In this document: piece by piece, positions 1-47,021 of the stretch | Numbering within the stretch: position 1 is the stretch's first letter | Layout: every line of letters begins with the position of its first letter | Origin: Nanoarchaeum sp. | GTDB taxonomy: Archaea > Nanobdellota > Nanobdellia > SCGC-AAA011-G17 > PNOQ01 | Length of the DNA: 47,021 nucleotides | Reading direction: 5' to 3' | Assembly (NCBI GenBank): GCA_013824915.1 | Contig: PNOQ01000024.1 | Location: 1 to 47,021, forward strand | Program-made: the position numbers and the translations under genes | Notes under the pieces: model-generated | What the model saw: only the letters and a program-made list of their open reading frames with translations | What the model was told of the DNA's origin: nothing | Database searches by the model: none

Positions 1-85
1 GGATGGTTTTAGGTTTTATTAAATCCTAAATAGTGTGATCTCAGAAAAGTTTATAAATGGTTCAACTTTGTTTTTTTATTATAAA

Positions 86-388
86 ATGGCAAGAATTAGG
101 GATAGAGTTGTAATGGAAATCGGAGAGAATGCATACCGTTTAGGTAGAGTTATAGAATCTTATCATGATTTATGCTCACAGGCTGGTGCTGATGTAGGCC
201 CGGTGGAAGCACTATTTCCTAAGACACGTTCGTATGCTGTTAATAATAATCTAGTTTTTAAACCAAAAGCTGAGACAAAAAATCGTCATTGGATAACTGA
301 AGAGAATTTACCTAAATTAATTGAAGGTATGGGTTGGGCAATAAATTTAGGTGATTTAATTGACAGGGCAGAATTATATTCAGGTTAG
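86..388 (+). CDS. hypothetical protein
   Basis: ORF 35..388; internal ATG at 86 (MARIRDRVV...) is the more likely start; no family recognised. Confidence 0.5.
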   Translation: MARIRDRVVMEIGENAYRLGRVIESYHDLCSQAGADVGPVEALFPKTRSYAVNNNLVFKPKAETKNRHWITEENLPKLIEGMGWAINLGDLIDRAELYSG

Positions 389-422
389 AAACGTTTATTA
401 ATCAAATATTTACTCTATAATT

Positions 423-1565
423 ATGAATGTTAATAAAATAAGAGATGATTTTCCAGTACTTAATAAGAAAGCAATTTATTTTGATTCGGCTTGCATGAGT
501 TTAAAACCTGTACAAGTTATTGAAAAGATGAATGAATATTATAATGAATATCCTGCTTGTGCGGGAAGAAGTGTTCATAAATTTGGAGTAAAACTAGAAA
601 ATGAAGTAAGAGATGCAAGAGAATTAATTAAAAAATTTATTAATGCAAGAAATTCTAAAGAAATAATATTTACTAAAAATGCTACTGAATCTATTAATTT
701 ATTAGCTAACTCTTTGAATTTTAAAAAAGTTTTATTGACTGATAAAGAACATAATTCTAATTCATTACCTTGGAGAAAATTTAAATATGGTGTGATAAAA
801 AGTAATTCAGATTTTACTTTTAACTTAGAAAAATTTACTAATGGAATTAAAGATTATGATTTGATTAGTTTTGTTTTGACTAGTAATGTTGATGGATATA
901 CTTTGCCTTTCAAAGAAATAATAAAAATCGCACATGAAAACAAAGTTAAAGTTCATTTTGATGCTGCACAAACAATTCCACATCAAGAAATAGATGTTAA
1001 AAAATTAGATATTGATTTTATGAGTTTTTCTGGACATAAAATGTTGGGCCCAACCGGAACTGGTGTTTTTTATGGTAAAGAAGAATTACTTAAAGAAATG
1101 AAACAGTTTTTAGTTGGTGGAGAAACTGTTGTGGATAGTACTTATTCTACTTTTGTTCCTGAACCAATACCTGCTAAGTTTGAAGCTGGATTACAAAATT
1201 ATTCTGGTATAATTGGACTAGGTGCAGCTGTTAAATATTTACAAAAAATTGGAATGGATAATGTTCATGAGCACGAAATTAAATTAGTTAAAGAAATTAA
1301 CACAGAAGGATTGGAACTAGTTGGTTATACTGGTGAACGTGGAATATTTAATTTCAATGTTCCAAAAGTTACACATCATGAAGTTGCACATATTTTAGAT
1401 TCTAGTAAAAATATAATGATAAGAAGTGGAAGACATTGTGTGCATCCTTGGTATAATGCTAATAATATTGATGGTAGTGCTCGAGCGAGTTTTTATTTGT
1501 ATAACACTTTAGAAGAAATTAAAATATTTAATGAATCTTTAGAAAAATTAAAAAAATTAGGCTAG
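423..1565 (+). CDS. sufS: cysteine desulfurase / class V aminotransferase (SufS-like)
   Basis: IYFDSACMSLKP, HNSNSLPW, FDAAQTIPH, SFSGHKMLGPTGTGVFYG (PLP lysine), RSGRHCVHP. Confidence 0.9.
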   Translation: MNVNKIRDDFPVLNKKAIYFDSACMSLKPVQVIEKMNEYYNEYPACAGRSVHKFGVKLENEVRDARELIKKFINARNSKEIIFTKNATESINLLANSLNFKKVLLTDKEHNSNSLPWRKFKYGVIKSNSDFTFNLEKFTNGIKDYDLISFVLTSNVDGYTLPFKEIIKIAHENKVKVHFDAAQTIPHQEIDVKKLDIDFMSFSGHKMLGPTGTGVFYGKEELLKEMKQFLVGGETVVDSTYSTFVPEPIPAKFEAGLQNYSGIIGLGAAVKYLQKIGMDNVHEHEIKLVKEINTEGLELVGYTGERGIFNFNVPKVTHHEVAHILDSSKNIMIRSGRHCVHPWYNANNIDGSARASFYLYNTLEEIKIFNESLEKLKKLG

Positions 1566-1904
1566 ACCTTCACGTTCTAATATATTTAATAGGCTTAAAT
1601 CAGTTTCTCTAGTGTACAAACTTCTTTCTCTTTTCCATTTGCCGTTATAAATTCCTAATGGATTATTAAAACGTGGTTTTGGAGATTCTAATCTAAACAA
1701 ATCGTAATATAAACCTTCAGTTGATTTAACTCTGCTTTTATCCAAATCTTCTATATTGTCTACTGGGGCTAGTCCTTCATAGATTTTCTTTCTTATGCCC
1801 GTTATTTCTCTTTGAGCATTGACAATTAAAAAATACCATCTAGTTACATTCTCTCCTTGAAAATTATATTCTCTATTCCAAAGTATTCTTCTTTGTTGTG
1901 TCAT
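1557..1904 (-). CDS. hypothetical protein
   Basis: 115-aa ORF, convergent with SufS-like gene (9-nt overlap). Confidence 0.5.
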   Translation of the reverse strand: MTQQRRILWNREYNFQGENVTRWYFLIVNAQREITGIRKKIYEGLAPVDNIEDLDKSRVKSTEGLYYDLFRLESPKPRFNNPLGIYNGKWKRERSLYTRETDLSLLNILEREGLA

Positions 1905-2427
1905 TAACTTCTGGAAGTTTTGTTTTAGTTTTAAAGCTTCCTTTTATTAGAATTGCACCTATGCAAGCTATTATTGTTATAATTAAAATAAATATATTTG
2001 TAAAATAACTTATTGGATATGTTTGGATTAATACTGAATCTGCCGGAAGTAACCAGTTGTTTGAATTGAATAATAATAAATGAAATTGGTCGAATAATTT
2101 TAAGAATGAAAAGCTTAGTATTACCATAATTACTGATGAAAATAATAATAAAATTCCAACTTTTCTTAATTCTAGTTTTGAACTTTTTGATAGTATTAAA
2201 ACTAATGTTAAAAATATTAAATCTACACCTATAGATACGTTTACTAAGTGTTTAACTTCTTGCATATGTGTTTTTTCTATGGGTAAATAATTATCTGGAA
2301 GTTCTTTGCTTTCATAATAAAATTGAGAGATATCTTTGTTTCTTGCAGCTTCTATTAAAAAGATTGAATTAAAGACAGTTAGAATTATAAAAATGAATAA
2401 AGATATGTTTAATAATATTTTTTTCAT
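1873..2427 (-). CDS. hypothetical membrane protein
   Basis: multiple hydrophobic segments; start overlaps thyX stop (ATGA-type). Confidence 0.6.
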   Translation of the reverse strand: MKKILLNISLFIFIILTVFNSIFLIEAARNKDISQFYYESKELPDNYLPIEKTHMQEVKHLVNVSIGVDLIFLTLVLILSKSSKLELRKVGILLLFSSVIMVILSFSFLKLFDQFHLLLFNSNNWLLPADSVLIQTYPISYFTNIFILIITIIACIGAILIKGSFKTKTKLPEVNDTTKKNTLE

Positions 2428-3341
2428 TGTAGTAATTTTTCTAAAATACTTTGTATTTCTGCTCTTTCTCTGTTTTTTTTAATTCTTTCTTGAGTTTCTT
2501 CTTCTGTTTCACCAGGTTTGACTAATCCAATTTCTAAATAAATTCTTGGGTCATTTGGCTGGTACCCATTTTTTATTGCTAATTGTAATGCTTTTTGTGC
2601 TGTTGTTGAAAGATTTAACGAATTTAAATGATAGTCTTGGAATGCTTCCCAAGTAGTTGGAACCCATCTTGAAACTATTTCATTGCCTATGATATTTGCG
2701 TAATCTCTTATTTCTTTTTGAGCGTGTGGATCCATTCTTAATCCCAAAAAGTGTAAAAGATTGTGTAAATCTATTTTCCAATATGCTTCTGTATAATTTG
2801 ATAAAGGTAAATCTTTTCTTGCTTGTTCTCTTGCAATCCCTTTATGTAATCTTTCTTTGTATACTTGGGTTGCGTGTTCATGTAAATTTCTTTCTTGGCC
2901 GGTTAATATAACCCCTTGTTCTCTGTCTATGCAACCTAAACTTCCTTGTTTATTTTGATCTGTTTGTAATCTCCATTCTTCTGGAGATGTTGTTTGAATT
3001 GAATCTATTGCTTCAGAATAACGTGTAGAATATTCATTAACGGATGCGGTTCTATGTCTTATCCATTGTCTCCAAGCATCCATTGGGATTCGAACATGAA
3101 GTTTAAGCTCACACATTTCAAATGGAGTTGTGTGTCTATGACGCATTAAATACCTAATCAAACCACGATCTTCTGAAATATGTTTTGTTCCTGTACCATA
3201 ACTGACTCTTGCAGCTTGTACAATTGCTGAATCATTACCCATATAATCTACTACTTGAACAACACCATCATCTAATACTTTAAAATTTTGTCCAATAATT
3301 TCGTCAAGTGCTGGCGAATCTGCTCTTTGTAATCTTTCCAT
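2424..3341 (-). CDS. thyX: flavin-dependent thymidylate synthase ThyX
   Basis: ThyX signature RHRTASVNEYSTRY. Confidence 0.95.
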   Translation of the reverse strand: MERLQRADSPALDEIIGQNFKVLDDGVVQVVDYMGNDSAIVQAARVSYGTGTKHISEDRGLIRYLMRHRHTTPFEMCELKLHVRIPMDAWRQWIRHRTASVNEYSTRYSEAIDSIQTTSPEEWRLQTDQNKQGSLGCIDREQGVILTGQERNLHEHATQVYKERLHKGIAREQARKDLPLSNYTEAYWKIDLHNLLHFLGLRMDPHAQKEIRDYANIIGNEIVSRWVPTTWEAFQDYHLNSLNLSTTAQKALQLAIKNGYQPNDPRIYLEIGLVKPGETEEETQERIKKNRERAEIQSILEKLLQ

Positions 3342-3393
3342 GTTTTTTTGAATAAACTTTGATTTATAATGATTTATAGTGAGAAAAATATAT

Positions 3394-4083
3394 TTATAAT
3401 CTTGCTTGTATTCTTTCTATCTCTTCTCTTATTTTTTGATATTCTATACAATGTTCTATTTCTTTGTAAACTCGTTCGGGTTTTCTGTTAGCATCTATAA
3501 ACACAAGGTTCTCTTTTTTATAATCTGGGTTAACAGCTTCTCTTGCTGTGTCTAGTCTATCTGCGAAAGCTTGCATGTGATCAAAATAACTGCCTACTTT
3601 AGTTAAGAATTCTAGTTGTTCGAATTTTTCTTGTTTGGTTCTGTTCTTTTTGATTCTTTTCATTGCATTTTCAGCTGAAATTTTAAAAACTATTGTTAAA
3701 TCTGGGGTGGGGAATACCATATTTGCTTGAATTATTCTTTCTAATTCGATACCTTGAGCTTGTTGATATGCAATACTTGAATAATAGTATCTATCAGAAA
3801 TTAACACGTTGCCTTGGCTAATTTCATCATTAATCATTTGTACATGCAGTGCTCTGTCTTTTACATATAAATCAAAACATTCTTCTGCTTTATCTTCTGG
3901 AGACAAATCACTATGTAAGATTTCTCTTATTTGTATTCCATATTCAGATTTCCAAGGTTCTCTTGTTTGTTTTAAATCTGAACGTTTATTTAAATCAAAT
4001 AATTCTCTTGTAATAAGACTCAACTGGGTGTTCTTACCAGAACCATCTATGCCTTCTAAAACTATAAACCTACCTCTTTCCAT
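3394..4083 (-). CDS. tmk: thymidylate kinase
   Basis: RFIVLEGIDGSGKNTQ P-loop; ISDRYYYSSIAYQ; TREP motif. Confidence 0.92.
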   Translation of the reverse strand: MERGRFIVLEGIDGSGKNTQLSLITRELFDLNKRSDLKQTREPWKSEYGIQIREILHSDLSPEDKAEECFDLYVKDRALHVQMINDEISQGNVLISDRYYYSSIAYQQAQGIELERIIQANMVFPTPDLTIVFKISAENAMKRIKKNRTKQEKFEQLEFLTKVGSYFDHMQAFADRLDTAREAVNPDYKKENLVFIDANRKPERVYKEIEHCIEYQKIREEIERIQARL

Positions 4084-4137
4084 TAAATATGTGGTAGTTT
4101 GATAAGTTTTAAATATTCTTTGTTATTCCTGGTTTCC

Positions 4138-4374
4138 ATGACAGATGATTTAAAAGATATGAGTTTAGGTGATTTGATTAGAGGAATGAATGAAATTATT
4201 GCTAGGCATATTCCCATAATTGTAAGTTGGGAAGAACATTGTGAAGACCACGGAAATCACCCAGCAGATGTTGAAATACTCAAAGAAGCCAGACAAAATT
4301 ACGCAAATGAAGTAAGACCTTATGTTCATGAATTGAATAAATTGGATTGGGAATATTTAAGAAAACTCCGATAG
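4138..4374 (+). CDS. hypothetical protein
   Basis: ORF 4099..4374; start at 4138 (MTDDLKDMS) likely. Confidence 0.5.
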   Translation: MTDDLKDMSLGDLIRGMNEIIARHIPIIVSWEEHCEDHGNHPADVEILKEARQNYANEVRPYVHELNKLDWEYLRKLR

Positions 4375-4404
4375 ATTTTTAAATTTAAGTTTTAATTTGT
4401 TTTT

Positions 4405-4680
4405 ATGGATAAAATAACTAAAGAAAAGTTAGAGAAATATTTTAGTATTAGTCAGGAAGCTTTTGAAATGGCTAGAAAGAATCCAGGTAAAAATAAAAAA
4501 TATTTTGATGACTTTATTGATATGATTTCTAGATATATTTCTGATGCTAAACATTTCTATAAGAAAAATGATTATGTTAATGCTTTTGCAGCTTTAAATT
4601 ATGCACACGGTTGGTTAGATGCAGGTGCTAGAAGTGGTGTTTTTGATGTTCACGATTCAAGATTATTTACTGCTGATTAA
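4405..4680 (+). CDS. DUF357-like archaeal protein
   Basis: ...YVNAFAALNYAHGWLDAGARSGVF typical of DUF357. Confidence 0.75.
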   Translation: MDKITKEKLEKYFSISQEAFEMARKNPGKNKKYFDDFIDMISRYISDAKHFYKKNDYVNAFAALNYAHGWLDAGARSGVFDVHDSRLFTAD

Positions 4681-5072
4681 TCTATTTTTCTGAATGGATT
4701 GTAACAAAATGCTAAGACTGTTGTGCTAACTCTATTGTTTATAGCTCTTCTTGTTGTTGACCATTGGCCAATGTTTATAGCATCATGTTTATCTAAAAAT
4801 TCTTTTCTTTCGGCTAAAACTTCATCTAAGGTGCCGTTGTAATCCGTTTGGTAGTCTTTTACTTTGTATGATGAAGTTAAAGCTACTTGTTCAAATTTTT
4901 CTGGAAGCCCAGATTCTCTTAATTCTTGAGTTACTTTAACTGAATTTGGAACGCATGCTATTACATATGCAGCAGTTGCTATTAATCCGTATCTTACTAA
5001 CTTCTTTACCGGATTGTCTCCTTCTTCTATTTGTAATCTTACTAAATGATCTTGTAAATTATTATTTTCCAT
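4677..5072 (-). CDS. hypothetical protein with one predicted TM segment
   Basis: ORF; hydrophobic segment LVRYGLIATAAYVIACVP. Confidence 0.5.
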   Translation of the reverse strand: MENNNLQDHLVRLQIEEGDNPVKKLVRYGLIATAAYVIACVPNSVKVTQELRESGLPEKFEQVALTSSYKVKDYQTDYNGTLDEVLAERKEFLDKHDAINIGQWSTTRRAINNRVSTTVLAFCYNPFRKID

Positions 5073-5088
5073 TTTTACTCCCTTCCTT

Positions 5089-5448
5089 TCATAACATATC
5101 TCTAACTCTAGCTTGAACTCTTTCTACTCCGTTAGCAAAATCTTCTGGACAAACTGCTCTTGCAATATAAGGAATTTGTGATCTTAAAATTGCATATAAT
5201 ATAAATGGCTGTCCTGCTAAATGAGATGACATTGGTTTTCCCGTGAATCCATCTATTCCAGTTTGTAAGTCATAAAATAATAATTCAACAGCCATATTAA
5301 ATCCCTCTGGTACAATTTCATCATTTAATCTATCTGCAAGATAAATTCCTAGTTCGTATATTTCATCAATCTGCCCAGGCAAATATTCTCTAAGATTTCT
5401 TAATTTATCTTTTACTGGACCCATAGGTATTGCATCATCAATTGACAT
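5089..5448 (-). CDS. hypothetical protein
   Basis: ORF. Confidence 0.5.
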   Translation of the reverse strand: MSIDDAIPMGPVKDKLRNLREYLPGQIDEIYELGIYLADRLNDEIVPEGFNMAVELLFYDLQTGIDGFTGKPMSSHLAGQPFILYAILRSQIPYIARAVCPEDFANGVERVQARVRDML

Positions 5449-5532
5449 TTTTTGAATCTCCTTATTGTTTTTAACGATTTTAGAAAAAATTAGTCATTTA
5501 TAAATCTTTCTATTTTGATAACTTGCTAGTGG

Positions 5533-6528
5533 TTACATTCCTCTAACTTTTACACCAGCCTTTTTTAATAGTGTAGATGCACCCTTGTCTAGCGGATATT
5601 TATTATTATAAACAACTTCTATAATTCCTGAATTAATTATGAGTTTTGCACAAAAAGTGCAAGGAGTCAAAGTAGTATAAAGCGTACAGTTTTTTACACT
5701 TACGCCATGATAAGCACCTTGAATTATTGCGTTTTCTTCTGCATGAGAACAAATACATTCACCTAAATCTTCACCCGTAACACCAAATGAATTACATCTT
5801 TTGCAACCGTGTTCATCACAATTAGGTAAACCTCTAGGGGTCCCATTATAACCGGTAGTAATAACACGTTTATCTTTTACTATTACAGTTCCAACTTTTC
5901 TTTTCATACAGTTAGCTCTTTTGCCAACTTCCATTGCGATATTCATAAAATATTCATCCCAACTTAGTTTTCTTGTGCATAGTTTTGGCCAGTAATCTTG
6001 CAAGAATTTTCCTAATTTTTTATTTAATGATTCTATATCTTTATCGTTAGAAATTGTAACGTCTGCAAGTTTTGTGACTATATGAAATTGTTGTGAGTTT
6101 GGATTATCTGATTCTTCTTCTTTCTCTTTTTCTCTTAGTTCTTCTATTGAGTTGATATCACCAACTCTCCCCCTTTGTTTAATACGTTCAAATCTTGTCT
6201 CAATTGGAGCGGTAACATTTACTAAAATAAAATCTTCAAATTCTCTTAATGCTAGGATTTCATGTTTATTCCTAATTGAACTAATAACGTGATGTCTACC
6301 ATAATCTATCTTTTTCATAACCCTTCTTGCTAAAATGTCTGGGCCTTGTTTTTCTCGTAATTCATTGCCTATTCTTATTAAATTATCTCTTGTTATGGCT
6401 AGTTTTCTTTTTTTTAGTTCTTCTCTTATTTCATCAGATAAAGAATAATGAATAAAACTGTGTTCTACTAAATAATTAGCTACTGTATCTTTTCCGGAAC
6501 AATTGTAACCAGTTAAGCCTATAATCAT
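5533..6528 (-). CDS. P-loop (dephospho-CoA kinase-like) NTPase fused to dCMP deaminase
   Basis: N-terminal MIIGLTGYNCSGKDTVANYL; C-terminal deaminase HAEENAIIQGA and TPCTFCAKLIINSGI. Confidence 0.9.
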   Translation of the reverse strand: MIIGLTGYNCSGKDTVANYLVEHSFIHYSLSDEIREELKKRKLAITRDNLIRIGNELREKQGPDILARRVMKKIDYGRHHVISSIRNKHEILALREFEDFILVNVTAPIETRFERIKQRGRVGDINSIEELREKEKEEESDNPNSQQFHIVTKLADVTISNDKDIESLNKKLGKFLQDYWPKLCTRKLSWDEYFMNIAMEVGKRANCMKRKVGTVIVKDKRVITTGYNGTPRGLPNCDEHGCKRCNSFGVTGEDLGECICSHAEENAIIQGAYHGVSVKNCTLYTTLTPCTFCAKLIINSGIIEVVYNNKYPLDKGASTLLKKAGVKVRGM

Positions 6529-6602
6529 AAAGTGGAGAATATTGCTTGTTTTAAAAGCATTATTGTAGTAAAGTTTAAAAATTAATAAATCAAAAATTAA
6601 TT

Positions 6603-7280
6603 ATGAAAAAAGTGGTGATTAGTTTAGGTGGTTCTATTATAGTGCCTGATAATGTTGATTATCATTATTTAAAGAAGTTTAAAAAATTGATTAAGAAGTT
6701 TAGTAAGAAAAATAAAGTTGTTATTATTTGTGGTGGCGGAAAGACTGCTAGGCAGTATATTGATTCACTAAAACATATAGAAAATGATATAAGATTACTA
6801 AGCATAGTAGGAATTGCTGCTACAAAGTTAAATGCTAAGTTAGTTAGTGGGGTTTTTGATATTAAACATGATATTCCTGAGAGTTTACAAGAAGTTAAGA
6901 AATTGTTAAAAATACATAATTTAGTTATTTGCGGAGCTTTAGGAAATCAAGCTAATATGACTTCAGATGGAAATGCTGCTGAAGTTGCTGAGTTGATAAA
7001 AGCTGACTATTTTGTTAATTTGACTAATGTTGATGGATTGTATACTAGTGATCCTAAAATACATAAAGATGCTAAGTTTATACCTTCGATTAGTTTTGAG
7101 GATTTTATTGAAAAAGTTGACAAGATTAAGTATAAAGCGGGACAACATTTTGTTTTAGACCAAGTTGCGGCTAAAATAATTAGTAAAAATAAAGTTAAAA
7201 CGTATATTATCAATAAAGATTTGAAAAACTTAAAGAATGTTTTTAATAATAAAAAATTTATTGGGACTACGATTAGTTAA
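6603..7280 (+). CDS. pyrH: UMP kinase (archaeal type)
   Basis: KKVVISLGGSII, VVIICGGGKTAR, LTNVDGLYTSDP. Confidence 0.93.
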   Translation: MKKVVISLGGSIIVPDNVDYHYLKKFKKLIKKFSKKNKVVIICGGGKTARQYIDSLKHIENDIRLLSIVGIAATKLNAKLVSGVFDIKHDIPESLQEVKKLLKIHNLVICGALGNQANMTSDGNAAEVAELIKADYFVNLTNVDGLYTSDPKIHKDAKFIPSISFEDFIEKVDKIKYKAGQHFVLDQVAAKIISKNKVKTYIINKDLKNLKNVFNNKKFIGTTIS

Positions 7281-7310
7281 TCTTTTAAACTTAGTTTGTT
7301 AATTCTTATT

Positions 7311-7787
7311 ATGACAGTCGTAATAGTTTCTGGATGCGTTGGTACAGGAAAAAGTACTTTAGCTAAAAAATTGAGCAAGGCTTTGAGATTTGAATATGTA
7401 GATGTTACTAAACTAATAAAAGAAAATAATTTATCTGATGGTTATGATAAGAAGAATAAATGTGAAATTGTAGATGTTAAAAAATTAAATAAATTTTTGG
7501 TTGAATTAATTAAGAATAAAAAAAATTTGATTATTGATTCACATTTAAGTCATTATTTGGATAAGAAATATGTTGATTTGTGTATTGTAACAACTTGTGA
7601 TATAACTATATTGCGGGAAAGATTGAAAAAAAGAAATTATTCTGTGCAAAAAATAAAAGATAATATTGAAGCAGAAATATTTGACACTATTGTTATTGAA
7701 GCTAAAGAAAGAAAACATAATTTGTTAATTGTTGATACTACAAAAGGTTATGATTTGAAAGGAATTTTAAAAGAAATAAAAAAATAG
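7311..7787 (+). CDS. adenylate kinase AK6/Fap7-like
   Basis: MTVVIVSGCVGTGKSTLAKKLSK; IIDSHLSHYL; start at 7311 preferred over 7296. Confidence 0.85.
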   Translation: MTVVIVSGCVGTGKSTLAKKLSKALRFEYVDVTKLIKENNLSDGYDKKNKCEIVDVKKLNKFLVELIKNKKNLIIDSHLSHYLDKKYVDLCIVTTCDITILRERLKKRNYSVQKIKDNIEAEIFDTIVIEAKERKHNLLIVDTTKGYDLKGILKEIKK

Positions 7788-7818
7788 CTTTTTAAAGTTC
7801 AAAATTTCTTATTTTTTT

Positions 7819-8304
7819 ATGTTAACTTTTGTTCAAGACAAGGAAATTGAGAAAAAATTAGGAATTAAGACTGAGTTGATAACTGTAGTTAGTGTTAACC
7901 CTGATAAATTGAACATGACTGTAAATAAGTTGAAAGGTTTAATAGTTATACAAGGCGGAGATGAAGAAGTTAATAGGTTAGCTGTAGAGAATAGAAAAGT
8001 TGATATTTTACTAAGCCCCGAAAAAAATGATAAAAAAGATTCTTTGTTTTTCAGAAGGTCTGGGTTAAATCAAGTGTTTTGCAAACTTGCTAATAAGAAT
8101 GATGTAGCTATAGGTTTTAGTTTTTCTAGTGTTTTGAATAGCGAGGGTAAAGAAAGAGCTAAAATAATTGGTAGAATGAGACAAAATTATAGATTATGCA
8201 AAAAATATAAAGTTAAAATGATTTTTTCTAGCTTTGCGAAGGATAAGTATGAGTTGAGAAGTGAAGATTGTTTGAAAACGTTTGAGAAAATCCTAAATTC
8301 TTAG
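7819..8304 (+). CDS. rnp3: RNase P protein component 3 (Rpp30)
   Basis: Rpp30-like sequence (RLAVENRKVDILLSPE, IGFSFSSVLNSEGKERAKIIGRMRQNYRLCKKYKVKMIFSSFA); near Pop5 and proteasome genes. Confidence 0.88.
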   Translation: MLTFVQDKEIEKKLGIKTELITVVSVNPDKLNMTVNKLKGLIVIQGGDEEVNRLAVENRKVDILLSPEKNDKKDSLFFRRSGLNQVFCKLANKNDVAIGFSFSSVLNSEGKERAKIIGRMRQNYRLCKKYKVKMIFSSFAKDKYELRSEDCLKTFEKILNS

Positions 8305-8353
8305 AAAAGTTTATATATATGTACTGTAGAATATACTTAATCAAAGTAGTAAA

Positions 8354-8758
8354 ATGGAAGAAATAATAAAAGTGAATTTTGTGAGAGCTATGCTCGTCTT
8401 GAAAATAAGAGATACTTACAAGGCACCCTATCATAAGAATAAGTTTATAGCTTTGAAGAAGAAGGATTGCGAAGATCCTAGCACTTTTAAGAAATTTATG
8501 CACCAATATACTGGAAATTGGAGTAGTGGAAGTTATGATTTACAATTTGTTATAAAAGAAGGCGGTTATGGTTTTATGAATCAACCTGTGTATTATACTT
8601 TATGTAGGTTTGATGTTAGAGAAGGTAGAATCGTAAAGATTTGGAAAAGTTCACCATATACCAGAAAAGGTTATCCTATTTGGGATGTATTTGCTGAGAC
8701 TAAGAAAAAACCTGCAACTAAAAAAGTAGCTGTTAAAAAAGTTAAGAAAAAGATTTAA
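8354..8758 (+). CDS. hypothetical protein with Lys-rich C-terminal tail
   Basis: ORF with tail KKKPATKKVAVKKVKKKI; preceded by TATA-like gaaaagtttatatatat. Confidence 0.6.
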   Translation: MEEIIKVNFVRAMLVLKIRDTYKAPYHKNKFIALKKKDCEDPSTFKKFMHQYTGNWSSGSYDLQFVIKEGGYGFMNQPVYYTLCRFDVREGRIVKIWKSSPYTRKGYPIWDVFAETKKKPATKKVAVKKVKKKI

Positions 8759-9159
8759 ACAAACTCATCTAATTGTCTATCCAACATATTTTCTAATTCT
8801 TCTCGTTTTTTTGTTTGAATAGTTTGTATTACTGTTTTTCTTTCTTGTCTTAATACCCTTAATCTTAAATCTGCTAGTTCATACAATTTTTCTAAGGTGA
8901 GCTCATCGAAATTCAAGGGTATAGTTCGATGTCCTTGAAGTGGAAACATTTCACCTAGTGTATTAATGGGATAGTGATCTTGTTTTAAGATTGCACTGTA
9001 TATTATATCATCCATATCATTTTTTGATAAAATCAAAGATATTCCGGGTTTTAAATCTATTTGAATCTCTACTGTGTATGGCCCAGAGACTCTGTTTTGT
9101 ATATACCCGTTTGCAGTGCCTAAAAATTCTTCTAGTTTTTGTGGATTTATTTCTACCAT
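8755..9159 (-). CDS. hypothetical protein
   Basis: ORF. Confidence 0.5.
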   Translation of the reverse strand: MVEINPQKLEEFLGTANGYIQNRVSGPYTVEIQIDLKPGISLILSKNDMDDIIYSAILKQDHYPINTLGEMFPLQGHRTIPLNFDELTLEKLYELADLRLRVLRQERKTVIQTIQTKKREELENMLDRQLDEFV

Positions 9160-9197
9160 AGTATTTTTTCGAAATTTAGTTTAGAATTTAAATCTTT

Positions 9198-9524
9198 CTA
9201 ACAGTCCCAAGTAAAACTATTTCTTGTGTTAAAAGATAAAATACATTTGTTTGTTGATTCACAAGTTGAACAAACACAATAATATTTGTCAATTCCTTTG
9301 AAAGATTCTGATTTTTCGCATCTATCTTGTAAACAAACACTTGCACAAGAATAGTGAGATAAACCAATATTAGTGTCTAACTTGACTGAATCTCGGTCAG
9401 GAGAAAATTGTTGGCCACTACTTTTTATAGTTTTTATTGAATTTGAGCTAGAATTTACAATTATTGTAGTAATTAATAGTAATAATAATACTCCAACTAA
9501 AACATTAAACTTTATTTGTGCCAT
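9198..9524 (-). CDS. small membrane-anchored/secreted Cys-rich protein
   Basis: N-terminal hydrophobic segment; 8 cysteines in the C-terminal half. Confidence 0.55.
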   Translation of the reverse strand: MAQIKFNVLVGVLLLLLITTIIVNSSSNSIKTIKSSGQQFSPDRDSVKLDTNIGLSHYSCASVCLQDRCEKSESFKGIDKYYCVCSTCESTNKCILSFNTRNSFTWDC

Positions 9525-9585
9525 CTATGATTTTTTGTTTTATAGATTTTATAAATATATCGATATTATCTTTTTTATTGAATTA

Positions 9586-9598
9586 GAAAGATTTATAA
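9586..9598 (+). promoter_or_regulatory. BRE/TATA-like promoter upstream of rnp2-psmA operon
   Basis: gaaagatttataaa-type element repeated upstream of several operons here. Confidence 0.55.
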
Positions 9599-9662
9599 AT
9601 GAAACCAGCTCTTACTTTTTTTGAATGAAAGAGAAAGGCACTAGTCTTCTCAAGGTTGTAAT

Positions 9663-10010
9663 ATGAAACCTTTGTTACCGAGTTTAAAAGAAAAGAAACG
9701 TTACTTAGTATTTGAAGTAATAACTGAAAAATTTGATAAAGCTAAAGCTCAGAATCTTATTGAACAGGAATGTTTGAAATTTATGGGCGAATTTGGAATA
9801 GCTAAGTCTGGATTTTTGGTTATGAGTGATTGTTGGAACAGAAACAAAGGAATTATAAAAGTAAACCCAAAATATTTAGATGAAACAAAAATGGCACTAG
9901 GATTGATAAAAGGGAATTTAATAGTTAATGTTATTGGTGTTTCTGGTACATTGAATAAAACAAAACAAAAATTTATCCAAAAGGAGGAAATGAAAAATGC
10001 AACAAGGTGA
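9663..10010 (+). CDS. rnp2: RNase P protein component 2 (Pop5)
   Basis: MKPLLPSLKEKKRYLVFEV...; precedes psmA. Confidence 0.85.
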   Translation: MKPLLPSLKEKKRYLVFEVITEKFDKAKAQNLIEQECLKFMGEFGIAKSGFLVMSDCWNRNKGIIKVNPKYLDETKMALGLIKGNLIVNVIGVSGTLNKTKQKFIQKEEMKNATR

Positions 10011-10716
10011 ATTATCACATCAAATGATGGGGTACGATAGGGCGAGTACAATGTTCAGCCCAGATGGAAGATTATTACAGGTAGAATATGCTAAGAAAAC
10101 GGTGAAACAAGGCACTTCTGCTTTAGGAATAACTTGTAAAGATGGAGTTATATTATTAGCTGATAAAAGAATAATAGAAAAGTTAATAGTTAGTGCCACA
10201 ATTGAAAAAGTTTTCCAAATTGATGATAATATGGCTGCAGTAGCAGCAGGTATTGTTTCTGATGCTAGAATATTAATAGAAAAGGCACAAGTAATGGCTC
10301 AACAACATAGGGTTACTTATGATGAAACTATGGATACTTATAGTTTAGTAAAAGAAATATGTAATATTAAACAACAGTTTACACAATATGGTGGAGCAAG
10401 ACCGTTTGGAGTTTCATTGTTGATTGCTGGTGTTAATAGTAGACCAAGATTATTCTTAACTGATCCAACTGGAATCTATTGGGAATATAAAGCTACAGCA
10501 ATTGGTGAAGCTGAAGATGAATTAAAGGAAATATTAGTAAAAGAATACAAAGAAATAATGACTTTAGATGATGGAATGAGACTTGGAGTTAGCGCATTGA
10601 AACGTGTATTAGGCAAAGATTTCAATATTGAAAGATTAGACGGATGTGTAATTAACATGGCTGACAAAAAGTTTAAGAAAATAACTAAAGATGATTTGAG
10701 GAAATACTTAAAATGA
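9997..10716 (+). CDS. psmA: proteasome subunit alpha
   Basis: GYDRASTMFSPDGRLLQVEYAKKTVKQGTSALGI. Confidence 0.98.
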   Translation: MQQGELSHQMMGYDRASTMFSPDGRLLQVEYAKKTVKQGTSALGITCKDGVILLADKRIIEKLIVSATIEKVFQIDDNMAAVAAGIVSDARILIEKAQVMAQQHRVTYDETMDTYSLVKEICNIKQQFTQYGGARPFGVSLLIAGVNSRPRLFLTDPTGIYWEYKATAIGEAEDELKEILVKEYKEIMTLDDGMRLGVSALKRVLGKDFNIERLDGCVINMADKKFKKITKDDLRKYLK

Positions 10717-11408
10717 ATGTAGACGATGCGGTTATTTGTAGATTGAAAAAACAAGGATTAAATTTTGAAATACTTGTTGACTGCGAAAAAGCAATGAGCT
10801 TTAAACATGGTAAAGCTAGTTTTGACGAAACTGTAGTTAGTGAAGAAATCTTCAAGGATGTTCGAAGAGGAGAACGAGCAGCTGAAAATAATCTTAAAGA
10901 TATTTTTGGAACTATCGAACCAAGAAATATTGCTGAGATTATTTTGAAAGATGGAGAGGTTCAATTAACTACGGAATACAAGAATAAGCTAAGAGAAGAT
11001 AAAAAGAAAAAAATCATTGGCTTAATATCTAGAAACGCAGTAGACCCAAAAACAAATATACCTCATCCACCATTAAGAATTGAAAACGCTATGGCTCAGG
11101 CAAAAGTTAATATTGATGAGTTCAAGCCGGCTGAGCAACAAATACAAGAAATTGTTAGAAAAATAAATAATATTATACCTATAGCTTATGAGCTAAGGCA
11201 AGTACAATTAACAATTCCTGCAGATGTTGCTGGCAGATCTTATGGTACGATAAAACTTTATTCTACTATATTGAATGAAAATTGGAATAGCAACGGTTCT
11301 TTAACCGTTGTTGTCGAAGTTCCTGCAGGTTTACAAAACGAATTGTTTGATAAACTGAATGGAATCGCTCAAGGAAGAGTAGAGTCGAAAATAATTTCAA
11401 AGAAATAA
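10713..11408 (+). CDS. SBDS-family ribosome maturation factor
   Basis: SBDS family features (DCEKAMSFKHGK, NIPHPPLRIENAMAQAKVNID), between psmA and rrp4. Confidence 0.93.
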   Translation: MNVDDAVICRLKKQGLNFEILVDCEKAMSFKHGKASFDETVVSEEIFKDVRRGERAAENNLKDIFGTIEPRNIAEIILKDGEVQLTTEYKNKLREDKKKKIIGLISRNAVDPKTNIPHPPLRIENAMAQAKVNIDEFKPAEQQIQEIVRKINNIIPIAYELRQVQLTIPADVAGRSYGTIKLYSTILNENWNSNGSLTVVVEVPAGLQNELFDKLNGIAQGRVESKIISKK

Positions 11409-11422
11409 TAAGGAGAACAAAA

Positions 11423-12136
11423 ATGGTAAATATATTAGTAAAAGAACGAGAAATTGTTGTTCCTGGACAAGAATTGGCAGAAGGCATGGACTATCTGCCT
11501 AGCGAAGGAGCATTTAGAGAAGGAGATAAAATAATATCTTCAAAATTAGGTTTATTTAACTTAGATGGGAGATTAATAAAAGTCATTCCTTTAGGTGGAA
11601 AATATATTCCTAAGAAAAATGATAGTGTAATAGGAAGAGTAACAGATGTAGGTTTTAGTGGCTGGAGAGTTGACTTCGGATGGGCATTTAATATGAATGT
11701 TTCATTAAAAGAAGGAAGCAGAGACTTTATACCTAATGATGCTGATTTATCTCAGTACTATGCACCAGGAGATTTAGTAGTTGCTAAAATTATTAAGGTA
11801 ATGTCCTCAAAAATAATTGATGCAAGTCTAAAAATGCCTGGATGTAGAAAATTAGGAACTGGTAGATTAATTGAAGTTGAATCTTCAAGAGTTCCAAGAA
11901 TAATAGGTAAACAAGGAAGCATGATCAGTATGATAAAAGATGCAACTGGTTGTAATGTTGTTGTAGGTCAAAATGGTTTGGTTTGGATTTCTGGATCAGA
12001 CTTAGAAAACGAAATGAAAGCTGAAGAGACAATAAGAAAAATTGAAAACGAAGCTCATTCTGAAGGTTTGACTGACAAAATTAGTGCTTTTTTAAATGTA
12101 AAACCTAGGGAGATAGTTGAAAATGACATACAGTAA
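11423..12136 (+). CDS. rrp4: exosome RNA-binding subunit Rrp4
   Basis: VVPGQELAEGMDYLPSEGAFREGDKI, S1 and KH domains (RVPRIIGKQGSMISMIKDATGC). Confidence 0.95.
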   Translation: MVNILVKEREIVVPGQELAEGMDYLPSEGAFREGDKIISSKLGLFNLDGRLIKVIPLGGKYIPKKNDSVIGRVTDVGFSGWRVDFGWAFNMNVSLKEGSRDFIPNDADLSQYYAPGDLVVAKIIKVMSSKIIDASLKMPGCRKLGTGRLIEVESSRVPRIIGKQGSMISMIKDATGCNVVVGQNGLVWISGSDLENEMKAEETIRKIENEAHSEGLTDKISAFLNVKPREIVENDIQ

Positions 12137-12827
12137 ACGTTTTGATGGTCGTAAATTTGATGAAGTAAGAGAATTGGAAGCTAAAGTTGGAATAATAAAA
12201 AGAGCTGCTGGAAGTGCAATGTTCCGAATGGGAAAAACAGTTGCAATTGCTGCAGTTTATGGACCAAGAGAATTATTTCCAAGTTTCTTGCAAAATCCTA
12301 AGAAAGGTAGATTAAAATGTATATACGATTTGCTTAGTTTTTCAGTAACTGAAAGAAAAAGACCGGGCCCAAGTAGAAGAAGTACAGAAATCTCTATGGT
12401 AACTGTAGATGCTTTGGAACCTGTGTTAGATTTGAGCAAATTTGCTTATACAGGATTAGATATTTATATCTATATAACACAAGCAGATGCTGGAACTAGA
12501 ACTGCAGGTATTAACGCTGCTGCTTTGGCTTTAGCTGATGCTGGAATACCAATGAAAGATTTGATTAGTTCAGTTGCGGTTGGTAAAATCGGAGATAAAA
12601 TTTGTGTAGACTTAACAAAAGAAGAAGAAGACTTTGAAGAAGGAGCTACAGATTTGCCGGTTGCAATGGGCACAAGAACTGGACAAGTTACATTGTTACA
12701 AATGGATGGAAATATGTCACAAGAAGAAATCAAAGAAGCTTTGAAAATGGCTAAGAAAGCTTGTGAAAAAATAAAGGAAGTCCAAGTAAAAGCTTTGAAA
12801 GATAAGTACAGGGGGACAACAAAATGA
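12117..12827 (+). CDS. rrp41: exosome catalytic subunit Rrp41
   Basis: RFDGRKFDEVRELEAKVGIIKRAAGSAMFRMGKTVAIAAVYGPRE. Confidence 0.96.
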   Translation: MKMTYSKRFDGRKFDEVRELEAKVGIIKRAAGSAMFRMGKTVAIAAVYGPRELFPSFLQNPKKGRLKCIYDLLSFSVTERKRPGPSRRSTEISMVTVDALEPVLDLSKFAYTGLDIYIYITQADAGTRTAGINAAALALADAGIPMKDLISSVAVGKIGDKICVDLTKEEEDFEEGATDLPVAMGTRTGQVTLLQMDGNMSQEEIKEALKMAKKACEKIKEVQVKALKDKYRGTTK

Positions 12828-13612
12828 ATGACAATAGTAGCAAATCAAATGATTACGTTAGTAAATTAATTGAAGGCAAAAAAAGAATAGATGGAAGAGC
12901 CTTTAATGAACATAGACAACCAATTGAAATTACATATAATGTTTCAAATAAAGCAGAAGGTTCTGCAAGAGTTAAGATTGGAGACACAGAAGTTATAGCT
13001 GGTGTAAAAATGGATGTTGGTACACCTTATCCAGATACAATGGACCAAGGTAATTTAATTACTAACGCTGAACTTTTACCATTATCATCTCCAATGTTCT
13101 TGCCTGGACCACCAGATGCACAATCTGTTGAACTAGCTAGAATAGTTGATAGAGGAATTAGAGAGTCTGGAATGATTGACATGAAGAAACTTTGTATTAG
13201 AGAAGGCGAATTAGTTTGGAATATACTTTTAGATATTTATACTATCAATGATGATGGTAATCTAATAGATGCTGCTGCTTTAGCTGCTGTTGCGGCTTTA
13301 AGAGTTGCTGTATTGCCTAAACTAGAAGGAGACAAAGTTCAATTTGGTGAGTTTACAAAGACTAAAGTTCCATTAAAACTATTACCTATAACATGTACTA
13401 TCTTTAAGATAGGCCAGCATTTAGTTGTAGATGCAAACAGACAAGAAGAAGAAGCTGTTGATTCAAGATTGAGTGTTGCTATATCTGAACATGGACAGAT
13501 ACATGCTATGCAGAAAGGTGGAAGTGTTGGTTTTTCTATTGAGGAAGTTGATCAAGCAATAACATTAGCTAAGAAAGTTTCTGAACAATTCAGAAAGGAG
13601 TTAACAAAATGA
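12824..13612 (+). CDS. rrp42: exosome subunit Rrp42
   Basis: KRIDGRAFNEHRQPIEI, GSARVKIGDTEVIAGVKMDVG. Confidence 0.95.
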   Translation: MNDNSSKSNDYVSKLIEGKKRIDGRAFNEHRQPIEITYNVSNKAEGSARVKIGDTEVIAGVKMDVGTPYPDTMDQGNLITNAELLPLSSPMFLPGPPDAQSVELARIVDRGIRESGMIDMKKLCIREGELVWNILLDIYTINDDGNLIDAAALAAVAALRVAVLPKLEGDKVQFGEFTKTKVPLKLLPITCTIFKIGQHLVVDANRQEEEAVDSRLSVAISEHGQIHAMQKGGSVGFSIEEVDQAITLAKKVSEQFRKELTK

Positions 13613-13803
13613 ATGACTATACTAAATACGAAAAAGCAAGAATAATTGGAGCTAGAGCTTTACAATTAGCTATGGGCGCACCACTATTATTAAAACTAAG
13701 TCAAGAAGAACTTAGAAAAATTAATTATAGTACAATCGAAATAGCTAAGATGGAGTTAGAGCAAGATATCTTACCAATAACAATCAAAAGGCCTATGCCT
13801 TAA
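13609..13803 (+). CDS. rpoK: DNA-directed RNA polymerase subunit K (Rpb6-like)
   Basis: YTKYEKARIIGARALQLAMGAPLLL...TIKRPMP. Confidence 0.93.
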   Translation: MNDYTKYEKARIIGARALQLAMGAPLLLKLSQEELRKINYSTIEIAKMELEQDILPITIKRPMP

Positions 13804-13842
13804 TTTTTTATTTTTTTGTACTACTTCTAAGTTGTTAAATTA

Positions 13843-13855
13843 GAAAGGTTTATAA
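13843..13855 (+). promoter_or_regulatory. BRE/TATA-like promoter
   Basis: gaaaggtttataa upstream of 13905 ORF. Confidence 0.5.
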
Positions 13856-13904
13856 TTCTTAATTTTTACTGTTTTTATTAATATTTAATTAGGAGAGATA
13901 AAAA

Positions 13905-14672
13905 ATGTTTAGAATATTCAAAAGAAAACCTGTTGAAAGTGTTAGACCTTCTCCAGAAGAAATTAGATTAATAGAAGAACAAAGAGAAAGAGAAGAAATA
14001 CAAAGAGAAATTAATGATTTTAAAAATCATTTTGCGGTTCGTGATTGGGAAGTAAAAAGGGGTGGATTATTTTATTCTCATTATGATGGCAATATAGGTA
14101 TTCAACTTGCTTTAGCTAAGGCAGAAATTAAAGAAGCAAGAGAATATTTTAATTTACCTAAATCTGAACAAACGAGTGAGGGAGTAAGACATTATACTAA
14201 ATCCTTGAAACATGCAAAAAGATTTGTTTCTAAATGTTATAATTTAAAACCATTACAACAAGGCAGAAGTGATGTTGAAGTTAAACATAATACTAGATTG
14301 AGTCAATTTTATGCTAATAGGGCGCATGTTCTTGAAGAAATGGCTGGTGAATTGGTAGAGCGAGCTAATTCTTTGTATGGTACTGCACAAAATTTCTCTT
14401 ACAGAACAAATCATATGTTACTTCTTGGTTCTCGATTGAGAGTAACTAGAGATCCACGTGTACAAGCTAGGGATATTGGAGAGAAATATAGGTGTATTCG
14501 GTTAGAATCAGTATTAACCAAAGGTTTGAAAGAGAAAGAGTTATCAATTTTTGGGGCATACTTTAATCCAAGTATTGAACACTTTCCTGAAAGAGAAGAA
14601 TTCCACGACTTAAATAAAATTATTACTCGTGAAAATAATCCGGATCTTGAATATTTCACAAGGCGTAACTAA
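13905..14672 (+). CDS. hypothetical protein
   Basis: ORF with Shine-Dalgarno-like ggagaga upstream. Confidence 0.6.
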   Translation: MFRIFKRKPVESVRPSPEEIRLIEEQREREEIQREINDFKNHFAVRDWEVKRGGLFYSHYDGNIGIQLALAKAEIKEAREYFNLPKSEQTSEGVRHYTKSLKHAKRFVSKCYNLKPLQQGRSDVEVKHNTRLSQFYANRAHVLEEMAGELVERANSLYGTAQNFSYRTNHMLLLGSRLRVTRDPRVQARDIGEKYRCIRLESVLTKGLKEKELSIFGAYFNPSIEHFPEREEFHDLNKIITRENNPDLEYFTRRN

Positions 14673-14688
14673 TAAATGGAAATAAAAA

Positions 14689-15387
14689 ATGATTAATGAT
14701 ATACAAGAAAGAGTAAGATTAAACGCTGTGGAAAATCCTAGAATTACTACAGATGAAACTAAACTTTTAACAAATACTACTAATCCTGTTGGGGTAATTA
14801 TTGAGGAAGAAGGACAACCTAAAACGATACAACCTTATTTAACACCTCATCAAAATCATTTTGGGTTTACTGGTTTGATGGAACTTTATTCTTGGCTTGC
14901 TAAACGAGAGGATAAGCTTGTAAAAATTTCAAGTCCAAATTCAATATATACTGATGAAGTGAATGAATCTGATGTTGTTGTTTGTGCTTTGCATAGAATA
15001 AGAGATTATTATCAAAAAGATAATTTGCCTCTTGAATCAATTACAAGTTTAGGTGGTTTAGACTTATTAGTAAAAAGATTTAGAGTAGAAGCGGAAGCAG
15101 ATACAATTCAATCTATAAAACAATACATATCGGATTATCTTGCAAGAGAACCCAAAAAGTATACACCACATGAGATAAGAGATTTGTTTGGTGGTTTTAG
15201 TAGAATTCCTGCTGAAGAAGAAAGTCCTAAATTTAGAAAAAAGTTTGAGTTGGGAGTTTTAAGAGAGACTCCTATGCGTGAGCCCAGATCTAAAGGAGAA
15301 AGATACTTACTTGATGATCTAGAAGAAGAAAGAAGTCGTTCGGGTATTAGGGTATCTGAAAAACTTGGGCCTCTAAAGTTTAATTAA
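14689..15387 (+). CDS. hypothetical protein
   Basis: ORF following 13905 gene. Confidence 0.6.
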   Translation: MINDIQERVRLNAVENPRITTDETKLLTNTTNPVGVIIEEEGQPKTIQPYLTPHQNHFGFTGLMELYSWLAKREDKLVKISSPNSIYTDEVNESDVVVCALHRIRDYYQKDNLPLESITSLGGLDLLVKRFRVEAEADTIQSIKQYISDYLAREPKKYTPHEIRDLFGGFSRIPAEEESPKFRKKFELGVLRETPMREPRSKGERYLLDDLEEERSRSGIRVSEKLGPLKFN

Positions 15388-15432
15388 TTTTTTCTTAGTT
15401 AATTTTATATATCAGTCTGTTCTAATAAACTT

Positions 15433-16605
15433 ATGATTATAAAAAAGGTGAAGGCCAAGAAAATTAGGAATTCTAGGGGCGAAGAGACTATTAAGATAGA
15501 AGTTAAATCTGATAAAGGTAAAGGCGAAGCTAGTGCTCCTAGTGGTGCAAGTAAAGGTAAATATGAAGCTAAGGATTATGTTTTAAGTTTAGATGAATGT
15601 ATAAAATTCATAAATAATTGTAAAGATTTTAAAGATTTAGAAATTAATAGTTTTGAAGATTTAAATAAAATAGAAGCTATTGTAAACAAAGATAATTTGG
15701 GATCAAATCCAACAATTGCTTTAGAATATGCAGTTCTAAAATGTTTAGGGCCATTGTGGAAAGTAATTGATAAAACTACAAGACAGATTAGTAAACCATT
15801 AGGTAATGTTATTGGTGGCGGAAAACATATTAAAAATGAATCTCATTGTGAGTTTCAAGAGTTTTTATTGTTCCCATTTAATTCTAAAACTTTTGGTGAA
15901 GCTATGAATGCTAATAGATTAGCTCATGAATTAGTTAAGAAGAAATTAAAAACTATGAAATTAAAAATAGAAATGACTGATGAAGGAGCATGGGCACCAA
16001 ATTTGAAAATAGAAGAAATTTTAGAGTTATTGAAGGATGTTTGTTTAGAAGTTCAAAAAGAGACAGATATTGAATTAAAAATAGGAATTGATATTGCAGC
16101 TACTAGCTTTTTTGATGGTAAAAATTATGTTTATAGAGATAAGAAATTAAGTCCTGAAGAACAAGTTGAATATATTTCCGAATTAATTGAAAAATATAAA
16201 TTACATTATGTTGAAGATCCATTAATGGAAGAAGATTTTAAGGGGTTTGCTAAACTAAACAAAAAATTTGGAAGTAAATGTATGATTACTGGTGATGATT
16301 TGACAGTCACTAATTTAGAAAGATTAAAACTAGCTTTGAAAAGTAAATCTATAAATGCTATGATAATAAAACCCAATCAGAATGGTAGTTTGATTAATAC
16401 TAAACAAGTTATTGAAGAAGCAAATAAAAATAAATTATATTTAATAATTTCTCATAGATCTGGTGAAACTAATGATTCGAGTATTTCTCATTTAGCAATT
16501 GGTTTTAAGATTCCAATAATAAAATGTGGAATTTTTGGTGAAGAACGAGAAGTAAAATTAAAAGAAATAATAAAGATTGAAAACCAGATTAAGTATGGTA
16601 ATTAA
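15433..16605 (+). CDS. eno: enolase
   Basis: RNSRGEETI, APSGASKGKYEA, DPLMEEDFKGF, ITGDDLTVTN, IKPNQNGS, SHRSGETNDSSISHLA. Confidence 0.96.
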   Translation: MIIKKVKAKKIRNSRGEETIKIEVKSDKGKGEASAPSGASKGKYEAKDYVLSLDECIKFINNCKDFKDLEINSFEDLNKIEAIVNKDNLGSNPTIALEYAVLKCLGPLWKVIDKTTRQISKPLGNVIGGGKHIKNESHCEFQEFLLFPFNSKTFGEAMNANRLAHELVKKKLKTMKLKIEMTDEGAWAPNLKIEEILELLKDVCLEVQKETDIELKIGIDIAATSFFDGKNYVYRDKKLSPEEQVEYISELIEKYKLHYVEDPLMEEDFKGFAKLNKKFGSKCMITGDDLTVTNLERLKLALKSKSINAMIIKPNQNGSLINTKQVIEEANKNKLYLIISHRSGETNDSSISHLAIGFKIPIIKCGIFGEEREVKLKEIIKIENQIKYGN

Positions 16606-16949
16606 TTAACTGGTCTTCTGATATTTGATATGTCTGCTGCTGTAAACTCTCCTAGTTCATGAGGGGCCAATTCAAAAAAAGTATCGACATTAACTGTTAC
16701 AGTATCTCCATAATCCGTAAGAAAGTCTATTCGGGGGGCTGTCACCTGATTTGTGCTTAAGTAATAATTTACAGATCCTATTTTAAAATCGTAAAGAGCT
16801 ACTTTATTTCCGGGCAGACTATGTTTATTTCCTAAAACCCCAGTATGACTAACTCTTTTATGTGGTTCATCGTATTCAACTAAACCAACAAGACCTGCTG
16901 TTAAAGCTACACTTATTGCTAAATCTACTGCTAAACTTCTTAGTTTCAT
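16602..16949 (-). CDS. hypothetical protein with N-terminal hydrophobic segment
   Basis: ORF; LAVDLAISVALTAGLVGLV segment. Confidence 0.5.
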   Translation of the reverse strand: MKLRSLAVDLAISVALTAGLVGLVEYDEPHKRVSHTGVLGNKHSLPGNKVALYDFKIGSVNYYLSTNQVTAPRIDFLTDYGDTVTVNVDTFFELAPHELGEFTAADISNIRRPVN

Positions 16950-16989
16950 TTTTTAACTCCTGTTCTAATTAAAAGGAAAATAAGTAAAC

Positions 16990-17009
16990 ATTTAAAAAGC
17001 TTTTTAAAT
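16990..17009. promoter_or_regulatory. 20-bp perfect palindrome in divergent intergenic region
   Basis: ATTTAAAAAGCTTTTTAAAT. Confidence 0.45.
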
Positions 17010-17030
17010 AGACCAAAACTCTTTGTTGTT

Positions 17031-17303
17031 ATGAATTTAAACAGAATTAGAAATTATTTGGGTAGAACTCACGGTGCAAGTAGAAGTTACATTGAAAATG
17101 CTGAAAAGGCAAGTAACTGGACAGACCAAGCAATTCTCGGTAATAATGGTTATCCTGTGCCATATAGGATGAATGATGCAATTAGGTTTATAGCAGAGCA
17201 TGCCAGAAATAGAGAAAATAATAGTTATATATTCCCCGAAGCACATTTTCCTCCCATGGAAACAAGTAGATTGGAAAAACTAATAAGGAAATTAGTTAGA
17301 TAA
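17031..17303 (+). CDS. hypothetical protein
   Basis: ORF. Confidence 0.5.
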   Translation: MNLNRIRNYLGRTHGASRSYIENAEKASNWTDQAILGNNGYPVPYRMNDAIRFIAEHARNRENNSYIFPEAHFPPMETSRLEKLIRKLVR

Positions 17304-18243
17304 CTCTTTCTTTGTGATATTTTTTATGTAGTATAGAACCTACTATTGAAACTATTAGTACTGTAACAACTACTAACAATGAAACCTCTATTGAAATGTG
17401 TATTAGGTCTGCAACTAACATTTTTACTCCTATGAATGAGAGTATAATTCCTAATCCATAATTTAAAAATTCAAAGCTATCATGCGCTTTGGCTATAACA
17501 AAGTATAAACTTCTTAATCCTAATATTGCAAATACATTTGAAGTAAATATTATGAATGGGTCTGTTGAAATTGCAAATATTGCAGGTAATGAATCAAACG
17601 CAAATATAATATCTGTGAATTCTATTACTAACAATGCTACAAATAATATTGTTATTTCTGTTTTTTGTCCAGGTTTTTTTATGAAGAATTTTGAAATATC
17701 TGTTTCTCGGGAAATAGGAACAAATTTTTTCAATGTTCTTACAATAAATGTATTATGTGGATCAAATTCATTATCATCTTTGTAAAACATTTTAATTCCG
17801 GCATATATTAAGAACACTCCAAAAATGTAGAATACCCAATGGAATTGACTTACTAAAGCTACTCCCAATATAATCATTATTCCACGTAATATTAATGCAC
17901 CAACTATACCCCAGAATAATACTTTGTGTTGGTATTTAGGTAGAATCTTAAAACTTGTAAATATAACTAAGATAACAAATAAATTATCTACACTTAATGA
18001 CTTTTCAATTAAATAACCTGTAATAAACTGTAAAGCCATGTCTTTTCCAAATTCAAAGTAGACAAAAACATTGAATAACATTGCAGTTATAAACCAGGCT
18101 AAAGTCCATAGTAATGCTTGTTTTATTGTTAAAGAATGACTCTTTTTATTAAAAACGCCCAAATCTAAGAATAAAAATATTAAAATTAATAGTATAAAAC
18201 CTATCCACATGAATATAGGATTTACTCCAGGAATAGTTACCAT
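17296..18243 (-). CDS. TerC/Alx family integral membrane protein
   Basis: LFLDLGVFNKKSHSLTIKQAL, SLSVDNLFV, EFTDIIFAFDSLPAIFAIS. Confidence 0.93.
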   Translation of the reverse strand: MVTIPGVNPIFMWIGFILLILIFLFLDLGVFNKKSHSLTIKQALLWTLAWFITAMLFNVFVYFEFGKDMALQFITGYLIEKSLSVDNLFVILVIFTSFKILPKYQHKVLFWGIVGALILRGIMIILGVALVSQFHWVFYIFGVFLIYAGIKMFYKDDNEFDPHNTFIVRTLKKFVPISRETDISKFFIKKPGQKTEITILFVALLVIEFTDIIFAFDSLPAIFAISTDPFIIFTSNVFAILGLRSLYFVIAKAHDSFEFLNYGLGIILSFIGVKMLVADLIHISIEVSLLVVVTVLIVSIVGSILHKKYHKERVI

Positions 18244-18290
18244 TTAAATTATTTTTAAAATGTTGGTTTAAATAGTTTGTTGTCAAAACA

Positions 18291-18306
18291 AAAAGATTTA
18301 TAAACC
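18291..18306 (+). promoter_or_regulatory. BRE/TATA-like promoter of rps2
   Basis: aaaagatttataaacc, about 28 bp upstream of ATG 18329. Confidence 0.6.
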
Positions 18307-18328
18307 GCTAATTTTGTCCATTTTGATT

Positions 18329-18928
18329 ATGTCAGATGAACAATTTTTAATGCCATTAGAAGAGTACCTAAAAGCAGGTTTACATATTGGTACAAAGTTT
18401 AGAAATAAATACATGGCTAAATTTATCTATAAAGTAAGACCTGATGGATTGTCTGTTTTGAATATTGAGCAAATAAATAATAGACTAGATATGGCTGCTA
18501 ACATAATGTCTAAGTTTGATCCTAAAGACATCATAGTTGTATGTAGAAGAGAGAATGGCTGGAAAGCAGTAAAAGTTTTTTCTGAAGTAACTGGAATAAG
18601 ACCATTTATTGGTAGATATCCTCCAGGCATATTGACTAACGCAGATTTAGAAAATTTCATGGAAGCTAAATTAATAATTGTTACAGATCCATGGCCAGAT
18701 AAGAATGCTGTGCTTGATGCTGCTAAATTAGGAATACCAGTTATTGCTTTATGTGATACTAATAATGATAGTAGAAATTTAGATTTAATAATCCCTTGTA
18801 ATAATAAAGGTAAGAAAAGTTTAGCTATTATCTTTATGGTTTTGGCTAAAGAATATATGAAGAGAAGAGGAATAACAAAATCCGATAGCGACTTCAAATT
18901 AACAGTTGATGATTTTACTGCTGAATAG
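18329..18928 (+). CDS. rps2: 30S ribosomal protein uS2
   Basis: AGLHIGTKFRNKYMAKFIYKVRPDGL, GRYPPGILTN, LIIVTDPWPDKNAVLDAAKLGIPVIALCDTNN; start 18329 preferred. Confidence 0.96.
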   Translation: MSDEQFLMPLEEYLKAGLHIGTKFRNKYMAKFIYKVRPDGLSVLNIEQINNRLDMAANIMSKFDPKDIIVVCRRENGWKAVKVFSEVTGIRPFIGRYPPGILTNADLENFMEAKLIIVTDPWPDKNAVLDAAKLGIPVIALCDTNNDSRNLDLIIPCNNKGKKSLAIIFMVLAKEYMKRRGITKSDSDFKLTVDDFTAE

Positions 18929-18962
18929 TTAGTTTTATAAAAGCTTCTTAATTTTTGTTTTT

Positions 18963-19442
18963 ATGGATAAACCTAATCTAATCAAGATGGATATGAGATA
19001 TAAACAATTTTTTAGTCCTAATACTGACCGAGCTAGAGGAACTATGAATTTAGATGATGCTGTTGCAGATGTATTATCTTTCCACGATGTTTTAAGACAA
19101 GTTAATAAATTAATTCCTGATAAAGAAAAATTTCAAGTGGGTTTAGGTAATTGTGAAACTCATTTATATTATTCTAGGGGAATAATTTGTTTTGATGATT
19201 TAATCGGACCTAAGCGAGTGCTTGATTATTTCTTAGAAAGACTCGCACCAGAATATAGACCATTTACAATTTCAGTAACTCCATTTGGTAGAAATAGTAG
19301 AGTTTATATGGAAGAACTTGAACTTCATTTGAATGGACTAGGTAAAACATTCTACCCTCAAAAAAGTTATGAAGACATTGAAGATGTACTCCAAAGATTA
19401 GGCTCTTGTGATGGAATAATAAGAAATTTAAAGAGAGATTAA
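18963..19442 (+). CDS. hypothetical protein, tandem paralog 1
   Basis: ~53% alike by eye to 19497..19982; shared MRYKQFFSPN...ARGTM.LDDAVAD. Confidence 0.75.
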   Translation: MDKPNLIKMDMRYKQFFSPNTDRARGTMNLDDAVADVLSFHDVLRQVNKLIPDKEKFQVGLGNCETHLYYSRGIICFDDLIGPKRVLDYFLERLAPEYRPFTISVTPFGRNSRVYMEELELHLNGLGKTFYPQKSYEDIEDVLQRLGSCDGIIRNLKRD

Positions 19443-19496
19443 TTTTAGCTTATTTTGAATAGCTAGTTTTATAAATAGTTCTTAGTTCTTGTTTTT

Positions 19497-19982
19497 ATGG
19501 TTAAATCTAATATACTTCAAATGGGTATGAGATATAAACAATTTTTTAGTCCTAATATAGACAAAGCTAGAGGAACTATGGGGTTAGATGATGCTGTTGC
19601 AGATATTACTAATTTTAGACATGTTTTAGGACTGATTAGTAGATGTGTTCCTGATAAAGAAAATTTTCAAGTTGGCCTAAATAATTGTGAAACTTGTTTA
19701 TGGTATTCTAGAGAAATTACCTGTCTAGAAGATTTAACTAAACCTAAACAAGTGATTCGTTATTTCTTGCAAGAACTACCATTAGATCTTAGGCCATTTG
19801 CAATAGGGATTAATCCTAAAGGATTCAGCGATGAAAATTACGTAACTGAACTTGAAACTTATTTGAACGGCCTGGGTAAGACATTATATACTATAAAAAG
19901 CGATGAAAGCACAGTAAATAAATTATTAATTCTAACAGTGGGATCTTATAATATAGCAATAAGAAATTTAAAGAGAGATTAA
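19497..19982 (+). CDS. hypothetical protein, tandem paralog 2
   Basis: tandem duplicate of 18963..19442. Confidence 0.75.
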   Translation: MVKSNILQMGMRYKQFFSPNIDKARGTMGLDDAVADITNFRHVLGLISRCVPDKENFQVGLNNCETCLWYSREITCLEDLTKPKQVIRYFLQELPLDLRPFAIGINPKGFSDENYVTELETYLNGLGKTLYTIKSDESTVNKLLILTVGSYNIAIRNLKRD

Positions 19983-20031
19983 TTTTAGCTTAGATAGCTA
20001 ACCCTATTATTTTTTTAAGAAAGATATTTTT

Positions 20032-20151
20032 TTATTCGTTATAACCTTGCATAAATCCGTCTTCTTCTATGTCTATTGTGTCATCTGTGACTTCGTTATA
20101 CAAATCTCTTTCTTGATATACATCACCATCTTCATAGTCTATCTCATCCAT
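20032..20151 (-). CDS. 39-aa acidic microprotein (not in ORF track)
   Basis: MDEIDYEDGDVYQERDLYNEVTDDTIDIEEDGFMQGYNE*, read directly on minus strand. Confidence 0.5.
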   Translation of the reverse strand: MDEIDYEDGDVYQERDLYNEVTDDTIDIEEDGFMQGYNE

Positions 20152-20234
20152 AATCAATTAAATTACAAAATTTTTTTAAAGCTTTTGGAAAAAAGATAAA
20201 TTTTATAAGCTGATTATTCAATTGGTAGTAAATA

Positions 20235-20561
20235 ATGAAAATTCTCAAAAATAACAAAGTTTTAGTCCAAAATGCTAAGTTTGTTAATCCTGGTAAAGGT
20301 CTAATGTTTAGTAAAAAGTTAAAAGCTAACCAAGCAGTTGTTTTAGATGTAAGGAAATATTCTGGAGCTATTCATATGTGGTTTGTTTTCTTTAGTATAG
20401 ATGTGATATGGTTAGATGAAAAGTTTAAAGTAATTGATGTAAAACACAATGTTAAGCCGTTTACTTGTTATTTAAAGCCTAAATCTAAGCCAAGGTATGT
20501 AATAGAATTAAATTCTGGAAGTTTTAATTTTGAAGTTGGGGATATAATTAAGTTTGATTAA
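20235..20561 (+). CDS. DUF192 family protein
   Basis: GLMFSKKL...HMWFVFFSIDVIWLDEKFKVIDV...KPRYVIEL. Confidence 0.85.
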   Translation: MKILKNNKVLVQNAKFVNPGKGLMFSKKLKANQAVVLDVRKYSGAIHMWFVFFSIDVIWLDEKFKVIDVKHNVKPFTCYLKPKSKPRYVIELNSGSFNFEVGDIIKFD

Positions 20562-20599
20562 AAGAAAGATTAATAAACTAAACTTATTGTTTTAATATT

Positions 20600-21940
20600 A
20601 TGAGTTTACAGATAATAGGCATAGGTGGTTATAACGAAGTCGGAAAAAATATGACTTTGGTTAAGTATAATGATGAAAGTGTTATTCTTGATATGGGTTT
20701 TCATTTACCTAGTTTAGTTGATTTTGAAGAACAAGGCGGGGATAGAAGAAATTTAACAACAAAAGGGCTACAAAAGCTAGGAGCAATTCCAGATGATTCT
20801 TCTTTGAATTCTTTTAAAGATAATATTAAAGCTATAGTTCCTTCTCATTGTCACTTAGATCATGTTGGTGCAATTCCTTATTTAGAAAAAAATTATAATG
20901 CAAAGATTATTGGTACTCCTTATACTATTGAAGTTTTGAAAAGTTTAGTTCAAGATGAAAACTTGAAATTAAGAAATCCTTTGATTGTTAATAAAGCGGG
21001 TTCAACTATTGAAGTTTCTAAAAATATTAAAGTAGAATTTATCAATACTACACATTCTACTCCGGATACTGTTAATGTTGCAATTCATACTCCTGAAGGA
21101 ATTGTTTTGTATACTAACGATTTTAAATTAGATAATAATCCGGTTATAGGAAAAAAACCTGATTATGATAGACTTAAAGAGTTAGGTAAAGAAGGTAAAG
21201 TTAAAGCATTATTGTTGGATAGTTTATATTCTAATCAACCTATGAAAACTCCTTCTGAAAGTGTTGCTAGAGAAATGTTAAAGGATGTTATGTTTGGAGC
21301 GGACAATGAAGGACATGCAATGATGATAACTACTTTTGCTAGTCAAATTGCAAGACTTAAAAGTGCGGTAGAATTTGGTAAAAAATTAGATAGAAAAATA
21401 GTTTTTTTGGGTAGATCATTAGTTAAATATAGTAATGCTGCAATCAATGTTGGTTATGGTGGATTTATGGAAGATGTTGAAATTGTTACTTATGCTAGAC
21501 AAGTAGAAAGAAAATTAAAACAAATTGAGAAAGATAGGTCTAAATATTTAGTAGTTTGTACTGGTAATCAGGCTGAGCCAGGTTCAATATTAACAAGAAT
21601 CGGCAGCAAAAAATTACCCTTTAAATTTGTGCATGATGATCACATAATATTTTCATGTAAAACTATTCCAGTTTCTCCAAATATTGAAAATAGACAAAAA
21701 TTGGAAAAACAATTAGCAAAAGAAGGAGTTAGAATATTCAAAGATATTCATGTTTCAGGTCATGGTGCTAGAGAAGATGCTAGAGATATGATTGATTTAG
21801 TGAAACCTCAAATGATAATACCTAGTCACGGTGATGTAGCCCATATAGGCGGAATTACCGAATTAACTGAAGTTTTGGGTTATAAAACTGGTAAAGATTT
21901 ACAATTTTTAGGAGATGGAAAAACCATAAATATAAAATGA
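20600..21940 (+). CDS. rnj: archaeal RNase J (metallo-beta-lactamase/beta-CASP)
   Basis: IGGYNEVGKNMTLV, SHCHLDHVGAIPYL, TCTGNQAEPGSILTRI-like region, HVSGHGAREDARDMIDLVKPQMIIPSHGD. Confidence 0.94.
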   Translation: MSLQIIGIGGYNEVGKNMTLVKYNDESVILDMGFHLPSLVDFEEQGGDRRNLTTKGLQKLGAIPDDSSLNSFKDNIKAIVPSHCHLDHVGAIPYLEKNYNAKIIGTPYTIEVLKSLVQDENLKLRNPLIVNKAGSTIEVSKNIKVEFINTTHSTPDTVNVAIHTPEGIVLYTNDFKLDNNPVIGKKPDYDRLKELGKEGKVKALLLDSLYSNQPMKTPSESVAREMLKDVMFGADNEGHAMMITTFASQIARLKSAVEFGKKLDRKIVFLGRSLVKYSNAAINVGYGGFMEDVEIVTYARQVERKLKQIEKDRSKYLVVCTGNQAEPGSILTRIGSKKLPFKFVHDDHIIFSCKTIPVSPNIENRQKLEKQLAKEGVRIFKDIHVSGHGAREDARDMIDLVKPQMIIPSHGDVAHIGGITELTEVLGYKTGKDLQFLGDGKTINIK

Positions 21941-22152
21941 AAACTAATAAAATTGTTTATTTGTTTTTGCTTGTAGTTATTTTGTTAAACTTCTTTTTAT
22001 TTATATTCAATGTTTATAATTTCATAATCTTTTGGATTTTGATATTAGTTGTTTTTGTAATAAATTCTATGTTACGGAGGAAAGATGAGCGGGCCAGGAG
22101 ATGGAAAGAAGCTTATAAAAAACGTAAAGGTTTACATACACACAAAGGGTAA
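21937..22152 (+). CDS. small membrane protein
   Basis: hydrophobic N-terminus then basic tail; ATGA overlap with RNase J stop. Confidence 0.5.
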   Translation: MKTNKIVYLFLLVVILLNFFLFIFNVYNFIIFWILILVVFVINSMLRRKDERARRWKEAYKKRKGLHTHKG

Positions 22153-22303
22153 ATTGATGGCTAATGTTACTCATATTGACATTGAGTCTGATGAGATTTC
22201 TAAAATAATTAAAGAAGGAGAAACTACGTTTGTCAAAGGCAAAAAAGGCGGAGTTTTTATTGCTTTAAAGAAAGATATGATTAATCGAGCTGAGAAGAAA
22301 TAA
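22085..22303 (+). CDS. small hypothetical protein (start uncertain: 22085 or 22157)
   Basis: ggagg SD 4 nt before ATG 22085; alternative MANVTHIDIESDEISKIIKEG at 22157. Confidence 0.5.
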   Translation: MSGPGDGKKLIKNVKVYIHTKGKLMANVTHIDIESDEISKIIKEGETTFVKGKKGGVFIALKKDMINRAEKK

Positions 22304-22333
22304 ATTTATATATCTTAATATTAATTTTTTATT

Positions 22334-23485
22334 ATGAAAATTATGGTGATAGTGTTAATTCTATTAGTTTTACCTATTTGTTTTGCTAAAGAGGTTAATA
22401 TTATTGAAACTTTTGAGAGTGAGAAAAATATTGGTGAAACTACTTATTATTATGCTGGTGCTAAATTAATTGCAACTAAGAATAATGATAATATTAATTA
22501 TGAATACCAAGATAGATTAGATTCTGATGTTGAGTCTGATAGTTTACCTTTTGGTGAGGAAGTTAATTCTAATGAAAGATTTAGTTTTACTGGAAAGGAA
22601 TTAGACGAAGAATTGTATTATTTTAATGCTAGGTATTATGATTCTAAGATTGGAAGATTTACTTCAGTAGACCCAGTTCCTACAGAACCAGCTTATCAAT
22701 ATGTACAAAATAATCCTACAAACTTATTTGATTCTACGGGTAGTGCTGGTACATCAGTTCGAAATAAACTTATAGATGTTAACGTTTTTATTATTAATCC
22801 TACACAACAGTATACCAGTAATGGAAGAACATATGTTACAGATGTATACGGTGGAAATAGAGTTGCAATGTCCAGGGCTTTGAGAGATTATGATGCTAAA
22901 ATATATATGGGATACATGTCTCTTGCAGAATCGTCTTATATACATTTTGTATCTGGGCATAGCGTAGGTGATGGGAAAGTGTATGGTGATATTCGTAAAT
23001 CAAAATATTATGATTTATCTCAACTAAGTGAAGATACAAACACTTTAGCAGTAGTCTATAGTTCTTGTCATACTGTGCTCGATCCTTCATATAAATTGGC
23101 TTTTGATAGAGACAAGATTTTAGCTCATACTGATAGGTTTAATAATATTAAGTTAATCCTTGGTTTTGAATCTGGTGCGCCGCTTTTTGATAGTGAAAGA
23201 TTACAAGATGTAAGTGGAAAATTAGTAGAATTAATACTTTCTGGAAAATATTCTGAGGCGGCTGAATTGTGGATAAGTAGTGTTGAAACATTAAATAATG
23301 GTGAATTTAATCCGTTCAATAGTAGGGGAGATTTTATTTATTTCAAAGATGAAGAAGACTTTCATTATGGTGGCTCTGCTTTTATAAAATCTGGAGATTC
23401 TTGGTATTATCTTTCTAGTACTGTAAAAAAACCGAAATATGTTTTTTCAGAAGATGCAGATGTAGCTAACTTAGGAACACAATAA
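22334..23485 (+). CDS. secreted mini-RHS protein with C-terminal caspase/gingipain-like (clan CD) candidate domain
   Basis: signal peptide MKIMVIVLILLVLPICFA; RHS core FSFTGKELDEELYYFNARYYDSKIGRFTSVDPVPTEPAYQYVQNNPTNLFDSTG; C-term HFVSGHS...LAVVYSSCHT...KLILGFESGAP. Confidence 0.88.
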   Translation: MKIMVIVLILLVLPICFAKEVNIIETFESEKNIGETTYYYAGAKLIATKNNDNINYEYQDRLDSDVESDSLPFGEEVNSNERFSFTGKELDEELYYFNARYYDSKIGRFTSVDPVPTEPAYQYVQNNPTNLFDSTGSAGTSVRNKLIDVNVFIINPTQQYTSNGRTYVTDVYGGNRVAMSRALRDYDAKIYMGYMSLAESSYIHFVSGHSVGDGKVYGDIRKSKYYDLSQLSEDTNTLAVVYSSCHTVLDPSYKLAFDRDKILAHTDRFNNIKLILGFESGAPLFDSERLQDVSGKLVELILSGKYSEAAELWISSVETLNNGEFNPFNSRGDFIYFKDEEDFHYGGSAFIKSGDSWYYLSSTVKKPKYVFSEDADVANLGTQ

Positions 23486-23490
23486 TTATT

Positions 23491-24087
23491 TTAATTTAGT
23501 TGAAAATTTTCAGGTAAATAACCAATTATACCTACAGTACTTTTCATTCTTAACTTTTTTACCAACAAACTCATACCTTCTTCTGAGATTGCAACACATC
23601 CAATAGTCCAGTCTATATTATCTGGTCCAGAATGAATTTCTATGTAACTTCCTGGGCTGTTTATTTCATCTGGAACTAAACCTTTTGATTTTGCTTCTAA
23701 AAATTCTTTTTTGTCGTTTGAAGTGGGATAATTCAATAATAATGCTAGACCGAACCGACTAGTTTTTCCTGGAGTACCATCTTTTACTTCATCTATTCTA
23801 TATACTCCTTCTGGGGTTTTTCCATCCCCTTCGTATAATTTATCTCCTTCTGGTTTTATACTTAATCCAACATTAAAAGTAGTGTCTATAGAACCATTTT
23901 GGAATAGATATGCTTCCCTATCTTGTTTGTTCACAAGTAAAGAATAACCACTTCTTCGCGAATCTTCTATTACTCTCCTTACTGTTTCACTATATCTTCT
24001 ATCTTGTTCCAAATTCAATGATTCAGAATAACTTTGTGTGCTTAATAACAAAGTTGCTACACTTAGTAAATTTATTAACTTTCCCAT
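23491..24087 (-). CDS. secreted L,D-transpeptidase (YkuD) family protein
   Basis: signal peptide; GDGKTPEGVYRI; IEIHSGPDNIDWTIGCVAIS (His and Gly-Cys motif). Confidence 0.85.
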   Translation of the reverse strand: MGKLINLLSVATLLLSTQSYSESLNLEQDRRYSETVRRVIEDSRRSGYSLLVNKQDREAYLFQNGSIDTTFNVGLSIKPEGDKLYEGDGKTPEGVYRIDEVKDGTPGKTSRFGLALLLNYPTSNDKKEFLEAKSKGLVPDEINSPGSYIEIHSGPDNIDWTIGCVAISEEGMSLLVKKLRMKSTVGIIGYLPENFQLN

Positions 24088-24204
24088 AGTAGTGATACAA
24101 ACGAACTATTTATAAGAGTTTTGATATAAGACTGATTTGACGAAAGCCAGATTCTAAAATAACTGTTTTAGTACAATTATCTTTATTTATACTTAGCTTT
24201 TTTA

Positions 24205-24852
24205 TTGCTTGTGACATTTATATCTATAGCTGGAAATATTGGTAGTGGAAAGTCAACTTTAGCTAGACAAGTAGCTGAAAGGTTTGGTTATAGACTCTTT
24301 GTTGAAAGTACAGAAAGCCCATTATGGACAAAATTTTACAAAGATGTTGAAAATGAAGTAAAGCCTTCTGAATATGCATATTTGCTTCAAAAACATTATT
24401 TGTTAAGTAGATCTGCAACCCAATTAGATATGCAGCATTTTGATGGTAATTCTGTTCAAGATAGGACTATATACGAAGATAGAGAAATCTTTGCTAAACA
24501 TTTACATAATGCAGGGTTTATTTCTGATTCAAGATACGGGCAATATTTAGATAACTTTGAAATGAGTACTGCGGAACTTAAAAAACCCGATTTATTAATA
24601 ATATTACATGCTTCTGTTGGAACTTTAAGAAGAAGAATAGAACAGAGACTTGAAAAAGATCCTGGAAGAGAGACTGAAAGGCAATTACTTGACCCAAATA
24701 ATACTTATCTTGAAGATTTAGGAAGATTGTATAGACATTTTATGAATGATTATGATGGTAAGAAGTTAATTATACCTACTACAGATTTAAACTTTGTAGA
24801 AAATCAAAATCATCTTGAAGAAGTTTTAGATATGATTAGAGAAAAAATTTAG
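24205..24852 (+). CDS. deoxynucleoside kinase family protein
   Basis: ISIAGNIGSGKSTLA; VQDRTIYEDREIFAKHL; LRRRIEQR. Confidence 0.88.
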   Translation: MLVTFISIAGNIGSGKSTLARQVAERFGYRLFVESTESPLWTKFYKDVENEVKPSEYAYLLQKHYLLSRSATQLDMQHFDGNSVQDRTIYEDREIFAKHLHNAGFISDSRYGQYLDNFEMSTAELKKPDLLIILHASVGTLRRRIEQRLEKDPGRETERQLLDPNNTYLEDLGRLYRHFMNDYDGKKLIIPTTDLNFVENQNHLEEVLDMIREKI

Positions 24853-24858
24853 TTAGAA

Positions 24859-26058
24859 ATGAAATTTGCGCATATAGCGGATTCACATATAGGTGGATGG
24901 TCTGAATTAAAACTAAAAGAATTAGGAATCCAAGCTTTTAATAAAACTATAGATATTTGTATAGAACGTAGAGTTGATTTTGTTTTAATAGCTGGAGATT
25001 TATTTAATACTGCACTGCCTTCAATTGATTTGATAAAAAGAGCAACTAGTTCTTTAAAAAAATTAAATGATTATAATATTCCTTGTTATATTATTCCGGG
25101 CAGTCATGATTTTAGTCCTTCTGGAAAAACAATGTTAGATGTTTTAGAAAATGCTGGATTAGTGATTAATGTTGTGAAGTTTGAGAATTTTGGAGATAAA
25201 ATAAAACTTAATTTTGTTAATGATATGAAAACAGGAGTAAAAATTACTGGATTATTTGGGAAATCTGGTGGGCTAGAAAAAAGTTATTATGAATTATTAG
25301 ACATAACTAATTTAGAGAATGAAAAATCCAAAAAAATATTTATGTTTCATACTACTTTGACTGAGTTTAAACCTGAGCATTTAGCTATGATTTCTTCTGA
25401 GCCTGTTGCGATATTACCTAAAGGTTTTGATTATTATGCTGGTGGGCATCCTCACTATGTTTTTAATGAGCATAAAGAAGGTTACGGTAGAATAGCTTAT
25501 ACTGGGCCATTGTTCCCCAATAATTTTGGTGAGTTAGAAAAATTAAGACATGGCGGTTTTTTTATTAATGAGTTTGTTGATAATAAAATACAGTCTGAAT
25601 TTGTTCCAGTAAAATTGAAAGATACAGTTTCTTATGTTGTAAATTTGGATGGAAAAGATTCTAGTCAAGTTGTTGAATATGTTTTAAATAAAATTGATAA
25701 AAATGAATGTCTTGGTAAAATAGTTTTGATTAGGTTAGAAGGAACATTAGAAACGGGAAAACTTTCTGATATTGATTTTAATAAATTTAATGATGAATTA
25801 AATGGAGCCTATGTTGTTTTGAGAAATAGTTCTGGATTAAAAATAAAAGAATTTGAAAATTTTGAATTAGAACAAGGTAGTATTGATAAAATTGAAGATA
25901 AAATAATTTCTGAGCAAGGCGAAATAGAAAATGATTTGTTTAGGCAATTAATTGATGTTTTGGATAATGAAAAGTTAGAAGGAGAAAAAAATCTTGATTT
26001 TGAAAATAGGATATTAGATAGTTCGTTTAAGGTTTTGAGCTTAGAAAATGATAATTAA
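24859..26058 (+). CDS. mre11: DNA double-strand break repair nuclease Mre11
   Basis: MKFAHIADSHIGG, LIAGDLFNTALPSID, IIPGSHDFSPSG, YYAGGHPHYVF. Confidence 0.93.
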   Translation: MKFAHIADSHIGGWSELKLKELGIQAFNKTIDICIERRVDFVLIAGDLFNTALPSIDLIKRATSSLKKLNDYNIPCYIIPGSHDFSPSGKTMLDVLENAGLVINVVKFENFGDKIKLNFVNDMKTGVKITGLFGKSGGLEKSYYELLDITNLENEKSKKIFMFHTTLTEFKPEHLAMISSEPVAILPKGFDYYAGGHPHYVFNEHKEGYGRIAYTGPLFPNNFGELEKLRHGGFFINEFVDNKIQSEFVPVKLKDTVSYVVNLDGKDSSQVVEYVLNKIDKNECLGKIVLIRLEGTLETGKLSDIDFNKFNDELNGAYVVLRNSSGLKIKEFENFELEQGSIDKIEDKIISEQGEIENDLFRQLIDVLDNEKLEGEKNLDFENRILDSSFKVLSLENDN

Positions 26059-28114
26059 AAGAATAAAGTTGGAAAATATTAGGAGTTACACTAATCAAGA
26101 AATTAATTTTCCTACCGGGAATATATTATTAAGTGGAAATATTGGTAGTGGAAAGACTACACTTTTGTTAGCTATTGATTTTGTTTTATTTGGATTAAGG
26201 AAAAGTGATTTATCTGGTAGTGCTTTGTTAAGACATGGTGAACAGAAAGGAAGTGTTGAACTTGAATTTGAAATTGATGATAAGAAAGTTATAATAAAAA
26301 GGACACTAAAAAGAGAAAAGAATTCTGTTGCTCAGGGTTCTGGTTTTGTAAGTATAAATGGTGAATTAGTTGAAGGCACTGCTGTGGAATTAAAACAAAA
26401 AATATTAGAACTTTTTAATTATCCTATGGAGTCTTTAACTAAATCTAAATCTTTAATTTATAATTACACTGTTTATACTCCACAAGAAGAGATGAAAACT
26501 ATTTTGCTTGGCGAACCTTTGGAAAGGTTGAATATATTAAGAAAAGTTTTTGGGATTGATAAATATCAAAGAGTATTAGATAATTCTAAAATTGTTGTTT
26601 CTGCAATAAAAAATAAAAAAAAGGAGTTTGAAGTTAGAATTCATAATTTGTCTGATAAAGTAAATGAAAGAGATGAGAAAAAAGCAAGAATTAGTATTCT
26701 AAAAGAAATAACTAATGAATTAGATATTAAAATAAAAGAAATGAATGAAGAAATATTCAAATTAAATAACGAAATTAAATCTATTGATGATAAAAAAATA
26801 AAAAGAGACAAACTTGAGAGAGAATTAGGGATATTAAATAACAACAGTGAAAATTTATTGAATCAGCGAAAAAGAAATAGTAAAGAAATAACTAATTTAA
26901 ATGATGAAATAAAAATAATAGAAGAAGAATTGAAAGAAAAGAATCAAATTGATGTTGGTTTGATTAATTCTAAAACTGTTGAGATTAATGATAATATTAG
27001 GAAATGTGAGATTGAATTAAAAGAAGTCTATAAAAAATTACATCAATGTGATTTAAAGATTAACGAATCTAATAAAGCTAAAAAAGAAATTCAAAGTTTG
27101 GAGCATTGCCCTTACTGTAGACAAAATGTTTCTGAAGTTCATAAATCTACTATTATTGAAAGCGAAGAAAAAATTATCAAGGAATATCAAGATATTTTTT
27201 ATGGGTTAAATGGTAAAGAAGTTGAAATTGAGAATAAAATAAAAGAGTTGAGAACAGAATTAGATGTACTAAACAAACAAAAATCTTCATACGAATTATA
27301 TAAATTTAAAAAAGAAAGTCTACAAAGAAAGTATGATAGATTAGAATTATTAAACGAAGAACAAAATAATAATAAAGTTAGAATTGGTGAATTAAATATT
27401 AAAAAGTCTGAGATTAATAAAGAGTTAGAATTAATTCCAGATCTTAGTGAACAATATTTTAATATTAAAACTAATTTAGATAAATTAATTTATAGTGAGA
27501 AAAGACTTTTTTCTGAAAGAGCAGTAAATGAAAAAGAAAATAATTTATTGAATGATACGATTTTGAGATTAGACAAAGAAATACAAAATGATGAAAATAT
27601 AAAAATCAAAATACTCAAATATTCAAAACTGATGACTTGGTTGGAAAATGACTTTGCAAATGTAATTCAAATTATGGAAAAACAAATAATGATGAAAGTT
27701 CATTCTGATTTTGATAGTTTGTTTAAAGAATGGTTTAAAATTTTAGTAAGTGATGAAAATTTGAAAATAAAGTTAGATTATGATTTTACTCCGTTAATTC
27801 AGCAAAATGGGTATGACACAGATTATTTACATTTGTCTGGTGGAGAGAAAACTGCTGCTGCTTTAGCTTATAGATTGGCATTAAACCAAGTGATTAATAC
27901 AGTTATGAGTGATATTAATACTAGAGATTTATTAATATTGGATGAGCCTACAGATGGTTTTTCTGAAGAACAAGTAGATAAAATTAGGCTAATATTAGAA
28001 CAACTTGGGGTTAAACAAGTAATAATTGTAAGTCATGACCCTAAAATAGAAAGCTTTGTTGATTCAGTTATTAGGTTTGAGAAGGTTAATGGGTTAAGTA
28101 AGATTATTAGTTAG
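26048..28114 (+). CDS. rad50: DNA double-strand break repair ATPase Rad50
   Basis: Walker A GNIGSGKTTLL, zinc hook CPYC, signature HLSGGEKTAAALAYRLAL, Walker B LLILDEPTDG. Confidence 0.95.
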   Translation: MIIKRIKLENIRSYTNQEINFPTGNILLSGNIGSGKTTLLLAIDFVLFGLRKSDLSGSALLRHGEQKGSVELEFEIDDKKVIIKRTLKREKNSVAQGSGFVSINGELVEGTAVELKQKILELFNYPMESLTKSKSLIYNYTVYTPQEEMKTILLGEPLERLNILRKVFGIDKYQRVLDNSKIVVSAIKNKKKEFEVRIHNLSDKVNERDEKKARISILKEITNELDIKIKEMNEEIFKLNNEIKSIDDKKIKRDKLERELGILNNNSENLLNQRKRNSKEITNLNDEIKIIEEELKEKNQIDVGLINSKTVEINDNIRKCEIELKEVYKKLHQCDLKINESNKAKKEIQSLEHCPYCRQNVSEVHKSTIIESEEKIIKEYQDIFYGLNGKEVEIENKIKELRTELDVLNKQKSSYELYKFKKESLQRKYDRLELLNEEQNNNKVRIGELNIKKSEINKELELIPDLSEQYFNIKTNLDKLIYSEKRLFSERAVNEKENNLLNDTILRLDKEIQNDENIKIKILKYSKLMTWLENDFANVIQIMEKQIMMKVHSDFDSLFKEWFKILVSDENLKIKLDYDFTPLIQQNGYDTDYLHLSGGEKTAAALAYRLALNQVINTVMSDINTRDLLILDEPTDGFSEEQVDKIRLILEQLGVKQVIIVSHDPKIESFVDSVIRFEKVNGLSKIIS

Positions 28115-28178
28115 CTGTAAAATGAACGTCACCTCAAAAGTTAAAAATCAATATAACTGGTGATGATTTTTTATTTTG

Positions 28179-28922
28179 TCAGGTTTTGCTTGAATTCCAC
28201 AAAATCTTAAATATTTGACGATAAGATTCAGCAACATGTTCATTATCAATAATTGTAATAATTGGTTTATCTGCCCATACAACAATAGCAACTTTATTTC
28301 CATAAATTGTCGTTTCTGTAAGTGGTTCAAATTTAGTATCAAAAAAACGGACCTTAATTTCTTTATGTTTAATGAGCTTTTTCCAATGTCTAAGCGACTT
28401 GTGGAATATCATATGTGCTCTTATCCCATGCTCATGCTGTTTAACGTGTAAATTTTGCCAATAATAAGCAGGAACAATTTCTTCAGATTGAAGGGGGCTA
28501 CCAAAAACATAGTAATCTAACTTATTTTCTACAATTTCTGTATATATTCTTTTAACTCCTGCTATACCATTAAAAACAGATGCTGTTTCTTTTAACAAAG
28601 AACTTTTCTTTGACAAGTCTATCTCTTGTGAAATTTTTTTAGCTAACTCTCTTTGTTTATCCAATTCTTCCTTTTTGGTATCAATAAATTCTACTAATGA
28701 GGATGGATTTTGAATTTGATATGTACGATGTTTTCCTTCTATAACTTTAGATAAAATACCTTTATCGCACAACTTTTCAAGAGCTTCATAGGTGTTTGAT
28801 TTATATAAACCTGTTTCTTGTATTAATCTTTGTACACTTGACGATCCAATTCTCAATAATGTAAGATATAATATAGCTTCAGTGTTAGACAACCCTAATT
28901 GTATCAAATCTTCTGTTTTCAT
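28179..28922 (-). CDS. TrmB family transcriptional regulator
   Basis: LIQLGLSNTEAILYLTLLRIGSSSVQRLIQETGLYKSNTYEALEKLCDKGIL; TrmB-type C-terminal region. Confidence 0.88.
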   Translation of the reverse strand: MKTEDLIQLGLSNTEAILYLTLLRIGSSSVQRLIQETGLYKSNTYEALEKLCDKGILSKVIEGKHRTYQIQNPSSLVEFIDTKKEELDKQRELAKKISQEIDLSKKSSLLKETASVFNGIAGVKRIYTEIVENKLDYYVFGSPLQSEEIVPAYYWQNLHVKQHEHGIRAHMIFHKSLRHWKKLIKHKEIKVRFFDTKFEPLTETTIYGNKVAIVVWADKPIITIIDNEHVAESYRQIFKILWNSSKT

Positions 28923-28924
28923 AG

Positions 28925-28946
28925 TAGTAGTAAATCAGTACTACTA
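28925..28946. promoter_or_regulatory. operator-like inverted repeat in TrmB divergent promoter
   Basis: TAGTAGTA-aatcag-TACTACTA. Confidence 0.6.
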
Positions 28947-28992
28947 ATATTTAAATCTATCATTCTAGCAATACTACTTAAGGGTAATTAAA

Positions 28993-29529
28993 ATGAAAAT
29001 CATAAATAAATTATTAAATATATACAATCAGGATGGAAAAACTTTCTTTTATCATCTGACTAGTGTAGGAATGTCTACAATAGCTGGAGCTGTGACTGCA
29101 GGATGTCTAGAGAATGCAGGCTATAGCCCTGCCTTTAATAGTTCAATTACTACAGGAGTTGCAGCAACCAGTTACTGGGGCCCCTTTATAGGATTGCTCG
29201 TTAGAAATGAAAAATCTGAGATGAAAGATAAAACCGGGAGATACAACAGAAAAAAAGTAATTTCTAAAACAGCACAATACGCTTCATTTGTTGGGGTGGG
29301 AGAGTTTATTTATACAGCTGTTAGAGGCATTATGCAATATCAATTACAAAAAGAGTTAGATGCTCCAACTGCTTCAATTTTAACAGATCTAGCTTGTGCT
29401 ACAGTATATGGAATATTAGTACCTCCCGTTAGATATGCCCTCAGAGATATTGGAGGAGAAAAAAAATTAGAACAAATTGTTGAACATAACCAAGAATCTG
29501 AAATACCTATGACAGGAGTTGAACATTAA
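28993..29529 (+). CDS. hypothetical membrane protein
   Basis: ORF with hydrophobic segments, divergent from TrmB. Confidence 0.6.
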   Translation: MKIINKLLNIYNQDGKTFFYHLTSVGMSTIAGAVTAGCLENAGYSPAFNSSITTGVAATSYWGPFIGLLVRNEKSEMKDKTGRYNRKKVISKTAQYASFVGVGEFIYTAVRGIMQYQLQKELDAPTASILTDLACATVYGILVPPVRYALRDIGGEKKLEQIVEHNQESEIPMTGVEH

Positions 29530-29530
29530 T

Positions 29531-30196
29531 ATGGGAGATTATAACAATTTTGCTGAGATATATAGGAAAAAAACATTTGAGTTAGAAGCAAAATCAAGAA
29601 AACACTTTTATTCCCTATTACCATTTAATTTGAAAAACTCAAAAATTTTAGATATCGGCTGTGGTTCTGGGCAGGATGCAGTTTATTATAACCGAATAGG
29701 CGCAAAAGTATTTGGGATAGATATATCTGAGAAAGAAATAGAAATGGCTGAAAATCTTAAAGTAGGAATTTTTTCTGTGGGGGATATGAATAAACTTCCT
29801 TTCAATGATAGTTGTTTTGATCAAGTGACAAGTTTCTACGCACTTCAGGCCTCACAGAATGTTGAAAGAACAATTATTGAAATGATTAGGGTTGTTAAAA
29901 AGGGCGGATTTATTCTGATTCAAACAAAACATCCCTTCAGAACTATTATAGAAGGTTGGAAAAATAATAACAAATTAAATTATTATACCTCTTCTAATGT
30001 AACATCACGAATTTTGAAAAATAGTGTGATATTAGATGAACCAAGTCATACGATTATGGATTATTTGTCTAAAGAAATTCTTAATCAAGCTGAATTAATC
30101 TTACTTGAAGAGCATTCTGATTTTCCCGCAAGCGAAGAGATAATAAAAGGTTTAATTTACCCAACCTATATGATTCTAAAATTTAGGAAAAAGTAA
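29531..30196 (+). CDS. class I SAM-dependent methyltransferase
   Basis: ILDIGCGSGQDAVYYNRIGAKVFGIDIS; start 29531 preferred. Confidence 0.9.
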   Translation: MGDYNNFAEIYRKKTFELEAKSRKHFYSLLPFNLKNSKILDIGCGSGQDAVYYNRIGAKVFGIDISEKEIEMAENLKVGIFSVGDMNKLPFNDSCFDQVTSFYALQASQNVERTIIEMIRVVKKGGFILIQTKHPFRTIIEGWKNNNKLNYYTSSNVTSRILKNSVILDEPSHTIMDYLSKEILNQAELILLEEHSDFPASEEIIKGLIYPTYMILKFRKK

Positions 30197-30265
30197 GTAT
30201 TTGTGTACATGGCCTAACCAATTTTAGTAATCTGTTTTCTCCTGGCCTCCAGTAAATTTCGGCTC

Positions 30266-30304
30266 TTTGAGAAAGTTAATGGGTTGAGTAGGATTATTAG
30301 TTAA
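30266..30304 (+). pseudogene. rad50 3'-end remnant
   Basis: tttgagaaagttaatgggttgagtaggattattagttaa = FEKVNGLSRIIS*, 35/39 nt identical to rad50 end 28076..28114. Confidence 0.85.
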
Positions 30305-30334
30305 TTTTATAAGTTTATCGTGATTCATATTTTT

Positions 30335-30763
30335 ATGGTAAATATCGAAAAAATTGATCAACACGTGTCAAGAGTTAAAGAAGCTGGTTTGGGAGAGATT
30401 ATTTTATTTTCTGAATCAAGACGTAGAAATGCAATGTATCCTTTTGAAGCAAAATTGGGTGTTTATCGGGGATTTGTTAAAGATACTTATTACCAGGATG
30501 GAAGGAGAAAAATTCATGCCACCTTAAGAAACGTTCGAAATGTTAGTTTATCGATTGAAAAAGTACACGGAATATATGTCCCCCACATTTTAGGAGAACC
30601 TTCTAATTGTACTTCTATGGGGCTTAGGGACAACGGAGAAGTTTTTGTTGGTCCTGATGAGATTTCAGAACACCTTAAGGATAGAGGAATGGGATTTTTT
30701 GATGATTTTTTTATGCAATATGTACAAAGATATGGAGCCTATCCATTATCTTTTTATGGTTAA
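30335..30763 (+). CDS. hypothetical protein
   Basis: ORF; start 30335, ~28 bp after TATA-like ttttataa. Confidence 0.6.
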   Translation: MVNIEKIDQHVSRVKEAGLGEIILFSESRRRNAMYPFEAKLGVYRGFVKDTYYQDGRRKIHATLRNVRNVSLSIEKVHGIYVPHILGEPSNCTSMGLRDNGEVFVGPDEISEHLKDRGMGFFDDFFMQYVQRYGAYPLSFYG

Positions 30764-30789
30764 AATTATAGCTTTCGATGAGATTGATA
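30756..30789 (+). pseudogene. sua5-like 5'-end remnant
   Basis: atg gtt aaa att ata gct ttc gat gag att gat = MVKIIAFDEID, same first 11 residues as the gene at 31284. Confidence 0.8.
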
Positions 30790-30800
30790 ATATTCTAATG

Positions 30801-31232
30801 TTATAAACATTTTACTAAACCTTGTTCTTCTAAATCTATTGGGTTTAGTTGTGGGAGAAAAATTCTAGGAATAAACTCTTCGTTTGTATTAATCCTTGCA
30901 TTATCATACATACATCCTAATACTAAGTCGTTAACTGCTTTTTTGTCTAATACTCTTGGATTTGGCCGGTTTCCAGGGATAAATCCAAAATATAATAAAT
31001 AATTTTCTAAAGTAATGGGCTTTGCATTTCCACCATGTTCATCTCTTGATGGTGTCTGAAATAAAAATTTTTGCCTTGTTTGAGTTTTAATCTGAGTTAT
31101 ATTTCCTTGTCCTTCAAACCAATAAGTAGATATCTGATACTCTGTGAAATCTCCATGTTTGTTAACTTCTCTATTTTTTAGTTCTACTTCAAATCTTCCA
31201 GTATATTCATTTCCTGTTATTTCTACTAACAT
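30801..31232 (-). CDS. hypothetical protein
   Basis: start MLVEITGNEYTGRFEVEL at 31232 preferred. Confidence 0.55.
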   Translation of the reverse strand: MLVEITGNEYTGRFEVELKNREVNKHGDFTEYQISTYWFEGQGNITQIKTQTRQKFLFQTPSRDEHGGNAKPITLENYLLYFGFIPGNRPNPRVLDKKAVNDLVLGCMYDNARINTNEEFIPRIFLPQLNPIDLEEQGLVKCL

Positions 31233-31283
31233 ATTTTTGTTGATTATGAATATATTTATAATACTTATGTTATTCATTAATTT

Positions 31284-31850
31284 ATGGTTAAAATCATTGC
31301 TTTCGATGAAATTGATAGTGAAGATATTGTTGAAAGAATAAAACAAGGGGAGATATTTATTTATCCTACTGATACTGTGTATTCTTTGGGGTGTAACGCT
31401 TTAAAACCTGCTTCTGTAGATATTATAAGACAGTTAAAACGTAAAGACCCAAGTAAGCCATTAGCTGTGGTTGCGCCAAGTAAACAATGGATATTTAAGA
31501 ATTTGATAGTAAAAAGAAAAAGTTATATTCAAACTTTGCCGGGTCCGTTTACTTTTGTTTTGAAAATAAAAAAAAGATGTGTGGCAAGAAATGTTAATCC
31601 GGGTACAGATGTTTTGGGAGTTAGAATGCCTTACCACCCTTTTACTAAGTTTATCCAAAAAGCGGATGTGCCTTTTATAACTACAAGTATTACTCTTTTT
31701 GGTCAAAAACCAGTTAGAGAGGTTAGTAATATACCTAGAAGTTTATTAAAAAAAGTAAATATTGTTATTGATGGCGGTTTTTTAGTTAATCACCCATCTA
31801 CTGTAATAGATATAACCGAAGATATGGCTAGAATTATTGGTAAAATTTAA
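31284..31850 (+). CDS. Sua5/YciO/YrdC family (threonylcarbamoyl-AMP synthase-like)
   Basis: IFIYPTDTVYSLGCNALKP, IRQLKRKDPSKPLAVV, LPGPFTFVLK, GVRMPYHP. Confidence 0.9.
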   Translation: MVKIIAFDEIDSEDIVERIKQGEIFIYPTDTVYSLGCNALKPASVDIIRQLKRKDPSKPLAVVAPSKQWIFKNLIVKRKSYIQTLPGPFTFVLKIKKRCVARNVNPGTDVLGVRMPYHPFTKFIQKADVPFITTSITLFGQKPVREVSNIPRSLLKKVNIVIDGGFLVNHPSTVIDITEDMARIIGKI

Positions 31851-31878
31851 ATACTAGTAATAAGTTGTATAGTCTAAT

Positions 31879-33291
31879 ATGGCAACTAAAAAGAGTGTTT
31901 TAATAATTTTTATTTTAATGTTGGTATTTAGCGTAGTAAACGCACAAGATCCTATTGTTAGCCACACAGCAATTAAAGACAAGGCTATACTCGGTGACAA
32001 ATTCATATTCTCTGTAACAGTAGAGAATCCAAACTCGGAAGATCAATCATACAGATTTTTCATTCCTTCATACCCTATGTTTGAATGGGTTTTTGAACAT
32101 GATGAGAATGCTATAGATGTGGATGCACATTCAAGTAAGACTTTTGAATTGGTAATGTATCCTTACGATCAGACTAAGAAAAATCCGGGCAATTATGGTA
32201 TAACATTGAATTTGACTGGTATAACTGATAAAACTATTAGTGTTCCTCATTTATTTAATTTAGAAGTATTATCTTTTGAAAAAGCTTTGACTACAGAATT
32301 AGAATTACCTGATACTATCAATCCTAAAAGAGATACAGTTTTCAGAGTTAATATAGAAAGTAATTACGCTTCAGATATAGAAGATTTGAAAGTTGCTTTA
32401 AAGAGTGATTATTTCAATCAAGCTGAAGAGATTGGAACTTTAACTTCAAATAGCAAATTAGAAAAAGAATTTTTAGTGCAATTTGATGGTATAATAACTC
32501 CTGGAGAAAACGATATACATGTGTTAATTTACAAAAACAATGTATTAGTTTATGATAAGGTGGATAAGATTGTTTTGACTTCGTTTACAGATATTACTGA
32601 AATAAGTTCACCTGAATCTGGATTTTTGTATTCAAAAGCTAATCTTGAAAGAACAAACAATGGAAATTCTATAAGTTATGAAACTTATTCTTATAGATTG
32701 AATTGGTTTGAAAGAATGTTCACCCAAGTTAGTGAAGATCCTACAACAGTAACTAAAGGTAATGGCTATTATACTTACGAATGGGACTTCAGTTTGAAAC
32801 CTACTGAATCTAAGACTATAAATATAAAAACAGACTATAGAGCAAGTGCTTTGATAGCATTAATAGTTTTAATTATAGCTGGAGTTTTATACTGGTATTT
32901 GAGAAAAGATATAGGTTTGACTAAGAGAATAATATCTGTTCAACATCATCCAAAGGATAGTCTTACAACTGTTAATGTTATGTTGAGATTAAAGAATAAG
33001 TCTAAGACAAGAATAAGTAACGTTAAATTAACAGATGTAATGTCTAATGTTGTGGATAAACCATTTAACTTAACTGGTCACAGACCTACAAAAGTTACTG
33101 GTGATGCAGCAACAAGATTACTTTGGGACATACCTACTCTAGAAGGAAAATCTGAAATGATTATAACATATAGTGTTAAATGTAAGTCTAGGATAATTGG
33201 TCATATTCCAATGCCTAAGGCAGATTTGATGTATGTTAAGGATCAAAGAACAAGAAGATTGAGTTCTAACAGACCAAAGATGTTTAAATAA
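31879..33291 (+). CDS. secreted/membrane-anchored protein with Ig-like (CARDB-type) repeats
   Basis: signal peptide; VSVTVENPNSEDQSY-type beta repeats; TM segment ALIALIVLIIAGVLYWYLRK. Confidence 0.65.
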   Translation: MATKKSVLIIFILMLVFSVVNAQDPIVSHTAIKDKAILGDKFIFSVTVENPNSEDQSYRFFIPSYPMFEWVFEHDENAIDVDAHSSKTFELVMYPYDQTKKNPGNYGITLNLTGITDKTISVPHLFNLEVLSFEKALTTELELPDTINPKRDTVFRVNIESNYASDIEDLKVALKSDYFNQAEEIGTLTSNSKLEKEFLVQFDGIITPGENDIHVLIYKNNVLVYDKVDKIVLTSFTDITEISSPESGFLYSKANLERTNNGNSISYETYSYRLNWFERMFTQVSEDPTTVTKGNGYYTYEWDFSLKPTESKTINIKTDYRASALIALIVLIIAGVLYWYLRKDIGLTKRIISVQHHPKDSLTTVNVMLRLKNKSKTRISNVKLTDVMSNVVDKPFNLTGHRPTKVTGDAATRLLWDIPTLEGKSEMIITYSVKCKSRIIGHIPMPKADLMYVKDQRTRRLSSNRPKMFK

Positions 33292-33322
33292 ATTTATAAA
33301 CTCTTTTTTCTTTTTTATTTAT

Positions 33323-33901
33323 ATGAAAAGTTGGAATTTTTTATGGATAATTTTGATAATAGCTATTTGGATTGTTGCTTATTCAATTGTGAATGATCCG
33401 TATAATCAAGCTAAACGTGATAAAACTTTTTTAGGTGATAAAGATGCAGAAGTTACAATAATTGCTTTTATTGATTATTCTAATGAAAATAGTTCGATTT
33501 CTGAGGAATCTATGAAGTCTATAAGAGAAACATATAAAGATAAAATCAAGTTTATTTACAAGTTCTATAATTACAGCGATTTATCTTTTCAATTAGCTAT
33601 GGCCGCAGAATGTGCGGCTTCTCAACAAAAATTTGAAAGAATGCACAATTTATTATTTGAAAATTATTACAATATAAGTAATGTAAACATTTATTCTTTT
33701 GCTACTCAAATATATTTAAGACAAGATGAGTTTAGAATTTGTATGGACAAACAAATATATGGACAATCTATCTCTAGCGATTACAAGATTGCTGAAAGAT
33801 TAAAGATTAAGACTATTCCTACAGTATTTATTAATGGACAAAGAATTGAAGGATTAAATAATTTATCTGTTTATTCTGAAATAATTGATAGTGAGTTATA
33901 A
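33323..33901 (+). CDS. DsbA-like thioredoxin-fold protein lacking the CxxC motif
   Basis: GDKDAEVTIIAFIDYSNENSS..., AAECAASQQKFERMHNLLFEN, IKTIPTVFINGQRIEG. Confidence 0.78.
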   Translation: MKSWNFLWIILIIAIWIVAYSIVNDPYNQAKRDKTFLGDKDAEVTIIAFIDYSNENSSISEESMKSIRETYKDKIKFIYKFYNYSDLSFQLAMAAECAASQQKFERMHNLLFENYYNISNVNIYSFATQIYLRQDEFRICMDKQIYGQSISSDYKIAERLKIKTIPTVFINGQRIEGLNNLSVYSEIIDSEL

Positions 33902-33948
33902 GATTTAAAATCCAAAACTTTTAATAATGAAGATTTTAGTTAAATTTT

Positions 33949-34860
33949 ATGGTATGTAGCAGATGTAAGACAAGACCGGTAATAAAACTTCCAAATAGTG
34001 CGGTTTCTCTTTGTAAGAGTTGTTTTATTAAATACTTTGAAAAAAAGGTTAGAAGAACAATAAGAGAGTATAATATGATAACAAAAGGAGAGGTTATTGC
34101 GGTTGGAGTTTCTGGCGGTAAAGATTCTTTAACAACACTACATATTTTGAATCAGATAGTTAAACAACAAAGAACTACTAAAATATTGGCAATCGCTATA
34201 AACGAAGGAATTCATGGATACAGAGATAAAACTTTAGATAATGCGGTTAAATATTGTGATAAAAATGGAATAAAATTACATATTTACAGTTTTGAAGAAG
34301 AATTTGGTTATAGCTTAGATAAGGCAATTAAGAAATTAAAATTGAATCCTTGCAGTATTTGTGGCGTTTTTAGGAGATATTTATTAAACCAGAAGGCTAA
34401 GGAACTAAAAGTTGATAAGCTTGCAACAGGGCATAATTTAGATGATGAAGCACAATCAATTATTATGAACTTTTTTAAGAATAGCACGGAAACTTCGGCT
34501 AGATTGGGGCCAGTAACTGGAATAAAATTAGACAAAGGATTTATACAAAGGGTTAAACCATTATACTTTTTGACTGAAAAAGAGGTTATGACTTACGCTT
34601 TCTTGAAAGGACTGAACGAAGAGCTAAATGAATGTCCTTATGCGACCGAATCATTAAGAAACGATGTTAAAGAAATGCTTAATGAGTTTAATATTAAATA
34701 TCCTGCTACTAAATATTCTGTTATTAATTCATTTTTAGATATATTGCCTTTGTTAAAAGAAAAATATAAGAATAACAAACTTAAATATTGTAAATATTGT
34801 GGTGAGCCGGCTTCTAACGAAACGTGCCAGGCTTGTGAATATGTAGGAATGTTAAAATGA
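33949..34860 (+). CDS. tRNA 2-thiolation protein TtuA/NcsA family
   Basis: zinc fingers CSRC..CKSC and CKYC..CQAC; SGGKDS; NPCSICGVFRRYLLN. Confidence 0.92.
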   Translation: MVCSRCKTRPVIKLPNSAVSLCKSCFIKYFEKKVRRTIREYNMITKGEVIAVGVSGGKDSLTTLHILNQIVKQQRTTKILAIAINEGIHGYRDKTLDNAVKYCDKNGIKLHIYSFEEEFGYSLDKAIKKLKLNPCSICGVFRRYLLNQKAKELKVDKLATGHNLDDEAQSIIMNFFKNSTETSARLGPVTGIKLDKGFIQRVKPLYFLTEKEVMTYAFLKGLNEELNECPYATESLRNDVKEMLNEFNIKYPATKYSVINSFLDILPLLKEKYKNNKLKYCKYCGEPASNETCQACEYVGMLK

Positions 34861-35054
34861 AAATAAAAGTTTATATTGATAAATTTAAAGAGAGTAAAAT
34901 TGTGGATTGTGAGAGTATTAAAGAAATAATTAAAAAATTAAATTTAAATCTAGAAGAGTTTATTATTGTTAAAAATGGTGAGTTAATAACTGAAAATACT
35001 AAGTTAAAAGATAAGGATGAAATAAAATTCTTGTCTGTAATGTCCGGGGGTTAA
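34857..35054 (+). CDS. ubiquitin-like sulfur carrier (MoaD/ThiS/SAMP family)
   Basis: 65 aa, ends ...FLSVMSGG; ATGA overlap with TtuA-like gene. Confidence 0.9.
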   Translation: MKIKVYIDKFKESKIVDCESIKEIIKKLNLNLEEFIIVKNGELITENTKLKDKDEIKFLSVMSGG

Positions 35055-35055
35055 A

Positions 35056-35400
35056 ATGAAAAAAAAGATGAGATTAAGTTTAGGATTGTTGATAGTTGTT
35101 TTTCTTGTTGCTTTGTTATTAAGAAATGATAAAGTTGATCCTGATATGGAAAACTTTGCAAAGTATTTAAGCGAGCAAGGAATTTCTATGGCTGGAACTG
35201 AATGGTGTACACATTGTAAAGCTCAAAAAGAATTATTTGGTGAATCTTTTAAGTATGTAGATTACCATAATTGTGATTTAGACAAACAATGGTGCGCAGA
35301 TCATGGAGTTAATGCTTATCCTACGTGGGTTTTTCCTGATGCAAATTATCCTGGTGGGAAATCAATAAAACAATTGAAAGAGATGTCTAATTATGGATAG
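35056..35400 (+). CDS. membrane-anchored thioredoxin-like protein (VKOR-associated Trx type)
   Basis: N-terminal TM; AGTEWCTHCKAQKELFG; CDLDKQWCADHGVNAYPTWVFP. Confidence 0.8.
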   Translation: MKKKMRLSLGLLIVVFLVALLLRNDKVDPDMENFAKYLSEQGISMAGTEWCTHCKAQKELFGESFKYVDYHNCDLDKQWCADHGVNAYPTWVFPDANYPGGKSIKQLKEMSNYG

Positions 35401-36082
35401 GTATGTAAGACAGGAAATATTTATTGGTAAAAAAGAACAGAAAAAGTTAGAAAAGTCTAAAGTTGTTGTTATAGGGTTAGGTGCGTTAGGTAGCTTAACT
35501 TCTGAATTATTAGTTAGAGCTGGAATTGGTGAAATTACTTTAGTTGATAAAGATAAGATTGAGATTGAAAACTTACAAAGACAGCATTTGTATAGTGAAA
35601 AGGATGTGGGCAAGTATAAAGTTAAAGTTGCTAAGAAAAAGTTATGTGAAATTAATTCTAATGTTATTGTAAAAGTAATTGTTGATATGTTAAATGAAGA
35701 TAATTTGAATGTTTTAGAAAGTGATTTAGTTCTAGATTGTACTGATAACTTTGAAGCTAGATTTTTGATAAATAAATATTGTGTTAGACATAAGATTCCT
35801 TGGATTTATGCTAGTGCAATTAGGGATAAGGGTAATGTTTTAGTTGTTAAAAATTTGTGTTTTAATTGTGTTTTTGGTTATAGAAAAACATTTGAGAAAT
35901 GTGCTTCAGTAGGAATTTTAAACACTATTACTAGTTTAGTTTCTAGTGTTCAAGTCAATGAAGCTCTTAAATTGTTGACTGGTAAAAAGTATGAAAAAGA
36001 GCTACTTAGGTTTGATTTGGGTAGCAATGAGTTCACTAAAGTAAAAGTTAGCAAAAAGAAGAATTGTGAAGTATGTGGATGA
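35393..36082 (+). CDS. E1-like / ThiF-MoeB family adenylyltransferase (UbaA-like)
   Basis: RYVRQEIFIGKKEQKKL, VVVIGLGALGSLTSELLVRAGI, LVDKDKIEIENLQRQHLY, CFNC..CEVC zinc site. Confidence 0.92.
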   Translation: MDRYVRQEIFIGKKEQKKLEKSKVVVIGLGALGSLTSELLVRAGIGEITLVDKDKIEIENLQRQHLYSEKDVGKYKVKVAKKKLCEINSNVIVKVIVDMLNEDNLNVLESDLVLDCTDNFEARFLINKYCVRHKIPWIYASAIRDKGNVLVVKNLCFNCVFGYRKTFEKCASVGILNTITSLVSSVQVNEALKLLTGKKYEKELLRFDLGSNEFTKVKVSKKKNCEVCG

Positions 36083-36113
36083 ACTTTGTGACTACTATTG
36101 AGTTATTAAAACA

Positions 36114-36128
36114 GAAAGGTTTATAAAG
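36114..36128 (+). promoter_or_regulatory. BRE/TATA-like promoter
   Basis: gaaaggtttataaag ~27 bp before ATG 36150. Confidence 0.55.
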
Positions 36129-36149
36129 AGATATTATGTTCTTTTTGTT

Positions 36150-36656
36150 ATGGTAGATATAGAACTTACGGATTTTATTGGAAATATTTATGAACGATTC
36201 GGTCTAATACGTAAAGACGGAATAGTTGAATCAATATGGGGTTCTGAACGAACTAGGGTAAATATTCCGGTGTATGAAAGAAACAGACATATTGATAATA
36301 TGCCTTTAACTGCATACATGGTATTAGCAGAATTAGATTATTTGGGTGGAAGAGCAAGAGTTCCTGATATGTTTAATGATTGTGGTTTATCTGGGTCTAT
36401 GAATGGTCACATCGCCGGGATATTAGCATGTTTAGCGCGTCGAAATTTTATAGAAACTAATGCATCAATATCTGCTCGAGTGTTATCTGAAATGGGAAAT
36501 GGAATTAAACATATTGAAACTCCAGATGGTTGTACTCATTTGTTAACAAAAGGTGGAATTGTACGTCATATTAGTACTGGTGGACCTCCAACAGGAATGT
36601 TTGCAAATTTATATATGTTAAAGGATCTCTCGCCCTATCATATCTGTGTGGACTAG
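36150..36656 (+). CDS. hypothetical protein (possible winged helix)
   Basis: ORF with own promoter; helical central region. Confidence 0.5.
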   Translation: MVDIELTDFIGNIYERFGLIRKDGIVESIWGSERTRVNIPVYERNRHIDNMPLTAYMVLAELDYLGGRARVPDMFNDCGLSGSMNGHIAGILACLARRNFIETNASISARVLSEMGNGIKHIETPDGCTHLLTKGGIVRHISTGGPPTGMFANLYMLKDLSPYHICVD

Positions 36657-36747
36657 TTAGAAATAATTAATTTTTTAAAAATGTATTTGAATGTTCTACT
36701 AAACTATTCAATGAAATTATATCTTTAATTCATGAAAAATATGTGGA

Positions 36748-36821
36748 TGAGCCCACCCGGATTTGAACCGGGGACCTATTCGGTGTAAACGAATTGCGCC
36801 ACCAGACTACGCCATAGGCTC
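36748..36821 (-). tRNA. tRNA-Val (anticodon TAC)
   Basis: reverse complement GAGCCTA...ATTCG TTTACAC CGAAT...CCCGG TTCAAAT CCGGG TGGGCTC A; cloverleaf stems pair; CCA not encoded. Confidence 0.93.
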
Positions 36822-36859
36822 ATACTATTTTATAGTCTCAAGTTTTTTTAAAAAGGTTT

Positions 36860-37507
36860 CTATTTCTTTAATATTATAACATTACTACGACCTTTCTTTA
36901 TTTTCTCTATTAAGTTCTTATGTTCTAGTTCAGTTATTATTAAACTTAGCTTAGCTTCTGACATTGCTAGGGATTTTCTTATATCTTTTTGTGTTGTCCT
37001 ATTATTATTTTTCTTTATAAAATCTAAAACTATATCTGCTTCGTCCTTTTCAAGAATAATCTCTTTTTTAGATTTCTTTTTTTTGAAAAACAAAATTAAT
37101 AGTACTATTAAAATTAGATTGAATCCTATTAAAATATAATATTTTAAATTGTTAGTTTCATCTAAATCATTCAAATTTATATCTTCTGGGGCATCTTCTA
37201 GCTCAGGAAACAATATTAAATCTAATCTGAACGTTCCTTCTTGTTCTATTTCGATTTGTTCGGTTGTAGAAGCTATTGTTATGTTTCCTACTAATTGTTG
37301 GGCAGTTAATGTGTAAGTGCCAGGAGTTAATTCAAATGAGTACATAGAGTCTGTTGAAACCATACTTTGTTTTGGTGTGGAGTCTACTGTAATCAAAACA
37401 TCAGATATACTGTCTAACTCAAAGTCATATATATTTCCTTGTAATGTAGCACCATTTACAAAATTAATACATAAAGCTAATAATAGTGTTAAAATTATCT
37501 TGTTCAT
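36860..37507 (-). CDS. membrane-anchored protein with extracytoplasmic Ig-like domain and cytoplasmic winged helix
   Basis: signal peptide, beta-rich domain, TM YYILIGFNLILIVLLILFF, C-term NRTTQKDIRKSLAMSEAKLSLIITELEHKNLIEKIKKGRSNVIIL. Confidence 0.75.
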   Translation of the reverse strand: MNKIILTLLLALCINFVNGATLQGNIYDFELDSISDVLITVDSTPKQSMVSTDSMYSFELTPGTYTLTAQQLVGNITIASTTEQIEIEQEGTFRLDLILFPELEDAPEDINLNDLDETNNLKYYILIGFNLILIVLLILFFKKKKSKKEIILEKDEADIVLDFIKKNNNRTTQKDIRKSLAMSEAKLSLIITELEHKNLIEKIKKGRSNVIILKK

Positions 37508-37548
37508 TTAATATTTTTTTAATGTTTTAGCTTAAAAAGATTTCGAAT

Positions 37549-37578
37549 TAAAGCTTTCTAAAGCTTCATAAAGCGTTT
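37549..37578. repeat. three 10-bp-phased direct repeats (operator-like)
   Basis: TAAAGCTTTC TAAAGCTTCA TAAAGCGTTT. Confidence 0.65.
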
Positions 37579-37634
37579 TTTGAAAGTATCTTTATAAAGA
37601 ATTGAACGAGTAAGATACAATGGAGGTTTGCAAA

Positions 37635-38636
37635 ATGAAACAAATAATTGCATTATTAGTATTAAGTTTATTTTTGTTTAGTATAACTCCTGTTGATGCT
37701 AGACAAGAGAGAAATGAAGAATGGGAAAAGAATATGATACAAAATTATCAACAGTCTATTGAAAAATATAAAAATATAAGAGAAGAATGGGAAAATGAGA
37801 AAAATGAGTTTGAACAAGCAAAGGAAAAATTAAAGAGATTTGATAGATTGAATGACAACGAAAAAGCTAATACAACTGAGAGAATAAGTAACTTTTTATT
37901 AAAAACTTTAGATAGAATGGATTCTCACTTGGATATTTTGGAATCTTGGGCAGAAAAAGTTAATATAACTGAAGAAAGAAGGACTCAGATTTTAGAAGAT
38001 ATAGCTGACAAAAGAGAAGAAATTGATGGATTCAGAAGTGAAATAGAAGGTGCTACAACAGTTGAAGAACTGAGAGCAATATCTAAGGATATTAAAGAAT
38101 CTTGGAAAGGTTTTGTGCCTAGTATAAAAAGAATATCTGGTGAATTATTAACTGAACGAATTGGTGAAATAATAGAAACTAGTGAAGAACTTTCTGTTAA
38201 AATGCATAACCAATTAGATAATTTAAGCCAAAATGAAAGTGAAGTTCAAGATATGCAAGAATTACTTGATCAATATGATGAACATATAAGATTGGCTAGA
38301 GAAAAATATGAATTAGCTATGGACACATATGAGCAAATAGACAATAACACGAATGCATCTAATATGTTTGAACAAACTAAAGAGTATTTATCAGAAGCTA
38401 GAGAACAATTAAAAGAAGCGCATCAAATTTTGAAAGAATTAGTTAAAGATTATAGAGAGTTCACAAATGTGGCCATAATAGATGACGAGGATGATGATGA
38501 AAACGAAACTGAAAATGAAACTGATGATGACTTAGATGATGAGAATGAAACTGAGGAAGATTCAGAGGATGAGAATGAAACTGATGACGACTTGAATGAT
38601 GAAAATGAGAGTGAAGAAAATGAATCTGAAGACTAG
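37635..38636 (+). CDS. secreted coiled-coil protein with acidic N-x-S/T-rich C-terminal tail
   Basis: signal peptide MKQIIALLVLSLFLFSITPVDA (start 37635, or 37620); heptad-like helices; ENETENETDDDLDDENETEEDSEDENETDDD tail. Confidence 0.7.
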   Translation: MKQIIALLVLSLFLFSITPVDARQERNEEWEKNMIQNYQQSIEKYKNIREEWENEKNEFEQAKEKLKRFDRLNDNEKANTTERISNFLLKTLDRMDSHLDILESWAEKVNITEERRTQILEDIADKREEIDGFRSEIEGATTVEELRAISKDIKESWKGFVPSIKRISGELLTERIGEIIETSEELSVKMHNQLDNLSQNESEVQDMQELLDQYDEHIRLAREKYELAMDTYEQIDNNTNASNMFEQTKEYLSEAREQLKEAHQILKELVKDYREFTNVAIIDDEDDDENETENETDDDLDDENETEEDSEDENETDDDLNDENESEENESED

Positions 38637-38823
38637 TTTGATTGTTTTGTTTTTGGTATTAACTCTGTTTGTGTATGGTTGTGCTAGTAATGATCCTGTG
38701 GTTCAAACCCCGGATATAAGTGAACAAACTGGCGAAGTTACAAACGATTTGAGTGATTTTGACCAAATTGATCAGGATTTAGGACAACTAGAAGATATCA
38801 ACGTTGATGAGTTAGATTTCTAA
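38620..38823 (+). CDS. small acidic lipoprotein
   Basis: MNLKTSLIVLFLVLTLFVYGC lipobox; start 38620 overlaps upstream CDS. Confidence 0.65.
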   Translation: MNLKTSLIVLFLVLTLFVYGCASNDPVVQTPDISEQTGEVTNDLSDFDQIDQDLGQLEDINVDELDF

Positions 38824-38881
38824 CTTTTTCTTTTTTATTTTTCCGAAACATTTATAAGATATTAATTAGAGCTTTATAAAT

Positions 38882-40624
38882 ATGGAAGAGTTAACCCCTG
38901 AACAAATTAAAGCTTTAGAAAAGAAACAAAAGGAAATTAAAGAAAAGCTTGATGTTTTACAAAAGAAGTTATTAAAGGGGTATAAAAAAGAAATTCTTGG
39001 TTTGGCTTTATTGCCTCCAAAAAAAGATGAAAAAGATAAAATTAATGTTCTAGTTGTTTTGGATGATTCTAAATTCGAGCAAGGTCCAGATTATAAGATG
39101 AAAGATAAGATTAGCCCAGAACTAATAAAAATAGCTAAGTTATCTGATGAAAAATTGTGGTTAGAAGTAATGACTGTCAATGAAATGAAAGAATCATTTT
39201 TTGATGGTAAATATGAATTGTTACAATTAATTGCTATTTCTGCTATACTATATGATCCTATGGATTTTCTTGGTGCCTTAAAAATATCTGAAGTTCATAA
39301 AACAATGACATTAAAGAAATTTGAAAAATATATTGTTTGTTATATAGCTGCTGGTTCTTTGTTTAGAGGAGAAAAATCTAATGATATAGATGTTTATGTT
39401 ATAGTTGATGATACAGATGTTAAAAGGATGTCTAGGGCAGAATTAAGAGATAAGTTACGTGGTTTAATATTAAGTATGGGCTTTGAAGCTGAAGCAATAA
39501 CTGGAATAAAAAAACAATTCCATGTGCAAGTTTATATTTTAACTGATTTCTGGGAATCTGTGAAAGATGCTCACCCAGTTATATTCACTTTCTTAAGAGA
39601 TGGAGTTCCAATATATGATAGAGGAGTTTTTGGACCTTGGAGATTATTATTAAAGATGGGTAGAATAAGACCTAGTCCTGAAGCTATTGATATGTTCATG
39701 GAGACTGGTGATAGATTATTAGATGCTGCTAAAGGTAAATTATTAATGATTGTTGGCCAAGATTTATATTACGCAGTGTTGAACCCTGCACAGGCAGCTT
39801 TAATGTTATATGGATTAGCACCACCAACTCCGAAAGAAACTATAAAACTATTAGAAGAAGTATTTGTTAAGAAAGAAAAAATTTTGGAACAGAAATATGT
39901 TGATATGTTAGAGAGAATTAGATTATTCTTTAAAGATATTGAACATGGTAAGATAAAGAGTATTACTGGTGCTGAAATTGATAAATTAATAACTGATAGT
40001 GAAGAATTTTTAAAGAGAATTAATACTTTATTCAAACAAATAGAAAGAAAACGTGAGAAAGAAACGTTTGAAGTTATTAATAAAGAAATGAATAGATTAG
40101 TTGTTAGTTCTATGGATGAATCTGGAGTTAAATACGCAACTTCTGAGTTAGGATTTAGAAAATTCTGTATGAAAGAAGGTTTACCTGAAAAATTAGCTGA
40201 TGATTTTAAATCATTTAACAAATCTTATGAAGAATTTAAGAATAAGAAATTAACTAAAGCGGAATCTGATGCTGTAAAAAGAGAAGCTAGAACATTTATT
40301 AGAGTGCTAGAAGATCATACACAAAGGAAGAAGTTTTTAGGTGTTGAAAGAGCTAAAGTAAGGTTTAAGCACGGTAATAAGATGGGTGAAATATTATTAT
40401 TAAAAGATGTTGCATTTATTGTTGAAGATGTTGCAGCTAAGGAAAAAGATATTAAAAAAGCTACAATAGTTAACGGTAGATTAAAAGATGTTAAAAAAAG
40501 TGATATAATAGAAATGGATAAAGTTTTGATTGATACTGAAATTCCAAAAATATTGTCTGTTAAAGAAAGTCTTTTTGAAGATTTAAAGAAAATAGTTGGA
40601 AAAGATATAGAAATTATCTTCTAG
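38882..40624 (+). CDS. large nucleotidyltransferase-type protein (one clear, one possible second NTase module, HEPN-like helical region)
   Basis: AAGSLFRGEKSNDIDVYVIVDD; ALLPPKKDEKDKINVLVVLDD; YYAVLNPAQAALMLYGLAPPTPKE. Confidence 0.75.
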   Translation: MEELTPEQIKALEKKQKEIKEKLDVLQKKLLKGYKKEILGLALLPPKKDEKDKINVLVVLDDSKFEQGPDYKMKDKISPELIKIAKLSDEKLWLEVMTVNEMKESFFDGKYELLQLIAISAILYDPMDFLGALKISEVHKTMTLKKFEKYIVCYIAAGSLFRGEKSNDIDVYVIVDDTDVKRMSRAELRDKLRGLILSMGFEAEAITGIKKQFHVQVYILTDFWESVKDAHPVIFTFLRDGVPIYDRGVFGPWRLLLKMGRIRPSPEAIDMFMETGDRLLDAAKGKLLMIVGQDLYYAVLNPAQAALMLYGLAPPTPKETIKLLEEVFVKKEKILEQKYVDMLERIRLFFKDIEHGKIKSITGAEIDKLITDSEEFLKRINTLFKQIERKREKETFEVINKEMNRLVVSSMDESGVKYATSELGFRKFCMKEGLPEKLADDFKSFNKSYEEFKNKKLTKAESDAVKREARTFIRVLEDHTQRKKFLGVERAKVRFKHGNKMGEILLLKDVAFIVEDVAAKEKDIKKATIVNGRLKDVKKSDIIEMDKVLIDTEIPKILSVKESLFEDLKKIVGKDIEIIF

Positions 40625-40946
40625 TTCTTTGTGATGGGTCTCTTCTTGTATTAGATCTATCGCCCTTTGTTCTTTCTTCACGATTTGTATCTCTATTTGT
40701 AGGTGTGTAATCTCTTCTAGGAGGAATATCTTTATATCTTACATTAGGAATTATATTATTTTGGGGGTATATTATTCTGTGGGGGTTGTAGTATAATACT
40801 ATTTCATGTCTGTGGCAATCTGTGCATCTATCAGTTTCTATTATTGTTGGATAAATAGGATGGTACTCACGTATTTCACTATGGTAAGGAGCGCAACTTG
40901 TTAGAGCTAATAATCCTAATGCATAAAATTTATTGCTTATTTTCAT
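40614..40946 (-). CDS. small lipoprotein with CxxCH motif and Arg-rich tail
   Basis: MKISNKFYALGLLALTSCAPY lipobox; DRCTDCHRHE. Confidence 0.55.
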   Translation of the reverse strand: MKISNKFYALGLLALTSCAPYHSEIREYHPIYPTIIETDRCTDCHRHEIVLYYNPHRIIYPQNNIIPNVRYKDIPPRRDYTPTNRDTNREERTKGDRSNTRRDPSQRTRR

Positions 40947-41002
40947 ATTGTAATATTAAATAAATAACTATTTAAATCTTGGTTTTACGGGGTTTTGAAG
41001 AG

Positions 41003-41018
41003 AGAAAACTTTATAAAC
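41003..41018 (+). promoter_or_regulatory. BRE/TATA-like promoter of eL33-uL16 operon
   Basis: gaaaactttataaacc ~27 bp before ATG 41042. Confidence 0.6.
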
Positions 41019-41041
41019 CAATAACTTAGTCCAATTTAACA

Positions 41042-41302
41042 ATGGAAGGCGTTATTATAGATTATAGGGGAAGTCATAAAACTCAACACCCAATGAATCA
41101 AATGATTATAAAAGTTGAGACTATTGATTCCAAAGAACAAGCAGGTAGTTTATTAAAAAAAGCTATTGTTTGGACAAGTCCTGCAGGTAAAGAAATTCAT
41201 GGAGTAATATTAAAAGAACATGGTAACAAAGGTGCAGTAAGAGTAAAATTTGAAAAAGGTTTACCGGGTCAAGCAATTGGTACCAAAGTTAAATTAAAGT
41301 AA
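41042..41302 (+). CDS. rpl35ae: ribosomal protein eL33 (L35Ae)
   Basis: GVIIDYRGSHKTQHPNQMIIKV-type; GVILKEHGNKGAVRVKFEKGLPGQAIGTKVKL. Confidence 0.92.
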   Translation: MEGVIIDYRGSHKTQHPMNQMIIKVETIDSKEQAGSLLKKAIVWTSPAGKEIHGVILKEHGNKGAVRVKFEKGLPGQAIGTKVKLK

Positions 41303-41303
41303 A

Positions 41304-41819
41304 ATGGCAACATTAAGAAAAGGTTGTTGTTACAAACATGTAACAAGAGCGTATACAAGAAAATCTAAGTATAAAGCTAAGAGTTTCATAAAAGCTATTC
41401 CTGCTTCTAAGATAGTTAGATTTCATATGGGAGACCCAAAAGGAGAGTTCCCTAAAAAAGTTATGTTAATTACTAAAGAAAGAATGCAAATAAGACATAA
41501 CTCTTTAGAGTCTGCAAGAGTTTTAGTTAATAGACATTTACAAAAATCATTTGGTAATAAAGGCTATCATTTTTTAGTTCATTTATATCCTCATCATGTT
41601 CTCAGAGAAAATAAGATGTTAACAGGTGCTGGAGCAGACAGAATGCAGAAAGGTATGCAGAAATCATTTGGTAGAGCGGTAGGCCTTGCTGCACAAACTA
41701 GAGTTGGTACTGTTGTTTTTACAATCTTTGTTCCTGAAGCTAATGTTGTTATAGCTAAAAAATCTATGGAAATGGCTAGAGCGAGAATGACTGGAACTTA
41801 TTCTGTAGTTGTTGCTTAA
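41304..41819 (+). CDS. rpl10e: ribosomal protein uL16 (L10e)
   Basis: MATLRKGCCYKHVTRAYTRKSKYKAKSFIKAIPASKIVRFHMGD. Confidence 0.95.
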   Translation: MATLRKGCCYKHVTRAYTRKSKYKAKSFIKAIPASKIVRFHMGDPKGEFPKKVMLITKERMQIRHNSLESARVLVNRHLQKSFGNKGYHFLVHLYPHHVLRENKMLTGAGADRMQKGMQKSFGRAVGLAAQTRVGTVVFTIFVPEANVVIAKKSMEMARARMTGTYSVVVA

Positions 41820-41857
41820 ATAGTTAAGTTTTTAAACTAGACTTTGTTCGTTTTTTT

Positions 41858-42136
41858 ATGGAAAGATTAGAAGACCTTTTACCCATTATGGGCGTTTGGG
41901 ATGCAAATAAAAATATATTGAGAGTTGGGGTATCAGATGAATTGCCTTTGGCAACATGGGATACTTGCTTAATAGCTCCTACTTTTTTTGTCCATGGAAA
42001 TGCTTATGTAACATATCTTAAACAAATGGATCATCCTATAAATCCTTATGTAAGTGAGCAACATCCATTGATAAATTATGCAGTTTTTGTGATAAAAGAT
42101 ATTGAAGGCAAAATAATTTTTACGGATAGTGAATAG
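41858..42136 (+). CDS. hypothetical protein
   Basis: ORF with TATA-like element upstream. Confidence 0.5.
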   Translation: MERLEDLLPIMGVWDANKNILRVGVSDELPLATWDTCLIAPTFFVHGNAYVTYLKQMDHPINPYVSEQHPLINYAVFVIKDIEGKIIFTDSE

Positions 42137-42208
42137 TTTTGGTTATCGTGTAATATATATTATTTCTGTCAATAATGCTTAAATAGGCATTCAATTTACT
42201 AGAAGTAT

Positions 42209-42544
42209 ATGAAACTCGAAATAGACACATATGATGCTTCTTTAATCTATGATTTGTTTCCGATAGAGAGACAATCTATGCATACTGAATATAAAGCTAC
42301 TGAAGGATCTGCAATAACTTTCGATGGAAGAACTCTTAGTAAAGTATATGGAGTTCCAGAGACTATGAACTTTAATGTTAAAATAAATTCTAAAGAACAA
42401 GTTGCAAATTTTGTGGAATGGTTGTTCCCTAGAGTAAAACAAAAAGCAATATCTGTAAGATTAAATAAAAGAATAGTTGACTATTTAGACAAAGATATGT
42501 TAAAGAGAAAAATAGAAGACGAATATAATAGAATTTTAGAATAA
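42209..42544 (+). CDS. hypothetical protein
   Basis: ORF. Confidence 0.6.
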   Translation: MKLEIDTYDASLIYDLFPIERQSMHTEYKATEGSAITFDGRTLSKVYGVPETMNFNVKINSKEQVANFVEWLFPRVKQKAISVRLNKRIVDYLDKDMLKRKIEDEYNRILE

Positions 42545-42548
42545 AAAA

Positions 42549-42941
42549 TTATTTCATCTTTTTTAAACTTGAATTTATGCTTGTTAATTCATCGTGTTGA
42601 ACTTTAGCTTCATCTGCCCAGTGTGAAAAACCAGCATCTCTCATTACTTTTACTAATTGAGCTAAATAGATTATTTGTAAATCTCTTGGCTTTTCGTTAA
42701 AGTAGTGAACAAGTTCTGCTGAGTCGCCAGTCCATTTTCCTAACTGTTGATTAAGAATATTTAGTCTTTTGATTATTTCTTCTTTCTTTTCAAAAGCTTG
42801 AGAAGTTCTGAACTTGTGTAATTCACTTATAATTTTTGAACCTGAATTATAGCAATCTTCACATAATTCACCCGCTTTTATTGTTCGGCCCATGTTTAGT
42901 TGGCCAACTCTTGTTCCACACATTAAACAACTTGATCCCAT
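42549..42941 (-). CDS. hypothetical zinc-ribbon protein
   Basis: N-terminal CLMCGTRVG...CEDC pattern. Confidence 0.6.
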   Translation of the reverse strand: MGSSCLMCGTRVGQLNMGRTIKAGELCEDCYNSGSKIISELHKFRTSQAFEKKEEIIKRLNILNQQLGKWTGDSAELVHYFNEKPRDLQIIYLAQLVKVMRDAGFSHWADEAKVQHDELTSINSSLKKMK

Positions 42942-43095
42942 TTATAACACACTCCTTTTGTTTTTTTAGTTAGTCTCTCTTTTTAAGCATTACTGTATAA
43001 TATTGTTAGTTTTGAATATTACTTTTTGGACTAATTACTCTAAATGAAGGTTCGTTTTGATTATTAAATCTTTTGTCTATATATTGAAAAATAGC

Positions 43096-43112
43096 AAAAA
43101 ATTTATAAAACC
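43096..43112 (+). promoter_or_regulatory. TATA-like promoter of ppsA
   Basis: aaaaaatttataaaacc; SD gaggt precedes ATG 43148. Confidence 0.5.
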
Positions 43113-43147
43113 CTAATAGCTAATTATCATGAAAAAGAGGTAATGTT

Positions 43148-45499
43148 ATGAAAAGTATATTATGGTTTCAAGAGATTTCTAAAGATGATGGTGCGTCGGT
43201 AGGTGGTAAAGGTGCTAATTTAGGAGAGATGTATAACGCCCATTTTCCAATTCCAAATGGTTTTGTTGTTAGTTCTTATGCATATAAAAATTTTCTAGAA
43301 GTTAATAAATTACAACCTGAAATAAATAAAGTTTTAGTAAATACCGACGTGGATAATAATGAACAATTGCAAAAAGCAGCACAACAAGTTCAAAGTATAA
43401 TTTTAAAAGCTCCAATACCTGCGGAGTTAAAACAAGAAATTAAATATGCTTATGAAAATTTAAATGTTAGTTTAGATTTAATGAATGTTTCTAAAAAAAC
43501 TATAAGTTTTGTTAACTTACCTAAAGAATATCCTTTTGTTGCTGTAAGGTCGAGTGCAACTGCTGAGGATTTACCAAATTTTTCTTTTGCTGGGCAACAA
43601 GCAACTTATATTAATATTAAAAATTTTGAAAATGTTATACAAGCAGTTCATCAATGTTGGGCTTCTTTGTATACTGCAAGAGCTATTTACTACAGAGAAA
43701 AAAATAATTTTGAGCATGAAAAAGTTTTGATAGCGGTAGTTGTGCAAAAAATGGTTGACTCAGATAAAGCAGGAGTTATGTTTAGTATGAATCCTGGAAC
43801 TAATGATAAATCTGAAGTTATTATTGAAGCTAGTTTTGGTTTTGGTGATTCGGTTGTTTCTGGTGCGGTTTCTCCAGATAGATATGTAATTGATAAAGAA
43901 AGTTTAAAGATAAAAGATGTTAAGATAGGTAACAAATTATTTATGTTTTATAGAGAACAAGCTAGTGGAAGAACTAATAAAAAAATGTTAGCTCCAGACA
44001 AAGCAGTTAGTAGAGTTTTGACTGATTGGGAAGTCGCAAAATTGGCTAGTCTAGCTAAAAAAGTTGAATCTCATTATGATGCTCCACAAGACATGGAGTT
44101 TGCTATTGAAAACAGTTCTATATTCTTAGTTCAAACAAGAGCGATTACTACAAATGAAAAAGTTTCTTCTAAAAATGCAGAAGAGGAAGAAGAAGCAAAA
44201 GAATTGAGTAATGAAGAACCAATTTTGAAAGGTATCTCTGCTTCTCCTGGGATTGGTAGTGGTCATGTTAAAATTGTTGAAGACGCTGATGATTTAGACA
44301 AAGTAAAACATGGAGATGTTTTAGTTGCACGAATGACTAATCCTGATTATGTTGCAGCAATGGAAAGAGCTAGTGCAATTGTTACAGATGAAGGTGGACA
44401 AACATGCCATGCTGCAATAGTATCTAGAGAAATGGGAATTCCTGCTGTTGTTGGAACTGGAACTGCTACTAAAGTTTTGAAAGAAAATGATTTGATTACT
44501 GTTGATGGTAAAGCAGGTAAAGTTTACAGAGGAGCTAAAGAAATTAAGAAGGAAGAAATTAATATTGAAGAAAGGCCTGCTGAAGAAATCAATGTAAGTC
44601 ATACTCATGAGCTTGAACCTACTGTTACTAAAATAAAAGTTATTGCTGATTTCCCAGACTTAGCACACAAAGCAGCTGCTACTGGTGCTGAAGGTGTTGG
44701 TTTGTTAAGATGTGAGTTTATGATGTTATCTGGAAAAGAACATCCTGGTTATTTAATTGAAAACGGAAGAAAAGAAGAATTAGTTAAAAGGTTAGAAGAA
44801 GGTTTAACCAAAGTTTGTACTGCATTTAAAGGAAAAACTGTTTGGTATAGAAGTTTAGATGCAAGAACTGATGAATTTAGGGATATGGTTGGTGGCGAAA
44901 ATGAACCTAAGGAAGATAATCCTATGATGGGTTGGAGATCTATTAGAAGAGATTTAGATCAACCTGAATTATTTAAAGCACAATTAGAAGCTTTGAAACG
45001 AGTTAGAGATAAAGGGTTTAAAGAATTGGGATTGATGTTACCTATGGTTACTCATTTAGAACAAGTTAGACATGCTAAAGAAGTTGTGAAAGAGATGGGC
45101 TTGGAAGATATGGAGTTTGGTATTATGGTTGAGACTCCTGCTGTGGTTCAAATGATGGATGAATTTTGTGATGAAGGTATAGACTTTATTAGTATTGGTA
45201 CTAACGATTTAACTCAGTTTACATTAGCTATTGATAGAAATAATGCTAGAATACAGAAATGGTATAATGAAATGCATCCTGCAGTGTTAAAAGAGATTAG
45301 ACACATAATCAAGACTTGTAAGAAACATCATGTTAAAACAAGTATTTGTGGCCAAGCTGGAAGTAATGCCGAGATGGCTAAGTTTTTAGTTGATACGGGA
45401 ATAGATGAAATAACTGTAAATGTTGATGCTGTGTCTACTATAAATAAGATTGTGGCTGATGAAGAAAGAAGATTAGTACTAGAAGCGGCTAGAAAATGA
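43148..45499 (+). CDS. ppsA: phosphoenolpyruvate synthase
   Basis: GGKGANLGEM, VAVRSSATAEDLPNFSFAGQQ, TDEGGQTCHAAIVSREMGIPAVVG, GFMVETPAV-type and CGQAGS. Confidence 0.96.
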   Translation: MKSILWFQEISKDDGASVGGKGANLGEMYNAHFPIPNGFVVSSYAYKNFLEVNKLQPEINKVLVNTDVDNNEQLQKAAQQVQSIILKAPIPAELKQEIKYAYENLNVSLDLMNVSKKTISFVNLPKEYPFVAVRSSATAEDLPNFSFAGQQATYINIKNFENVIQAVHQCWASLYTARAIYYREKNNFEHEKVLIAVVVQKMVDSDKAGVMFSMNPGTNDKSEVIIEASFGFGDSVVSGAVSPDRYVIDKESLKIKDVKIGNKLFMFYREQASGRTNKKMLAPDKAVSRVLTDWEVAKLASLAKKVESHYDAPQDMEFAIENSSIFLVQTRAITTNEKVSSKNAEEEEEAKELSNEEPILKGISASPGIGSGHVKIVEDADDLDKVKHGDVLVARMTNPDYVAAMERASAIVTDEGGQTCHAAIVSREMGIPAVVGTGTATKVLKENDLITVDGKAGKVYRGAKEIKKEEINIEERPAEEINVSHTHELEPTVTKIKVIADFPDLAHKAAATGAEGVGLLRCEFMMLSGKEHPGYLIENGRKEELVKRLEEGLTKVCTAFKGKTVWYRSLDARTDEFRDMVGGENEPKEDNPMMGWRSIRRDLDQPELFKAQLEALKRVRDKGFKELGLMLPMVTHLEQVRHAKEVVKEMGLEDMEFGIMVETPAVVQMMDEFCDEGIDFISIGTNDLTQFTLAIDRNNARIQKWYNEMHPAVLKEIRHIIKTCKKHHVKTSICGQAGSNAEMAKFLVDTGIDEITVNVDAVSTINKIVADEERRLVLEAARK

Positions 45500-45630
45500 C
45501 TAAGATTGATCTATGTCCTGAATGTGGGCACGAACTACACGAAGGGCAGCATAAATTTGAAGATGGTTTCTATATGACTAAGTATTGCAAAAATTGTGGG
45601 TTTAAAGAAGAGATGCCTGAGAAGTTGTAA
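45496..45630 (+). CDS. 44-aa zinc-ribbon microprotein (not in ORF track)
   Basis: MTKIDLCPECGHELHEGQHKFEDGFYMTKYCKNCGFKEEMPEKL*; ATGA overlap with ppsA stop. Confidence 0.65.
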   Translation: MTKIDLCPECGHELHEGQHKFEDGFYMTKYCKNCGFKEEMPEKL

Positions 45631-45678
45631 CTACTTCCTTTCTGTTTTGTGGGGTAAACTGCATTTCCAAACAAATGT

Positions 45679-46644
45679 TTAATCTAAATTTGGAAAATAT
45701 CTAAAAATCCATTCTTTACTAAACTCCATAGAATCTAGTGAGTTAATCATAAATCCAAATTTTTCTTTTATCTGTTCTTTAATCTTCTTTAGTTCTTCCA
45801 TACCTTTTAAATGCATCTCAATTTCTATATCTGCCCCGTTTAGATATTCTACATCATAAACCGTATTTGGGATATTATGTAAATATTCTTTTAATTGATT
45901 AAAATCATCCTTATTATAATTTTTAAGATCAAAATGGATTCTATAATAGACATATCCTGTTTTTGAAGTATCAATGAAAGGTCTAAATCCCAAAATCACA
46001 TTGTTTTTCACTAGTTTTTTTAATCTTTCTTTTAACGTATTAATGCTTAATCCGGTTTTATCCATCAATTTGATAAATGACATATCTGATTGCAAAGATA
46101 ATGTTTTTAATATCAAAAGATCTTTTTCATCTGGGTTAGTTACCTTGCTAAATGTTTTTCTTTTTCGGTATGTCTTATTCTTATGTATTAAGTAGTCTTT
46201 AGGAAAATGATTTAGTTGAGTCATAACACTAAATTGGTATTTGTTTATTATTTTATTAAATCTAAATAATAACTCTTTAAACATAGAATAAAATTCTTCT
46301 TCATTCTTTATAATAAAAACGACATCCTTATCCCATCTCCCCTCAACATCAAAATACCACATAACATTTTTTAAGTTCATTATATATTCATGGAACATAT
46401 TCATTTCTTCTTTTGTAGCCGAGCTAAACAAGAAAAAAATTCTAAAAATTTTTAAATTCATTGCTAAAGGATTTATTTCAGTAAAAAACCCCTTTATTAC
46501 CCCTTCTTTTTTTAATCTTTCAAAACGATATAATGCAACATTTCTATGCACTCCAATTTGTTTTGCTAAGGAAGATATGCTAGCTCTTGAGTTATTATCT
46601 AAAGCATATAATAACTTTTTATCTAATGCATCAAATTCTTCCAT
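45679..46644 (-). CDS. tandem (double) Lrp/AsnC-like regulator
   Basis: two wHTH modules (LDKKLLYALDNNSRASISSLAKQIGVHRNVALYRFERLKKEGVI; DEKDLLILKTLSLQSDMSFIKLMDKTGLSINTLKERLKKLVKNNVI), each followed by a RAM-like region. Confidence 0.85.
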   Translation of the reverse strand: MEEFDALDKKLLYALDNNSRASISSLAKQIGVHRNVALYRFERLKKEGVIKGFFTEINPLAMNLKIFRIFFLFSSATKEEMNMFHEYIMNLKNVMWYFDVEGRWDKDVVFIIKNEEEFYSMFKELLFRFNKIINKYQFSVMTQLNHFPKDYLIHKNKTYRKRKTFSKVTNPDEKDLLILKTLSLQSDMSFIKLMDKTGLSINTLKERLKKLVKNNVILGFRPFIDTSKTGYVYYRIHFDLKNYNKDDFNQLKEYLHNIPNTVYDVEYLNGADIEIEMHLKGMEELKKIKEQIKEKFGFMINSLDSMEFSKEWIFRYFPNLD

Positions 46645-46656
46645 ATTATTATATAA

Positions 46657-46750
46657 ATTTGTTATAATATATAAACTTTTTGATTATTTGCACAAGAAAT
46701 TGATAGATGGTTTAATATAGTTATGAATTCACTACTATTGTATAACAAAT
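46657..46750. promoter_or_regulatory. widely spaced 10-bp inverted repeat
   Basis: ATTTGTTATA (46657-46666) and TATAACAAAT (46741-46750). Confidence 0.45.
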
Positions 46751-46791
46751 AAGTCACGGTCAAAGACTCTAAAGTGGCAGGATAATAAAAA

Positions 46792-47021
46792 ATGATAAAT
46801 CATGATATTAAACCAACAGGAATTGCTTCCGCTTACGTTGAAGCACCATTTGATATAGCCTTAGAAGAATTAGAAGAAGCAGGCTACAAACCAATTTCTT
46901 TAGAACAAAATGCAAGATTAAGAATCCAGCAAGGTAAAGGCGCTGATGTTTCTAGAAAGGGAAATTGGACAAGAGAAGGATTTATTTATATCCCTGGTGC
47001 AGACAAAGTTAGAATAGTTAG
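46792..47021 (+). CDS. hypothetical protein, truncated by window end
   Basis: open frame MINHDIKPTGIASAYVEAPFDIALEELEEAGYKPISLEQNARLRIQQGKGADVSRKGNWTREGFIYIPGADKVRIV... Confidence 0.65.
   Translation, partial: MINHDIKPTGIASAYVEAPFDIALEELEEAGYKPISLEQNARLRIQQGKGADVSRKGNWTREGFIYIPGADKVRIV

What the first reader, a model, noticed from the sequence alone, without database searches (positions are those of the whole stretch)
22334..23485. Secreted mini-RHS protein carrying a candidate caspase/gingipain-like (clan CD) C-terminal domain
Seen: signal peptide, one compact RHS-associated core (FSFTGKELDEELYYFNARYYDSKIGRFTSVDP...YQYVQNNPTNLFDSTG), then about 240 unique residues. That C-terminal region has a hydrophobic strand ending in a His motif (YIHFVSGHS, His codon at 22958), a second hydrophobic strand ending in a Cys motif (LAVVYSSCHT, Cys codon at 23066) exactly 36 residues later, and then IKLILGFESGAP. 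Established: clan CD peptidases place the catalytic His and Cys after consecutive beta strands at roughly this spacing, and RHS cores commonly precede polymorphic toxin domains. Inference: this is a very short RHS-delivered protease effector, with the full cocoon-forming repeat array lost, in a small archaeon that may act on a host or competitor. The usual RHS cleavage DPxG appears altered to DSTG. No adjacent same-strand immunity gene is evident.
Basis: partly seen in the sequence, partly recalled or inferred. Interest (0 to 1): 0.87.

Follow-up and report, generated by a model that had tools for sequence, protein, structure and literature searches.

The report
Archaeal mini-RHS protease with YkuD partner
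A tiny Woesearchaeota-type archaeon carries a family of short secreted proteins that share one front end but each have a different back end; this one ends in a caspase-like protease and moves as a unit with a tail-to-tail gene for an exported cell-wall-type enzyme (YkuD), which suggests a weapon-and-partner module that can be swapped between strains.

Summary
The ORF and its motifs are real. It has a signal peptide, one RHS-associated core (residues 72-136, E=7e-18) and a 247-residue C-terminal domain (CTD). It is one of 52 proteins in 12 related genomes. Their front ends match in 1324 of 1326 pairs; their CTDs match in only 5 of 1128 pairs, and never within a genome. This is a polymorphic repertoire of the RHS-CTD kind, but with a mini core instead of a cocoon. 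The window CTD belongs to a family of 19 archaeal domains on at least three different N-termini. All 19 keep the GH...SxC dyad, and a family model matches CHAT and caspase structures (Foldseek prob 1.0 and about 0.9), so the clan CD call holds. An exported YkuD (L,D-transpeptidase-fold) gene lies tail-to-tail 5 nt away. The same convergent YkuD sits beside 14 of 19 CTD genes. A same-genus genome lacks exactly these two genes at a colinear site. At another locus, CTD plus convergent gene are exchanged together between four genomes. I read this as a mobile effector-partner module. Whether YkuD is self-protection or a co-acting enzyme is open. Toxicity and proteolysis are untested.

The parts
22305..22313 (+). 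TATA-box-like element TTTATATAT about 25 nt before the ATG (leaderless-type promoter), present in most family copies
22318..24156 (.). two-gene insertion (RHS-protease plus YkuD) absent from the colinear site of the same-genus genome G001
   Evidence: DNA aligns 84.6% up to 22317 and 80% from 24157, with G001 positions contiguous
22334..23485 (+). mini-RHS protein with C-terminal clan-CD-like protease domain, 383 aa
22334..22387 (+). signal peptide (residues 1-18)
   Evidence: sequence; same position in the other copies
22388..22546 (+). linker and last YD-like strand (TYYYAGAKLIATKNNDNINYEYQD)
   Evidence: constant part shared by paralogs
22547..22741 (+). RHS-associated core, ending in DSTG
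   Evidence: TIGR03696
22742..23482 (+). variable C-terminal domain, caspase/CHAT-like; no Pfam family
22958..22960 (+). His209, conserved GH
   Evidence: 19 of 19 homologs
23066..23068 (+). Cys245, conserved SxC[HNRS]
   Evidence: 19 of 19 homologs
23491..24087 (-). exported YkuD (PF03734) partner, 198 aa, IHSGPDNIDWTIGCVAI active-site motif, convergent
   Evidence: PF03734 E=1.4e-10; motif; convergent beside 14 of 19 CTD genes

Best explanation
The locus is a horizontally exchanged, convergent two-gene module. Gene 1 is a secreted polymorphic effector: signal peptide, mini RHS core as constant carrier, and a C-terminal clan CD (caspase/CHAT-like) His-Cys protease domain. Gene 2 is an exported YkuD-fold enzyme dedicated to this protease family. 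Shown by computation: the architecture, the constant-front/variable-back repertoire, the fold, the conserved dyad, the dedicated YkuD neighbour, and gain or exchange as a unit. Inferred: the protease is secreted and cleaves proteins of neighbouring or host cells. Also inferred: the YkuD, anchored or exported on the producer's own surface, is the cognate partner that keeps the producer safe, because in sister loci the same convergent slot holds other exported proteins that follow the CTD.
For: 52 RHS-core proteins: N-term+core 1324/1326 pairs similar, C-term 5/1128, 0 within a genome. DNA identity between paralogs generally ends within about 25 nt of the core end. Known toxin-type modules on sister CTDs: PT-TG above its cut-off, weak HicA and PT-TG, HEXXH motifs in three CTDs by eye. 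Clan CD fold: family model pLDDT 78, pTM 0.81; SAVED-CHAT E=1e-4 prob 1.0, many caspases prob mostly 0.8-0.97; window domain alone: CHAT of Craspase/Csx29 top, E=0.009. GH...SxC in 19/19. YkuD: 18/19 CTD+ genomes against 11/61 CTD-, Fisher 1.5e-9; convergent neighbour in 14/19. YkuD identity G000-G018 54% with CTD 27%. TrpRS locus in four genomes: flanks 65-91% identical, CTD and convergent gene swapped together; homologous CTDs (G001, G007) have homologous partners. Empty site in G001. Promoter, signal peptide and dN/dS 0.12-0.38 argue that the copies are live genes.
Against: All 14 adjacent YkuDs keep an intact H...(D/N)WTxGC motif, and the YkuD is more conserved than the CTD; both are unusual for a binding-type immunity protein. 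Many sister RHS genes have no evident exported convergent neighbour, and convergent spacing is only modestly enriched overall (20/48 against 102/415, p=0.015). Five CTD loci lack an adjacent YkuD. The window domain's own model is moderate (pLDDT 68). No wet evidence of secretion, proteolysis or toxicity.
Confidence: 0.5

Rival explanations
1. Protease and YkuD are co-acting enzymes, not effector and immunity: for example the YkuD cuts or forms amide links in a bacterial wall or surface and the protease processes the exposed proteins, or the protease matures the YkuD. The pair would act on bacterial prey or a bacterial host.
For: YkuD active site intact in all 14; more conserved than the CTD; the closest NCBIfam model is LdtF/DpaA/YafK, a peptidoglycan-protein amidase, far below its cut-off; no Mur ligase above cut-off in this genome, so the substrate may be foreign; archaeal peptidoglycan hydrolases that kill bacteria exist and are frequent in Nanoarchaeota (PMC12352652). 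Zhang 2012 lists Imm57 as shared by Tox-LD-peptidase and Tox-Caspase (PMC3482391).
Against: Convergent genes with separate promoters are an unusual layout for co-acting enzymes; at sister RHS loci the same slot carries unrelated exported proteins (TPR lipoproteins, small membrane proteins) that follow the CTD.
Confidence: 0.32
2. The repertoire is a surface self/non-self or adhesion system; the protease domain trims surface proteins and nothing is poisoned, as proposed among other options for the Thermococcales VARTIG module.
For: Some CTDs look structural (FlgD_ig/Por_Secre_tail-like) and have no partner gene; VARTIG precedent (PMC8416519).
Against: Several CTDs carry enzyme-like or pretoxin signatures (PT-TG, transglutaminase-like, HEXXH); the protease domain also occurs on other carriers with the same YkuD neighbour.
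Confidence: 0.13
3. Silent RHS tip cassette: a truncated, unexpressed tip stored for recombination into a full-length RHS gene.
For: Longer RHS-type ORFs (at least 750 and 874 aa, cut by contig ends) exist in the same genome; many copies lie at contig ends, as repeats do.
Against: Most complete copies have their own TATA-like box, ATG and signal peptide, core dN/dS is 0.12-0.38, and the window core is only 54% identical to the long copy on C11.
Confidence: 0.03
4. The His and Cys motifs are coincidental and the domain is not a clan CD peptidase.
For: No Pfam or PDB sequence match.
Against: 19/19 conservation; His and Cys at the ends of consecutive strands in both models; CHAT/caspase top structural hits.
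Confidence: 0.03

Closest known systems
RHS polymorphic toxins (RhsA-type, TcC/TccC, Tse5)
   Same: Rhs-associated core (TIGR03696) just before a variable C-terminal domain; D..G motif at the junction; core matches the end of TcdB2-TccC3 and YenC2 cores in the PDB
   Different: Only about one core instead of a 600+ residue cocoon; own archaeal promoter and signal peptide; partner gene convergent instead of downstream on the same strand
Tox-Caspase of bacterial polymorphic toxins (Zhang et al. 2012, PMC3482391)
   Same: Caspase-like fold with H and C at the C-terminal end of a secreted polymorphic protein
   Different: The part of that table row that I could read names bacteria and phages; the family here matches no Pfam model and lies in Woesearchaeota-type archaea, with a YkuD neighbour
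CHAT peptidases (SAVED-CHAT, Craspase/Csx29)
   Same: Closest solved folds
   Different: Those are cytoplasmic CRISPR or CBASS effectors; this one is on a secreted protein
VARTIG module of Thermococcales (PMC8416519)
   Same: Archaeal hypervariable C-termini with family-matched neighbouring genes
   Different: Ig-domain carrier, co-directed gene arrays, no recognised toxin domain
YkuD L,D-transpeptidases, LdtF/DpaA/YafK-like
   Same: PF03734 with intact H...GC
   Different: WTxGC[IVAM] instead of SHGCIR; encoded by an archaeon with no Mur ligase above cut-off; convergent with a protease gene

Membership tests
RHS polymorphic toxin | Rhs-associated core before the variable domain | tested here: met
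   TIGR03696 E=7.3e-18
RHS polymorphic toxin | constant N-terminal part with swapping C-terminal domains | tested here: met
   1324/1326 against 5/1128 pairs; same locus with different CTDs
RHS polymorphic toxin | long YD/RHS repeat array forming a cocoon | tested here: not met
   383 aa in total with one core; works like, but is not, a canonical RHS
RHS polymorphic toxin | adjacent cognate immunity gene | tested here: inconclusive
   convergent exported partner that follows the CTD; neutralisation untested
RHS polymorphic toxin | DPxG autocleavage at the core end | tested here: inconclusive
   D and G kept, P replaced by S in this copy; cleavage untested
Clan CD (caspase/CHAT) peptidase | caspase-hemoglobinase fold | tested here: met
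   family model: CHAT prob 1.0, caspases about 0.9; weaker for the window domain itself
Clan CD (caspase/CHAT) peptidase | His then Cys after consecutive core strands, conserved | tested here: met
   19/19; strand ends
Clan CD (caspase/CHAT) peptidase | match to an existing family model (C14, C25, C80, CHAT, DUF6345) | tested here: not met
   no such Pfam match even at E=10
Clan CD (caspase/CHAT) peptidase | proteolytic activity | not testable with these tools
   needs an assay
YkuD L,D-transpeptidase (partner gene) | PF03734 domain with catalytic His and Cys | tested here: met
YkuD L,D-transpeptidase (partner gene) | acts on peptidoglycan | not testable with these tools
   no Mur ligase over the cut-off in the host genome at about 90% completeness

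The most novel reading that the evidence does not exclude
Woesearchaeota-type archaea run an uncharacterised surface conflict system in which a secreted caspase-like protease, carried on interchangeable N-termini (mini-RHS, long secreted proteins or membrane-bound forms), works together with a dedicated catalytically active YkuD enzyme encoded tail-to-tail. The pair would be a two-enzyme module without a known bacterial counterpart.
Probability: 0.35. Interest if true: 0.87.

Novelty: new variant of a known kind. Interest (0 to 1): 0.74.

Why it matters
Polymorphic toxins were described as rare in archaea (about 15 of 225 genomes in PMC3482391). Here genomes of 0.5-1.0 Mb carry up to ten mini-RHS effector genes with unrelated C-termini, which is a large investment for reduced, probably host-dependent cells. 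The recurrent pairing of a caspase-like protease with a YkuD enzyme, in an archaeon that seems to lack wall synthesis, gives a concrete testable pair. The convergent layout also means that partner searches limited to same-strand operons and head-to-head pairs, as in the 2012 survey, would miss such modules.

Tried and rejected
Pfam, PADLOC and PDB sequence searches of the CTD gave nothing useful. Plasmid tblastn and viral-contig scans found no relatives; the profile scan of viral contigs could not be run. 'Orphan N-terminal fragment' on G000:C7 rejected: the contig simply ends there. Lipobox enrichment among convergent partners is real but modest (5/19 against 21/524), and not all YkuD partners have one. 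No target-site duplication or terminal repeats at the insertion. The FlgD_ig/Por-like CTD group was considered as toxin and set aside. The mBio 2019 survey of archaeal polymorphic toxins (Makarova et al.) was not held, so I cannot say whether it lists any of these genes. A first background count of neighbours used a faulty RHS filter and was redone.

Full report
OBSERVATION. The ORF at 22334-23485 (+) encodes 383 aa with a signal peptide, an RHS-associated core and a 247-residue C-terminal domain. NCBIfam TIGR03696 covers residues 72-136 with E=7.3e-18, twice the curated cut-off in bits. The core resembles the ends of the TcdB2-TccC3 and YenC2 cores in the PDB.

A REPERTOIRE, NOT A SINGLE GENE. 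The same 829 kb genome holds five RHS cores plus a sixth N-terminus cut by a contig end. Of 61 genomes (own plus 60 relatives), 12 have such genes, up to ten per genome, and the similarity normally stops at about residue 140. I extracted 52 proteins. Their N-term+core segments match in 1324 of 1326 pairs; their C-termini (48 long enough) match in 5 of 1128 pairs, never within one genome, giving 44 unrelated C-terminal groups. At the DNA level, within-genome identity (about 66-97%) generally ends within about 25 nt of the core end. Most complete copies have a TATA-like box about 25 nt before the ATG and a signal peptide, and the core evolves under purifying selection (median dN/dS 0.12-0.38). 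The end of the core is DxxG in every intact copy; 8 of about 50 lack the P, so the window's DSTG is within family variation. Sister C-termini include the pretoxin domain PT-TG above its cut-off (G007:C5), a weak PT-TG plus HicA-like pair in the same genome (G000:C11), transglutaminase-like and papain/amidase-like hints below cut-off, and HEXXH motifs (by eye). This is the layout of polymorphic toxins, with a core too short for a cocoon.

THE C-TERMINAL DOMAIN. It matches no Pfam family. Iterated genome searches found relatives: one more RHS fusion (G018, a genome titled Candidatus Woesearchaeota), long secreted proteins of 685-920 aa with unrelated N-termini, and 450-535 aa proteins with a third kind of N-terminus. 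In all 19 aligned domains a GH motif and a later SxC[HNRS] motif are kept. AlphaFold of the window domain (16-row alignment) gave pLDDT 68, pTM 0.72, with the His and Cys at the ends of two consecutive strands; its best PDB hits were the CHAT domains of Craspase/Csx29, E=0.009, prob 0.95. A better model of a family member (pLDDT 78, pTM 0.81) hit SAVED-CHAT with E=1e-4 and prob 1.0, then a long list of caspases with prob mostly 0.8-0.97. The clan CD call therefore stands; activity is inferred. I could not inspect the Foldseek residue alignment.

THE MISSED PARTNER. Five nucleotides after the stop, on the other strand, lies a 198-aa exported YkuD protein (23491-24087; PF03734 E=1.4e-10). The other RHS fusion (G018) has a convergent YkuD too, 54% identical, although the CTDs are only 27% identical. 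Across the family, 14 of 19 CTD genes have a convergent YkuD neighbour (window, G018, G369, G604 and ten genomes of one family; one with a small ORF between). YkuD occurs in 18 of 19 CTD-bearing genomes but above cut-off in only 11 of 61 without it (Fisher p=1.5e-9). Relatedness inside the ten-genome family inflates this, but five families and three carrier types are involved. All 14 keep the catalytic H...(D/N)WTxGC motif, distinct from the S[HLF]GC[IV]R type found elsewhere in these genomes. They start with Sec-, lipoprotein- or twin-arginine-like signals. Three more long secreted proteins whose C-termini show H...SC-like motifs also face a convergent YkuD (G454, G484, G527), but they do not match the profile.

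EXCHANGE AS A UNIT. In the same-genus genome G001 the locus is colinear (RNase J-like, 75-aa ORF, dNK, Mre11) and lacks exactly window 22318-24156, which is the RHS gene plus the YkuD gene with both upstream regions; no target-site duplication or terminal repeats are seen. Independently, at a TrpRS locus in G000, G001, G007 and G008, the gene before the RHS gene (75-88% identical) and, in the three where it is present, the gene after the convergent gene (75-91%) are conserved, while the RHS CTD and the convergent gene change together; the only two with related CTDs (G001, G007) also have related partners, TPR lipoproteins 29% identical (TrpRS named from its sequence by eye). At other conserved loci (G001:C8/G008:C17, G001:C24/G008:C9) the CTD differs without a partner in between, so not every CTD has an adjacent partner; over all RHS genes the enrichment for close convergent neighbours is modest (20/48 against 102/415, p=0.015).

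MECHANISM. Best supported: a secreted, modular effector whose protease domain acts outside the producer, with an exported dedicated partner. The slot logic favours self-protection by the partner; the intact and better conserved YkuD active site favours an enzymatic role. No Mur ligase reaches its cut-off in this genome, so a YkuD acting on its own peptidoglycan is unlikely, and action on another cell's wall or on amide links at the surface is plausible. I put about 0.5 on effector plus protective partner, 0.32 on co-acting enzymes, 0.13 on recognition/adhesion.

COMPARISON. It works like RHS-CTD polymorphic toxins and carries a Tox-Caspase-like domain (PMC3482391), but it fails the cocoon criterion, so I call it a mini-RHS variant and not a canonical member. 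VARTIG of Thermococcales (PMC8416519) is the nearest archaeal analogue in logic. I found no held paper linking RHS genes, caspase-like domains or YkuD to Woesearchaeota; the mBio 2019 survey of archaeal polymorphic toxins was not available to read. The 2012 survey counted unidirectional operons and examined head-to-head pairs, so tail-to-tail partners would be missed there.

CAVEATS. Nearly all genomes are draft bins; gene calls in the neighbourhood statistics are my own simple ORF calls; the G018 RHS gene is cut by a contig end; no experiment was possible.

Noticed in passing
window 18963-19442 and 19497-19982 (+): Two adjacent related ORFs (159 and 161 aa, MRYKQFFSPN.D.ARGTM.LDDAVAD), a tandem duplication; the first has no Pfam match.
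   Followed up: no
G000:C11, G001:C4, G007:C53, G008:C23 (L040, L056, L062, L052): RHS copies at the TrpRS locus carry an N-I-T sequon-rich stalk (NITDNITxINIT...) between signal peptide and core, absent in the other copies; possibly an N-glycosylated stalk.
   Followed up: partly
L039, L050, L074: A CTD group resembling FlgD_ig/Por secretion tails (T9SS-like sorting domain) recurs in three genomes without any evident partner gene.
   Followed up: partly
L173 393-3848, L171 1481-4390, L174 1068-4169: Long secreted proteins (969-1151 aa) with H...SC-like C-termini not matched by the profile also face a convergent exported YkuD.
   Followed up: partly
G005:C25 (L076), G008:C23 (L052), G018:C46 (L083): Five further RHS C-termini show hydrophobic-H[GS] ... 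hydrophobic-[ST]C or similar patterns; caspase-like folds may be a recurrent theme in this repertoire. One tested against the PDB by sequence gave nothing.
   Followed up: partly
L172 4453-6066: In G211 an IS-like transposase gene pair lies next to a WTxGC-type YkuD gene where the protease gene would be expected.
   Followed up: no
contig ends in G000, G001, G003, G006, G008: Many assemblies break inside the RHS constant region, so true copy numbers are probably higher than counted.
   Followed up: partly
L075, window 20600-22303: In G006 an RHS gene with a different CTD sits by the same RNase J-like gene but facing it in the opposite orientation.
   Followed up: partly
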